A stretch of DNA of 38,933 nucleotides from a virus: the IMG/VR virus record IMGVR_UViG_3300044617_001123, positions 1 through 38,933 of that record; one strand, 5' to 3'. Shown here piece by piece: positions 1-38,933 of the stretch; within the stretch, counting starts at the first letter, position 1; every line of letters begins with the position of its first letter. Under the pieces are notes generated by a model, which was not told where the DNA came from, did no database searches, and saw only the letters and a program-made list of their open reading frames with translations. The translations under genes were made by a program, and so were the position numbers.

Positions 1-150
1 GTACGTTTTCTAGCACCGGAAGTACCAGCCAGCTTGCCGGATGCGGTGGCCCCGGTGTCGATGGCTTCTGCGGCGGCGGCGGTGGTGGTGCCAGCGGTAC
101 AAGCTCGCAAGCCGGTGCCGGTAGCTCTGGCGGTGGTAACGGTGGTTTGA
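1..150. repeat. Terminal direct repeat, left copy (contig overlap)
   Basis: The first 150 bases match the last 150 (38784-38933) at every position except 24, which is A here and G at 38807. The glycine-rich reading frame entering at the right end continues in phase here, so the window is a circular or circularly permuted genome opened at an arbitrary point. The mismatch changes a Thr codon (here) to Ala (right end). It is either real population variation or an assembly error. Confidence 0.95.
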
Positions 151-266
151 ACGCTGGCGGCACTGCTGCATCAGCCAACTCCGGCTCGGGTGGTGGTGGG
201 TCTGGGTCTGCCGCTGCCGGTGGTGCTGGTGGATCGGGCCGCGCCCGTGTCTGGTGGTTTGAATAA
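1..266 (+). CDS. Tail fibre/adhesin, glycine-rich, C-terminal part (continues from the right end)
   Basis: This is the 3' part of the gene that starts at 38270. The first two bases complete a codon begun at the other end, and whole codons run from position 3 to a TAA at 264-266. The encoded tail is very rich in Gly, Ala and Ser and ends with the aromatic segment RVWWFE. Glycine-rich C-termini of this type form polyglycine-II-like packed tips in several phage adhesins and touch the host receptor. Joined to the right-end part the protein is 259 residues. The fibre-chaperone-like gene starts 10 bases downstream. Confidence 0.8.
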   Translation, partial: TFSSTGSTSQLAGCGGPGVDGFCGGGGGGASGTSSQAGAGSSGGGNGGLNAGGTAASANSGSGGGGSGSAAAGGAGGSGRARVWWFE

Positions 267-275
267 GAGGTTGAA

Positions 276-740
276 ATGCAATACGCACTGATCAAAGATG
301 GCGTTGTGCAGAACATCATCGTTGCCGATGAATCGTTTGTTTCCCTCATCCGTAGCGAATGGGATCGTGTCGAACCATTGGACAACAAAGCCGGGATCGG
401 TTGGGGGTGGAATGACGGCTTCATCGCCCCGCCTGAGCCGCCATTCGTCCCCGAAGTCAAAACACCAGAGCAAGTCAAGCTGGAGATTGTTGACGCCGTG
501 CAAAACCGCCTTGATGCGTTTGCTCAGACGCGAAACTATGACGGCATCCTGAGCGCCTGCACCTACGTCAATAGCACGGTGCCAAAGTTCGCAGCCGAAG
601 GGCAGTACGCAGTCAACGCCCGCGACGCAGCCTGGGCCACTTGCTACCAGATCATGACTGCCGTGCAGGCGGGCCAGCGCCCCATGCCCACTGTGGAACA
701 GGTTTTGTCAGAGCTTCCCGCCCTGGCGTGGCCTAACTAA
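276..740 (+). CDS. Probable tail fibre assembly protein (chaperone)
   Basis: This 154-residue protein follows the fibre gene directly, with an AGAGG ribosome site six bases before its ATG. It opens MQYALIKDGVVQNIIVADE, a pattern typical of small proteins encoded just after phage fibres, and a proline-rich middle (PPEPPFVPE) separates it from an alpha-helical C-terminal half of DUF4376 type. Such proteins help the fibre trimerise and are usually absent from the virion. The assignment rests on position and overall style. It could alternatively be a minor fibre-associated structural protein. Confidence 0.6.
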   Translation: MQYALIKDGVVQNIIVADESFVSLIRSEWDRVEPLDNKAGIGWGWNDGFIAPPEPPFVPEVKTPEQVKLEIVDAVQNRLDAFAQTRNYDGILSACTYVNSTVPKFAAEGQYAVNARDAAWATCYQIMTAVQAGQRPMPTVEQVLSELPALAWPN

Positions 741-756
741 CGAGGCCAAATAAGCC

Positions 757-2517
757 ATGCCGCTCGTCAAACTGCCAGACACGGGAAAAGGGGTGAACCT
801 TGATCTCACCCCCGAAGAACTGGCCCCCGGCATCTGGTCATCCTGCCAAAACATGAGGTTCGGGAACGGGTATGCACAGCGGTTCAACGGTACGTCCCGA
901 ATCTTCGATACACCGACTGTCACGCCGTACTACATAGCCTCGTACCTCACGCCCACCAAGCGTTATTGGGTTCATGCGGGTACTGGTAAAGCCTTTGCAG
1001 ACGATGGCACGACACGGACAGAAATCACCCGAAGGAACACGCTTGCATTGACGTCGATTACCTACGTCACTACCACGGCCACGGTCACAACCACTGCCGC
1101 GCACGGCTTGTCCACGGGTAATTCAGTGACGGTGGTAGGTGCTACGCCCACGGCCTACAACGGCACATTCACCATTACGGTGACGGGTGCCAGCACGTTC
1201 ACCTACACGATGGCATCGAACCCCGGTGCCAATGCCACGCTCACCAGCGCAGTTTTGTACACCACTGCAAACAACTACACAGGGGCGCGGGATGATCGAT
1301 GGAGCGGTGGGGTGTTCGGTGGTGTTTTGGTAATGAATAACGGGGTTGACGTACCTCAGTATTGGGCCGCAGATGCTCACCCCCTCAGAACCCTCACAGG
1401 ATGGGATACCAACTGGCGCGCACAAGTCATTGTGCCGTTCAAGTCGTATTTAGTCGCATTGGACATTACAAAATCGGGTACTCGGTTCGGATCAATGGTG
1501 AAGTGGTCTGCCGAAGGTGCGCCCGGCTCCATCCCCTCATCGTGGGATGCGACAGACGGTACCAAAAACGCGGGCGAAAGTGATCTTGCGGAAACGCCCG
1601 ATACCTTGGTGGACGCGCTTCCATTGGGTGACGCGCTGATCATCTACAAGCAGTTTTCGATGTACGCCATGCGCCTCATCGGTGGCGATTTCATCTTCCA
1701 ATTCCAAAAGCTCCCCGGGGAATCCGGGATGCTTTTTAGAGGCTGCGCGGTAAACACGCCCCTGGGCCATGTCGTGTTGACGGCTGGGGATGTGGTGATC
1801 AACAGCGGCCAAGGTGTTCAATCCATCGCTGATGGGCAGATTCGCCGATACATCTTCTCCAACATCGACAGCACCAACTATCAGCGTGCGTTTGTCACAA
1901 AAAACCCGCAGCGCAATGAAGTGCTGATTTGCTTCCCCGAAGTCGGGCAGCAGTCATGCACCAAAGCAGCCGTGTGGAACTGGAAGGATAAAACCTGGGG
2001 CTTACGCGACTTGGTTAACGCCAATTACGGCGCTACAGGTCTGATCGAAAACGTTGCATTCACCACTTGGGCAGACGATACTGAAACCTGGGAACTCGAT
2101 TCAACCACGTGGAACGAGAACGCCTACAGCCCCAACGAATCCCGCCTTTTGTTTGCAGAAAACTCGCGCATTTCCGCGTTTGACGTGTCCTCCAGTGATG
2201 ATGGTGCGACCGCACTGCCTGGGGTTTTGGAGCGCACAGGAATGCCGCTGGACGACGCAACCATACTCAAGCTGATTCGATCGGTTTATGCGCGCATCGA
2301 CGCACCATCGGGGGCGGTGATTACGTTCCAAGTGGGGGGCGCGTTGTATCCCGATTCGCCTATCACCTGGTCATCGCCGGTACAGATCAACGGTGGACAA
2401 GCCATCAAGGCAGACAGCTTTGCATCGGGGCGGTTCCTGGGCTTGCGGATTTCCTGCTCTGCCCCATGGAGAATGCGATCGGTTGATATGGACGTTCAAC
2501 CAATGGGGGCGTTTTGA
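757..2517 (+). CDS. Tail hub/stabilisation protein (P22 gp10-like nozzle)
   Basis: A 586-residue late protein. The N-terminus (residues 1-60, LPDTGKGVNLDLTPEELAPGIWSSCQNMRF) resembles the start of podovirus packaged-DNA stabilisation or nozzle proteins, where beta-strand blades follow a short conserved entry. Residues about 90-170 form a Thr/Val-rich beta-sandwich-like insert (repeated TTTATV and GAS-TFTYT segments) as found inside many tail proteins. The remainder is beta-rich with recurring W and NP turns, consistent with a propeller. It would sit below the portal and adaptor and close the channel. Its TGA overlaps the ATG of the next gene. The family call is by resemblance only. Confidence 0.6.
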   Translation: MPLVKLPDTGKGVNLDLTPEELAPGIWSSCQNMRFGNGYAQRFNGTSRIFDTPTVTPYYIASYLTPTKRYWVHAGTGKAFADDGTTRTEITRRNTLALTSITYVTTTATVTTTAAHGLSTGNSVTVVGATPTAYNGTFTITVTGASTFTYTMASNPGANATLTSAVLYTTANNYTGARDDRWSGGVFGGVLVMNNGVDVPQYWAADAHPLRTLTGWDTNWRAQVIVPFKSYLVALDITKSGTRFGSMVKWSAEGAPGSIPSSWDATDGTKNAGESDLAETPDTLVDALPLGDALIIYKQFSMYAMRLIGGDFIFQFQKLPGESGMLFRGCAVNTPLGHVVLTAGDVVINSGQGVQSIADGQIRRYIFSNIDSTNYQRAFVTKNPQRNEVLICFPEVGQQSCTKAAVWNWKDKTWGLRDLVNANYGATGLIENVAFTTWADDTETWELDSTTWNENAYSPNESRLLFAENSRISAFDVSSSDDGATALPGVLERTGMPLDDATILKLIRSVYARIDAPSGAVITFQVGGALYPDSPITWSSPVQINGGQAIKADSFASGRFLGLRISCSAPWRMRSVDMDVQPMGAF

Positions 2518-2762
2518 TGTACGCGCCGCGCCAGTTCCCCATTACGCCGGATCAACTACCAGACTACGTTCAGCAAGAGTTCCAAAACGTGGCTAGAGCG
2601 TTTGTCGATCCGGAGGACTTTTTGCAATTGAACATCACCACAGTCGCCCCAGCCAAACCGCGCAGGGGCCAGTATTACCACGCAGACGGTGTGAACTGGA
2701 ACCCCGGTTCCGGTGAGGGGCTGTACCGATACACGGGAACGGCGTGGGTTTTTGTCGGATAA
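2517..2762 (+). CDS. Small virion-associated protein, unknown
   Basis: An 81-residue protein whose ATG overlaps the stop of the tail hub gene (TGATG), so translation is coupled. The sequence shows a helical first half (PDQLPDYVQQEFQNVARAF) and a second half with aromatic/glycine turns (YHADGVNWNPGSGEG, YRYTGTAW) like the small beta modules attached to fibres or hubs. No family is recognised. Its place between the hub and the ejection-protein genes suggests a structural or assembly part. Confidence 0.65.
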   Translation: MYAPRQFPITPDQLPDYVQQEFQNVARAFVDPEDFLQLNITTVAPAKPRRGQYYHADGVNWNPGSGEGLYRYTGTAWVFVG

Positions 2763-2775
2763 AGAAGGAGCATAT

Positions 2776-4314
2776 ATGTCAGACGGTTTTGATTGGGCAC
2801 GCAATTGGGGCATGGGAGGTGTTAGCGGCCCCGCTCCAGCCCCCGCAGCAAGCGGCAACTACGGCGCATGGCCCGCTGGCCCAGCTCCTGTAGCAGGCGG
2901 CAGTTATGGCGCTTTCCCGGCTGGCCCGTCTGCTTGGAGTCAACCCTCACCAGCCCAGCCTGACTATATGGGGATGGGTGGTGGTGAAATTTACAACACC
3001 AAGGGCGCTCAGCCCGGTGGGCCATCGGGCTACAACCCATCCACCGATTACTACGGGATGGGCACTACGGCCACCTTCGGGGCCGCGTACAAGCCGCCAG
3101 ACTGGATGAGGACGGCGGGCCTTGATTTCATGCAGGACAGAAACGCCACCAACGCATTCTTTGCCGCCAACCCCCAATACGCTGAAGATTGGCAGCGCAT
3201 CACTTCGGGGGGGAACTCTGCATTCTCGACAGACGGAACCAGTCTGATCAAGACCAATTTCAGCAGCATGTCCCCTGAGGCAGCGGCGCATTACGCAAAG
3301 AACCCTTACGAACTATTGGCCGCTGAAGGGTTCGGCATGGATCCGACGCTCCAATACCTCAACTACTACAAGGGGCCGGGTGCGATTGGTGTGGACGGTA
3401 AGCGCACCAACGTGACTGAGTTCATGACAAAAAACCGATGGACACCCAACGGCATCGTTGCTAATAACAACGTCGCCAGTCTGGCTAACACTCCATTCGG
3501 CGCGGGATATCAATCTTTCCTCGGAGCTGGTGGGAAAGGTGGGCAAGGTGTCTCGCCTGGACAGGTGTACAACAACAAACCATTGCAGGTGGGAGGTGGT
3601 GGAAGCTCCATCGGTGGCGGTGGCAGTTCCATGGGCGGTGGATATTCCGGCGGTGGTGGCGGTGGAATGTCCTCTACCGGCGGGCAGAACCCCTACAGTC
3701 AAACCCTGTCAGACATGCTTGCGAGCACGATGACAAACAACTGGCAGCGCCGCATTGCCCCTCAACTGGCATCGCAAGCAGTCGCAGCTGGTGGGTTCGG
3801 TGGATCGCGTCAGGGTGTCCTAGAAGCCAACAGCGCCAACGATCTCAATTTGGGGATTGGCAACGCACTGGCAAACCTTGCCAGCAACAATTTCAACACC
3901 TCGACAAATTACGATCTGGGCATGGCAAACAACGCCCTCGGGTACGCCAACAACGCCCTCGGGTACGCCAACCTGGATCGAGGTATCAACAACGATAACC
4001 TCAACTGGCAATTGCAAGGCGCAAACCTTGGCATGACGATGCAGGATCGCATGCTGGCGCAAATGCAAATGGCTCTGGGCCTGGGGACAAACATCCAGAA
4101 CACCCCTATTAACTACTGGAGCCAGTTTGCCAATCAGTACAACGGGATCGGGCAGGGCTACGGCACCACAACCGGCAATGCAAGCCAGTCAGGCAACCCG
4201 GCGCTGGCTGCGCTGGCCGGTGCTCAATTGGGTAGCCGTATTGGGAACACGTGGGGCGGTGGCTCAAACCCAAGCACTGATTGGTTCACGGGTAACCGTG
4301 GCATGGCCGACTGA
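2776..4314 (+). CDS. Internal virion/ejection protein, Gly- and Asn-rich
   Basis: A 512-residue protein with an AAGGAG ribosome site before ATG 2776. Three parts can be seen: a Pro/Ala/Gly-rich N-terminus (about 1-110), a folded middle with many aromatic residues, and, after a GGGGSS/GGG linker near residue 290, a C-terminal part rich in NA, NN and LG repeats with amphipathic helices. A perfect 21-bp tandem duplication (3928-3969) encodes NNALGYA twice. It is the first of four low-complexity late genes lying between tail and lysis genes, the place where podoviruses keep the proteins injected with DNA. Exact role unknown. Confidence 0.55.
   Translation: MSDGFDWARNWGMGGVSGPAPAPAASGNYGAWPAGPAPVAGGSYGAFPAGPSAWSQPSPAQPDYMGMGGGEIYNTKGAQPGGPSGYNPSTDYYGMGTTATFGAAYKPPDWMRTAGLDFMQDRNATNAFFAANPQYAEDWQRITSGGNSAFSTDGTSLIKTNFSSMSPEAAAHYAKNPYELLAAEGFGMDPTLQYLNYYKGPGAIGVDGKRTNVTEFMTKNRWTPNGIVANNNVASLANTPFGAGYQSFLGAGGKGGQGVSPGQVYNNKPLQVGGGGSSIGGGGSSMGGGYSGGGGGGMSSTGGQNPYSQTLSDMLASTMTNNWQRRIAPQLASQAVAAGGFGGSRQGVLEANSANDLNLGIGNALANLASNNFNTSTNYDLGMANNALGYANNALGYANLDRGINNDNLNWQLQGANLGMTMQDRMLAQMQMALGLGTNIQNTPINYWSQFANQYNGIGQGYGTTTGNASQSGNPALAALAGAQLGSRIGNTWGGGSNPSTDWFTGNRGMAD
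3928..3969 (+). repeat. Perfect 21-bp tandem duplication inside a virion gene
   Basis: Two identical 21-base units, each encoding NNALGYA, sit head to tail in frame at 3928-3948 and 3949-3969. Because the unit is a multiple of three, copy-number change would lengthen or shorten the protein without breaking it. The lack of any difference between the copies suggests a recent duplication. Confidence 0.9.
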
Positions 4315-4368
4315 TGCACTACACGCCGTCAACCATCCAAGACGTAACAACAGAAAAGGAAAATTGAA

Positions 4369-5028
4369 ATGCTAGGAGCAATTCTCGGCCCTATCGCGGG
4401 CGCATTGGCTGGCGGTTTGATGGGCGGCGATGATAGCGGTCAACAGCAAACCGCCACAAAAGAGCCGTGGGCACCAGCTCGCAAACCCCTCATCAACTCC
4501 CTCAACACCGGGCAAGAACTCGAGCGGTACTACCAGCAAAACCCGTTTAATGCGATCCAGCAAACAGCGTATCAAAACCTGTTCGGCGACTTGGATGCAT
4601 TCCGCGGGCAAAACGCTGGAGTCATGGACTTTGCCAATCGCCTGATGGGTACCAACTACTCGCGCTCTGGCGCACCTGGGCAGGTGGGCGGCATGGCCGG
4701 GATGCTCAACAACACCATGCGCCAGCCACCAATGGGGCGCGGCGGCATGGGTGCTGTGTCTGGCCTGCTCGGGCCTGGGGGTGGCATGGGTGGCATGGGT
4801 GGCATGGGTGGTGGCATGGGCGGCGGCCCGTTCGCCGTGCCGCAGTCGCGCCCATTTGGGTTACTCGACTTCGCTGCGCTTAACCCCTACACCAGCGGCG
4901 CAGTCAAGCCAACCGACAAACCCAACATCGAATCCGACGAGGAAAGAATCCGCAGAATGTTCGATGAGGAACGCGCCAGGCGAGAAGCAGAGTTTAACTA
5001 CGGCAATCGCGGAGACGGAGGAGCTTAA
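4369..5028 (+). CDS. Internal virion protein with hydrophobic N-terminus
   Basis: A 219-residue protein. Residues 1-20 (LGAILGPIAGALAGGLMGG) form a glycine-zipper-like hydrophobic segment, the kind seen in ejection proteins that enter the host envelope. A Gln/Asn-rich helical part follows, then a Met-Gly repeat (GGMGG units, residues about 120-152) and an acidic/basic helical tail (ESDEERIRRMFDEERARR). It lies between the two larger internal-protein candidates, and its end supplies the GGAGGAG ribosome site of the gene at 5031. Function is inferred from composition and position. Confidence 0.5.
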   Translation: MLGAILGPIAGALAGGLMGGDDSGQQQTATKEPWAPARKPLINSLNTGQELERYYQQNPFNAIQQTAYQNLFGDLDAFRGQNAGVMDFANRLMGTNYSRSGAPGQVGGMAGMLNNTMRQPPMGRGGMGAVSGLLGPGGGMGGMGGMGGGMGGGPFAVPQSRPFGLLDFAALNPYTSGAVKPTDKPNIESDEERIRRMFDEERARREAEFNYGNRGDGGA

Positions 5029-5030
5029 AC

Positions 5031-6404
5031 ATGCCAGGACTACTCGACTTCGGCGGGGATCAACCCGGTGGCCTGCTCGGCGGGCTTTTCAACGATCCGG
5101 GGGCACGGATCGGGCTATCACTGCTTGCGGCATCGTCGCCCAAGCTGCGAGGGCTTGGCGATGTCATAAACAACTTTGACCGCCAGCAGGCATACCAGCA
5201 AGAGGCGGCTTGGATGAAAACCGTTCGTGATCGCAAGACGAAGGAATGGGGGCGCGAGGATGCGGCGGCAGAACGCGCAGCACAGGTGCAGGCCGCTATA
5301 CCGGGGCTGTTCGGCACCACAACGCAAGGATCAGTATCGACTCCGAGTGTTGGCGGTATTCCGTTCTTTTCGCAGGGCACCAACGTAGATCGGCCCAGCA
5401 TGAAAACGGGCGGTTTCAATGTGCAGGAAGCGCTGCGGCTGGGTATGACGCCCAGGCAAATCCAAGAGTTTGCAGAACTGGAGAATGTCGGTCGTCAAGA
5501 AGTGGCGCGCACCTTGGAGACTACTGACCAGACAGGTCGCCCCATCACGATCCAGCTCGACAAGTTTGGCAATCGCATTGGCGATGGTATGAACCAGTGG
5601 AAGGCACCGATGGTCGTGAACCAAGGAGATCGCCAAACCTTCTTTGATCCCGCCACTCGTCAGACTGTTGGCAGTCTGGGAATCAATATGTCGCAAGCAG
5701 AGCGCGACGCATCGGCGCGTGGCTGGGCAGGAAATGCGCTTGCTCGGCAGCGCTTGGAGTTCGATATGGGCGGCGGCGCTGATGTTGGCCCGGGGCAAGC
5801 GGGAATGGTGCGTCAGTTTGGCAAGCCACCAGCCGGATATCGCTGGAAGCCCGATGGCGCTCTAGAGTCGATCCCGGGAGGCCCTACCGACATCAAGGCA
5901 GGCGCAGAAGGTGTGAAGGCCGAACAACGCAAGCAGGCCGCAGAAGGCTCGGCAAGCAATGTGCTTTCTGCCGTCAAGGATGCGAAAGAGTTGGTCGGCG
6001 TAAATACCGCTGGCCTTGGTTCGTCTTTGGCAAAAATCCCCGGCACTGACGCACGCGATCTGAGTTCCAAGCTCGAAACCATCAAGTCCAATTTGGGCTT
6101 TGATCGTTTGCAACAGATGCGCGACATGTCACCTACGGGTGGCGCTTTGGGGTCAATGGCGGTGCAGGAGCTGATCGCATTGCAGGCCACAGTGGCCTCA
6201 CTGGATCAAGGCCAAAGTCGCGCAGAGCTTACGAAGTCGCTCAACAAGATCGAAAAGCACTACAACAACTGGCTTGGCGTGATGAATGGTCAAGCGCCAA
6301 AAGCACCAGCCAGGTCGGGTGAATTGGGCAGCGGATCTATGCCACCGCCTAACGTGTCCATGCGCTGGAATCCTGCGACTCGAACTCTCGAAAGGGTGAA
6401 CTGA
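5031..6404 (+). CDS. Internal virion/ejection protein
   Basis: A 457-residue protein starting two bases after the previous stop. It begins with LLDFGG and GLLGGLF turns, then a charged helical segment (RQQAYQQEAAWMKTVRDRKTKEWGRED), a central beta-rich part with TGRPITIQLDKFGNRI, and a long Ala/Gln/Lys helical C-terminus (residues about 290-420) ending MRWNPATRTLERVN. That mix of helices and coiled-coil-like stretches fits DNA-ejection proteins of P22/BPP-1-like phages. The TGA overlaps the next ATG (TGATG). No catalytic motif is visible. Confidence 0.5.
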   Translation: MPGLLDFGGDQPGGLLGGLFNDPGARIGLSLLAASSPKLRGLGDVINNFDRQQAYQQEAAWMKTVRDRKTKEWGREDAAAERAAQVQAAIPGLFGTTTQGSVSTPSVGGIPFFSQGTNVDRPSMKTGGFNVQEALRLGMTPRQIQEFAELENVGRQEVARTLETTDQTGRPITIQLDKFGNRIGDGMNQWKAPMVVNQGDRQTFFDPATRQTVGSLGINMSQAERDASARGWAGNALARQRLEFDMGGGADVGPGQAGMVRQFGKPPAGYRWKPDGALESIPGGPTDIKAGAEGVKAEQRKQAAEGSASNVLSAVKDAKELVGVNTAGLGSSLAKIPGTDARDLSSKLETIKSNLGFDRLQQMRDMSPTGGALGSMAVQELIALQATVASLDQGQSRAELTKSLNKIEKHYNNWLGVMNGQAPKAPARSGELGSGSMPPPNVSMRWNPATRTLERVN

Positions 6405-8101
6405 TGCCGCAGTACATCGAAGTGAATGGGCAGACCATCGAATTCCCCGATGGAATGGCGACTGGCGACATTGAGGCCGCAATCAAGAAGAACATGCTTT
6501 CAATTGCGCCTCCCAAGCCCTCGACCGGCCAAGCGGTTGCCCAAGGTGCTGGCAACTTGCTGGCGGGCTTGACACGCGGCGCTGGTTCGATTGGGGCAAC
6601 GCTAGTAGCTCCGTGGGACATCGCCCGGGACGCCATCGCGGGCAAGGGCCTGTCGCTGGAGTCCAACCGCCAACGCCGTGCCGACATGGATGCAGCACTT
6701 GGCGAACTGGGTGCCGACACGAACTCATGGGCCTACAAGGGCGGAAAGCTCGTTGGCGAAGTTGCCGGAACTGCGGGTGTGGGTGGTGCTGTGGCAAACG
6801 TTGCAGGCCGTGGCTTGGGTGCTGTGGCTCCGTCGCTGCTGCCCAAGGCACAACCGCTGCTGAGTGCAATCCAGTCGGGCGGCATGTCTGCACCCGGGGC
6901 CAACCTGCTCACGCGCACCGCAGGCGGGGCCGTCACTGGCGGGGTTACGGCAGCAGCGGTCAACCCGGAAGACGTTGTTTCAGGCGCGCTGGCAGGCGCT
7001 GCGATGCCGGGAGCTGTGCGTGCCTTGGGTTCTGTGGGCTCTGCGGTTGGGCGGCAGCTTCGCCCGGGTGGCGAAAACGCCCAGCTCGCGCGCCGTGCAA
7101 TGGATATGGGTGCGCCATTGGGTATCGCCGATGTGGCAGAAGGCAAGTTCACCAAGGCCGTGCGCTCCGTGCTGAATGACGCGCCATTGACGGGTGGCAT
7201 CGGTGCGGCGCAGAACGATGCGAAGCAAAAGTGGTTCAACCGCGCCGTTGGTGAAGTGTTCGACGCCGCAGACGACAAGCTGACCCCGCAGGTAATGGAC
7301 GCGGCAAAGCAGAAGATGGGCAGCGAGTTTGACCGCATCTGGTCGAACAACTCTCTCAAGGTGGACAACCAGCTTTTGACCACGCTGTCCAAGACTCGCG
7401 CCAATGCGACCATGCTCCCAAAAGCAGAGCGCAGCCGTATCGTGTCCATGCTGGATGACTTGGAGGGCCAAGTTGTGCAGGCCGCTGACGGATCGATGGT
7501 GATCCCGGGTGAAGTGGCGAACCGCTACCAGTCCAGCATTCGCAAGGCATCCGAGAGCGCGCAGGGCTTTTTGAAAAACGACCTTACCAACCTGCGTAAA
7601 GACGTGATCGGCGCTTTCAACCGCTCCGTGTCACCCGAAGACGCCGCAGCCCTCGCGCTCAACCAGCGCAAATACAAAGCCTTCAAGACGGTAGAGCCGC
7701 TGCTAAACAAGGGCGAATTGGGCGTGGCTGGCCGTGAGGCTGGCGACGTGCCCGCCGCGCTGCTTCCGGGTGCTGTATTGCAGTCGTACAAGTCGAATCC
7801 AGCCGGATCGCCTTTGGCCGAGCTGAGCAAGATGGGGTCAAAGTACCTTGTTGACCGCTCACCGCAAACGGGCGGCAGTGCGCGTGCGTTGATCCAAAAC
7901 AGCGCCATCGGTGGTGCATTGGGTGTGGGCATGTTCAGCAATCCCCTGCTGGCTGCTGGCGTGATCCCCGTCGGGATGGGCATGAATCAAGTGCTTGGCT
8001 CGCCCATGCTTGCGCGGGGGCTGCTCTCAGCCCAAGCCCCCCAAATGGGTGGCCTGCTGTCGTTGGGGCAAAAGGTAGCCCCGGTGCTTACCGCCCAGTA
8101 A
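6404..8101 (+). CDS. DNA transfer/ejection protein, Gly-Ala-rich
   Basis: A 565-residue protein and the last of the structural operon. A short N-terminal motif (YIEVNGQTIEFPDGM) recurs in phage ejection proteins and resembles a small beta-hairpin tag. Residues about 45-230 are Ala/Gly-rich with several hydrophobic glycine-zipper segments, a pattern expected of proteins that insert in or cross the host membrane. Residues 240-440 are helical and charged, and the last 70 residues are hydrophobic and Gly-rich again. It ends 80 bases before a strong terminator. Function is inferred. Confidence 0.55.
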   Translation: MPQYIEVNGQTIEFPDGMATGDIEAAIKKNMLSIAPPKPSTGQAVAQGAGNLLAGLTRGAGSIGATLVAPWDIARDAIAGKGLSLESNRQRRADMDAALGELGADTNSWAYKGGKLVGEVAGTAGVGGAVANVAGRGLGAVAPSLLPKAQPLLSAIQSGGMSAPGANLLTRTAGGAVTGGVTAAAVNPEDVVSGALAGAAMPGAVRALGSVGSAVGRQLRPGGENAQLARRAMDMGAPLGIADVAEGKFTKAVRSVLNDAPLTGGIGAAQNDAKQKWFNRAVGEVFDAADDKLTPQVMDAAKQKMGSEFDRIWSNNSLKVDNQLLTTLSKTRANATMLPKAERSRIVSMLDDLEGQVVQAADGSMVIPGEVANRYQSSIRKASESAQGFLKNDLTNLRKDVIGAFNRSVSPEDAAALALNQRKYKAFKTVEPLLNKGELGVAGREAGDVPAALLPGAVLQSYKSNPAGSPLAELSKMGSKYLVDRSPQTGGSARALIQNSAIGGALGVGMFSNPLLAAGVIPVGMGMNQVLGSPMLARGLLSAQAPQMGGLLSLGQKVAPVLTAQ

Positions 8102-8180
8102 AGCCGCGCCAGATGCCGTAGAGGAAGGCAAGCGCACCAATTACGCCTACCTTTAGCCACATCCAATCAGTGAACTCCAT
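8088..8180 (-). CDS. Candidate 30-residue membrane protein, antisense to the operon end
   Basis: On the minus strand an ATG at 8180 opens a 30-codon frame reading MEFTDWMWLKVGVIGALAFL followed by YGIWRGFTGR. It has one clear transmembrane helix (VGVIGALAFLYGIW) flanked by a basic C-terminus. An AGGAG ribosome site lies five bases upstream, inside the stem-loop that on the plus strand is the terminator at 8181-8205. The last 14 bases overlap the 3' end of the ejection-protein gene. Sequence quality and ribosome site argue for a real gene beside the lysis cassette, perhaps a holin accessory. No promoter was identified. Confidence 0.5.
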   Translation of the reverse strand: MEFTDWMWLKVGVIGALAFLYGIWRGFTGR

Positions 8181-8205
8181 GCCCGCTCCTTGCGGGCTTT
8201 TTTTT
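8181..8205 (+). terminator. Rho-independent terminator after the structural operon
   Basis: A GCCCGC stem, TCCTT loop, GCGGGC stem and eight Ts form a strong intrinsic terminator on the plus strand, separating the structural genes from the lysis cassette. Read on the minus strand the same hairpin holds the AGGAG of the small membrane ORF at 8088-8180. Confidence 0.85.
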
Positions 8206-8234
8206 GCCCGCGTCATTCAAGTATAGGGTTATCC

Positions 8235-8441
8235 ATGAGTAGCACACAACACACGGCAGAGGGAGCCGCAGTCATGGCAACAAAAGCAGCCCCACCCGCC
8301 GCAGTCTCCATTGCATCGCTTGCCGGGTATCCGGTATCAGAGTTGGTTTTGTGGGCGACGCTCATTTACACCGTCCTCATGATCGGTCACAAGCTGCTCC
8401 AGATTTGGAAAGACGTCAGGGGCGGGAAGAATGGCAACTAA
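8235..8441 (+). CDS. Holin (single transmembrane segment)
   Basis: A 68-residue protein with an Ala/Thr-rich N-terminus, one membrane helix (residues about 36-55, VSELVLWATLIYTVLMIGHK) and a basic C-terminus (WKDVRGGKNGN). This matches small type-II holins, which collect in the inner membrane and open it at a set time. It is the first gene of a holin-endolysin-Rz/Rz1 cassette and overlaps the endolysin start by 11 bases. A second ATG at 8274 has a better ribosome site (GGGAG) and would give a 55-residue form, so two starts 13 codons apart are possible, as in lambda S. Confidence 0.75.
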   Translation: MSSTQHTAEGAAVMATKAAPPAAVSIASLAGYPVSELVLWATLIYTVLMIGHKLLQIWKDVRGGKNGN

Positions 8442-8898
8442 GGGGCAACTGGCCGCCCGCATCGGCGCGGGTGCTGTCGCCCTTGCTGTGCCGTTGGTGA
8501 TGCATTTCGAGGGCACGGTGTACCGCACCTACAAAGACCCGATAGGCATTCTCACAAGTTGCACGGGGCACACCGGGCCTGAGTTGATGCTGGGCCAGAC
8601 TTGGACGCAACAGCAGTGCGACCAGCAGCTTTATGGCGACTTGCTCAAACACGCCTCCGCTCTCGATTGCGTCAAAACACCCATGACGGACGGTCAGAAA
8701 GCAGCGTTTCTGAGTTTTGCCTTCAACGTGGGCAACGGCAATTTCTGCAAGTCCACGCTTGTCCGCAAGGCCAATCAAGGCGATATGCGTGGGGCTTGTG
8801 CAGAGCTATCCCGCTGGACGTATGCCGGTGGGCAAGAGTTACCCGGCCTCATTCGTCGCAGGGCGGCAGAGCGGGCCATGTGTGAGGGCAAAGCATGA
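8431..8898 (+). CDS. SAR endolysin, GH24 lysozyme (R21-like)
   Basis: A 155-residue muramidase that cleaves the peptidoglycan glycan strand. The catalytic triad has T4/P21 spacing: E27 in HFEG, D36 in KDPIGI and T42 in LTSC, followed by the GHTG turn. Residues 7-23 (LAARIGAGAVALAVPLV) form a weak, Ala/Gly-rich hydrophobic segment with no cleavage site, the mark of a signal-arrest-release anchor that holds the enzyme inactive in the membrane until the holin depolarises the cell. It lies between holin and Rz with overlapping ends. Confidence 0.9.
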   Translation: MATKGQLAARIGAGAVALAVPLVMHFEGTVYRTYKDPIGILTSCTGHTGPELMLGQTWTQQQCDQQLYGDLLKHASALDCVKTPMTDGQKAAFLSFAFNVGNGNFCKSTLVRKANQGDMRGACAELSRWTYAGGQELPGLIRRRAAERAMCEGKA

Positions 8899-9356
8899 TC
8901 TACACGCACGCCGCCGCAGGTATCGCCGGGGCTGTCATTGCTGGTGTTCTGGCTTGGAACGTCCAGGCCTGGCGCTATGACGCGCAGATATCCAAAATCA
9001 ACGCACACCACGCCAGCGAATCGGCCAAAGCCGAAGCAAACGCCAGGGCGCAGGAAGCCTCATTCAACCAACAATTGCAGGACGCACAAAATGCCGCAAC
9101 CAAACGCGAAACCAAACTACGCACTGACGCTGATGCTGCCCGCCGTACTGTTGACGGGCTGCGCGGCACCCTCTACCAATTCCGTGCAAGTCTCCCCAAC
9201 GCTTCCCCCCCCGCCCTCACTGCGCGAGCCGATACCGCCGCAGAGCTACTCGGAACGTGCATCGACGAATATCGAAGCGTGGCAGAAGCGGCTGATAGGC
9301 ACGCTGGGGACGCAATGATGCTGATTGATGCGTGGCCGTCACAGATACAAAAGTGA
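8895..9356 (+). CDS. Rz: Rz-like i-spanin
   Basis: A 153-residue inner-membrane spanin subunit. An N-terminal membrane segment (AAAGIAGAVIAGVLAWNV) is followed by a long Ala/Gln/Lys coiled coil (residues about 30-95) that spans the periplasm. Together with Rz1 it fuses inner and outer membranes in the last step of lysis. Its ATG overlaps the endolysin stop (ATGA), and Rz1 is nested within it in another frame, which is the classical embedded arrangement. Confidence 0.88.
   Translation: MIYTHAAAGIAGAVIAGVLAWNVQAWRYDAQISKINAHHASESAKAEANARAQEASFNQQLQDAQNAATKRETKLRTDADAARRTVDGLRGTLYQFRASLPNASPPALTARADTAAELLGTCIDEYRSVAEAADRHAGDAMMLIDAWPSQIQK
9091..9318 (+). CDS. Rz1: Rz1-like o-spanin lipoprotein, nested in Rz
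   Basis: A 75-residue frame wholly inside Rz in a different phase. It has a signal sequence ending in the lipobox LLTGC (Cys at residue 24), so the mature product is an outer-membrane lipoprotein. The mature part is proline-rich (LPPPPSLREPIPP), as expected of o-spanins. The start ATG 9091 was chosen because it gives a normal-length signal peptide. Confidence 0.85.
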   Translation: MPQPNAKPNYALTLMLPAVLLTGCAAPSTNSVQVSPTLPPPPSLREPIPPQSYSERASTNIEAWQKRLIGTLGTQ

Positions 9357-9512
9357 TACAGCCACGGAATTCCCACTGTGTAGCGACCCATTGAACTACG
9401 AGGAGGAGGGGGAGATTCTAGCCTTTTGAATCTGCGCTTCCATAGTGCTGCCGTATCATGGCGTATCACTGCGCTATTCCGTCAGTGATACCAAAAACGA
9501 TACGTATCACTG
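9353..9512. promoter_or_regulatory. Candidate attP/Int-Xis arm-site region with repeated GTATCACTG
   Basis: The gap between Rz and the integrase holds no gene but contains several copies of one short word: GTGATAC at 9353-9359, GTATCA at 9453-9458, GTATCACTG at 9463-9471, its inverse CAGTGATAC at 9483-9491, and GTATCACTG again at 9504-9512 beside the integrase start. Repeated arm-type sites around an attachment core next to int are usual. A purine-rich stretch (about 9400-9416) could be the core. The same repeats could instead be an operator for int. Confidence 0.45.
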
Positions 9513-9515
9513 CAC

Positions 9516-10583
9516 ATGGCGAGCATCATTCAAGTTGGCGAAAAGTGGCGCGCACTCATTCGCCGCAAAGGCCATCCATCATACTGTCAGACCTTCAACA
9601 CCAAGGCGCAGGCGCAGGCGTGGGCGCGTGGCATTGAGGCTGATATCGACCGTGGGCAGACCCTGGCACCCAAGACCGTTATGGGGCGGGTGGTGCTGGT
9701 ATCAGACCTGATTGATACGTATCGCAAGCTTCGGGGAAAGTCGCGGCCTATCGCGGATACGGCGAACGAGCATTACATGCTCAAGACGCTGGAGCGCCAT
9801 CTAGGTACGTTGGATGCATCCCGGCTTTCTGCGGCTGACCTTGTGGCTTATGCCGAAGCCCGCAAGGATGAAGACGGGGCAGGGCCGTACACGGTCAACA
9901 TGGACATATCCAAGCTCGGCACAGTGATGCGGTTGGCCGGGGTGCATCTCAAGATCACGCTACCTGATGTTGTAGGGCAAGCCCGCCCGCTGCTTTCGCA
10001 CATGCACCTGATCGGCGGGGGTGGCAAACGCGAGCGCAGGCCGGAAGAGGATGAACTTGCGCGAATAGTTGAATGGCTGGAATTGAACCGGGGCCGCGTC
10101 TATGCCGATGCGGTGCGGTTTGCCGTGATGACGGCCATGCGGCGCGGCGAGATTGTCCGGCTCGAGTGGGGCGGGCTGGATGCCGAAAAGAAGCTGGCCC
10201 TCATCAAGAATCGCAAAGACCCGCGCAAGAAAGCTGGTAATGATCAATGGGTGCCGCTCATGAACGGCGCATGGGAACTTGTGCAAGCACAGCCCAATGC
10301 TGACGCTCGCATCTTCCCAATTCACGAGCAGACCCTGAGCAAGTATTTCAAGGATGCGTGCAACGCGCTATCCATTCCGGACCTCCATTTCCACGACTTG
10401 CGCCACGAGGGTATCAGCCGCCTGTTTGAACAGGGGTTCGATATACCCCGCGTGGCATTGGTCAGTGGTCATAAGAGCTGGAACAACCTCAGGCGCTACG
10501 CGCAGCTAAAGCCGGAGGATTTACACGATGGACCTGGCGCGCCTCCTGCCGCCGTGCGTCCAGATACTCCGCAACGTCCCTAG
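9516..10583 (+). CDS. int: Tyrosine-family site-specific integrase
   Basis: A 355-residue tyrosine recombinase that would insert the phage at a host attachment site. An N-terminal beta-sheet arm-binding domain (residues 1-50) and a SAM-like core-binding domain (about 60-150) precede the catalytic domain. The active-site residues are visible: R209 (AMRRGEI), a Lys in the KNRKDP beta-hairpin, H293 and R296 (HDLRHEG), H319 (SGHKS) and the nucleophile Y328 (RRYAQL). Its last 95 bases overlap a minus-strand gene, so the two are convergent. The repeat-rich candidate attP region lies just upstream. Confidence 0.93.
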   Translation: MASIIQVGEKWRALIRRKGHPSYCQTFNTKAQAQAWARGIEADIDRGQTLAPKTVMGRVVLVSDLIDTYRKLRGKSRPIADTANEHYMLKTLERHLGTLDASRLSAADLVAYAEARKDEDGAGPYTVNMDISKLGTVMRLAGVHLKITLPDVVGQARPLLSHMHLIGGGGKRERRPEEDELARIVEWLELNRGRVYADAVRFAVMTAMRRGEIVRLEWGGLDAEKKLALIKNRKDPRKKAGNDQWVPLMNGAWELVQAQPNADARIFPIHEQTLSKYFKDACNALSIPDLHFHDLRHEGISRLFEQGFDIPRVALVSGHKSWNNLRRYAQLKPEDLHDGPGAPPAAVRPDTPQRP

Positions 10584-10752
10584 TGTCTGCCCAGCGCTTC
10601 CCGCCGTCAATGTACGTGGGAATCAGGAACGTGTTGTCACTCACCTTGCGGCGAATGTTCGGTACGGTGGTGTCCAGAATCTGCGCAAGCTTTTCCAAGT
10701 CCACGCGCAGGCCGTGCTGCTCAATCAAGATCATCTGAGTAAGTAAGCTCAT
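10489..10752 (-). CDS. Small DNA-binding protein in excisionase position (PrtN-like)
   Basis: An 87-residue protein with a helix-turn-helix-like centre (VDLEKLAQILDTTVPNIRRKV) followed by a GGKRWADTRDVAEYLDARR end. That layout resembles pyocin activator PrtN and MerR-type excisionases, in which a winged helix binds target DNA. It is the last gene of the leftward region and overlaps the 3' end of int on the opposite strand, a position typical of Xis. Either excision or regulation is possible. Its start overlaps the stop of the GDSL esterase gene, so the two are translated together. Confidence 0.55.
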   Translation of the reverse strand: MSLLTQMILIEQHGLRVDLEKLAQILDTTVPNIRRKVSDNTFLIPTYIDGGKRWADTRDVAEYLDARRQEARQVHRVNPPALAARSA

Positions 10753-11327
10753 TTCATCCCCCTAACCAATTCTTGAGCGATAAAAAGCGACACTCGATCC
10801 GATCCTGCACGATCCGGGTGAACGGGATCGCCCATAGTCACGCGGCCCAATGATCGAACGTCGATGAACTGCAAGCCATTTCGCTGTGCAATTTTTCGCT
10901 GGATTGCATCGTTGCGTTGTGCTGCTGTGTCGTATGGATCTGGGGCCATCAAAACACCAGCAATAACGACTCGCTTGCCATCCTGTTTGAGTTGAGTAAC
11001 CAGCCTCTCCATGCCTTGTTGGTGCAGTTCCTCCGGCACGCCAATGATTGCATCGGCATAGCCCAATCGAAGAAGGACTACAGGCTCTCCACCCTTGATC
11101 GAAGTCTCTGATGCAGTCAGGCCCGACACAGAGTAGTCCACGGCCTTGATTGCTCCACCAGCGTACTCCGTGAGCCTCTCAACCGGAGTGGGGGATAGGC
11201 GGGTGTCTGCGAGATACCCACTCGAAAGCGAATCGCCGTAGATAGCAACAGGTACGGGGGTTTGATCTCCACCACCTCCACCACATGCACAAAGCAGGGC
11301 AAGGCAAAGCAATGCGATGAATCGCAT
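10749..11327 (-). CDS. Secreted GDSL/SGNH-type esterase lipoprotein
   Basis: A 192-residue exported hydrolase. The N-terminus MRFIALLCLALLCAC is a lipoprotein signal with Cys15 as the probable lipid-attached residue, followed by a GGGGG spacer. The SGNH family motifs are present: block I GDSLSSG with nucleophile S33, and block V DPVHPD with D167 and H170. Such enzymes deacylate lipids, polysaccharides or peptidoglycan. A GGAGG ribosome site lies six bases before the ATG. The gene sits downstream of a strong leftward terminator (11344-11367) and needs its own promoter or antitermination. It looks like a lysogenic-conversion cargo gene. Confidence 0.8.
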   Translation of the reverse strand: MRFIALLCLALLCACGGGGGDQTPVPVAIYGDSLSSGYLADTRLSPTPVERLTEYAGGAIKAVDYSVSGLTASETSIKGGEPVVLLRLGYADAIIGVPEELHQQGMERLVTQLKQDGKRVVIAGVLMAPDPYDTAAQRNDAIQRKIAQRNGLQFIDVRSLGRVTMGDPVHPDRAGSDRVSLFIAQELVRGMK

Positions 11328-11343
11328 GAAATCCTCCAGGCAT

Positions 11344-11367
11344 AAAAAAAGCCCCTTTGCGGGGCTT
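11344..11367 (-). terminator. Leftward intrinsic terminator
   Basis: On the minus strand AAGCCCC, a five-base loop and GGGGCTT are followed by seven Ts. It ends leftward transcription just before the GDSL esterase gene and overlaps the stop codon of the 46-residue gene at 11366. Confidence 0.88.
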
Positions 11368-11506
11368 ATTGAAATAGGTTGCTGGGCGGTGGATCGTCTT
11401 TGTCTGGCAAGTCTCGATCCTCCAATTCCTCGTCGCGCTCGTCCTGCCAGGGTGTGAACTCCCAGCGCTCGCGCTTATCTCCGCGCTCACGTAGCCTGCG
11501 GCTCAT
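11366..11506 (-). CDS. Small highly charged protein, unknown
   Basis: A 46-residue frame (MSRRLRERGDKRERWEFTPW and an acidic, proline-containing tail) with an AAAGGGA ribosome site before ATG 11506. The strong split into a basic N-terminus and acidic C-terminus and its packing against its neighbours suggest a genuine small phage gene. The stop codon lies in the stem of the terminator at 11344-11367. No function can be assigned. Confidence 0.55.
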   Translation of the reverse strand: MSRRLRERGDKRERWEFTPWQDERDEELEDRDLPDKDDPPPSNLFQ

Positions 11507-11536
11507 GGCATTCCCTTTCCGATAATGGGGCAGTAG

Positions 11537-11767
11537 TCAGGGCGCATTGCTATATCCATTCACAAGAATGTGTTGCTCGGCTTCGCGCAGTGCGCCTAGC
11601 AGTTCAAGACGGTTTTCAACCTTGGAGCACTTGATCTTGAATTGACCAGAGCCTCGGTGAAACGCAAGGACTATCACGGCGTCCGGTTCTTCGTCTTTTG
11701 CCTCGTCAAGCGTTTGTTTTGCGTCAACTTTATATGTGTCGAAGGTGAGTGACTTCAATTTGCTCAT
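11537..11767 (-). CDS. Small early protein, unknown
   Basis: A 76-residue protein beginning MSKLKSLTFDTYKVDAKQ. The middle (PDAVIVLAFHRGSGQFKIKC) alternates hydrophobic residues like beta-strands, and the end (LELLGALREAEQHIL) is helical. The ATG at 11767 overlaps the stop of the upstream gene (ATGA), which sets the start. No family is recognised. Confidence 0.65.
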   Translation of the reverse strand: MSKLKSLTFDTYKVDAKQTLDEAKDEEPDAVIVLAFHRGSGQFKIKCSKVENRLELLGALREAEQHILVNGYSNAP

Positions 11768-12033
11768 TGTTGTCGTCCTGTAATGCCATGTTCGGCTTCT
11801 GCGCTTTTTATTCCTTGCTCGTAACTCCACCCGCACAAGTCCTCTGATGGTTGCTTCTTGCGCAGCTCTTTAATCTGCTCCGGCGTCAGCGGCTTGCGCC
11901 CTCGTGGTGGCTCTGGCCACAGCGGGATTGATGCCAGTTCGCTCTCGCATATAAAGCTGACATTGCGCTCGCCTGTTGCTGCGTTGAAGTTGATCCACGC
12001 TGCGGGTTCTGGTGTTTCGTCGTCAGGCCACAT
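11764..12033 (-). CDS. Small early protein, unknown
   Basis: An 89-residue protein with an acidic, proline- and tryptophan-containing N-terminus (MWPDDETPEPAAWINF), a basic RGRKPLTPEQIKELRKK segment and a helical end. The RGRKPLT stretch looks like a short nucleic-acid-contacting or linker motif common in phage hypothetical proteins. It overlaps both neighbours, 11 bases upstream and 4 downstream. No function is assigned. Confidence 0.65.
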   Translation of the reverse strand: MWPDDETPEPAAWINFNAATGERNVSFICESELASIPLWPEPPRGRKPLTPEQIKELRKKQPSEDLCGWSYEQGIKSAEAEHGITGRQQ

Positions 12034-12229
12034 GGCTGTCGTCCTTCAAAAATGAGATTTCGGGAACGTCTTTTCGCAGTGCCGCGTACTCAACCTGCAC
12101 CTTGGCCGATGCGATCATCTTGCCTGCCAGATTGGCAAGCTCTGCGGCTTCGCTGGGCTTGATTTCACCGGCCTTCAGTTGTGCAAATACCTGCGCCAGT
12201 TCTGCGCGTAGTTCACTTGCTGTGTTCAC
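12023..12229 (-). CDS. Small helical early protein, unknown
   Basis: A 68-residue, almost wholly alpha-helical protein rich in Ala, Glu and Lys (ELRAELAQVFAQLKAGEIKPSEAAELANLAGKMI in overview), the composition of a helical-bundle or coiled-coil partner protein. It overlaps the next gene by 11 bases and the upstream gene by 17. Similar short helical proteins are frequent in early regions of betaproteobacterial phages. The role is unknown. Confidence 0.65.
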   Translation of the reverse strand: MNTASELRAELAQVFAQLKAGEIKPSEAAELANLAGKMIASAKVQVEYAALRKDVPEISFLKDDSHVA

Positions 12230-12623
12230 GGATGTACCTCTTTATCTTGAGTAGTTCGCGCTGGGCATCTACCAGTGGTTGCGGTATGTCGGCGGATTTC
12301 AGTCCTATGCTTTCAGCCAGCATCCGGCGCACGTAGGCGTCGTTCAGCTTGCCGCGCTGGCGGGCCATGTTTTCGCGGCAAACGTCGCGGCGCTTGTCGG
12401 GGTTGGCCTTGGCCCACTCTGCGGCGCGGGCCTTCACCGTGTCTGCATGGGCCGCGTACCAATTGCGGTAGTACGCCTGTTGATCCTCGCGCTGGTGGGG
12501 TTTGACTGTCTGCGCTGCGTACCATGCGCGTTTTCTAGCGTACTCACATGCGAGACACATGCTGCGGGTGCCTCGGTAGGCGTCGTCAGGCTTGGGCTGG
12601 TTGCAGGTGCGGCATGTTTTCAT
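12213..12623 (-). CDS. Zinc-binding early protein (HNH-like or zinc ribbon), unknown
   Basis: A 136-residue basic protein with a four-cysteine zinc knuckle at the N-terminus (CRTCNQPKPDDAY, then CLACEYARKRAWY) followed by long basic helices full of Arg and Ala. The layout resembles phage zinc-finger proteins related to HNH endonucleases, but no HNH catalytic motif is seen. Start ATG 12623 was preferred to 12659 because it has a GTGGGG ribosome site and overlaps the stop of the upstream gene by one base. It probably binds nucleic acid. Confidence 0.65.
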   Translation of the reverse strand: MKTCRTCNQPKPDDAYRGTRSMCLACEYARKRAWYAAQTVKPHQREDQQAYYRNWYAAHADTVKARAAEWAKANPDKRRDVCRENMARQRGKLNDAYVRRMLAESIGLKSADIPQPLVDAQRELLKIKRYIREHSK

Positions 12624-12760
12624 CAGTAGCCCCACGAAATCCTGAAGTCGATCAGCCATAGCACTACAAGAAATTCTTTTCCTCCGGCCATGAAGCCGAT
12701 GGCGAATACAGGCCACTTGTGCCTCATTGGTTCAATTTCAAACTTGAGTTTTTTCCTCAT
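12623..12760 (-). CDS. Small hydrophobic protein, unknown
   Basis: A 45-residue frame with a basic N-terminus (MRKKLKFEIEPMRHKW) and a largely hydrophobic remainder (PVFAIGFMAGGKEFLVVLWL) that could associate with the membrane. A GGAG ribosome site lies eight bases before the ATG. The start overlaps the upstream stop (ATGA) and the stop overlaps the next ATG (TGATG), so it fills its space exactly, which supports a real gene. Confidence 0.6.
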   Translation of the reverse strand: MRKKLKFEIEPMRHKWPVFAIGFMAGGKEFLVVLWLIDFRISWGY

Positions 12761-13143
12761 TCCTGTCTCTCCAAGCTAGCCGCACACACCGGGCAGACAT
12801 AGGTGACTGTGCGGTGTGGATGTCGCTGCGGTGGGGCGGTGTATAGAGGTGCTGCGCGAAACGTGTTACTGTCGTCTGACTGATGGTGGTTTGCGATGTA
12901 GGCCTCAATCTGCGCTTGTGTATCGCAGTGGGAATACAGCTTTCCGTTGCGGTTGCCACCAAAGTAGAACGCGCCCCACGCCACAGGCTCCTGCACCTCC
13001 TGCTTGGGTGTGTGCTCTGCCAGTGCGGCGCGGAGGGCGTGAATGGCGTCTATCTCAATGCCGACGGCGTTGTCGTCGTAGGTATCCGTCAATACTTCCA
13101 ACGCCTTCAGCGCTTGCTGCAATACTTCTCGTAGTGTGCTCAT
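12757..13143 (-). CDS. Cassette-array protein with MSTLREVLQQAL leader
   Basis: A 128-residue protein built of parts. The N-terminal leader (MSTLREVLQQALKALEVL) is shared with other genes of the array, an ALRAALAEHTP segment is shared with the gene at 14867, the middle (EPVAWGAFYFGGNRNGKLYSH) resembles a small domain common in phage hypothetical proteins, and the end carries a CPVC zinc half-knuckle. The initiation region, including the GGAGG ribosome site, is encoded by the last codons (RKEEKP) of the upstream gene. Function unknown. Confidence 0.7.
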   Translation of the reverse strand: MSTLREVLQQALKALEVLTDTYDDNAVGIEIDAIHALRAALAEHTPKQEVQEPVAWGAFYFGGNRNGKLYSHCDTQAQIEAYIANHHQSDDSNTFRAAPLYTAPPQRHPHRTVTYVCPVCAASLERQE

Positions 13144-13499
13144 GGCTTTTCCTCCTTGCGCATTGCGTCGATGGTGGCGTCTAGACCAAGGCGGCCATCG
13201 TCAACATGGAAGCCGATGCGCCAATACGCGCCAAGCCCTAAACGGTCATACGCCGATTCTTTGTACGCCTTTAAGGCAAGCCACCGATACCGCGCTGCAT
13301 CGGCCAGCAGCGCATCGCGCTCGGCCTTCCACTCTTCGGCGTCAGTCCTCCACCCCTCAGCGGTGGCATCGCACACTTGTTTGCAGCGTTGAAGTTCCGC
13401 ATGAAGGCGGCGCAGTTCTTTTGCTGTCTCCACAATAAGCTGTGCGGCGTCCAATTCATCAGCGAGCCGCAGTGCTTCAGGTTGTGTCGTGTCTGTCAT
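13140..13499 (-). CDS. Cassette-array protein with MTDTTQ leader, coiled coil
   Basis: A 119-residue protein that starts MTDTTQPEALRLADELDAAQ, then a coiled coil with many Leu, Glu and Arg (about 15-75), and a C-terminal AYWRIGFHVDDGRLGLDATIDAMRKEE part. The leader is the same as in the genes at 13496 and 15187. The final RKEEKP codons carry the ribosome site of the next gene. Similar proteins occur in many phage early regions as unknowns. Confidence 0.7.
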   Translation of the reverse strand: MTDTTQPEALRLADELDAAQLIVETAKELRRLHAELQRCKQVCDATAEGWRTDAEEWKAERDALLADAARYRWLALKAYKESAYDRLGLGAYWRIGFHVDDGRLGLDATIDAMRKEEKP

Positions 13500-13696
13500 G
13501 TCTTTTGCTCCAATGCCCATGTAATAGCCTCATGTGCTTCGTTCAGCGCAACGCGCAGCGTTGATAGCTCCATCCATAGATCCATCTCCATTTGCGCGTC
13601 ATGCGCTCTGGCTTTTTGCAGGAACTCGACAAGCTGCTCTGCTTTAAGAGCTCGGCGCTTCCACTGTTTGAGCGTCGGTTGTGTCGTGTCTGTCAT
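13496..13696 (-). CDS. Cassette-array protein with MTDTTQ leader, short
   Basis: A 66-residue helical protein (MTDTTQPTLKQWKRRALKAE and a Met/Leu/Ala-rich remainder) with ATGA overlaps at both ends. The first six residues and the DNA around the start are identical to those of neighbouring genes, while the rest differs. That indicates a common start grafted on different bodies. Function unknown. Confidence 0.65.
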   Translation of the reverse strand: MTDTTQPTLKQWKRRALKAEQLVEFLQKARAHDAQMEMDLWMELSTLRVALNEAHEAITWALEQKT

Positions 13697-13884
13697 GTCT
13701 CAATCTCCAGCACCACATGGCATGAGTGGTGCAGCGTTGATGGTTTTGCAAACCCCAATCGGCGCACGATGTACTGCGTACCGCTGGGCGTGTCGCGCTT
13801 GTGTCCGAGGAACTCATAGCGCTCGCCGGTGCGCTTCAAGCGAAAGCGCTGGCCCGGTTGTAGGTTTCGGACGCGGGCAGTCAT
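13679..13884. repeat. About 206-bp duplicated segment, copy 2
   Basis: This stretch is nearly identical to 15415-15623: a few scattered base changes and one extra codon in the other copy. It includes a complete 63-residue gene and the MTDTTQ start of the gene that follows. Such high similarity over a full gene and its junction points to a recent copying event. Confidence 0.92.
13693..13884 (-). CDS. Small beta-rich protein MTARVRN, duplicate of the gene at 15429
   Basis: A 63-residue protein containing VRNLQPGQRFRLKRTGERY and a hydrophobic, basic C-terminal part. The GQRF.L..TGE.Y pattern resembles small SH3-like or beta-barrel proteins annotated only as hypothetical in phages. It differs from its twin at 15429-15623 by one Val codon and few residues. 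Its upstream neighbour's stop overlaps its ATG, and a -1 slip in that neighbour would fuse the two. Confidence 0.7.
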   Translation of the reverse strand: MTARVRNLQPGQRFRLKRTGERYEFLGHKRDTPSGTQYIVRRLGFAKPSTLHHSCHVVLEIET

Positions 13885-14051
13885 CCAACTAGCCGATGCA
13901 CAGTGCGGCTCGCTGGTACAAGATTCAAAAAAAGGCCATTCCAATATGAGTATTTATTCCCGTTAAATCCGGGTGTATCAACTTGATAGAAGCCCTTGCG
14001 CACAGGCTTTTGATCGCCTGAGTACCATCCGGTTAGCTTTAGTTTGCTCAT
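13881..14051 (-). CDS. Short paralogue of the SYWNG protein at 19257, possibly frameshifted
   Basis: A 56-residue frame (MSKLKLTGWYSGDQKPVRKG and KYSYWNG near residue 38) related to the 81-residue protein at 19257-19502, which has LTPWFPGNVKPLRKG and FSYWNG. After SYWNG the two lose similarity, and here the frame soon ends with a TGA overlapping the next ATG. At 13926-13932 the minus strand reads T TTT TTG, a possible -1 slippery site; slipping there gives a continuous frame into the gene at 13693. AAGGA ribosome site, seven bases from the ATG. Confidence 0.6.
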   Translation of the reverse strand: MSKLKLTGWYSGDQKPVRKGFYQVDTPGFNGNKYSYWNGLFLNLVPASRTVHRLVG

Positions 14052-14329
14052 TTCATTCCTTCAATAGCTGATTGCATAATGGTGATGGCTTCGCGCAGTA
14101 CGCTGTAATTAGCCTTTCCTTTTGCCGATACATCTAAGTGCGCTGGAATACCTGCTTGCTGCAAAGCCTCCAACACCTTCACCATGTCTTCTTTGCTTAT
14201 GGGTGCTGGGTTTGGTTGGAGCGACTTAAGAATGCGCAAAATATCTCGATTGGCAAAGGTTCCGTGCAGTTCGTCGTATTGCGCCTGCGTCAGTGTGTAA
14301 GTAGTCAATACTTCTCGTTGTGTGCTCAT
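14048..14329 (-). CDS. Cassette-array protein with MSTQREVL leader
   Basis: A 93-residue, mainly helical protein: MSTQREVLTTYTLTQAQYDE, then a segment with two predicted helices (SKEDMVKVLEALQQAG and VLREAITIMQSAIEG). Only the first eight residues match the other array leaders. It starts inside the RKEGKP-TGA junction of the upstream gene and ends with its own ATGA overlap. Function unknown. Confidence 0.65.
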   Translation of the reverse strand: MSTQREVLTTYTLTQAQYDELHGTFANRDILRILKSLQPNPAPISKEDMVKVLEALQQAGIPAHLDVSAKGKANYSVLREAITIMQSAIEGMK

Positions 14330-14547
14330 GGCTTCCCCTCCTTGCGTGAGCGCATGTGGATGTCAATGGCTTCCTCATAAGATTCCGCATCGACCATAAC
14401 TACATGGCCAGACCAACTGGTCTTGACGGGATACCATTGCGTCAATCCGAGCGCTTCTTTGATTTCGCGCGAACCTTTTTGCGCAATGGCCGCATCACAG
14501 ACAAACGCCTCCAGCGCTTGCTGGGCGGCTTCGCGTAGTGTGCTCAT
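14326..14547 (-). CDS. Cassette-array protein, IAQKG..EIKEALGL family
   Basis: A 73-residue protein whose first 14 residues (MSTLREAAQQALEA) belong to the common leader and whose remaining part (AAIAQKGSREIKEALGL, SGHVVMVDAESYEEAIDIHM) is strongly similar to the C-terminal part of the gene at 15187. The shared body behind a different N-terminus shows that leader and body can be exchanged. It ends RSRKEGKP, the codons of which carry the next ribosome site. Confidence 0.68.
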   Translation of the reverse strand: MSTLREAAQQALEAFVCDAAIAQKGSREIKEALGLTQWYPVKTSWSGHVVMVDAESYEEAIDIHMRSRKEGKP

Positions 14548-14870
14548 GGCATTGCCTTTCCAATTTCTGCGGCCATGCGCACCGAAGCCGCACGGCGCGC
14601 CGCGTTTTTGTCGTCGTTGTGGCTGGCGAACTTCTCGGCCAGATAGCCGTGCTCGAAGTGGAAAACCTCTACTTGCTCGCGCTCCCACATCACACAGATG
14701 GAAAGCGCGGCCTCCAGTTGGGCGCATTGCCCATCGTTGCGCTTTGGGTTCCACGGCACATCACCGCCACCGATAACCGGCTCGACGATGCCCGGCACGA
14801 AGTCGGCGCGGTAGTAACCATGCACACCAGCAGCCTTCGCCGCCAGTTCCAGTAGTTCACGGTCTGTCAT
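14544..14870 (-). CDS. Cassette-array protein, unknown
   Basis: A 108-residue protein (MTDRELLELAAKAAGVHGYY at the start; WNPKRNDGQCAQLEAAL in the middle; a charged helical end with HNDDKNAARRAASVRMAAEIGKAMP). The LELAAKAAG..G.Y and WNP..DDGDALRLA-like arrangement recurs in phage hypothetical proteins and looks like a small mixed alpha/beta domain. Its start sits in the RKEGKL junction and its stop overlaps the next ATG. No function is assigned. Confidence 0.7.
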   Translation of the reverse strand: MTDRELLELAAKAAGVHGYYRADFVPGIVEPVIGGGDVPWNPKRNDGQCAQLEAALSICVMWEREQVEVFHFEHGYLAEKFASHNDDKNAARRAASVRMAAEIGKAMP

Positions 14871-15187
14871 AGCTTGCCCTCCTTGCGTGCTGCGTCGATG
14901 TTCTTCCGAGTGGCGGCTACGCACCTTTGCCCATTACCGCCAACGAGGCCGCTTACTGAGTCAACTCCAAACGATCCGTGAATCGCAATCCAATCCAGTC
15001 GAGCCGCATCCTCCGCATCCCCGTTGGGTGTGTGCTCTGCCAGCGCAGAGCGGAGGGCGGCGAGTGATTCGGTTGTGTTGCGCTTTGCCTGCTCAAGTGC
15101 AGATTCTGGCCACACCCACTTCTCGTAGTTGTCCCAGCCCTCCAACGCCTTCAGCGCTTGCTGCAATACTTCTCGTTGTGTGCTCAT
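14867..15187 (-). CDS. Cassette-array protein with MSTQREVLQQAL leader
   Basis: A 106-residue protein starting MSTQREVLQQALKALEGWDN, almost the same leader as the gene at 12757, followed by ALRSALAEHTP shared with that gene and a body (EDAARLDWIAIHGSFGVDSV) unlike it. The ATG at 15187 is preferred to the in-frame GTG at 15190. The C-terminal ARKEGKL codons hold the GGAGG ribosome site of the next gene. Function unknown. Confidence 0.7.
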   Translation of the reverse strand: MSTQREVLQQALKALEGWDNYEKWVWPESALEQAKRNTTESLAALRSALAEHTPNGDAEDAARLDWIAIHGSFGVDSVSGLVGGNGQRCVAATRKNIDAARKEGKL

Positions 15188-15432
15188 CACTTGCCCTCCT
15201 TGCGTGAGCGCATGTGGATGTCAATGGCTTCCTCGTGAGAGTTCGCCTCGACCATCACTACATGACCAGACAAACGGGTTTTGACGGGATAGCTCCGAGT
15301 CAAACCAAGCGCTTCTTTGATTTCGCGCAGACCTTTTTGAGCAATTAACGCATCTGATACATAGACAACCTCGCCGTTTTTGATGCCTATCGGTATTTGC
15401 CCATAGGCGTTCATTTGTGTCGTGTCTGTCAT
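15187..15432 (-). CDS. Cassette-array protein, IAQKG..EIKEALGL family, MTDTTQ leader
   Basis: An 81-residue protein whose N-terminus MTDTTQMNAYGQIPIGIKNG is unlike that of its relative at 14326. From ALIAQKGLREIKEALGL onward the two are strongly similar, including SGHVVMV and EEAIDIHMRSRKEGK. The protein resembles small phage proteins that bind through a central beta-hairpin, but no function is known. The stop overlaps the next ATG (TGATG) with the ribosome site in the last codons. Confidence 0.68.
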   Translation of the reverse strand: MTDTTQMNAYGQIPIGIKNGEVVYVSDALIAQKGLREIKEALGLTRSYPVKTRLSGHVVMVEANSHEEAIDIHMRSRKEGK

Positions 15433-15623
15433 GTCTCAATCTCCAGCACCACAACATGGCATGAGTGGTGCAGCGTTGATGGTTTTGCAAACCCCAAGCG
15501 GCGCACGATGTACTGCGTACCGCTGGGCGTGTCGCGCTTGTGTCCGAGGAACTCATAGCGCTCGCCCGTGCGTTTCAAGCGAAAGCGCTGGCCCGGTTGT
15601 AGGTTTCGGACGCGGGTGGTCAT
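15415..15623. repeat. About 209-bp duplicated segment, copy 1
   Basis: Partner of 13679-13884. The only length difference is one additional codon (Val) close to the 3' end of the encoded gene. The copies are about 1.7 kb apart in the same orientation, so homologous recombination between them would delete seven genes of the array. Confidence 0.92.
15429..15623 (-). CDS. Small beta-rich protein MTTRVRN, duplicate of the gene at 13693
   Basis: A 64-residue twin of the gene at 13693-13884, beginning MTTRVRNLQPGQRFRLKRTG. It lies in the same order relative to a MTDTTQ gene, so gene and junction were copied together. Two base pairs separate it from the upstream stop. The function is unknown; the short beta-rich, basic sequence would fit a nucleic-acid or protein-binding barrel. 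Confidence 0.7.
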   Translation of the reverse strand: MTTRVRNLQPGQRFRLKRTGERYEFLGHKRDTPSGTQYIVRRLGFAKPSTLHHSCHVVVLEIET

Positions 15624-15624
15624 G

Positions 15625-15816
15625 TCAATCCTTGAACGTGGGCAGCGGTGCCCAGTGCGTGTACCAGTTGTCATCCGTGGATAAATTGCCGTACTGCGCA
15701 ACCCCATAGAGGCGGTTGATGAGTTGTAGCTTCTGGCCGCGTGGGGTTTTTTTGTCGATGAGCCGCCAGTGGTAGCTTTCGTCCACTACTGCGGCCTTGG
15801 TGCTGTCCTGCTTCAT
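15625..15816 (-). CDS. Small early protein, unknown
   Basis: A 63-residue protein: MKQDSTKAAVVDESYHWRLI, a basic KKTPRGQKLQLINR part and an aromatic end (NWYTHWAPLP). The start ATG 15816 was chosen because it overlaps the MazG-like gene's stop (ATGA). The Trp-rich C-terminus ending near WAPLP resembles small phage proteins of unknown role. Confidence 0.65.
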   Translation of the reverse strand: MKQDSTKAAVVDESYHWRLIDKKTPRGQKLQLINRLYGVAQYGNLSTDDNWYTHWAPLPTFKD

Positions 15817-16115
15817 GCCTTGACAAAAACACCGTTTGGCAAAAGCGTTCCCTTGCGGTCTTTGATTTCGTCGTAAGCCAGCGCAAGGCATTCGGTCAGA
15901 TCAATGTCCCGCAGTGCGCAGTAGTTGATAAGACAGACCAGTACATCGCCCACACCGTCGCGGATTGCAGGCATGTCCCCTTTGTTTTCCGCGTCGGCAA
16001 GCTCACCCATTTCGGAGAAGGCTTTTAGTAACTGTGTGTGCGGTTTTGCGTTGGGGATGATGCGGCGTGCTTCTGCCCACTGGATTACGCTCATTTCAAG
16101 TTGCGCAAAGCTCAT
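15813..16115 (-). CDS. MazG-like nucleotide pyrophosphohydrolase
   Basis: A 100-residue all-helical protein with MazG-type metal-binding pattern: EMGELADA (E35, E38) followed by DGVGDVLV (D53, D57), and the typical AYDEIKDRKG and GVFVK ending of phage MazG-like proteins. These enzymes hydrolyse NTPs or dNTPs to monophosphate and pyrophosphate and may tune nucleotide pools or lower the host alarmone response. Its ATG overlaps the upstream stop by one base. The substrate cannot be told from sequence. Confidence 0.75.
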   Translation of the reverse strand: MSFAQLEMSVIQWAEARRIIPNAKPHTQLLKAFSEMGELADAENKGDMPAIRDGVGDVLVCLINYCALRDIDLTECLALAYDEIKDRKGTLLPNGVFVKA

Positions 16116-16465
16116 TACGCCACCTTCAGTTTCTTCTCAGGCTCCAAGAGCCACACGCGCCCCGTGCCGTCATCTCCGTAGCGCAACGCGCTGCGAACAG
16201 TCCCGGCCTTCTTGTGGACTTCCAGCCATTTCTTGAGGGCGGTTGCAATCTTGGGCGCAGCGCCTGGAGGGCATTTCAAAGATTGTCCGTATTTCAGCTT
16301 GGAAAAAACGGCGGTATATTTGCCCTCCGGCGCTGATCGCGCTACCGGCAATGGATCGTTGCAGATTTCCAATGCGCTCGGATCAATGATCTGTTGTGGC
16401 TTGTTGTTCTTGCTCATCTTCTCGCCCGTCCAAGGATTCTTGAGGTTTGCGAATTTTGTTGCCAT
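16115..16465 (-). CDS. Early protein, unknown
   Basis: A 116-residue basic protein. The N-terminus (MATKFANLKNPWTGEKMSKN) is followed by DPLPVARSAPEGKYTAVFSK and a C-terminal region, VRSALRYGDDGTGRVWLLE, that looks like a small DNA-binding or beta domain; the part from YTAVFSKLKYGQSLKCP to VRSALRYGDDGTGR resembles a widespread phage hypothetical family. ATG 16465 has a TTGGAG ribosome site directly behind the terminator at 16478-16500. Function unknown. Confidence 0.65.
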   Translation of the reverse strand: MATKFANLKNPWTGEKMSKNNKPQQIIDPSALEICNDPLPVARSAPEGKYTAVFSKLKYGQSLKCPPGAAPKIATALKKWLEVHKKAGTVRSALRYGDDGTGRVWLLEPEKKLKVA

Positions 16466-16477
16466 GTCGGCTCCAAT

Positions 16478-16500
16478 AAAAAAGCCCGACTAAGCGGGCT
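16478..16500 (-). terminator. Leftward terminator in a repeated terminator-RBS module
   Basis: On the minus strand AGCCCG, a short CTTAGT loop and CGGGCT precede a run of six Ts and then TATTGGAGC, the ribosome site of the gene at 16465. The same module occurs at 17154-17176 and 19818-19839. The stop codon of the upstream gene lies in the hairpin. Confidence 0.85.
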
Positions 16501-17140
16501 GGGGTTGTAGTGCGCAGCGGCGGGCTATATCGATTAGCACCCCCCTGAATTCGTCTGGTGTAGCGTTACGAATGCGCGTCTTGTTCTTCCCGCCAACCAT
16601 TGCCACCACACCAATGCGCCTAGCTTTCTCGTAGCCGTAGCGCTCGATCATCCATTCGGGCAAGCGCTGCTCGCCCCTCGTCCAGTTCAGTTCTGGCAAG
16701 GCCAGCGGGCGCACGTTTGCCAGCAGCCATGTCGGCTTCCGGCTGGCGTGCCCGTAGTGCCCCTGCTCCACATAGCACACGGAGTAGCCGCTGCTCGGGT
16801 GCCCCATGTCGCTACGCTGCCAGCCCTTGCCGGCCTCTGGCTTGCGCAGTCCGAATGCGTCCCAAGCCTTGCTGTGCGCCGGGTGCTCCAGCACGCCGCC
16901 CCAGGTCAGCACCGCGTGCAGCGCAGCTTCAAAGCACCCGCCATCGTCGCCCAGCTTGAATTGGTGCGGCTTGCGCGTGCTGCCGTGCCAGAACCTGCCC
17001 CAGCGCTGGCATGGCGGGTGCGCTACCACCGGATGCGGCCCTGCGTATTTTCTGGCGTCCCGCTTTTCGTCCCACGGATCTACGCCAGGCAGCCCGAAGT
17101 AAGCGCCATCTGTTTCAACATAAATTGCGGCGATCTGCAT
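16490..17140 (-). CDS. DNA methyltransferase-like protein with PPCQ motif
   Basis: A 216-residue protein with a VAHPPCQRWGRFW segment; PPCQ (residues 42-45) is the catalytic motif IV of cytosine-5 methyltransferases. GGVLEHPAHS follows where those enzymes have their ENV-like motif. The ordered AYFGLPGVDPWD, VCYVEQGHYGH and RKPTWLLA segments are typical of a phage family often labelled hypothetical. A clear AdoMet-binding FxGxG motif is not obvious, so activity is uncertain. ATG 17140 follows the TTGGAGC site of the repeated module. If active, it might protect phage DNA from restriction. Confidence 0.55.
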   Translation of the reverse strand: MQIAAIYVETDGAYFGLPGVDPWDEKRDARKYAGPHPVVAHPPCQRWGRFWHGSTRKPHQFKLGDDGGCFEAALHAVLTWGGVLEHPAHSKAWDAFGLRKPEAGKGWQRSDMGHPSSGYSVCYVEQGHYGHASRKPTWLLANVRPLALPELNWTRGEQRLPEWMIERYGYEKARRIGVVAMVGGKNKTRIRNATPDEFRGVLIDIARRCALQPQPA

Positions 17141-17153
17141 TGCTTGCTCCAAT

Positions 17154-17176
17154 AAAAAAGCCCGACTAAGCGGGCT
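17154..17176 (-). terminator. Leftward terminator, second copy of the module
   Basis: The hairpin and U-run are the same as at 16478-16500, including the downstream TATTGGAGC ribosome site, here used by the methyltransferase-like gene. It lies 22 bases behind the SSB stop codon. Confidence 0.87.
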
Positions 17177-17197
17177 GGTGTGTGGGGTGGGTGCTGG

Positions 17198-17635
17198 CTA
17201 AAACGGAATGTCGTCGTGCATGTCGTCAAAGCCGCTGCCGGTGTTGCTTTTGGGGGCTGGTGCCTGATCTTGCGGTGCGGGTGCAGGGGCGTCTGAGCTG
17301 TCAGCCCTCCCGCCAAGCATCCGCATCTGGTCGGCGCGAATATCGGTGGCGTAGTGGTCTACCCCTTCCTTCTGGTACTTGCGGGTGCGCAGCGAGCCTT
17401 CGACGTACACCTGCGAACCTTTGCGCAGGTACTGGCCGACGATCTCGGCCAAGCGGCCATAGAACGCAACGCGGTGCCACTCGGTGGCCTCCTTCATCTC
17501 GCCGGTCTGCTTGTCCTTCCACCTGTCTGTAGTGGCAATGGTGACGTTTGCCACCTGATCGCCGCTCTCGAATGTGCGGATTTCGGGGTCTCGGCCAAGG
17601 TTGCCTAAGATGATGACTTTGTTTACTGATGCCAT
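17198..17635 (-). CDS. ssb: Single-stranded DNA-binding protein
   Basis: A 145-residue SSB. The OB-fold (residues 1-105) has the conserved opening [18 protein letters not shown], the [14 protein letters not shown] strand and the [11 protein letters not shown] loop. A flexible Pro/Ala/Gln linker leads to the acidic tip DDMHDDIPF, which binds partner proteins in bacterial SSBs. It coats ssDNA in replication and recombination. Its neighbour upstream is an annealing-protein candidate, an association often seen in phage recombination modules. Confidence 0.95.
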
Positions 17636-17645
17636 GATGGCCTTT

Positions 17646-18317
17646 CTATGCTGCTTTTTTCAGGGTGTCGTTGTGGGCTTTGAGGGCTTTGCGGGTGGGC
17701 GCATCAAGGAATGACCAGGCGTAGGTTTTTTCCTCCGGATCCGTCAAACCCTCGTATTCGCCGTAGGCCCCAATAACGTCCTCCCTTGCCATGCACTCCT
17801 GAATAGCCGTCACAACGTCATCGCAAACCGATTTGCGCTCTGGGGTAACGTTCGATCCGTCAACAGGGCGATGCCGCACTACTTTTGGAGTGGGGGCTTC
17901 TTGCTCTGCATACCCTGATTCCAATGGAAGTTTTGCCCACAATTCGTAGGCCAGGCCAAACGTGAATGCAGCCGCCATACAAACGCCCCGGCGGTGGGTG
18001 TCGGTAATGTCCCGCGCTGTGATCTTGTCGACTGGTATCGCGGCGTTACGCACGTCCATGATTGCTTGCGGGACTGGTGGGGTTGTCTCCTCACCTTTGC
18101 GAAAACGGATCAACAGATACGCACCGACGGGGGCTTGGTGTAAAACGTACCCGTCTGGCGCGTTGACTAGCTCGGGTTGCCATCCTGGTGCATGTTCGCG
18201 CAATAGAGCCATTGTTCGCGACCAATTGATGTAGCTCGCCGTAAATCTGCCCGTGCCGATTTGCTCGACAAGGTTTGCCGTTGCAACCCCGGCTAGGTTT
18301 GGAATGGTGTTTGTCAT
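17646..18317 (-). CDS. Rad52-like single-strand annealing protein (DUF1071-like) candidate
   Basis: A 223-residue protein. The middle (about residues 95-130) has [24 protein letters not shown], close to the R-x-x-AKAIAxHGLG-type segment of the DUF1071/Sak3 annealing proteins. The N-terminus (residues 20-60, [19 protein letters not shown]) resembles their YLSWA..W opening. Such proteins anneal complementary ssDNA during phage recombination. The adjacent SSB supports the assignment. A C-terminal helical extension (from about 150) could bind SSB or ssDNA. Family membership is by eye. Confidence 0.6.
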
Positions 18318-18319
18318 GA

Positions 18320-18421
18320 TTAAAACGGGGGTTTGCGGAAGGTATCGCGCAGTGCGCCGAAGAAGGTGTTATTGATGCGGTTCATGCGATAACACCACCA
18401 GTAATGCAGAAGGGTTTCCAT
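18320..18421 (-). CDS. 33-residue basic protein, unknown
   Basis: A small frame (METLLHYWWCYRMNRINNTF, then a basic GALRDTFRKPPF end) that starts three bases after the preceding stop and ends two bases before the annealing-protein gene. An AGGA element lies about ten bases before the ATG. Its exact fit between neighbours supports translation, but no function is apparent. Confidence 0.45.
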   Translation of the reverse strand: METLLHYWWCYRMNRINNTFFGALRDTFRKPPF

Positions 18422-18423
18422 GT

Positions 18424-18525
18424 TTAACGTCCTGAAACGATCCACGCGGATCGAAATGCTTTTTTGAGTGACAAGGTTCTGCGGTAGATGCGGAACAAGC
18501 GAAAAAAGTCGATGAAGCGCGTCAT
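18424..18525 (-). CDS. 33-residue basic amphipathic protein, unknown
   Basis: MTRFIDFFRLFRIYRRTLSL followed by KKAFRSAWIVSGR. It is an Arg/Phe-rich amphipathic helix; short phage proteins with the same FRLFR.YRR and AFR.AW pattern occur in many genomes. It starts in an ATGA overlap with the 31-residue membrane protein, so both would be made together. A membrane-surface role is possible. Confidence 0.55.
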   Translation of the reverse strand: MTRFIDFFRLFRIYRRTLSLKKAFRSAWIVSGR

Positions 18526-18617
18526 GGCATCCCCCACACATACCCAATGAGTGACAGGCTCAGAATGACAAAGAGGCCCAAAAAAACCTCGGTAATGTAT
18601 CGCTCGGTTGGTGTCAT
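18522..18617 (-). CDS. 31-residue single-pass membrane protein
   Basis: MTPTERYITEVFLGLFVILS followed by LSLIGYVWGMP. Residues 10-28 are a strong transmembrane helix with an N-terminal charged side. It overlaps both neighbours through ATGA junctions. Such small membrane proteins in phage early operons are often of unknown function. Confidence 0.6.
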   Translation of the reverse strand: MTPTERYITEVFLGLFVILSLSLIGYVWGMP

Positions 18618-18883
18618 TTGGCCTCCGCTACTGTGTAAGGTTTGCCGCGCTTTGGGATGCACGACAGAACATCTCCATCCCACTGCGCACGCGCTCCAGG
18701 CCCGCACACTTGCTGCCCCGCAAACTCGCGGGATGCTTTTGCGGCCTCTTCTTTCTGAATAACCTCAAGCTCTGCGGCCTGCTTAAATTCGTGCCCGTGC
18801 TCTTCGGCCTGCATGAATAAAAAAGCGCCGATAACGGCGCTTAGAACGATGGCTGTGAACCAGTTGGGATGTAGTTGGTTCAT
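18614..18883 (-). CDS. Membrane-anchored protein with extracytoplasmic domain
   Basis: An 89-residue protein. Residues 8-25 (WFTAIVLSAVIGAFLFMQ) form a membrane anchor, followed by a Glu/Ala/Lys coiled-coil stretch and a C-terminal part with two Cys (QQVCGPGARAQWDGDVLSCI), which may form a disulfide in the periplasm. Proteins with this GPGAR..W.GD...C end are common in phages, function unknown. It overlaps its neighbours by four bases each. Confidence 0.65.
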   Translation of the reverse strand: MNQLHPNWFTAIVLSAVIGAFLFMQAEEHGHEFKQAAELEVIQKEEAAKASREFAGQQVCGPGARAQWDGDVLSCIPKRGKPYTVAEAK

Positions 18884-19260
18884 GGTGCCTCTCCAGTGGC
18901 TTTGGAAATGGCCGTGTTGATGCGCTCAACAATGCCTATCGGTACGTCGTACTCGCTCCAGTAGTACGCGGATTGCTTCAGCTCTTGCAGAATTTGCAAC
19001 AACTCAGGCGCGGCTGCTATCAAGCGGGCGTTTGCTTCGGTAGTCGTAAGTTGTTGATTTAAAAGCGAAACGCTAATTCGCGTTTTGGCCTCCACGGCTT
19101 TGAGCCGCCTGATTTCGTCAACGACTTGCCAGAAGGTGCCGCCATGCCAGCCGCAGGCAGCGCATAGCGTGGTTAGTTGCGATTCGCTGATGAGGTCGTT
19201 CAGCTGCTTGAATTCGCGCTGCAGCTCTTTGCTGCGCTGTAGTGCTAGATCGCGGCTCAT
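18880..19260 (-). CDS. Helical early protein, unknown (APELL motif)
   Basis: A 126-residue helical protein. It begins MSRDLALQRSKELQREFKQL, has two Cys in TTLCAACGWHGGTFW, and a C-terminal ANARLIAAAPELLQILQEL segment. The NARLIAAAPELL motif is a widely repeated phage and prophage feature of unknown function, often placed after another exchangeable domain. It is coupled to both neighbours through ATGA overlaps. Confidence 0.7.
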   Translation of the reverse strand: MSRDLALQRSKELQREFKQLNDLISESQLTTLCAACGWHGGTFWQVVDEIRRLKAVEAKTRISVSLLNQQLTTTEANARLIAAAPELLQILQELKQSAYYWSEYDVPIGIVERINTAISKATGEAP

Positions 19261-19502
19261 GGCTTGGCCTTTGGGTCTTGGGCAAGGCCGCGCCAAGGTA
19301 GTTGTTGAATGTAGGATATGCGGTCCGTGTTTTCCGTCGATGCCGCAACCTCTGCGTTGTCATCGCCTGCTTGCCACGTCTTCCCATTCCAATAGCTAAA
19401 GTAGCTGGGGCCGCCGTCTAGCCACCAATCGCGCTCATACACACCCTTGCGCAACGGCTTCACATTGCCGGGAAACCACGGCGTCAATTTCTCTTTGCTC
19501 AT
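19257..19502 (-). CDS. SYWNG-family early protein, full length
   Basis: An 81-residue protein with KLTPWFPGNVKPLRKGVYER, FSYWNGKTWQAG and a C-terminal QQLPWRGL. It looks like a small beta-domain with Trp-rich loops. A shorter relative sits at 13881-14051. The W-x-P-G..KP.R.GVYE....YSYW-G..W pattern is common in phage hypothetical proteins. Function unknown. Confidence 0.7.
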   Translation of the reverse strand: MSKEKLTPWFPGNVKPLRKGVYERDWWLDGGPSYFSYWNGKTWQAGDDNAEVAASTENTDRISYIQQLPWRGLAQDPKAKP

Positions 19503-19804
19503 CCCTTGTACTCCGCGTTAAGCTCTGCATACGTGCTTATCAGGCACTTGATTGCGGCGATTGCATCTACATCGCCCTTGTCTGCACAAGCAACCAATGC
19601 TTTAAACACCACAACATCGCAGTCGCGGTATCCCATCGCGTCATACAACCGGCCAAAGTCGCCCTTTTTGACTTGCTCGGTGGTTTCTTCTTCGAGCATT
19701 TCAATCGCGCATTGCATGCCCGATTCGTAAGCGCGGCATTCCGCATCAAGCCCAGCGTGGTAGCGCTCGGCGTCATAAACGGGATCGGTGCTGTAGTGAT
19801 ACAT
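19499..19804 (-). CDS. Early protein, unknown, acidic
   Basis: A 101-residue protein (MYHYSTDPVYDAERYHAGLD at the start, a Glu-rich middle, and AACADKGDVDAIAAIKCLI-like helices at the end). Translation probably starts at ATG 19804, six bases behind the TTGGAG of the module at 19818-19839. No family is recognised. Confidence 0.65.
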   Translation of the reverse strand: MYHYSTDPVYDAERYHAGLDAECRAYESGMQCAIEMLEEETTEQVKKGDFGRLYDAMGYRDCDVVVFKALVACADKGDVDAIAAIKCLISTYAELNAEYKG

Positions 19805-19817
19805 GACATGCTCCAAT

Positions 19818-19839
19818 AAAAAAGCCCGCTAAGCGGGCT
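19818..19839 (-). terminator. Leftward terminator, third copy of the module
   Basis: A seven-base AGCCCGC/GCGGGCT stem with a three-base loop and a U-run on the minus strand, followed by TATTGGAGC. It lies 40 bases behind the ParB-like gene, so only antiterminated or partly reading-through transcripts would reach the rest of the leftward operon. Confidence 0.87.
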
Positions 19840-19879
19840 ATGAAAAGAATCGGCGATGCTGTGCGTTAGAGCTTGCTGG

Positions 19880-20704
19880 CTATAACACAAATAGATCTCG
19901 TTCTGGCGAACTGCCGTCCATCCGGACGCGCAAGCTTTTGATCTGTGCGCCATCCCGAAAGAGTTTGAACGCCTTAAAGACCAGTGCTAGCGCATAGCGC
20001 TTAGCCAGCTCTTGTTGCTTGTCGGTCTTTGACTCCGTTAATCGATTTCGCAGGTGCAAGATTGGCGAATCTAATGATAGACCCGCTCCAGTGTTCAAAA
20101 GCCTAAAGAACTCGCGAGCCAATTCGGCGTTATGCTCTTTGAAAGCGTGCAAACAGAATGCGGCCATTGTTGGGGAGAGGTTTTTCCTGCACCACGGAAG
20201 CCTTTCAATCTCCGCAACTGTTTGAGAAAACTCGCGGTCTTCTGCAAGCTCAAGCTGCTGCGCCGTTGTTGGGCTGTGGTCTGGATTGCCGTTTGTTGGG
20301 TCGCCCGACTTGCGCCAGATAAAATATATGCGGGTTAATGCCGCTAGGCAGCTGTAGTTTTTTTCGCCACGGATTGCCATGACGTGCCCGGTTGTTCTGG
20401 CGGCACCGCCGACATCAATCGTCTCGAAAACGCTATCAGGCAATCCCGTGACTACCAGAGTCATCACAGTCACTCCGGACAAATAAATGGCATACAAGCG
20501 ATGCTGACCGTCAAGGACAACGCCAGAGTCCGAGATGCGAATCGTGTCTCCGTTCAGAACCCACTCGCCGCGCTTGATTGCCTCGGCCATACGGCCAGCG
20601 CGGCGTTTGTCCAGTGGACGATTGCGCGTGTTCATCTTTAGCAATGCCTTTGCCAATTCAGGCGAAATGGCCTTTAACTCCATTTGAAGATGCTTGGTGC
20701 TCAT
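19880..20704 (-). CDS. ParB/sulfiredoxin-fold-like early protein (DGQHR motif)
   Basis: A 274-residue protein and the first gene of the leftward operon. Residues 40-75 (EAIKRGEWVLNGDTIRISDS and VVLDGQHRLYAI) form the ParB-N/Srx core with the DGQHR motif at 65-69, as in ParB-like nucleases and DndB-type proteins. The C-terminal two thirds is helical and not recognised. Known relatives bind or cut DNA or modify partners. The position after the leftward operator suggests an immediate early role such as host takeover or regulation. ATG 20704 has AAGGAG five bases upstream. Confidence 0.65.
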   Translation of the reverse strand: MSTKHLQMELKAISPELAKALLKMNTRNRPLDKRRAGRMAEAIKRGEWVLNGDTIRISDSGVVLDGQHRLYAIYLSGVTVMTLVVTGLPDSVFETIDVGGAARTTGHVMAIRGEKNYSCLAALTRIYFIWRKSGDPTNGNPDHSPTTAQQLELAEDREFSQTVAEIERLPWCRKNLSPTMAAFCLHAFKEHNAELAREFFRLLNTGAGLSLDSPILHLRNRLTESKTDKQQELAKRYALALVFKAFKLFRDGAQIKSLRVRMDGSSPERDLFVL

Positions 20705-20951
20705 CTCTATCTCCTTGTTTGAAACCAAAGCCCTGGCCCGCAAGGCTATGGTTTCGCCCCTGTTGCCAAGGGCTACGTCTACTCTCTACCGGCAGACCCG
20801 GTGCACTGCTCAACAGTGCCTGACTTGCTCCCTTGCGGGCATCGCCTCAGACCGACCGTATTGCGGGCCGTTCGCCACCGCTGCTTTGTTTGCTGCGATG
20901 GGTGAAGTTTAGCAGGCTTAAAGAAAAGCGCAAGGCTTTTCGTGTAAAAAA
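20705..20951 (-). promoter_or_regulatory. Untranslated leader of the leftward early operon, several hairpins
   Basis: About 245 bases between the operator at 20953 and the first leftward gene contain no convincing gene. Read leftward, GAAAAGC-cttgc-GCTTTTC (about 20923-20941) is followed by TTTAA, and GCACTG-ttgag-CAGTGC lies near 20808-20824. This resembles the place where lambda carries nut sites. I could not identify boxA/boxB sequences with confidence. Confidence 0.35.
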
Positions 20952-20966
20952 TTCAGTATGCTAAAT
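20952..20966. promoter_or_regulatory. Repressor operator in front of the leftward operon (OL-like)
   Basis: TTCAGTATGCTAAA matches the repressor/cro operator TTTAGTATGCTAAA at 23603-23616 in 13 of 14 positions. It lies about 250 bases ahead of the first leftward gene, so the same repressor would control both early operons. Nearby ATACGTAT and TACGTA palindromes overlap the probable promoter, whose -35/-10 boxes I cannot define. Confidence 0.6.
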
Positions 20967-20999
20967 ACGTATGCAGATACGTAGTACACTTCAGACAAC

Positions 21000-21023
21000 A
21001 AAAAACCGCCTCGGTGGGCGGTT
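21000..21023 (-). terminator. Leftward terminator ending the repressor/rex-position unit
   Basis: AACCGCC, a six-base loop and GGCGGTT followed by a T-run on the minus strand make a strong intrinsic terminator. It lies between the small membrane ORF at 21072 and the leftward operator, so it would isolate lysogen-expressed genes from the early operon. Confidence 0.87.
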
Positions 21024-21071
21024 GGGGGTGGAGCATGAATGCGGACGGGGGGTTAGTCCCGCCCGCGTTCA

Positions 21072-21167
21072 TTACACCAGGAGCGCAATGATGAGGATGA
21101 TCGCCTCGACCGGAATCGAGATAGACATCTTCACCTTGCCTGCCTGGACTGCAAGTTGCAGCTTCAT
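21072..21167 (-). CDS. Candidate 31-residue membrane peptide
   Basis: An ATG at 21167 with GGGGA eight bases upstream starts MKLQLAVQAGKVKMSISIPV followed by the strongly hydrophobic EAIILIIALLV. A basic amphipathic beginning and a short hydrophobic C-terminus recall small membrane-acting peptides, including type I toxins, but no homology is recognised. It is the last frame before the terminator at 21000-21023 and is preceded by a structured untranslated stretch. Confidence 0.4.
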   Translation of the reverse strand: MKLQLAVQAGKVKMSISIPVEAIILIIALLV

Positions 21168-21238
21168 GGTTTGTCCCCATGTTGCGCGACCGCAGCACCG
21201 GTGCTTGGCCGCCTGTACGGGTGGCCTCGCTTTGGAGG

Positions 21239-21292
21239 TTACTGAAGTGGTTGAGGGCGTTCGCGTGCAGCCGCGAATCCTCTAGCCTTCAT
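21239..21292 (-). CDS. Possible 17-residue leader peptide
   Basis: MKARGFAAARERPQPLQ is encoded with GGAGG three bases before its ATG. It lies between the two hairpins at 21304-21380 and the 31-residue membrane ORF. It might be a leader that regulates the following frame, as mok does for hok. The case rests only on the ribosome site and position. Confidence 0.25.
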   Translation of the reverse strand: MKARGFAAARERPQPLQ

Positions 21293-21303
21293 TGGCCTCC
21301 TGA

Positions 21304-21380
21304 CGGCGTATAGGCCATACGCCGGGGACGCCGAGAGGGTGGGTGCTGCCAGCTGCATGGCAGCTTGTCCACCCTCTCGG
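21304..21380. ncRNA. Two tandem strong stem-loops, candidate structured RNA
   Basis: An 8-bp stem CGGCGTAT/ATACGCCG with a five-base loop occupies 21304-21324. Six bases on, a 12-bp perfect outer stem (21331-21342 with 21369-21380, CCGAGAGGGTGG/CCACCCTCTCGG) encloses a second perfect 7-bp stem (21345-21351 with 21358-21364, GCTGCCA/TGGCAGC). No T-run follows on either strand, so it is not an ordinary terminator. The strand is unknown; neighbouring genes run leftward. Confidence 0.5.
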
Positions 21381-21462
21381 GTATCCCGAAGCTATTGCAA
21401 ACGTGAAGTGATTGGGGCTTTTCGAATATTGGGCGGTTGGGGGGTGGAGCATGATCCGATTG

Positions 21463-21708
21463 CTAGGGCAAATTCAGTCTCGGGTAGTTCAGGGGTGCAG
21501 GTCGGTGCTGCACAACGGCTGCTTCGTGGTCGTCCACGATCTTCTGAAGGGCGGCTTTTTCAGCACGGACTTTCTCCAAATCCTTCAGCGCGTCATCGCG
21601 CGCACGTTGAGCGGTCGCGGCATCAATGCTGAACTTGATTGCCAGGGCAACGGCACCAACGGTGATGCTGCCCAGCAGCGCGACGATAGAAAGCTCTGGC
21701 ATGGGCAT
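21463..21708 (-). CDS. Small membrane protein with coiled coil
   Basis: An 81-residue protein with an N-terminal membrane helix (residues 6-25, LSIVALLGSITVGAVALAIK) and a following coiled coil (QRARDDALKDLEKVRAEKAALQ in overview), ending with a proline-rich LNYPRLNLP. This single-pass plus coiled-coil form is like small phage exclusion or spanin-type proteins. It lies in the rex position, left of the repressor. ATG at 21708 or 21702 is possible; no strong ribosome site. Confidence 0.55.
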   Translation of the reverse strand: MPMPELSIVALLGSITVGAVALAIKFSIDAATAQRARDDALKDLEKVRAEKAALQKIVDDHEAAVVQHRPAPLNYPRLNLP

Positions 21709-21781
21709 CTACATTAAAAAGCGCCGCATTCTGCGCGGTTGGGGGTGGTGATGAGTCCTTGCTCTGGAATGGATGATGTTG

Positions 21782-22021
21782 TTAGCCTGGTGGTTGCGCA
21801 GCTTGAAGGAGCGCCTCTGCCGATTCGGCTAGCGCTTGAAGCTTGTAATCTGAAGATTGAGAGCCTAGAGCAGCGGATTGCAACCGCTCAAAGGCTGCTT
21901 GCAGATCAGGTATCAATCCGGGATCGGTTGACTGCCGCTTTAGAAGCACAACAACAGCAGCAAAAGTAGCGAGTTGTGCTCCGGCTACGGCATCTAGATG
22001 CTGGATTTGACTGGGTGTCAT
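21782..22021 (-). CDS. Small helical protein, unknown
   Basis: A 79-residue Ala/Leu/Gln-rich protein (MTPSQIQHLDAVAGAQLATF; a central hydrophobic AAVVVLL; helical C-terminus). It starts three bases after the stop of the HNH gene and resembles phage proteins of unknown function with an IQ.LDA..GAQL opening. A plus-strand frame at 21751-21969 lies opposite but fits the neighbours less well. Confidence 0.5.
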   Translation of the reverse strand: MTPSQIQHLDAVAGAQLATFAAVVVLLKRQSTDPGLIPDLQAAFERLQSAALGSQSSDYKLQALAESAEALLQAAQPPG

Positions 22022-22024
22022 GGT

Positions 22025-22324
22025 TTATTTGTGAGTAGTCGGCTGCTGCTTCGCCTTTCGGCACTCCCGCACATCTACAAACGTCTTCCATTTGTGATCA
22101 TCCTTGCTCAACCACTGAAGGTTAGACGGGTGATCCGCCCCCCCCGCACAAAGTGGGACGATGTGATCCACATCCCAGCCAGGACAAGCGCCACGCTTTA
22201 GCCCGGTGGAGGGGCAGGGGTGTTCGGCGCGGAAAGCCCTCACCTGGGCGGCATCGCGGGGGATGCGGGCTTGTGCTGTGAGGGATAGGGCCAGGAGGAT
22301 GAGGGCGGCGAGCCTCACCGGCAA
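22025..22324 (-). CDS. Secreted HNH-family protein
   Basis: A 99-residue protein with a signal peptide (MPVRLAALILLALSLTAQA) followed by a mature domain with two Cys and an HNH core: DVDHIVPLCAGGADHPSNLQ with D53-H54, N68, and a Lys/His-rich third strand (DDHKWK). Members of this short exported HNH family are common in phages and bacteria; their substrate is not established, with nuclease activity in the periplasm being one possibility. It lies 10 bases behind the secreted protein at 22335. Confidence 0.75.
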   Translation of the reverse strand: MPVRLAALILLALSLTAQARIPRDAAQVRAFRAEHPCPSTGLKRGACPGWDVDHIVPLCAGGADHPSNLQWLSKDDHKWKTFVDVRECRKAKQQPTTHK

Positions 22325-22334
22325 AGCCGCGAAA

Positions 22335-22784
22335 TCAAAACATGCGAGTTGCTTGCGTGGTGAATCCAGCGGGCAAAAGCAGTCCGCACGGAATTCCTTG
22401 CGTAGCGCCTAGTTGTGTCTGCGATGAGGACAAGATACGCCCCGTGACAAAACCGGGTGCCATATCAAGCTGGATTGTCACATTACAAGCGTTCATGAAC
22501 GTACCGCCCGTCAGGACGGCCCGGTTGCCAATGATTTGTCCTACTTGCACCTCCCATTGATAGATGGCCGGAGGGAACAATCGCACGCCGCCATACCAAA
22601 AAAACACGCCGCCATCGGTTGGCGTTCCTGTGTACGTGGTCATCAAAAGCGTGTTGCCGTTTTGATGCAGCGAGTAAAAAACTTGGTTGTTGATCGTGTT
22701 TTGGTACACGCCATCAAACTGACCGCCAGCAGCCATTGCAGCACTAGACGCAGCCAGCAGGGCCGCAGCAATCATCTTCTTCAT
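22335..22784 (-). CDS. Secreted protein of unknown function
   Basis: A 149-residue protein with a clean signal peptide (MKKMIAAALLAASSAAMAAG, cleavage near AMA). The mature part alternates hydrophobic and polar residues with Gly and Asn turns (FDGVYQNTINNQVFYSL, GVFFWYGGVRLF), suggesting a periplasmic beta-barrel or lipocalin-like fold, and carries two Cys. It is the first gene behind the repressor in the leftward direction, a position used by lambdoid phages for genes expressed in lysogens. No homologue recognised. Confidence 0.65.
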   Translation of the reverse strand: MKKMIAAALLAASSAAMAAGGQFDGVYQNTINNQVFYSLHQNGNTLLMTTYTGTPTDGGVFFWYGGVRLFPPAIYQWEVQVGQIIGNRAVLTGGTFMNACNVTIQLDMAPGFVTGRILSSSQTQLGATQGIPCGLLLPAGFTTQATRMF

Positions 22785-22817
22785 TGATCATCCTTTTTGG
22801 GCTTTGCCCGTTGGTTG

Positions 22818-22925
22818 CTAAAACTCTTCTCCGCGCCAGACCTCTACGACCCGCGCCAAAACCTTGAAATCCATCCCTTCGCTGGTGTCGAAGGGGTCAT
22901 AGCTTTCCGCCGTTGCGGTATTCAA
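22818..22925 (-). CDS. Possible 35-residue frame overlapping the repressor's end
   Basis: A +1 frame overlapping the end of the repressor gene could start at TTG 22925 and reads NTATAESYDPFDTSEGMDFK and then VLARVVEVWRGEEF. The FKVLARVVEVWRGE part looks like natural protein and like the end of S24-type repressors. It may be a small coupled gene or a remnant of a longer repressor end. There is no good ribosome site. Confidence 0.3.
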   Translation of the reverse strand: MNTATAESYDPFDTSEGMDFKVLARVVEVWRGEEF

Positions 22926-23553
22926 TGACCCGGCCAATCACCCGCACAGCCGGATCGTCAATTTCAATTGTGGGATATGCCGGGTTCAGCGGCTTGAGAA
23001 ACCATCGCCCGCCGTCATAGGTCAGGCGCTTGAAGGTCGCTTGCTGGGTGTCCACATCCTTTGCCACCACGTAATCACCCGGCCCAGCAGCCCTATTGGG
23101 GTCCACGATGATGATCGTGCCCGATGGAAACGACAAATCCCCTGGATGCGGACTTGTCATGCTCTCCCCCTCAACAACCAATGCAAACGCGCTATCGCTC
23201 GGTGTCGAGCTAAAAGCATCCTCCCAGTGATCGGCCTCCCCAGCCGCAAAAGTGTCTTGCACATCACTCCAGCATCCAGCTTGAACCCAAGAAATTAGCG
23301 GCACTCGTTTGCGAGCCTGTACCGCAATGACATTGCTTACCGGGGCCATCTTTGGGCCTTTGCCTGTAGCAATCCATACAGCGCTGAAGCCTGTGACAGC
23401 CTGTATTCCTGCCGCTGAATCCGCCTTGATGTCTTTGGTTTCCCCCGAAATCCATTGCGTCACTGCGGCCGCTGACTTTCCGGCTGCGCGGGCGAGCGCG
23501 GACTTCTTGTAGCCAGCGTCAACGATTTCCTGAATTCTGGTGCTCAACGACAT
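22897..23553 (-). CDS. CI-type phage repressor, HTH plus S24 self-cleaving domain
   Basis: A 218-residue lysogeny repressor. The N-terminal helix-turn-helix (residues 5-40, IQEIVDAGYKKSALARAAGK..AVTQWISGE) binds operators; the C-terminal domain is a LexA/S24 peptidase with cleavage site A92-G93 (VQAG), nucleophile S131 (EGESM) and general base K175 (TFKRL). RecA filaments should trigger self-cleavage and prophage induction after DNA damage. Start ATG 23553 is preferred to 23586, because the longer frame would place an operator palindrome within codons 1-5 and add an unusual N-terminus. Confidence 0.92.
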   Translation of the reverse strand: MSLSTRIQEIVDAGYKKSALARAAGKSAAAVTQWISGETKDIKADSAAGIQAVTGFSAVWIATGKGPKMAPVSNVIAVQARKRVPLISWVQAGCWSDVQDTFAAGEADHWEDAFSSTPSDSAFALVVEGESMTSPHPGDLSFPSGTIIIVDPNRAAGPGDYVVAKDVDTQQATFKRLTYDGGRWFLKPLNPAYPTIEIDDPAVRVIGRVIEYRNGGKL

Positions 23554-23561
23554 TTCGGAAA

Positions 23562-23617
23562 TTAAGCCATCTAAACTATTTAGCATGCTTGCGCTTACGT
23601 GCTTTAGTATGCTAAAG
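23562..23617. promoter_or_regulatory. Operator cluster and cro promoter (OR-like)
   Basis: Three related 14-base sites lie between repressor and cro: TTAAGCCATCTAAA at 23562-23575 (weak), TTTAGCATGCTTGC at 23579-23592 and TTTAGTATGCTAAA at 23603-23616 (strong; within a CTTTAG..CTAAAG palindrome). They resemble a lambda-like set of three. A candidate cro promoter is TTGCGC (23589-23594), 18 bases, TAAAGT (23613-23618), overlapped by two sites. If right, the transcript starts only a few bases ahead of the cro ATG and would be almost leaderless. Confidence 0.65.
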
Positions 23618-23627
23618 TCACGGCACT

Positions 23628-23819
23628 ATGAAGACGCGACAAGCAATCGAACTGGCGGGCAGCGCCGCATCCTTGGCGAAGCTCCTTGGGATCACGCCTA
23701 GCGCGATCACGCAATGGGGCGAAAACGTGCCCGAGAAACGCGTGTGGCAAATGCGCTTGCTCAAGCCGCGCTGGTTCCGCAAATCCAAGCCCACCGCTAT
23801 GGAGGCTGTCAATGCTTAA
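23628..23819 (+). CDS. cro: Cro-like repressor
   Basis: A 63-residue helix-turn-helix protein divergent from the repressor gene. AGSAASLAKLLGITPSAITQ and WGENVPEKRVWQMRLL match the Cro/YdaS style in betaproteobacterial prophages: helix, turn at GITPSA, recognition helix, then a VP-x-xRVWQL segment. It would bind the shared operators, silence the repressor promoter and favour lytic growth. No ribosome site is obvious in the short upstream region. Confidence 0.85.
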   Translation: MKTRQAIELAGSAASLAKLLGITPSAITQWGENVPEKRVWQMRLLKPRWFRKSKPTAMEAVNA

Positions 23820-24168
23820 GAGGCTTCTACGCGCGCTCTCACAAAAGCATTCCACCAATGCACTAGCGCCAGCTCCACAAAGCGCCAAGTCAGAGCAACT
23901 GCTGCAAGGGGTGCAAAGCCTGCTGTCAACAAGGCCTGGATCACCTGTTGTAGTGGCCCAGGCTGAAAAAGGTACGCAATCAACGCTGCCAACGCAATGG
24001 AGTACCAAATGACGAACGTCGCCAGCAACGCGATCAGGCGCATCAGTGCGTCGCATTTCAGTAACAGGACTGCCGTTTCCTTTGAGTTCACGGTTCTCAC
24101 TTTGTCCATGACTGTTCCTTTCGTTGGAACCCGCGAATCTAACCCCTCCGCTATGGAGGTTGCACATG
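23791..24168 (+). repeat. Imperfect 24-base direct repeats flanking the membrane gene
   Basis: CCACCGCTATGGAGGCTGTC with AATG (23791-23814) and CCTCCGCTATGGAGGTTGCA with CATG (24145-24168) match at most positions. Both contain a GGAGG ribosome site ahead of an ATG, and in the second CCTCC-gctat-GGAGG could fold to hide the site. The repeats bracket the minus-strand membrane gene, as if it had been inserted behind cro. Confidence 0.5.
23816..24109 (-). CDS. Two-helix membrane protein, antisense within the rightward operon
   Basis: A 97-residue minus-strand protein: a basic N-terminus (MDKVRTVNSKETAVLLLK), two strong transmembrane segments (about 27-50, LIALLATFVIWYSIALAALI, and 60-83, LLTAGFAPLAAVALTWRFVE) and a basic end. 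AAAGGAA lies before ATG 24109. Together with the gene at 24230 it is the only leftward gene between cro and the cII-like gene. A superinfection-exclusion or lysogen-expressed membrane function is a reasonable guess. It lies between direct repeats at 23791-23814 and 24145-24168. Confidence 0.6.
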   Translation of the reverse strand: MDKVRTVNSKETAVLLLKCDALMRLIALLATFVIWYSIALAALIAYLFQPGPLQQVIQALLTAGFAPLAAVALTWRFVELALVHWWNAFVRARVEAS

Positions 24169-24462
24169 GTTGACCCAAGGCACGACCCGATTGGCTGGCT
24201 CATGGAGCAGCAGACAAGCCAGGAGCCGGTTAGCCAATTGGATCGGGTAGAGCGCTTGCTGTTGCGGTTGCTGGCAGAAATCCAAATTGCTCGTTTCGAT
24301 CCGCTCTCAGCATGTAAAGCACGTCCGATGGCGGCACAAACAACGTCAGCGCGTGGCTTCTTTCCCCCACCAACGGATGCAGCTGGAGAAAGCCAAAAGA
24401 CGTCTCCAGTACCTCGCTGCAACGAATCGCCGCGCAAGGCCAAAGCGGGTTCTGAATCATGA
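24166..24462 (+). CDS. Possible rightward early gene overlapped by an opposite gene
   Basis: A 98-residue frame with GGAGG seven bases before ATG 24166. Its first 45 residues (HDPIGWLMEQQTSQEPVSQL then DRVERLLLRLLAEIQ) look like a natural helical protein; the remainder is low-complexity and antisense to the gene at 24230. The real product may be only the first part if the end has been lost. Transcription direction suits the cro operon. Confidence 0.35.
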   Translation: MVDPRHDPIGWLMEQQTSQEPVSQLDRVERLLLRLLAEIQIARFDPLSACKARPMAAQTTSARGFFPPPTDAAGESQKTSPVPRCNESPRKAKAGSES

Positions 24463-24529
24463 CTGCCTCGAACGTGTTTAGGTCGATTGGCACATCTGGT
24501 CGGAAGACCACGCTGAATACCGGCTTCAT
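24230..24529 (-). CDS. Leftward protein of unknown function
   Basis: A 99-residue minus-strand protein with AAAGGGG before ATG 24529. It begins MKPVFSVVFRPDVPIDLNTF, has a central Leu/Phe-rich part (LETSFGFLQLHPLVGERSHA) and LFVPPSDVLYMLRADRNEQF near the end. The balanced hydrophobic pattern suggests a compact alpha/beta domain. It would be co-transcribed with the membrane gene at 23816 and opposes the cro-cII transcript, so it may be expressed in the lysogen. Confidence 0.55.
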   Translation of the reverse strand: MKPVFSVVFRPDVPIDLNTFEAVMIQNPLWPCAAIRCSEVLETSFGFLQLHPLVGERSHALTLFVPPSDVLYMLRADRNEQFGFLPATATASALPDPIG

Positions 24530-24689
24530 GGCTGCCCCTTTCGGCATTGGTTGTGTAGGAGCTACCAATGTATGCCGTCAGCGGGTGGGCACCTATTGCA
24601 AAGACTTGTTTTCTGTCCATGGCAGCAAGTCTCCTTTTTTTGCCCAAAAGCATCACCCCTAAACACCCCTAAGAGTTACGGAGCCTTCC

Positions 24690-25076
24690 ATGAAGCTGTT
24701 CTACGACGACGAATACGACGCGATTGCTACAGCCATCGGCAATAGCGGCAAGCCTTTTAAGCTGGTTGCTGCTCACATGTTCCCGGACATGAAGCCCGAA
24801 AGCGCATACGCCCGCCTGAAGGATTGCTGCAACCCGACAGGAACACAAAAGCTGTCGTTCGGCCAAGTCATGCGCTTGATGGCTTATTGCGAGTGCTATG
24901 ACCCGCTGTACCACGCATGTGACGACACGCTGCACGCCCGACCAGATCGCAAGGCACCAGAGGACGAGGCGGTGAAGCTCGCGGAAGTCATGAACAACGC
25001 CGCGCAAACGATGGAACGCGCCATGCGGGCAATGGAACACCTCAAGGCCCGTGGCGGCATCCGGGCGGTTGCATGA
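24690..25076 (+). CDS. CII-like phage regulatory protein (CP76-type)
   Basis: A 128-residue protein: a first segment (DEYDAIATAIGNSGKPFKLV) then AHMFPDMKPESAYARLKDCC and the TGTQKLSFGQVMRLMAYCEC stretch, the pattern of the phage CII/CP76 regulatory family in betaproteobacterial phages. A helical C-terminus (LAEVMNNAAQTMERAMRAME) probably drives oligomer formation. By position behind cro it should act like lambda CII, promoting repressor and integrase synthesis. Its TGA overlaps the next ATG. Confidence 0.65.
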   Translation: MKLFYDDEYDAIATAIGNSGKPFKLVAAHMFPDMKPESAYARLKDCCNPTGTQKLSFGQVMRLMAYCECYDPLYHACDDTLHARPDRKAPEDEAVKLAEVMNNAAQTMERAMRAMEHLKARGGIRAVA

Positions 25077-25255
25077 GCCTCTGGAACCCCCGCAAGCCCC
25101 TGAATCAACCGCCTCACTTCGGCCTGGTTGCCGCCCGCTCAGAGATCAAGCGCGATGACGTTGCAGCCGCAGCGAAGAACGCTATTCAAGCAGCGCAGTT
25201 TGCGCGCACTGAAAAAACGACGCGCCTGGGCGGTAGGGCAGTCGTGAAGGTTTAA
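25073..25255 (+). CDS. Small basic protein, unknown
   Basis: A 60-residue protein (MSLWNPRKPLNQPPHFGLVA, then basic and Ala-rich helices, ending GGRAVVKV). The start is set by its ATGA overlap with the CII-like gene. No family is recognised. Confidence 0.55.
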   Translation: MSLWNPRKPLNQPPHFGLVAARSEIKRDDVAAAAKNAIQAAQFARTEKTTRLGGRAVVKV

Positions 25256-25285
25256 CGGTGAAGCCTGCCGCCGAAAGTGCAGGCG

Positions 25286-25321
25286 AAAAAAAGCCGGTCA
25301 AAGGGCTGCAACCCGACCGGC
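25286..25321 (-). terminator. Leftward terminator-like hairpin inside the rightward operon
   Basis: On the minus strand GCCGGTC, an inner GGG/CCC hairpin and GACCGGC are followed by seven Ts. It is oriented against the surrounding genes, so it would end an antisense transcript from further right, as for lambda oop RNA near cII, or it may fold only as an RNA barrier. Confidence 0.6.
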
Positions 25322-25343
25322 CTTCTCAAACAACGAGGAAATT

Positions 25344-25538
25344 ATGACTCAACATCATTTGATCGTCAAACGTTTGCGTCGCGGCTGGACAACGGGACTC
25401 GATGCCTTGCGCGACTGCGGAACCATGAAGCTCGCCACCCGCGTGTCCGAGCTGCGCCGTGCTGGCTGGGCCATCGCTGACAAGTGGGTGGAGGTCGGCG
25501 GCAAGCGCTTTAAGGCTTACAAGCTGGTGAAGGCCTGA
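25344..25538 (+). CDS. Small helix-turn-helix protein
   Basis: A 64-residue winged-helix-like protein with VKRLRRGWTTGLDALRDCGT and LATRVSELRRAGWAIADKWV, the HTH_39-type pattern common in phage replication modules (helix, turn, recognition helix RVSELRR, then a beta-wing around VGGKRFKAYKL). It may help replication initiation or control the operon. GAGGAA ribosome site. The stop overlaps the next ATG (TGATG). Confidence 0.75.
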   Translation: MTQHHLIVKRLRRGWTTGLDALRDCGTMKLATRVSELRRAGWAIADKWVEVGGKRFKAYKLVKA

Positions 25539-26425
25539 TGAACTATTACCCGTTCCACATTGGCGACTACTTGAGCGCTACCCGGCATTTGAGCTGGGAA
25601 GAAGACGCGGCATACCGCCGCCTTCTTGACACTTACTACACCACTGAAAAGCCGCTGCCGCTGGATTTTCGCGCAGTGTGCCGCCTGGTGCTGGCCCAAA
25701 CCGAAAGCCAGCGCGAAGCGGTTGAAACGGTGCTGCAAGAGTTCTTTGAGAAGACTGAAAACGGCTGGATCAACCGCCGCGCAGACGCAGAGATTGATGC
25801 CATGCGCGTAAAGCAGCAGAAGCAACGCGACAAAGCAAACAAGCGTTGGCATTTGCCAGCGCAGGAGCGCGGCAATGCATCGGCAATGCCGCAGCATGGT
25901 GAGGGCGATGCCACGGCACAAAAAAACGATGCCGATGCAATGCCACCAACACCAACACCAACACCAACACCAACACCAACACCAACACCAATTAATACTC
26001 CTTCTGACGAAGGAGTAAAGCGCAAGCGCTCCAGCCATGCGCCTGCCAAGCCCGATGACGTTGAGCCGCAAACCTGGGCCGACTGGCTCGACCTTCGCAA
26101 GGCCAAACGCGCCCCGGTGACGACGACCGTTGTGGACGAAGCCCGCCGCGAGTGTTCGAAGGCCGGGATGACGCTGGAAAACTTTTTGCGCGTCTGGTGT
26201 CGCCGTGGCTCGCAAGGGTTGGAGGCGGCATGGCTCAAGCCCGACGAACGGCAGGTGCAAGCCACTGGCGAAACACCCTACCAGCGCTCGATGCGCGAGC
26301 GAATGCGGGAGGTTGTGCCAGAGATCGCCCGCAAGGCCCCTGCCGTGCAGGACGCCACAGAATTTTTCCGCACCGTCGAAGGCGCATCCCGCGTGATCGA
26401 CGTGCAAACGCTGGGGGTGTCATGA
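25538..26425 (+). CDS. Replication initiator-like YdaU/DUF1376 protein (O-position)
   Basis: A 295-residue protein. Residues 1-90 are the DUF1376 domain: MNYYPFHIGDYLSATRHLSW, EEDAAYRRLLDTYY, and W.N.R.D.EI. A low-complexity linker (PT repeated seven times, residues about 135-151) leads to a C-terminal helical part (PQTWADWLDLRKAKRAPVTT, NFLRVWCRRGSQGLEAAWL) like the O/DnaT-type replication domain. It should bind the origin, which may lie in its own gene at the repeat. Its stop overlaps the next ATG (ATGA). Confidence 0.7.
   Translation: MNYYPFHIGDYLSATRHLSWEEDAAYRRLLDTYYTTEKPLPLDFRAVCRLVLAQTESQREAVETVLQEFFEKTENGWINRRADAEIDAMRVKQQKQRDKANKRWHLPAQERGNASAMPQHGEGDATAQKNDADAMPPTPTPTPTPTPTPTPINTPSDEGVKRKRSSHAPAKPDDVEPQTWADWLDLRKAKRAPVTTTVVDEARRECSKAGMTLENFLRVWCRRGSQGLEAAWLKPDERQVQATGETPYQRSMRERMREVVPEIARKAPAVQDATEFFRTVEGASRVIDVQTLGVS
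25944..25991 (+). repeat. Eight tandem CACCAA hexamers, coding PT repeats
   Basis: Eight perfect units of CACCAA run in frame, encoding the PTPT linker. Hexamers can change in number without a frameshift. They lie just ahead of an AT-rich stretch, an 8-bp hairpin and a palindrome. Confidence 0.95.
25944..26030. other. Candidate replication origin inside the O-like gene
   Basis: Eight direct hexamers (25944-25991) are followed by ATTAATA, a perfect 8-bp stem ACTCCTTC/GAAGGAGT (25997-26016) and the palindrome AGCGCAAGCGCT (26019-26030). Lambda has its origin in the middle of O, with iterons, an AT-rich part and inverted repeats in that order. The hexamer may simply be a linker, so this is an inference. 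Confidence 0.3.
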
Positions 26426-26883
26426 GCCTGCCTTCAGCCTGGACGGACAGGATTTTTACCAAGCTCACGCTGGCCTATGGCCGGGACTTTATTTCGCGCT
26501 GGGAAGGCATCGATTTAAACGACGTCAAAAGCGATTGGAGCCACGAGCTAGCGGGGTTTGAAGCACACCCCGAGGCTATCGCCCACGCACTGGCGAACCT
26601 GCCACCAAAGCCGCCATCGGTGATCGAGTTCCGCGCTATTGCCCGACGCGCACCGCAGATTGACACGCCCCGTCTGGAGGCCCCAAAGGCTGATCCAACC
26701 AATGTTGCAGCGGAGATCGCAAAGCAAACGGGATTGCGCGAAGCACTGGCACCAAAACACAACCCGAAGGAATGGGCGCAACGCATTTTGGCGCGTGAAC
26801 AGGCAGGCGAAAAGATTCGCCCGATCACGCTCAGATTCGCGAAAGAAGCCCTTGGAATGGAAGGAAAGATGTCATGGCAATGA
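26422..26883 (+). CDS. Replication protein P-like (helicase loader candidate)
   Basis: A 153-residue protein in the position of lambda P. Residues 1-75 (WTDRIFTKLTLAYGRDFISR, DWSHELAGFEAHPEAIAHAL, LPPKPPSVIEFRAIARRAP) match the W.-..L..Y...W....LP..PP....F...AR pattern of phage P-like loaders. The C-terminal part is helical and basic. It would recruit host DnaB. Start ATG 26422 overlaps the previous stop. Confidence 0.55.
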   Translation: MSLPSAWTDRIFTKLTLAYGRDFISRWEGIDLNDVKSDWSHELAGFEAHPEAIAHALANLPPKPPSVIEFRAIARRAPQIDTPRLEAPKADPTNVAAEIAKQTGLREALAPKHNPKEWAQRILAREQAGEKIRPITLRFAKEALGMEGKMSWQ

Positions 26884-26996
26884 ACCGCGAAAAAGCAAAC
26901 CGACTGCTTGACTTGGTTCGAGCGGGCCACCCGATACCGGAAAGCGAAATCTTGTTTGCGCTTTGGATTACCGGCGATTTGATGGGGGATCGATGA
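26880..26996 (+). CDS. 38-residue protein, unknown
   Basis: MNREKANRLLDLVRAGHPIP then ESEILFALWITGDLMGDR. It is bounded by ATGA overlaps on both sides, which strongly supports translation. Short phage proteins with NREKA..LLD.VR.G...P...I..AL..TGD are common downstream of P-like genes; function unknown. Confidence 0.65.
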   Translation: MNREKANRLLDLVRAGHPIPESEILFALWITGDLMGDR

Positions 26997-27178
26997 CATG
27001 TTCGACATGCAAGCACTGGCTACCAAAAGCATCCGGGGAAATGGCAAAGCACCGTTTTGCAATCTGTGCCAACGGCCCGCGATACAAGTTTTTGCCGCCA
27101 CACGCAATGTGCCAAAAGCACACGGAAGCAGAACAAAAAGTAATCGAAGCGCGGATAGCGTGGATCAGCAAGGGGTGA
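26993..27178 (+). CDS. Small zinc-binding protein, unknown
   Basis: A 61-residue protein with MTCSTCKHWLP, CANGP and MCQKH, i.e. four cysteines plus His that could hold a zinc ion. ATG 26993 overlaps the previous stop. It resembles zinc-knuckle proteins common among nin-type genes. Confidence 0.65.
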   Translation: MTCSTCKHWLPKASGEMAKHRFAICANGPRYKFLPPHAMCQKHTEAEQKVIEARIAWISKG

Positions 27179-27182
27179 CGTT

Positions 27183-27410
27183 ATGACTATCGGAGTCTTT
27201 TTGCCAGAAGGCATCGAATCCGGGGTATGCCTTGATATTGCGCGCCGACAGAAGATGGGAATGGCGAAGTACGGAACCACCGTCGCAGAAAACCCGCTTT
27301 CGCTCAGGCAATGGCTCAACCACGCATACGAAGAGGCGCTAGATCAGGCGATATACCTCAAACGCGCCATTGCAGAGATTGACGCACAGGAGGCTAGACG
27401 AAATGGGTAA
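27183..27410 (+). CDS. Small helical protein, possible dATP/dGTP diphosphohydrolase-type domain
   Basis: A 75-residue protein with a DIARRQKMGMAKYGTTVAEN, PLSLRQWLNHAYEEALDQAI and YLKRAIAEID sequence. The G.AKYG..V..NPLS...WL.HA.EE..D...YLKR pattern is shared with short MazG-related phage proteins involved in nucleotide metabolism. Being short, it may be only the helical core. Ribosome site GGGGTGA. Confidence 0.5.
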   Translation: MTIGVFLPEGIESGVCLDIARRQKMGMAKYGTTVAENPLSLRQWLNHAYEEALDQAIYLKRAIAEIDAQEARRNG

Positions 27411-27615
27411 CTACATCACAACACGCGCTCGCTTTGATGCGTTATGGGACAAGGCAGAGCGGTTAAAAAATGCTGGAGAGCCAGCGAAAAGGGATCCGGA
27501 TCTTGATGGATACGATGGATGTTTGATTTGTTTGACAGACGACGAATACAGACAGTTGGAAAGGCTGCGCATTGAACTCGAAGGATTTGATAGGCGGAGT
27601 GTGAGCAATGGCTGA
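27403..27615 (+). CDS. Small protein, unknown
   Basis: A 70-residue charged protein (MGNYITTRARFDALWDKAER; a GYDGCLICLTDDEYRQLERL part). The start ATG 27403 lies within the preceding end, and its own end overlaps NinB by eight bases. Function unknown. Confidence 0.6.
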   Translation: MGNYITTRARFDALWDKAERLKNAGEPAKRDPDLDGYDGCLICLTDDEYRQLERLRIELEGFDRRSVSNG

Positions 27616-28042
27616 ACGTCTAACCCTGAGCCTTTACAACGCTCAGCAGGGCTATCAAGCCATCAAAACCGCATGGCTGCACGCTAAGGGATGGTTGCTC
27701 GCTGGCGATCAGCGATTGACGCTGGAGATTCGCCCGGAGAAGCGAAGTGACGCGCAGAACCGTTTATTGCACGCCTGCCTGAGTGAGATCAGCAAGCAAG
27801 TCGAATGGGCTGGTGCGAGGCGAGACGTTGACACATGGAAGCGCCTATTTACCGCCGCATGGCTTCGCGCCCGGGGTGAGCCTATTGAGATGCTGCCTGC
27901 TTTGGATGGGCATGGCGTTGACATTGTTTTTTGCAGAACGAGCCAACTTAGCAAAGCCGAGTGCGCGGAGCTTTCGGAGTTTGTGATGGCATGGGCAGCA
28001 GAGCGGGGCATTTATATGCCAGCGCCGGAGGGGTGGCAATGA
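27608..28042 (+). CDS. ninB: NinB family recombination protein
   Basis: A 144-residue protein with the NinB signature: a substrate strand LTLEIRPEKRSDAQNRLLHA, then LSEISKQVEWAGARRDVDTW, KRLFTAAWLRARGE and the C-terminal LSKAECAELSEFVMAWAAER. NinB (Orf of lambda) binds ssDNA and aids RecA-type loading in place of host RecFOR functions. Its stop overlaps the next ATG (ATGA). Confidence 0.88.
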   Translation: MAERLTLSLYNAQQGYQAIKTAWLHAKGWLLAGDQRLTLEIRPEKRSDAQNRLLHACLSEISKQVEWAGARRDVDTWKRLFTAAWLRARGEPIEMLPALDGHGVDIVFCRTSQLSKAECAELSEFVMAWAAERGIYMPAPEGWQ

Positions 28043-28275
28043 GCGACTACATCGAGCCAATTAATGACATTTTTGAAATCGACGATGAGCAATGCGTCGC
28101 TGGTTATCTGGCTGGATGCGGGTTTAAGGCCACGGACTACACGCAAAAAAGCCGCAGTTATTGGCACGGATACCGCAATGGGCGGGCAGACAAGGGGCTT
28201 GAGCCGCCAAGCCCGCAGTCACAAGCTTTCGCCCGCCAGATGGTTGCCGCATGGCGCTCAAAAGGTATGCACTGA
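28039..28275 (+). CDS. Small protein of the nin region, unknown
   Basis: A 78-residue protein (MSDYIEPINDIFEIDDEQCV; then AGYLAGCGFKATDYTQKSRSYWHGYRNGRADKG as key segments in order). The YWHGYRNGRAD part is seen in short phage proteins of unknown function. Its start is fixed by the overlap with NinB. Confidence 0.6.
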   Translation: MSDYIEPINDIFEIDDEQCVAGYLAGCGFKATDYTQKSRSYWHGYRNGRADKGLEPPSPQSQAFARQMVAAWRSKGMH

Positions 28276-28276
28276 T

Positions 28277-28546
28277 ATGAGGCTTGAAACAGATACTGGC
28301 AAGGCAGTCAAGGCCAATCGAGATGCTGGCAAACGCGAGCCACTACGCACCATTTCTGAATTGGCCGATGAGTTTGGAGTTACAAAACAGAGGCTCGGGA
28401 TGGCTCTTGCGAAGCCAGGAGCGCCGCAGCCTGTGTTTGATGGAAGTAAGACGTACAACATCATAAAAGCCAAATGGTTTAAGCCTTCTGAGGTTCGCGC
28501 TTGGTGGAGAAGTAATTATGCTGATTTACAAAAACCCAAAAGCTAA
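28277..28546 (+). CDS. Helix-turn-helix-like nin-region protein
   Basis: An 89-residue protein with an N-terminal segment and a winged-helix-like motif: LRTISELADEFGVTKQRLGM, then ALAKPGAPQPVFDGSKTYNI and WFKPSEVRAWW. This looks like a DNA-binding domain with recognition helix TKQRLG. Its end overlaps NinG by 29 bases. Target unknown. Confidence 0.65.
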   Translation: MRLETDTGKAVKANRDAGKREPLRTISELADEFGVTKQRLGMALAKPGAPQPVFDGSKTYNIIKAKWFKPSEVRAWWRSNYADLQKPKS

Positions 28547-29060
28547 ATCATGCGAAGTCTGCGAACGGTTGTTTGTGCCGGATCGAATGGGGCAGCTTGT
28601 GTGCAGGCCAGCGTGTGCATTGAAAAAGGTGCGCCAGGCCAAGGTGGAAGAACGAGCCAAGATCAAAACGCGCCGCGAGAAGGCCAAGACTACCGGACAG
28701 CGCAAGGCCGAAGCCCAAGCCGCGATAAATAAATGGGTTGTTCATGTGCGCTACAGGGATCAGCCGTGCATTTCTTGCGGGCGGTTTCATGAGGGCATGT
28801 ACCACGCTGGACATTACCGCAGCCGTGGAAGCGCGCCGCACCTTGCCCTAGATCCGCGCAATCTGCACAAGCAATGCGCCCCGTGCAATCTGCATTTGCA
28901 CGGGAACTTGATTGAGTACCGCAAGGGATTGATTGCCCGATATGGGATTTCCCATGTCGAGGAGTTGGAGTCCGATCAGACGCCACGCCATCTAAGCCAT
29001 GACGACATAGATGCCATCCGAGACACCTACCGGGCAAAACGCAAGGAGTTCAAGCCATGA
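28518..29060 (+). CDS. ninG: NinG (Rap) recombination nuclease
   Basis: A 180-residue protein. An N-terminal zinc part (KSCEVCERLFVPDRMGQLVC) precedes a basic Lys/Arg coiled coil, then the C-terminal domain with RYRDQPCISCGRFHEGMYHA, GHYRSRG and NLHKQCAPCNLHLHGNL, the cysteine/histidine HNH-like core of NinG. Lambda Rap is a structure-specific endonuclease for D-loops and Holliday junctions. It overlaps neighbours at both ends. Confidence 0.9.
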   Translation: MLIYKNPKAKSCEVCERLFVPDRMGQLVCRPACALKKVRQAKVEERAKIKTRREKAKTTGQRKAEAQAAINKWVVHVRYRDQPCISCGRFHEGMYHAGHYRSRGSAPHLALDPRNLHKQCAPCNLHLHGNLIEYRKGLIARYGISHVEELESDQTPRHLSHDDIDAIRDTYRAKRKEFKP

Positions 29061-29272
29061 AGTGCCCCACATGCCAAGCCTGGGCCGAAGTCCTCGAAAC
29101 ACGGCAAAGGGATGACGGCACAAAGTACCGCCGATACGAGTGCGCCAACCTGCACCGTTTTACAACAACCGAAACACCCGTAACACCCGTAACAAAGGAG
29201 AGCCATGCGAAACGAGCAAAACGACATCCTCGACTCTCTGTTGTCGGAGTGGCACCACTGGGCACGCTCTGA
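29057..29272 (+). CDS. Zinc-ribbon protein (NrdR N-terminus-like)
   Basis: A 71-residue protein with MKCPTCQAWAEVLETRQRDD and YRRYECANLHRFTT. C-x2-C at the front and a later Cys/His form a half-ribbon similar to the N-terminal part of NrdR and to phage late regulators. Beyond residue 45 the sequence is low-complexity and overlaps the next gene by 68 bases. A role in transcription control is possible. Confidence 0.6.
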   Translation: MKCPTCQAWAEVLETRQRDDGTKYRRYECANLHRFTTTETPVTPVTKESHAKRAKRHPRLSVVGVAPLGTL

Positions 29273-29582
29273 GCCTTTGCAGCCGACACGATGCGCCGAT
29301 CCAATGTTCAGGAACGCCAAAAGCTCGAAGGGCTGGGACAGTACATCGGAGGTTATCGAGGATGAGATACGCGACAAGACGATGAGGGCAATCGACTTTG
29401 AGGTTAGCGAAATGAAAGATCCTCACCGTTCCGCCATCTACATCCATGCAAGGAACTGCTACACAGGCCGCAAGGTTTGGCTGTCCCCCCGCCTGCCAAA
29501 CGATCCGATGGAGTGTGCATTGATCGTCATGGAAGCCAGGAACGAGCTAACCAGAAGGCTTTTGAGTGCTGGGATCATGTAA
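29205..29582 (+). CDS. Q-position protein, candidate late regulator
   Basis: A 125-residue protein in the place of lambda Q, last in the rightward early operon. It begins MRNEQNDILDSLLSEWHHWA, has CADPMFRNAKSSKGWDSTSE in the middle and MECALIVMEARNELTRRLLS at the end. Proteins with this WHxWxR....P....M.R..K.SRGWDS pattern are common in betaproteobacterial phages just ahead of the late genes. The function as activator or antiterminator is inferred from position only. Confidence 0.55.
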   Translation: MRNEQNDILDSLLSEWHHWARSEPLQPTRCADPMFRNAKSSKGWDSTSEVIEDEIRDKTMRAIDFEVSEMKDPHRSAIYIHARNCYTGRKVWLSPRLPNDPMECALIVMEARNELTRRLLSAGIM

Positions 29583-29585
29583 AAA

Positions 29586-29629
29586 CACTACCCGTAGTGA
29601 TTGCAACGCCAGTTTGTTTTTTGCACAAT
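29586..29629 (+). promoter_or_regulatory. Candidate late promoter with upstream palindrome
   Basis: CACTAC-CC-GTAGTG (29586-29599) ends one base before TTGCAA (29601-29606), a 17-base spacer and CACAAT (29624-29629). The promoter boxes match consensus at four of six positions each, and the palindrome would sit around -43, a common activator position. It lies just after the Q-position gene and ahead of the late genes. Confidence 0.45.
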
Positions 29630-29664
29630 TACCGTCGGGTTGCATAGGTGCGCCCAAAATTTCC

Positions 29665-29692
29665 AAGCCCGTATGGTTCGCCCAGCGGGCTT
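29665..29692 (+). terminator. Weak hairpin in the late leader
   Basis: AAGCCCG and CGGGCTT form a 7-bp stem around a 14-base loop followed by TTGTGCTTT. It may act as a weak terminator about 30-60 bases behind the candidate late promoter, comparable to the site lambda Q overcomes. The region 29583-29901 otherwise holds no convincing gene. Confidence 0.35.
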
Positions 29693-29804
29693 TGTGCTTT
29701 CTGCGGGCCGCTACACACACCACGAAGGCTTTGTCCTACTGGTAGCGCGCCCGCACCTATCGCCCCCGCTCGACGATTAGCCAGCAATTGATGCTCACGG
29801 GTAA

Positions 29805-29879
29805 ATGAGCAGTCTCCTTAAGCCACAAGCTGCCGGTGCTGGTGCAGCGAACAGTACGCCCAGCCCTGAGGCAATCTGA
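29805..29879 (+). CDS. Possible 24-residue peptide
   Basis: MSSLLKPQAAGAGAANSTPS then PEAI. Many phages have a short MSxLLKP protein before terminase genes, so this may be a short or degenerated version. No strong ribosome site is present. Confidence 0.2.
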   Translation: MSSLLKPQAAGAGAANSTPSPEAI

Positions 29880-29901
29880 TGGGCGCTTACGAGGGAATGC
29901 A

Positions 29902-30105
29902 ATGCAAAACAGTGAAAACGCTTATCAGCGTGTGGAGGCTGCAATCCGTGAAGCTGAACTGTCGGGGGCGCGATGTGAGCCACTTTCCGAAAATGCCGCA
30001 CAGTACGCAGCCGCCTTCGATGGCATGTGGGTGAACGGCCGGCCCGTTGCAAACCCTATCCGGCAAGCCTACGAACACGGTCGCCAGTGCAAGGAAAGCG
30101 CATGA
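29902..30105 (+). CDS. Small helical protein, unknown
   Basis: A 67-residue protein: MQNSENAYQRVEAAIREAEL, SGARCEPLSENAAQYAAAFD and GMWVNGRPVANPIRQAYEHG, with a basic end. The ATG has GAGGGA upstream. It is the first clear gene behind the late-control region; function unknown. Confidence 0.55.
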   Translation: MQNSENAYQRVEAAIREAELSGARCEPLSENAAQYAAAFDGMWVNGRPVANPIRQAYEHGRQCKESA

Positions 30106-30154
30106 GGCTATAGCGCCAACTCTCACTTCGGACGAGCCGTAAGGAATCCGAGCT

Positions 30155-30442
30155 ATGAACACCGAAAACACCGGCAAACTGCCAAAAACTGCCAAGCGCC
30201 CGCAACCCAAGGGCGGTAGCCGCAAGGGCGTCCCAAACAAAAACACGGGGCTGATCCGCGAGATGATCGCTAAAGCCCTGGAAGAGGCGGGCGGCGTGGA
30301 TTACTTGGTTGATTGCGCCCGCGATCCGCGTAGCAAGTCTGCCTTTTTGGGCTTGTTGGGCAAAGTGATGCCGGTGCAGGTTGATGGAGACGTTAACGCA
30401 AAGGTGACTGGCTCGATTGAAGTCCGCTTCGTCAAGCCATGA
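30155..30442 (+). CDS. Probable terminase small subunit
   Basis: A 95-residue basic protein immediately before the large terminase and overlapping it (ATGA). GGSRKGVPNKNTGLIREMIA is a typical DNA-binding N-terminus, and FLGLLGKVMPVQVDGDVN resembles the oligomerisation end of short TerS-like proteins. It would recognise the packaging site and feed DNA to the large subunit. Assigned mainly by position. AAGGA ribosome site. Confidence 0.7.
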   Translation: MNTENTGKLPKTAKRPQPKGGSRKGVPNKNTGLIREMIAKALEEAGGVDYLVDCARDPRSKSAFLGLLGKVMPVQVDGDVNAKVTGSIEVRFVKP

Positions 30443-31707
30443 GCGTCGATTTCCCGGACAGGCTGGCATTCTTGTTTGAGCCAGCCCGGTACAAGTGCGC
30501 CTACGGTGGCCGGGGATCGGGTAAGTCGTGGGGCTTTGCTCGAGCATTGTTACTTGAGGGCGCTCAGAAAACGATCAGGGTGTTGTGTACCCGTGAAGTG
30601 CAAAAGTCGCTTGCGGATTCTGTTCACAAGCTATTGAGTGATCAGATAGAGGCGATGGGGCTGTCTGGGTTCTATGAAGTGCAGCAAACAGTTATCCGGG
30701 GCAAGAACGGAACCGAGTTCACGTTTGCTGGGTTGCAGCAACACACAGTCGATTCGATCAAGTCTTACGAGGGTGTTGATCGTGTGTGGGTGGAGGAAGC
30801 TCACGCGGTAAGCAAGAAAAGCTGGGATGTGCTTTTGCCCACGATCCGCAAGCCGGGTTCCGAAGTGTGGGTGACGTTCAACCCACAACTAGAAAGTGAC
30901 GAGACATACAAGCGGTTCGTCACAAGCCCGCCGCCTGATTGTGTTGCGGTGCTGATGAACTACACGGAAAACCCGTGGTTTCCCCAAGTTCTGGAAAACG
31001 AGCGCAGACACGCTCAGGCCACGATGAAGCCGGAAGAATACGGACACATCTGGGAGGGCAAGTGCATGCCCGCAGTGCACGGGGCCATCTACTTTGACGA
31101 AGTGGCAGACGCAGAGGCAAAAGGCCGCATTCGTGATGTTCCGGTGGATCCTTTGCTCAAAACGCACGCGGTGTGGGACTTGGGCTGGAACGACAGCATG
31201 TCGATCATCCTGGTTCAGCGCTCAGCGTCAGAACTTCGGATCGTGGACTACATCGAGGGATCGCACAGAACGCTAGCCGACTACGCCGCCGACTTGAAAG
31301 CGATGCCCTTGAATTGGGGTAACGACTACCTGCCCCACGATGGGTTCACCAAGGATTTCAAGACGGGCAAAAGTGCTCAGGAAATCTTGCAAGCCCTACA
31401 GCGAAAGCCGGTGGGTGATGTTCAAAACCCCGGTGTTCCACGAATGGATATCGAGCAAGGGATCAGAGCGACGCGCATGGTTTTTTCGCGTTGCTACTTT
31501 GACAAGAATAAAACCGGGCGGCTGATTGAGTGCTTAAAGAGATACAGACGACATATCAATCAGCAAACAAACGAGCCAGGGCAACCCCTGCACGACGAAT
31601 ACAGCCACGGCGCTGACGCTTTTCGCTATCTCGCATTGGTGGCCGATCAGCTAAGCAATGACGAGTGGGGCGGGAAGATCAACTATCAGAACTACGGCTA
31701 CTCCTGA
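30439..31707 (+). CDS. Terminase large subunit (PBSX/Terminase_3 type)
   Basis: A 422-residue packaging motor. The ATPase domain shows Walker A GGRGSGKS (residues 23-30), Walker B VWVEEAH (116-122) and the coupling segment VWVTFNPQ (143-150). The nuclease domain begins at about 215 with acidic residues in YFDEVAD and WDLGWND (246-252) and ends with DEYSHGADAFRY, the family's third acidic cluster. It cuts concatemeric DNA and drives it into the procapsid through the portal. The circularly permuted sequence suits headful packaging. Confidence 0.95.
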   Translation: MSVDFPDRLAFLFEPARYKCAYGGRGSGKSWGFARALLLEGAQKTIRVLCTREVQKSLADSVHKLLSDQIEAMGLSGFYEVQQTVIRGKNGTEFTFAGLQQHTVDSIKSYEGVDRVWVEEAHAVSKKSWDVLLPTIRKPGSEVWVTFNPQLESDETYKRFVTSPPPDCVAVLMNYTENPWFPQVLENERRHAQATMKPEEYGHIWEGKCMPAVHGAIYFDEVADAEAKGRIRDVPVDPLLKTHAVWDLGWNDSMSIILVQRSASELRIVDYIEGSHRTLADYAADLKAMPLNWGNDYLPHDGFTKDFKTGKSAQEILQALQRKPVGDVQNPGVPRMDIEQGIRATRMVFSRCYFDKNKTGRLIECLKRYRRHINQQTNEPGQPLHDEYSHGADAFRYLALVADQLSNDEWGGKINYQNYGYS

Positions 31708-31713
31708 AAACAA

Positions 31714-33795
31714 ATGGCTAAATACTCAAAACCCGAGCTATCCGCATTGCTGGAGAAAGAGCTTCGGCAGTCATTGGGCGCGCCGGGCACGGAGATCAGC
31801 CGCATCCGTCTTCGCAATCTCCAATACTATAAAGCAGAGGCGACGGGCGAGCTTTCCGCGCCTGACATTCCAGATCGCTCCAGCATCGTGTCTTCGGACG
31901 TTGCCGACACGGTTAACTGGATGCTCCCCGCTTTGCTGCGCCCGTTTGTGCAGTCCCAGGATGCGATGGAGTGCGAGCCTTCCCGGCCTGAATTTTCGGA
32001 GCAGACAAAACTCGCCAGCGAGTACCTCAAAGTCCTGTTTTGGAAGCGCAATCGCGGATTCAACGTCCTCCACCAGTGGTTCATGGACGGCCTGATCCAA
32101 AAGGTAGGCTTTGCAAAGGTGTTTTGGGAAGAGTACGAGGAAGACGCGGAAGAGCATTACAAAGGCTTGCTACCCGAGCAAGTGGAAGAGTTGCTCAAAG
32201 ATTCAGATGTGCAGCCGGTAGACAAAGAAGCCTCAACAATCATGGTCGAAGGCCAAGAAATCGAGGTTTTTGATATCACCGTCAAGCGCGTGCAGAAGAA
32301 GGGCCGTTGCCGCGTGCTTGGCTGCCCCCCGGAAGAAATGCGCGTGCACCCACGTTCGCGCTATGGCGAGCCGCTGACGTTTATTGCTCAGCAGTTCTAC
32401 AAGACAAAAGCAGAGCTGGAGGCCGATGGCTACGACTTGGACAATGTAGCCGCCAATGATGGTTGGCACATGGAGCAGATCGAGCGCGCATCGACTCAGA
32501 CGCCGTGGTTCTTCGATCAATCGGACGGTGAGTTGCAGCGCTACCTATGCTCTGAGTGCTATATAAAGTTAGATCAGGACGACGATGGCATCCCCGAGTG
32601 GCGCAAAGTCTTCATGATTGGCAGCACGGTGAAAGACGATGAGAAGGTTGACGATCATCCCTTCGTGTTCTTCTGCCCCAATCCAATGCCGCATGTGTTC
32701 TTTGGGGAATGCCCAGCGGATCAGGCATTGCAACCGCAACGACTTCGCACATCGCTGATGCGTGCCGTTGCTGACAATGTGTACCTGTCAGTGAACCAGC
32801 GAACAGGCATCGTCGAGGGCCAAGTGAACTTGGACGACTTGCTCAACAACCGTCCCGGCGGTGTTGTTCGCATGAAGTCGCTCAATGCTTTGCAGCCAAT
32901 CCCGCAAGGCGGTTTGGATAAGAGCGCGTGGCAGTTTGTGGAGTGGGGCGAGCAATGGAAAGAGCAGCGCACGGGCTTCACGCGCTACTCACAGGGCATG
33001 AGTGCTGACGCGCTGAACCCCACGGCCACTGGTGTTTCGCTCATCACCGAAAAAGCGGATCAGCGCATGGAACTGATGGCGCGAGTAGCCGCCGAATCAG
33101 TGCGCAATTTGTTCGAAAAGCTGATGAAATGCGTCTGCCGCTATCAAAGCAAGGCAGATCAGGTGGAGCTTTTTGGGCAGTGGTTGATGATCGACCCGCG
33201 CGAGTGGGTTGACGGCTTTCATGTGCATATCAATGTGGGGCTTGGCACTGGATCAAAGGACAAGATCAGCGCTGTAATGGCGCAGATTTTCCAGATGCAA
33301 GGCCCGTTGGTGCAAAACGGCGCAATCCCCCCCCAGGCTGTGATCCTGGCGGCACGGAAGTTTGCAGAAGGCGCAGGAATTACCTCGCCAGAGCAGTATT
33401 TCCCCGACGTTCAACCAAAGCCACCACAGCCAGGGCCAATGCAGATTGAGCAAATGAAAGCGCAGGCCAAGGCGCAATCAGAACTCCAAGCAAAGCAAAT
33501 GGAGTTCCAGCTCGAGCGCGAACGGATGCAGATGCAAACCGAGGTGGATCGCAACCGCCAAACCGTAGAGGCACAGCAGCAAGCCGCACGAGCGCAGCTT
33601 GAAATGCAGTTAGAGCAGTTCAAGGCCGAGCAGCAAATGGCGCTGGAGCGCGTGAAGGCCGAGATGAACGCTCAGACGCAGCTTGAGATTGCCCGTATCA
33701 ACGCACAAGCCAAGCTAATCGGCGCTCAGGTATCGGCCAACAGCATCGCAACCCCTGCACAAGACGTTGCAGCAGATCAGGCATTGAGCACATGA
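31714..33795 (+). CDS. Portal protein (P22/BPP-1-like)
   Basis: A 693-residue portal. The N-terminal half has the family's opening (ELRQSLGAPGTEISRIRLRN, VSSDVADTVNWMLPALLRPF) and VFWEEY / PPEEMRVHPRSR segments typical of podovirus portals. A wing/stem part lies at about 300-480, and the C-terminus is a long Gln-rich coiled coil (residues about 570-680) that may form the barrel seen inside P22-type heads. Twelve copies form the DNA entry channel. It begins six bases after the terminase stop, and its end overlaps the next gene. Confidence 0.9.
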   Translation: MAKYSKPELSALLEKELRQSLGAPGTEISRIRLRNLQYYKAEATGELSAPDIPDRSSIVSSDVADTVNWMLPALLRPFVQSQDAMECEPSRPEFSEQTKLASEYLKVLFWKRNRGFNVLHQWFMDGLIQKVGFAKVFWEEYEEDAEEHYKGLLPEQVEELLKDSDVQPVDKEASTIMVEGQEIEVFDITVKRVQKKGRCRVLGCPPEEMRVHPRSRYGEPLTFIAQQFYKTKAELEADGYDLDNVAANDGWHMEQIERASTQTPWFFDQSDGELQRYLCSECYIKLDQDDDGIPEWRKVFMIGSTVKDDEKVDDHPFVFFCPNPMPHVFFGECPADQALQPQRLRTSLMRAVADNVYLSVNQRTGIVEGQVNLDDLLNNRPGGVVRMKSLNALQPIPQGGLDKSAWQFVEWGEQWKEQRTGFTRYSQGMSADALNPTATGVSLITEKADQRMELMARVAAESVRNLFEKLMKCVCRYQSKADQVELFGQWLMIDPREWVDGFHVHINVGLGTGSKDKISAVMAQIFQMQGPLVQNGAIPPQAVILAARKFAEGAGITSPEQYFPDVQPKPPQPGPMQIEQMKAQAKAQSELQAKQMEFQLERERMQMQTEVDRNRQTVEAQQQAARAQLEMQLEQFKAEQQMALERVKAEMNAQTQLEIARINAQAKLIGAQVSANSIATPAQDVAADQALST

Positions 33796-34073
33796 ACGAT
33801 CTTGAACACGTTCACCGCGCAGCCCATGCGACTGCGCTCCAAGAAAACCCCGTTTTGCAAGAGGCACTGGAAGCATGGATAAAAGACTTGATGACAGCGT
33901 GGGAGAACAGCCCAGCCCGCGACGCGGAAGGCCGCGAAAAACTGTTCCTGATGGTTCACGCATCCAAGCAGTTCCAGAAGTACGTCCAGACGCTGGTGGA
34001 CAACGGGAAGATAGTGACAGATCCGGCCATAGCGTCAGCTTCGAGCAGCTGGAGAAACTGGCTGAATCGCTAA
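33792..34073 (+). CDS. Small protein after portal, unknown
   Basis: A 93-residue helical protein (MNDLEHVHRAAHATALQENP; EALEAWIKDLMTAWENSPAR; MVHASKQFQKYVQTLVDNGK). It resembles small head-associated proteins between portal and scaffold. Its ATG overlaps the portal TGA (ATGA), so it is translated after the portal. A 199-base overlap with the next frame follows. Confidence 0.7.
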   Translation: MNDLEHVHRAAHATALQENPVLQEALEAWIKDLMTAWENSPARDAEGREKLFLMVHASKQFQKYVQTLVDNGKIVTDPAIASASSSWRNWLNR

Positions 34074-34222
34074 GCGACGCCGGTCAAGTGGTGACACAAA
34101 TTCACCACTTGGGGAAGGGCCGCGAATGGTCCTATTGGGGCATCGGATGCACCACGATTTCAAACGCTGACGCCGATTGCGTCATCACTACAGACGGCAA
34201 GCGACACACAGTAACCGGCTGA
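33875..34222 (+). CDS. Out-of-frame overlapping protein, candidate
   Basis: A 115-residue frame in a different phase. GEQPSPRRGRPRKTVPDGSR in the overlap and SVSFEQLEKLAESLSDAGQV, TQIHHLGKGREWSYWGIGCT and ITTDGKRHTVTG beyond it look like natural protein. The unique part 34074-34222 would otherwise be empty. The ribosome site before ATG 33875 is weak, so expression could come by coupling or from a shorter start. Confidence 0.5.
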   Translation: MDKRLDDSVGEQPSPRRGRPRKTVPDGSRIQAVPEVRPDAGGQREDSDRSGHSVSFEQLEKLAESLSDAGQVVTQIHHLGKGREWSYWGIGCTTISNADADCVITTDGKRHTVTG

Positions 34223-34240
34223 ACAGCACCCAGCCGCTAG

Positions 34241-34262
34241 AGCCTCCTTCGGGAGGCTTTTT
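34241..34262 (+). terminator. Intrinsic terminator with UUCG loop
   Basis: AGCCTCC-TTCG-GGAGGCT followed by a T-run: a very stable stem with a tetraloop on the plus strand, between the portal block and the scaffold/coat genes. It probably lowers transcription or marks an RNA end between operon segments. Confidence 0.88.
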
Positions 34263-34307
34263 CATTGGTGCAAGGGCATCGCTGAGAAGCGCCCCCAAGG
34301 AAAAGTG

Positions 34308-35348
34308 ATGGAAGAAAACAGCAGTGCTGTATCAGCACCGAGCACGTTTGATTCAGTCGCTGACGCAGTTGCAGAGCTTGATCGCCGCGATACGGCACGA
34401 GCAGACGCACGCGCAGCGGAAAAAGCGGCCAAAGCCGCACCGCCAGAGGAAACACCGGCAAGCGAGCCGGATACCGATGCGCCAGCGTCTGAGTCTGAGC
34501 CGGATGAGCCGGGAGCGGACTATGACGCATCGGATGAAGTAGCGACCGACGAAGAACAAGCCGCCGAGCCGCAAGAACGCATCACCGTCAATCTTGACGG
34601 GAAAGAGATCGAGATTCCGAAAGGAACGCCTCGCCCCCTTGTTGATGCGGTCAAGAAGCTGGAAAGCGACTTCCGAGCGGACTACACCCGCAAAACCCAA
34701 GAAGTAGCCGCAGAGCGCCAGCAGGTACACGCTGCCTATCAGCAGACCGCGCAACTCTCGCAGCAACTCCAGCAAACCCAAGCCGTATTGGCGCAGTTTT
34801 ACCAACAAACGATTGGTGAGCCGCCCACCTTGGAGCTTGCCCAGACTGACCCGCAAAGCTACCTCATCCAGCGCGAAATGCACGCCCAACGGGTGCAGCA
34901 ATTCCAGCAGTTGATGGGCCACGGGCAGCAGCTCAGCGCACAACAGCAAGCGATGTTGCAGCACCAGCAGCAACAAGCCCTCGCCGCTGAGTTTGAAAAG
35001 GCCGCAAAAGCACTGCCAGAAATGGCAGACCCAGCCAAACGAGCGCAACTCACCCAACGCTTTGTCGGGGTGATCAGCAAGTACGGCTACTCAGCACACG
35101 ACATCGCAAACGTTGGCGACCACCGCCTGTTGCTGATGCTGCGCGACCTCGAAAAGCACCACGGACGGCAACAAGCAGCCGGAACCGTGAAGGAAAAGCT
35201 GGCGAACGTCCCCCCACGGGTGAACAAGCCAGGCACAGCCACACAAGACGGCGGGCGCAGCGCCAAAGCAGCGCAAGCCAAACAGCAATTCATGAGGTCA
35301 GGCCGAACGCTTAAAGACGTTCAGCGCTACCTCTCTCAATCGGAGTAA
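34308..35348 (+). CDS. Scaffolding protein
   Basis: A 346-residue protein directly ahead of the coat gene. Residues 1-85 are acidic and rich in Ala, Pro and Glu; VNLDGKEIEIPKGTPRPLVD (about 95-115) is the short beta-motif found in scaffold proteins of SU10-coat phages; residues 125-240 are a Gln-rich coiled coil; and the basic C-terminus (RSGRTLKDVQRYLSQSE) should bind the coat. It guides procapsid assembly and then leaves. AAGGAAAAGTG before ATG 34308. Confidence 0.8.
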   Translation: MEENSSAVSAPSTFDSVADAVAELDRRDTARADARAAEKAAKAAPPEETPASEPDTDAPASESEPDEPGADYDASDEVATDEEQAAEPQERITVNLDGKEIEIPKGTPRPLVDAVKKLESDFRADYTRKTQEVAAERQQVHAAYQQTAQLSQQLQQTQAVLAQFYQQTIGEPPTLELAQTDPQSYLIQREMHAQRVQQFQQLMGHGQQLSAQQQAMLQHQQQQALAAEFEKAAKALPEMADPAKRAQLTQRFVGVISKYGYSAHDIANVGDHRLLLMLRDLEKHHGRQQAAGTVKEKLANVPPRVNKPGTATQDGGRSAKAAQAKQQFMRSGRTLKDVQRYLSQSE

Positions 35349-35354
35349 TTCCAA

Positions 35355-36281
35355 ATGCCAGCAAATGCATTTCTGACCAATGCGTCAATCGGTAACCGCG
35401 AGGACTTGGTTGACATCATCTATAACACCGCCCCCACCGATACGCCGCTGATTTCGGCCATCGACAAGGTAAAGGCAACCGCTGTTACCCACGAATGGCA
35501 GCGCGATGTGCTCGCAGCCCCGGCTAACAACGCCGTGGCCGAAGGCGCAGACGCTACCTATACGGCAGTGGTGGCAACGCAGCGACTGTCTAACCAAACC
35601 CAGATCAGCCGCAAGACGTTCTCCATCTCTGACACGCAAGAACGCGTGAGCAAGGCGGGACGTAAGTCGGAAATCCGCTACCAAACCGTCAAGCAGGGCA
35701 AAGAACTGCGCAAGGACATGGAACTGGCGCTGATCGAAAACGGCACGCTCACCACTGGCGCAACCCGCCAGACCCGTGGCTTGCGTGGTTGGATCGTTAC
35801 CGGATCGTCCTCTGGCGCGTCTGGTGCGGCACCAAACTTCGGCACCAACACTGCACCAACGGACGGCACGCTTCGCACCTTTACCGAAGCTCTGATGCGT
35901 ACTGCGGCCCTGTCGGCCTACAACAACGGCGGCAACATCTCGATGCTGATGGTTCACCCGTCGATCAAGCAGAACATCTCTGCCACCTTCACGGGTGCTG
36001 GTACCAAGTTCAACAAGGGCGAAACCAACCAGCTCAACACGGCTTGGGATGTGATCCGGACTGACTTCGGTGACTTGGACATCGTCCCCAATCGTGTGAT
36101 GCAGCGTACCCGTGAGGCGTATTACATCGATCCAGACTTGTGCGCTCTGGCCGTGCTGCGCGACATGGAAGACCAGGAACTCGCCCGCATCGGCTCTGCC
36201 CGCAACTTCATGATCGAAAGCGAATACGCGCTCGAACTTCGTGAAGAACGCGGCCTTGCTGTTACCCGCGATATCCAGTAA
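35355..36281 (+). CDS. Major capsid protein (SU10/DUF5309 type)
   Basis: A 308-residue HK97-fold coat protein. The opening NREDLVDIIYNTAPTDTPLI, the ISRKTFSISDTQERVSKAGR and the QGKELRKDMELALIENGTLT segments are the hallmarks of the SU10 coat family, with the E-loop/A-domain further on (SMLMVHPSIKQNISATFTGA; GDLDIVPNRVMQRTREAYYI). Hundreds of copies form the shell. It follows the scaffold gene by six bases and is closed by the terminator at 36301-36333. Confidence 0.92.
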   Translation: MPANAFLTNASIGNREDLVDIIYNTAPTDTPLISAIDKVKATAVTHEWQRDVLAAPANNAVAEGADATYTAVVATQRLSNQTQISRKTFSISDTQERVSKAGRKSEIRYQTVKQGKELRKDMELALIENGTLTTGATRQTRGLRGWIVTGSSSGASGAAPNFGTNTAPTDGTLRTFTEALMRTAALSAYNNGGNISMLMVHPSIKQNISATFTGAGTKFNKGETNQLNTAWDVIRTDFGDLDIVPNRVMQRTREAYYIDPDLCALAVLRDMEDQELARIGSARNFMIESEYALELREERGLAVTRDIQ

Positions 36282-36300
36282 CCAACGTCACTACAGAACA

Positions 36301-36333
36301 GCCCTCCAGGGGAAACCTTGGGGGGCTTTTTTT
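36301..36333 (+). terminator. Terminator after the coat gene, doubling as a ribosome site
   Basis: GCCCTCCA pairs with TGGGGGGC (one G-U pair) and is followed by seven Ts; the next gene's ATG begins directly after the T-run. The GGGGGG arm of the stem is therefore the only Shine-Dalgarno-like element for that gene, so folding both ends transcription and hides the ribosome site. Confidence 0.85.
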
Positions 36334-36618
36334 ATGACCGTCCAAACGTTCTACAAGCAAGAAGACGATCGCATCATCGTCACTCGCGCACAAAACGTGG
36401 GGGCCATTGTTGATCGCGCAAAAGCGCTGTCTAACGAGGGTTTTCACGGCAGGCCAGGCGCTCGCGTTGTGGCCTCCATCCCGCCAGTAGTCATTGAGCA
36501 CTACTGCAACGTCAAAGGCATCACGTTTCAGAAGTGGTGCACCGACCCAGAGATCCGCAAGAAGTTTCTCAACGATCCAGATTACGCGGATCTACGCATT
36601 TGGAAAGGCAAGGTATGA
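36334..36618 (+). CDS. Small virion/assembly protein, unknown
   Basis: A 94-residue protein (MTVQTFYKQEDDRIIVTRAQ; ALSNEGFHGRPGARVVASIP; FLNDPDYADLRIWKGKV). Short proteins with the FH.....R.VASIP..V.E and FL.dPD....RIW..kV pattern follow coat genes in related phages, with unknown role. It starts directly at the end of the terminator. Confidence 0.7.
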   Translation: MTVQTFYKQEDDRIIVTRAQNVGAIVDRAKALSNEGFHGRPGARVVASIPPVVIEHYCNVKGITFQKWCTDPEIRKKFLNDPDYADLRIWKGKV

Positions 36619-36917
36619 AGCGCGCAGATGTCATCACGATTGCAATAAATGGAACAACCGTTACCACGGGCGCAACCTCTGCCGCAGTGGCAATCCCTGT
36701 CAATCAATCCGGCCTTCGCCCTCTGTATATCCGCGTTGCTGCCACGAACGAAAGTTACGTGCGGTTGGGCGGCTCAACGGTTGCAGCCACGGCAAATAGC
36801 TTGCTGATTCAGCCCGCCGACGCCGCCTTGCTTGCTGTGGGCGGGCATACGCACATCGCGCACATTCAAGGCCAGGCCCCAGGCCGCGTGAACATCACCC
36901 CGCTGGAGGACTTCTAA
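36615..36917 (+). CDS. Small beta-rich virion protein (decoration or head-tail candidate)
   Basis: A 100-residue protein made of hydrophobic/Thr-alternating strands (ITIAINGTTVTTGATSAAVA, LRPLYIRVAATNESYVRLGG, ANSLLIQPADAALLAVGGHT). It resembles an immunoglobulin or jelly-roll shape such as capsid decoration proteins. ATG overlaps the upstream stop. Role inferred from position next to the coat gene. Confidence 0.6.
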   Translation: MKRADVITIAINGTTVTTGATSAAVAIPVNQSGLRPLYIRVAATNESYVRLGGSTVAATANSLLIQPADAALLAVGGHTHIAHIQGQAPGRVNITPLEDF

Positions 36918-36919
36918 CC

Positions 36920-37546
36920 ATGTCAATGACATGGCGGCAGATCAAGGATGCGGTAGCGGCTTACTCGCACCGCACCGACCTGGAAAGCCTGATGCCGACT
37001 TTCCGCGAGCTTGCAGAGCAGCGCATATACACAGGCGCGGCAGAGGGCGATGTACCGCCTCTTCGGCTGTCTACCATGCTCACGGTACTCAATCCGTCGC
37101 CCGCCAATCTGCCCAGCGATTTTCTGGAAATGAAGCGTGTTTCGGCGGTGATGTCGCCCACCTACAAAAAGCCGCTTGACTTCAAGCCGCTGGAAAACAT
37201 GGGCGAGCGTGAAACCGCAGCCGGAGCGCCTTCGTTCTTTTCATTGCGCGGCAACACTCTGGTTTATTCGCCCACGTTCTCGCAGGATGTGGAAATCATC
37301 TACTACGCCGCGTTCCCCAGCCTGGTTGCAGATAGCGACACCAACTGGCTAAGCATCAACGCGCCAGCCGTTTACATCTCCGCACTGCTTATCGAAGTGG
37401 GCTACTACACCCGCGACGACTTACTCACACAACGCGAACAGGCCCGATTCGCTTCAACCATGAACAGCCTGCAAGCCCAAGACGATGGTAACAAGCATTC
37501 CGGGGCGCAGCTTCGGATCATGCAAGACGCACGGAGGCTCATCTAA
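36920..37546 (+). CDS. Head-tail adaptor protein (SU10/gp6-like)
   Basis: A 208-residue protein. MTWRQIKDAVAAYSHRTDLE and ELAEQRIYTG..EGDVPPLR and LPSDFLEMKRVSAVMSP are the typical opening of podovirus adaptor proteins; ERETAAGAPSFFSLRGNTLV and EIIYYAAFPSLVADSDTNWL in the centre also match. Such proteins form the dodecameric ring linking portal and tail. Its final TAA overlaps the next ATG (TAATG). Confidence 0.75.
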   Translation: MSMTWRQIKDAVAAYSHRTDLESLMPTFRELAEQRIYTGAAEGDVPPLRLSTMLTVLNPSPANLPSDFLEMKRVSAVMSPTYKKPLDFKPLENMGERETAAGAPSFFSLRGNTLVYSPTFSQDVEIIYYAAFPSLVADSDTNWLSINAPAVYISALLIEVGYYTRDDLLTQREQARFASTMNSLQAQDDGNKHSGAQLRIMQDARRLI

Positions 37547-38259
37547 TGACCGTCGAAACCGCCTCCTTCATTTCCCAGCTAGACGCAACCCTCCCCGCAT
37601 CGGGTGATCCAAAAAGCGAAGGTGATAACCATCTGAGGTTGGTGAAATCCGTCCTTAAAGCGCAGTTTCCCAACTTCGGCACCAACGCGGTGACTCCAAC
37701 TGCAACCGAGGTTAACTACCTTGTCGGCGTCACTTCGGCAATTCAAACGCAGATCAACGCGCTGGCCACAGCCAAGTCCGACAAGTCAGGCTCCACCTAC
37801 ACAGGCACGCATGATTTTTCTGGGGCTACGCTGCAAGCGCTCACCCCCACAGCGGGGGATGCAACGACAAAGGTAGCGACGACTGCTTTTGTGGCCTCTA
37901 CGGCCTTTGCTGGCGTGCTACCGGGCCAAACCGGCAATGCGGGCAGGTTTGTCACTACCAGCGGCACGGCGGCAAGCTGGGGTTCGGTGGCGGGTGTGAC
38001 TACGTTAATTTCCACCAACACAGCAGCGCAAAACGGCTATCTCTACGTCTTAACCGCATCGCTCACCCTCACCCTGCCTGCATCTCCCTCCGCTGGGGAT
38101 TGGGTGGCTGTCGTCAACCGCAGCAACACAGCAACCCCCGTCATCGCCCGCAATGCACAAAACATCATGGGCCTTGCGGAAGACATGACGCTCAATAACA
38201 CCCTCGCCCGCATCAACCTTGTTTTTGCAGATGCAACACGCGGCTGGGTGCTGACCTAA
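37546..38259 (+). CDS. Tail fibre/tailspike protein, N-terminal or stalk part
   Basis: A 237-residue protein with SQLDATLPASGDPKSEGDNH at the start and ALTPTAGDATTKVATTAFVA in the middle, a trimeric fibre repeat common in phage fibres. It ends with a beta-rich domain (ASLTLTLPASPSAGDWVAVV, INLVFADATRGWVLT) like the head-binding or shaft parts of fibres. It probably binds the adaptor or tail hub and carries the glycine-rich fibre encoded next. Confidence 0.75.
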   Translation: MTVETASFISQLDATLPASGDPKSEGDNHLRLVKSVLKAQFPNFGTNAVTPTATEVNYLVGVTSAIQTQINALATAKSDKSGSTYTGTHDFSGATLQALTPTAGDATTKVATTAFVASTAFAGVLPGQTGNAGRFVTTSGTAASWGSVAGVTTLISTNTAAQNGYLYVLTASLTLTLPASPSAGDWVAVVNRSNTATPVIARNAQNIMGLAEDMTLNNTLARINLVFADATRGWVLT

Positions 38260-38269
38260 AGGACTACCA

Positions 38270-38933
38270 ATGAGCGCATTGAGCCAATTTCTTATCAGTG
38301 GTGGTGGAAAACTCCGCTACCAAGAATTCCTTGCTTCCGGCACGTTCACCCCCCCGGCGGGTTTGATCTCTAACGGCGGGCAGTGCCTCGTCATGCTCGT
38401 TGGCGGTGGGGGTGGTGGTGGTACGGGTACTGCATCGTCCGCCGGTGGCGGTGGTGGTGGTGGTGAGCTGTCTTACAACCTGTTTACAACCACGGTTGCC
38501 GTCACGGTCACGATCGGCGCGGGTGGTGCAGCCAGCACGGCGGGCGGCGCTACATCGTTTGGCTCACTGACTGCGGCGGGTGGCGGTGCTGGTGCGGCGG
38601 GTAGCGCTTCAAGTTTGCCGGTGGCCGGTGGCAATGGTGCTTGTGGTGGTGGCGGTGGTTCGGCCCAGCTCGGCAGCGTCAGGGCCGGTGGCGGTGGCGG
38701 TGGTATGGGTGGTTCTGGAATATTTCCGCTTTTTGGCGACACACCTGGCCCCGCTGGTGGCAATGGAACCAAAGGCGCTTGCGGTACGTTTTCTAGCACC
38801 GGAAGTGCCAGCCAGCTTGCCGGATGCGGTGGCCCCGGTGTCGATGGCTTCTGCGGCGGCGGCGGTGGTGGTGCCAGCGGTACAAGCTCGCAAGCCGGTG
38901 CCGGTAGCTCTGGCGGTGGTAACGGTGGTTTGA
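38270..38933 (+). CDS. Tail fibre/adhesin, glycine-rich, N-terminal part (continues at position 1)
   Basis: The 5' 664 bases of a 259-residue protein that finishes at 264-266. It opens MSALSQFLISGGGKLRYQEF followed by FTPPAGLISNGGQCLVMLVG, then alternates long Gly runs with short beta segments (ELSYNLFTTTVAVTVTIGAG). The collagen-like and polyglycine-II-like sequence fits a receptor-binding tip. FTPPAG...V.V.V.GGGGGGG is a frequent adhesin opening. A 150-base end repeat lies at 38784-38933. Confidence 0.85.
   Translation, partial: MSALSQFLISGGGKLRYQEFLASGTFTPPAGLISNGGQCLVMLVGGGGGGGTGTASSAGGGGGGGELSYNLFTTTVAVTVTIGAGGAASTAGGATSFGSLTAAGGGAGAAGSASSLPVAGGNGACGGGGGSAQLGSVRAGGGGGGMGGSGIFPLFGDTPGPAGGNGTKGACGTFSSTGSASQLAGCGGPGVDGFCGGGGGGASGTSSQAGAGSSGGGNGGL
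38784..38933. repeat. Terminal direct repeat, right copy (contig overlap)
   Basis: Same 150 bases as 1-150 except for G at 38807. Trimming either copy gives a closed circle in which the glycine-rich fibre frame is intact. See the left copy for the consequence of the one mismatch. Confidence 0.95.

Follow-up and report, generated by a model that had tools for sequence, protein, structure and literature searches.

Short coding islands shared by unrelated small genes at a probable gene-cassette locus of an uncultured virus

The window analysed here is the full stretch of 38,933 nucleotides in IMG/VR virus record IMGVR_UViG_3300044617_001123. At 12757-15623 on the minus strand it carries eleven small genes (g1 to g11), whose overlaps are mostly of the ATGA type and whose proteins received almost no functional assignment from Pfam, NCBIfam or PHROGs. 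Two kinds of start (leaders A and B), an internal in-frame island and a gene end containing the Shine-Dalgarno site of the next gene recur along the array, as follows.

12757-13143, minus: g1, an ORF made of leader A, an ALRAALAEHTP island and a QEPVAW...PLYTAPPQ domain
12989-13039, minus: internal in-frame island ALRAALAEHTP of g1 (repeat D5, 82% with 15009-15059)
13096-13143, minus: the leader A of g1, some 48 nt long (repeat D3)
13140-13499, minus: g2, with leader B MTDTTQPEALRLAD, native to the g2 family, and the end DAARYRWL...IDAMRKEEKP
13144-13160, minus: gene-end/Shine-Dalgarno module CGCAAGGAGGAAAAGCC at the end of g2, a copy of CGCAAGGAGG
13496-13696, minus: g3, a TLKQWKRR body behind leader B, 89% with the relative L002
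13693-13884, minus: g4 (MTARVRNLQPGQRF), a duplicate of g11 (96% over 177 nt)
13881-14051, minus: g5, sharing MSK..LT.W..G..KP.RKG.Y and YWNG with 19257-19502, of which it is apparently a truncated paralogue, judging by these motifs
14048-14329, minus: g6, a TTYTLTQAQYDEL body with just 24 nt of leader A (MSTQREVL) fused in front
14326-14547, minus: g7, leader A (REAAQQALEA type) on an IAQKGxREIKEALGLT body
14330-14346, minus: gene-end/Shine-Dalgarno module of g7, before g6, a CGCAAGGAGG copy
14544-14870, minus: g8, a member of phrog_5086 (E 6.7e-19, residues 1-107 of 108)
14867-15187, minus: g9, leader A, an ALRSALAEHTP island and a DAARLDW...IDAARKEGKL end (repeats D3 and D5)
14871-14887, minus: gene-end/Shine-Dalgarno module of g9, before g8, a CGCAAGGAGG copy matching an L002 gene end in 33/35 nt
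15009-15059, minus: internal in-frame island ALRSALAEHTP of g9 (repeat D5)
15187-15432, minus: g10, leader B (MTDTTQ) before its own ATG (MNAYGQ...), with a body common to g7
15188-15204, minus: gene-end/Shine-Dalgarno module of g10, before g9, a CGCAAGGAGG copy
15429-15623, minus: g11 (MTTRVRNLQPGQRF), a duplicate of g4

A preliminary description of this DNA had recognized the two leader types, and its coordinates for them were all correct: leader A (ATGAGCACAC..CG.GAAG) has four copies in the whole window, exactly at 13143, 14329, 14547 and 15187. The MTDTTQ-like starts it listed at 13499, 13696 and 15432 also hold, but the start at 14870 (g8) that it called related has only ATGACAGAC, found in the whole window at these four starts alone, in common with them; this start is probably native rather than a transferred leader, since the g8 protein fits phrog_5086 from residue 1. 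The proposal that gene ends carry the next ribosome site is borne out by CGCAAGGAGG, whose only four copies in the window are all gene ends before an array gene (RKEEKP in g2, RKEGKP in g7, RKEGKL in g9 and RKEGK in g10). The K-E-G residues are partly forced, because AAGGAGG sits in the frame of the ATGA overlap, and only the CGC before and the AAG after are therefore informative; K-E-G gene ends alone were accordingly rejected as evidence.

The g4/g3 junction and the start of g10 are identical in 39/39 nt, ending at +18; leader A of g1 and g9 agrees in 59/64 nt, with the g1 leader flanked by 22-43% identity; and g6 shares 38/41 nt with g1 and 92/101 nt with g9, the sharing stopping at +24. 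The null, built by pairing ATGA/Shine-Dalgarno junctions of phage loci at random with leader-A genes excluded, gave a mean tract score of 5.2 (99%, 12; 99.9%, 35), against scores of 39 for g3/g10, 49 for g1/g9 and 61 for g9/L002, all with flanks that are 18-35% identical. Genes 14326 (g7) and 15187 (g10) share a body but not a leader, as first described: their repeat spans 198 nt at 85%, with an aligned body identity of 86.5%. The g7 leader itself is close to the consensus of the leader-A genes collected from IMG/VR. Pbunavirus proteins, F8 ORF070 among them, match residues 26-104 of g1 at ~60% identity and lack leader A.

Comparison with L002 places the same junctions next to other genes at the same position. 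The order g3/g2/g1 of the window corresponds there to g3/another gene/a leader-A gene, with two junctions matching in 88/95 and 67/77 nt, the latter at leader A of g1; beyond the first, identity drops to 37%. Positions -19 to +48 of g9 match L002 in 65/67 nt, and the genes that follow the shared g9 gene end differ. The leader of g3 is read as replaced because relatives other than L002 have MTEPREPTLKQWKRR or MTENLITLKQWKRR, while leader B is taken as native to g2 on the basis of L042, in which MTDTTQPEALRLANE stands after that contig's own g3 homologue. For g11, 25 related IMG/VR loci have varying neighbours. No similar DNA was found in annotated phages; leader A was not found in INPHARED phages and plasmids, where only body domains matched, and its pattern was absent from the GTDB genomes searched and from 251 genomes of the Acidovorax delafieldii family. 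Among 401 genomes the pattern for leader B matched three starts that look like chance, and its one viral match, L013, is unrelated. As a separate observation, Acidovorax delafieldii holds a g3 homologue.

At least 119 contigs of IMG/VR, which are metagenome assemblies, carry the leader A start MxxLREAAQQALEAL, and a pool of 98 distinct genes was drawn from them. In this pool the DNA of leader A is nearly identical over about 45 nt, and identity is at chance level upstream and past +60: its mean per position is 0.29-0.31 before -15, 0.42 across the Shine-Dalgarno positions (-15 to -1), 0.83-0.97 over +1 to +45 and 0.27 after +60, so that junction similarity far exceeds body similarity, as the preliminary description had anticipated. 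Pairs with the same upstream gene and different bodies lose identity at +41 to +48, and pairs with the same body and different upstream genes gain it at the ATG. Alleles at the 3' side of the leader travel with the body (0/300 permutations), and linkage of 5' alleles to the upstream gene was not above their linkage to the body (182/300); crossovers thus cannot be placed inside the leader. The rare leucine codon CTA is used in 76/88 leaders, and many free third positions are conserved above 85%. The N/S ratio of 0.31 indicates protein constraint too, and leader conservation is partly at the protein level.

Most leader-A genes were gathered through the leader itself, and only the search by upstream gene and the comparison of arrays between fixed genes are free of this bias; we take that leader-independent search as decisive. 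Forty contigs found by one common upstream gene contain 16 unrelated body families in the next gene, half with leader A; different leaders (A, B and MTTITxxRAVLEQ) occupy the same place after that gene, and 19 different arrays of 522-2351 nt lie between two fixed genes. The locus lies between an upstream HTH gene and the MKPSHL gene. Together with L002, the forty contigs and the 19 arrays fulfil the earlier expectation that, at one and the same position, the junction words would stay the same around different genes. Hybrid leaders are present (MTTLREA/LRLADFLDD, joined at GAAGCC, and MNTLREAA/LVAAAQREK), as are emptied genes (MNTLREAAQQALKEKNNG) in which the leader runs straight to the tail, joined at AGCAGGCGCTG; the endpoints of the deletions fall exactly in an 11-nt word that leader and tail share. 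Both classes recur in separate data sets. In the IMG/VR pool the in-frame ALRAALA island likewise marks a point of exchange, and the ALKEKN gene end behaves like the leader and this island; identity within the ALRAALA and tail islands is 0.65-0.99, against 0.25-0.31 in their flanks. The original suggestion of cassette exchange at gene junctions is therefore largely supported, but has to be widened: islands also lie inside reading frames, and crossovers yield hybrid and emptied genes.

Candidate enzymes for such exchange are encoded elsewhere in the window.

17198-17635, minus: SSB (PF00436, E 2.6e-37)
17646-18317, minus: putative single-strand annealing protein, candidate driver (phrog_21418, E 6e-54; Pfam SSAP_Sak below cut-off)
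27635-28012, plus: NinB, an Orf-like recombination mediator (PF05772, E 1.9e-39)
28530-29054, plus: NinG, Rap-like (PF05766, E 1.1e-49)

The match of the putative annealing protein to SSAP_Sak (E 0.0041, 17.1 bits) does not meet the gathering cut-off of 22.3; NCBIfam gave no match, and the structure prediction was unusable (pLDDT 40). Across residues 5-140 the protein shares 77% identity with one encoded immediately upstream of the array in contigs carrying leader A. Its Sak-type identity is a claim about likely working only, and an annealing role has not been shown. The protein was absent from the 143 searched genomes of the class, a result that is uninformative without a positive control. 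This protein probably drives the exchange, an inference from position and relatedness that remains to be shown.

The islands, their unrelated flanks, the way upstream genes, bodies and tails re-assort, the hybrid leaders and the emptied genes are all observed. With a probability of roughly 0.7, we interpret the array as a temperate-phage locus of gene cassettes, whose short islands, common to unrelated genes, serve as landing places for short-homology recombination; this mechanism is read from sequence, and no recombination was observed. Three kinds of island would take part: the start leader (~20 or 45 nt), the in-frame ALRAALA island and the gene end with the Shine-Dalgarno site of the next gene. 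Because these keep the frame, the ribosome site and the ATGA overlap, a crossover within one would leave translation of the operon unbroken, and a single crossover could produce a body swap, the gain or loss of a whole gene, or a fusion of two genes. Exchange would occur both between phages and, by duplication, within one genome (g4/g11, g7/g10), and is inferred to be performed by the annealing protein with SSB, NinB and NinG, in co-infection or against resident prophages. The functions of the array genes and the role of the annealing protein are unproven.

A close precedent is the boundary-sequence or linker model proposed for lambdoid phages (Susskind and Botstein 1978; Clark et al. 2001, for HK620), in which short conserved sequences between modules are the suggested sites of homologous exchange (as cited in PMC3233612 and PMC3029335). 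The array likewise has short conserved sequences bordering exchanged modules, and different modules between the same flanking genes. It departs from the model in that its boundaries are not between genes: the leader island takes up positions +1 to +45 of its reading frame and the second island is internal, so that the islands lie largely within coding sequence, are common to dozens of unrelated bodies and leave hybrid and emptied genes. We regard the array as a variant of this model on account of these islands inside reading frames. PeSLs of T4-type phages are mobile regulatory cassettes, repeated regulatory junctions that allow modules to be shuffled; they are, however, intergenic promoter/stem-loop units, and the array has its junctions in overlapping coding sequence that lacks a hairpin. 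Cluster K mycobacteriophages have SAS, with a 13-nt consensus near gene starts (GGGATAGGAGCCC) and a proposed role in expression (PMC12699233). Both SAS/ESAS and the leaders are short conserved sequences recurring at many starts of one phage group, but conservation in the array begins at the ATG and reaches +45, and, the Shine-Dalgarno stretch apart, the pool identities given above reveal no conserved motif upstream. Rad52-like recombinases of phages act with low fidelity on short or diverged homology (PMC3945230), and the window has candidate proteins for relaxed recombination of the kind known for lambda Red, Erf and Sak; homology is incidental there, whereas the array islands would be standing landing sites. 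Smug et al. (2023) found phage protein fragments to be shuffled, required shared fragments of >=50 aa and expected more mosaicism among unknown proteins (PMC10684548); the fragments here measure ~15 aa, and their joints can be seen in the DNA.

Other explanations account for parts of these data. Illegitimate recombination at random sites, followed by selection for intact translation with the shared starts and ends as survivors, is the standard model where boundary sequences are absent (PMC3233612, PMC3029335); selection surely removes frame-breaking joints, and some hybrids share only ~6 nt at the joint. We nevertheless consider it unlikely, as it leaves three features unpredicted: a near-identical tract of 45 nt, with its synonymous sites, before unrelated bodies; in-frame islands internal to genes; and deletion endpoints that fall exactly in the 11-nt leader/tail word. 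The conserved codon choice of the leaders (CTA and the free third positions) also weighs against a conserved N-terminal domain, an amphipathic docking helix carried on many effector bodies with the DNA merely following the protein. Such a helix would fit the N/S ratio, the helical appearance of LREAAQQALEAL and the coding nature of the internal and tail islands, but leaders are cut and replaced (MTTLREA/LRLAD; g6 retains 24 nt), and the gene-end/Shine-Dalgarno modules and leader B behave alike without a common protein part; the idea seems improbable to us. Local tandem duplication and divergence in one lineage, needing no exchange between phages, can point to the clear duplicates g4/g11 and g7/g10. 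As the sole cause it is contradicted by the 16 next-gene families and the 19 arrays at one locus, the bodies behind identical leaders are unrelated rather than diverged, and L002 has the same leader and gene end with other bodies, leaving very little to recommend it.

Equally hard to sustain is a leader kept as a regulatory RNA or translation element rather than as a recombination island: it does start exactly at the ATG and adjoin the Shine-Dalgarno site, and the mycobacteriophage start-associated sequences have a proposed regulatory role (PMC12699233), but leaders show no unusual folding (mean z -0.04) and no Rfam match, and different leaders occupy the same place. A stronger form of recombination-based exchange, doubtful though possible, would be a dedicated cassette-diversification system of uncultured phages, in which islands are maintained as landing sites and a fixed locus beside the annealing gene of the phage keeps exchanging small early proteins. 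This would act in the manner of an integron, but with annealing of coding islands in place of site-specific recombination; no Rfam match and no junction-tied inverted repeat was found, and the integrase of the window belongs to the ordinary phage family phrog_1 (an IntI-specific search is lacking).

For decades it has not been settled whether phage mosaics originate at targeted words or by random joining and selection, in part since most mosaic borders lack boundary words (PMC3029335). One locus that displays words, many outcomes, hybrid joints and emptied genes allows the two models to make different, countable predictions. The question thus becomes directly testable here, through swap, joining and deletion at shared words across more than 100 uncultured viral contigs, and the array suggests a simple rule by which a new small gene would be gained already with its ribosome site and in the right frame.

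The window, which spans an entire IMG/VR viral record (38,933 nt), carries genes for a phage integrase (phrog_1), an S24-type repressor, SSB, NinB and NinG, identified by profile matches, and is therefore that of a temperate phage. The array and its surroundings comprise:

12757-15623, minus strand: eleven small genes (g1 to g11), g11 transcribed first, with overlaps that are mostly ATGA
13881-14051, minus strand: g5, which resembles a truncated paralogue of the MSKEKLTPWFPGNVKPLRKG protein; the common part stops at YWNG, immediately ahead of a T run in g5
15813-16115: MazG-like nucleotide pyrophosphohydrolase (PF03819, E 4e-6), directly upstream of the array
17646-18317: putative annealing protein
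18880-19296: protein with ANARLIAAAPELLQILQEL inside and the C-terminal end AISKATGEAP, both of them words that are frequent across many unrelated phage proteins and are perhaps additional exchange modules
19257-19502: 81-aa MSKEKLTPWFPGNVKPLRKG protein

A repeat search of the window recovered four copies of leader A (a gene start of the MSTxREVLQQALKAL type) and three of leader B (MTDTTQ), together with a 198-nt repeat joining the g7 and g10 bodies, a duplicate pair, g4/g11 (177 nt, 96%), and a 51-nt repeat internal to g1 and g9. The leader words and CGCAAGGAGG do not recur anywhere in the window outside the array. The QEPVAW domain of g1 is ~60% identical to an internal part of the 398-aa ORF070 of Pseudomonas phage F8, a cultured Pbunavirus (L206, 53937-55558).

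Every junction was compared from -80 to +120 by extending an ungapped match outward from the ATG. As a baseline, junctions with an ATGA overlap and a Shine-Dalgarno site were drawn from all fetched loci, excluding leader-A genes, and paired at random; these pairs scored a mean of 5.2 (99%, 12; 99.9%, 35). The array junctions exceed this chance likeness: g3/g10 match at 39/39 nt, g1/g9 at 59/64 and g6/g9 at 92/101, with 20-35% identity beyond, which bears out the preliminary description of recurring leader types at gene starts. K-E-G gene ends alone were not counted as evidence, since AAGGAGG in this frame forces K-E-G.

The nearest relative, a 44.8-kb contig (L002), has g4 and g3 homologues in the order of the window, followed 3' of g3 by another gene where the window has g2, and then by a leader-A gene whose body is unlike all window bodies. 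The junction of g3 with its next gene matches the window at 88/95 nt (37% further on), and that into the leader-A gene matches g1 at 67/77 and g9 at 65/67 (flanks 17-43%); the same junction words thus surround different genes at one place, as had been predicted. Gene ends and starts assort separately, because an L002 gene end matches that of g9 (33/35) and the following gene in the window starts differently. Leader B is native to the g2 family, since in contig L042 a g3 homologue beginning MTEPREPTLKQWK is followed by MTDTTQPEALRLANE; in the window leader B has been placed ahead of g3 and g10, and g10 retains its body's original ATG behind it (MTDTTQ, then MNAYGQ). A gene with an HNH-homing-endonuclease-like end adjoins the g3/g4 homologues in L017 (3062-3886) and L042 (4883-5713), and could aid exchange there.

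A degenerate pattern for M..LREAAQQALEA matched at least 119 viral contigs, with 98 distinct genes among the matches listed. Across 88 non-colinear genes, mean positional identity is 0.29-0.31 at -90 to -16 and 0.42 over the Shine-Dalgarno stretch; it rises to 0.83-0.97 across +1..45 and is down to 0.27 from +60 onward, in keeping with the claim that junctions are more alike than bodies. The rare leucine codon CTA is conserved in 76/88, and conservation is above 85% at many free third positions. Seven of the 13 multi-member upstream families precede at least two unrelated bodies (maximum nine), and 9/13 body families occur behind at least two upstream ends. Identity ends at +41..48 in pairs with a common upstream and different bodies, and starts at the ATG in pairs with a common body and different upstreams; as these genes were selected by their leader, such limits alone do not prove exchange there. 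The leader peptide is also under constraint, as the N/S ratio of changes in the leader is 0.31. Its 3' alleles track the body (0/300 permutations), its 5' alleles gave no linkage signal (182/300), and neither a leader folding signal nor a matching Rfam family was found.

Similar islands of near-identical DNA lie within and at the ends of genes. ALRAALA, the repeat inside g1 and g9, has identity 0.76-0.88 between unrelated flanks (~0.28 on both sides), and each of the seven multi-member front families is joined to at least two back halves. The gene end ALKEKN, which encodes AAGGAG for the next gene, behaves likewise across 22 distinct bodies and is the leader-A pool's counterpart of the window's RKEGK.

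An unbiased test was provided by scanning viral contigs for the upstream HTH gene alone, without use of the leader. This gene occurs in forty contigs, nearly all 93-100% identical, and is followed by genes of 16 unrelated families, only half of the contigs having full leader A at the next-gene start. A fixed gene (MKPSHLTTPRTLADCTFTTGY) lies 0.5 to 2.4 kb beyond, with 19 different arrays in between, which upholds the proposal that genes are replaced at junctions. Hybrids include leader A fused to the MSTQPEALRLADFLDD gene at GAAGCC (MTTLREA, then LRLADFLDD) and a leader merged into another gene (MNTLREAA, then LVAAAQREKVAHWMR); in L171 and L192 the body is absent from an 18-codon gene, MNTLREAAQQALKEKNNG, whose leader meets the common tail at AGCAGGCGCTG. 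Hybrids were found repeatedly in separate metagenomes, which speaks against assembly error.

Islands, re-assortment, hybrids and deletions are thus observed; the role of an annealing enzyme in the exchange is inferred. The suggested drivers (annealing protein, SSB, NinB and NinG) are present as genes, with the annealing identity only putative: the 17646-18317 protein has a match to Pfam SSAP_Sak that falls short of the cut-off, strongly matches phrog_21418, a family of unknown function, and has no usable AlphaFold model. Leader-A contigs carry a homologue, 77% identical over aa 5-140, roughly 0.5 kb upstream of the HTH gene, so that the putative annealing gene adjoins the array in both groups. 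This homologue (L164, L197 and other leader-A contigs) is itself mosaic, because ~140 conserved residues give way to a wholly different proline-rich tail. Rad52-like phage recombinases, possibly helped by Orf and Rap, are able to recombine sequences that are short and diverged (PMC3945230). The phage's putative annealing protein may carry out exchange at the islands.

In one model of mosaicism, described in two papers on phage genome comparison, short boundary sequences serve as sites of homologous recombination; according to these papers most borders lack such sequences, hence the attraction of illegitimate joining (PMC3233612, PMC3029335). The locus richly illustrates the boundary-sequence model and extends it: islands lie within reading frames, single genes hold several of them, hybrid and emptied genes occur, and the position is fixed.
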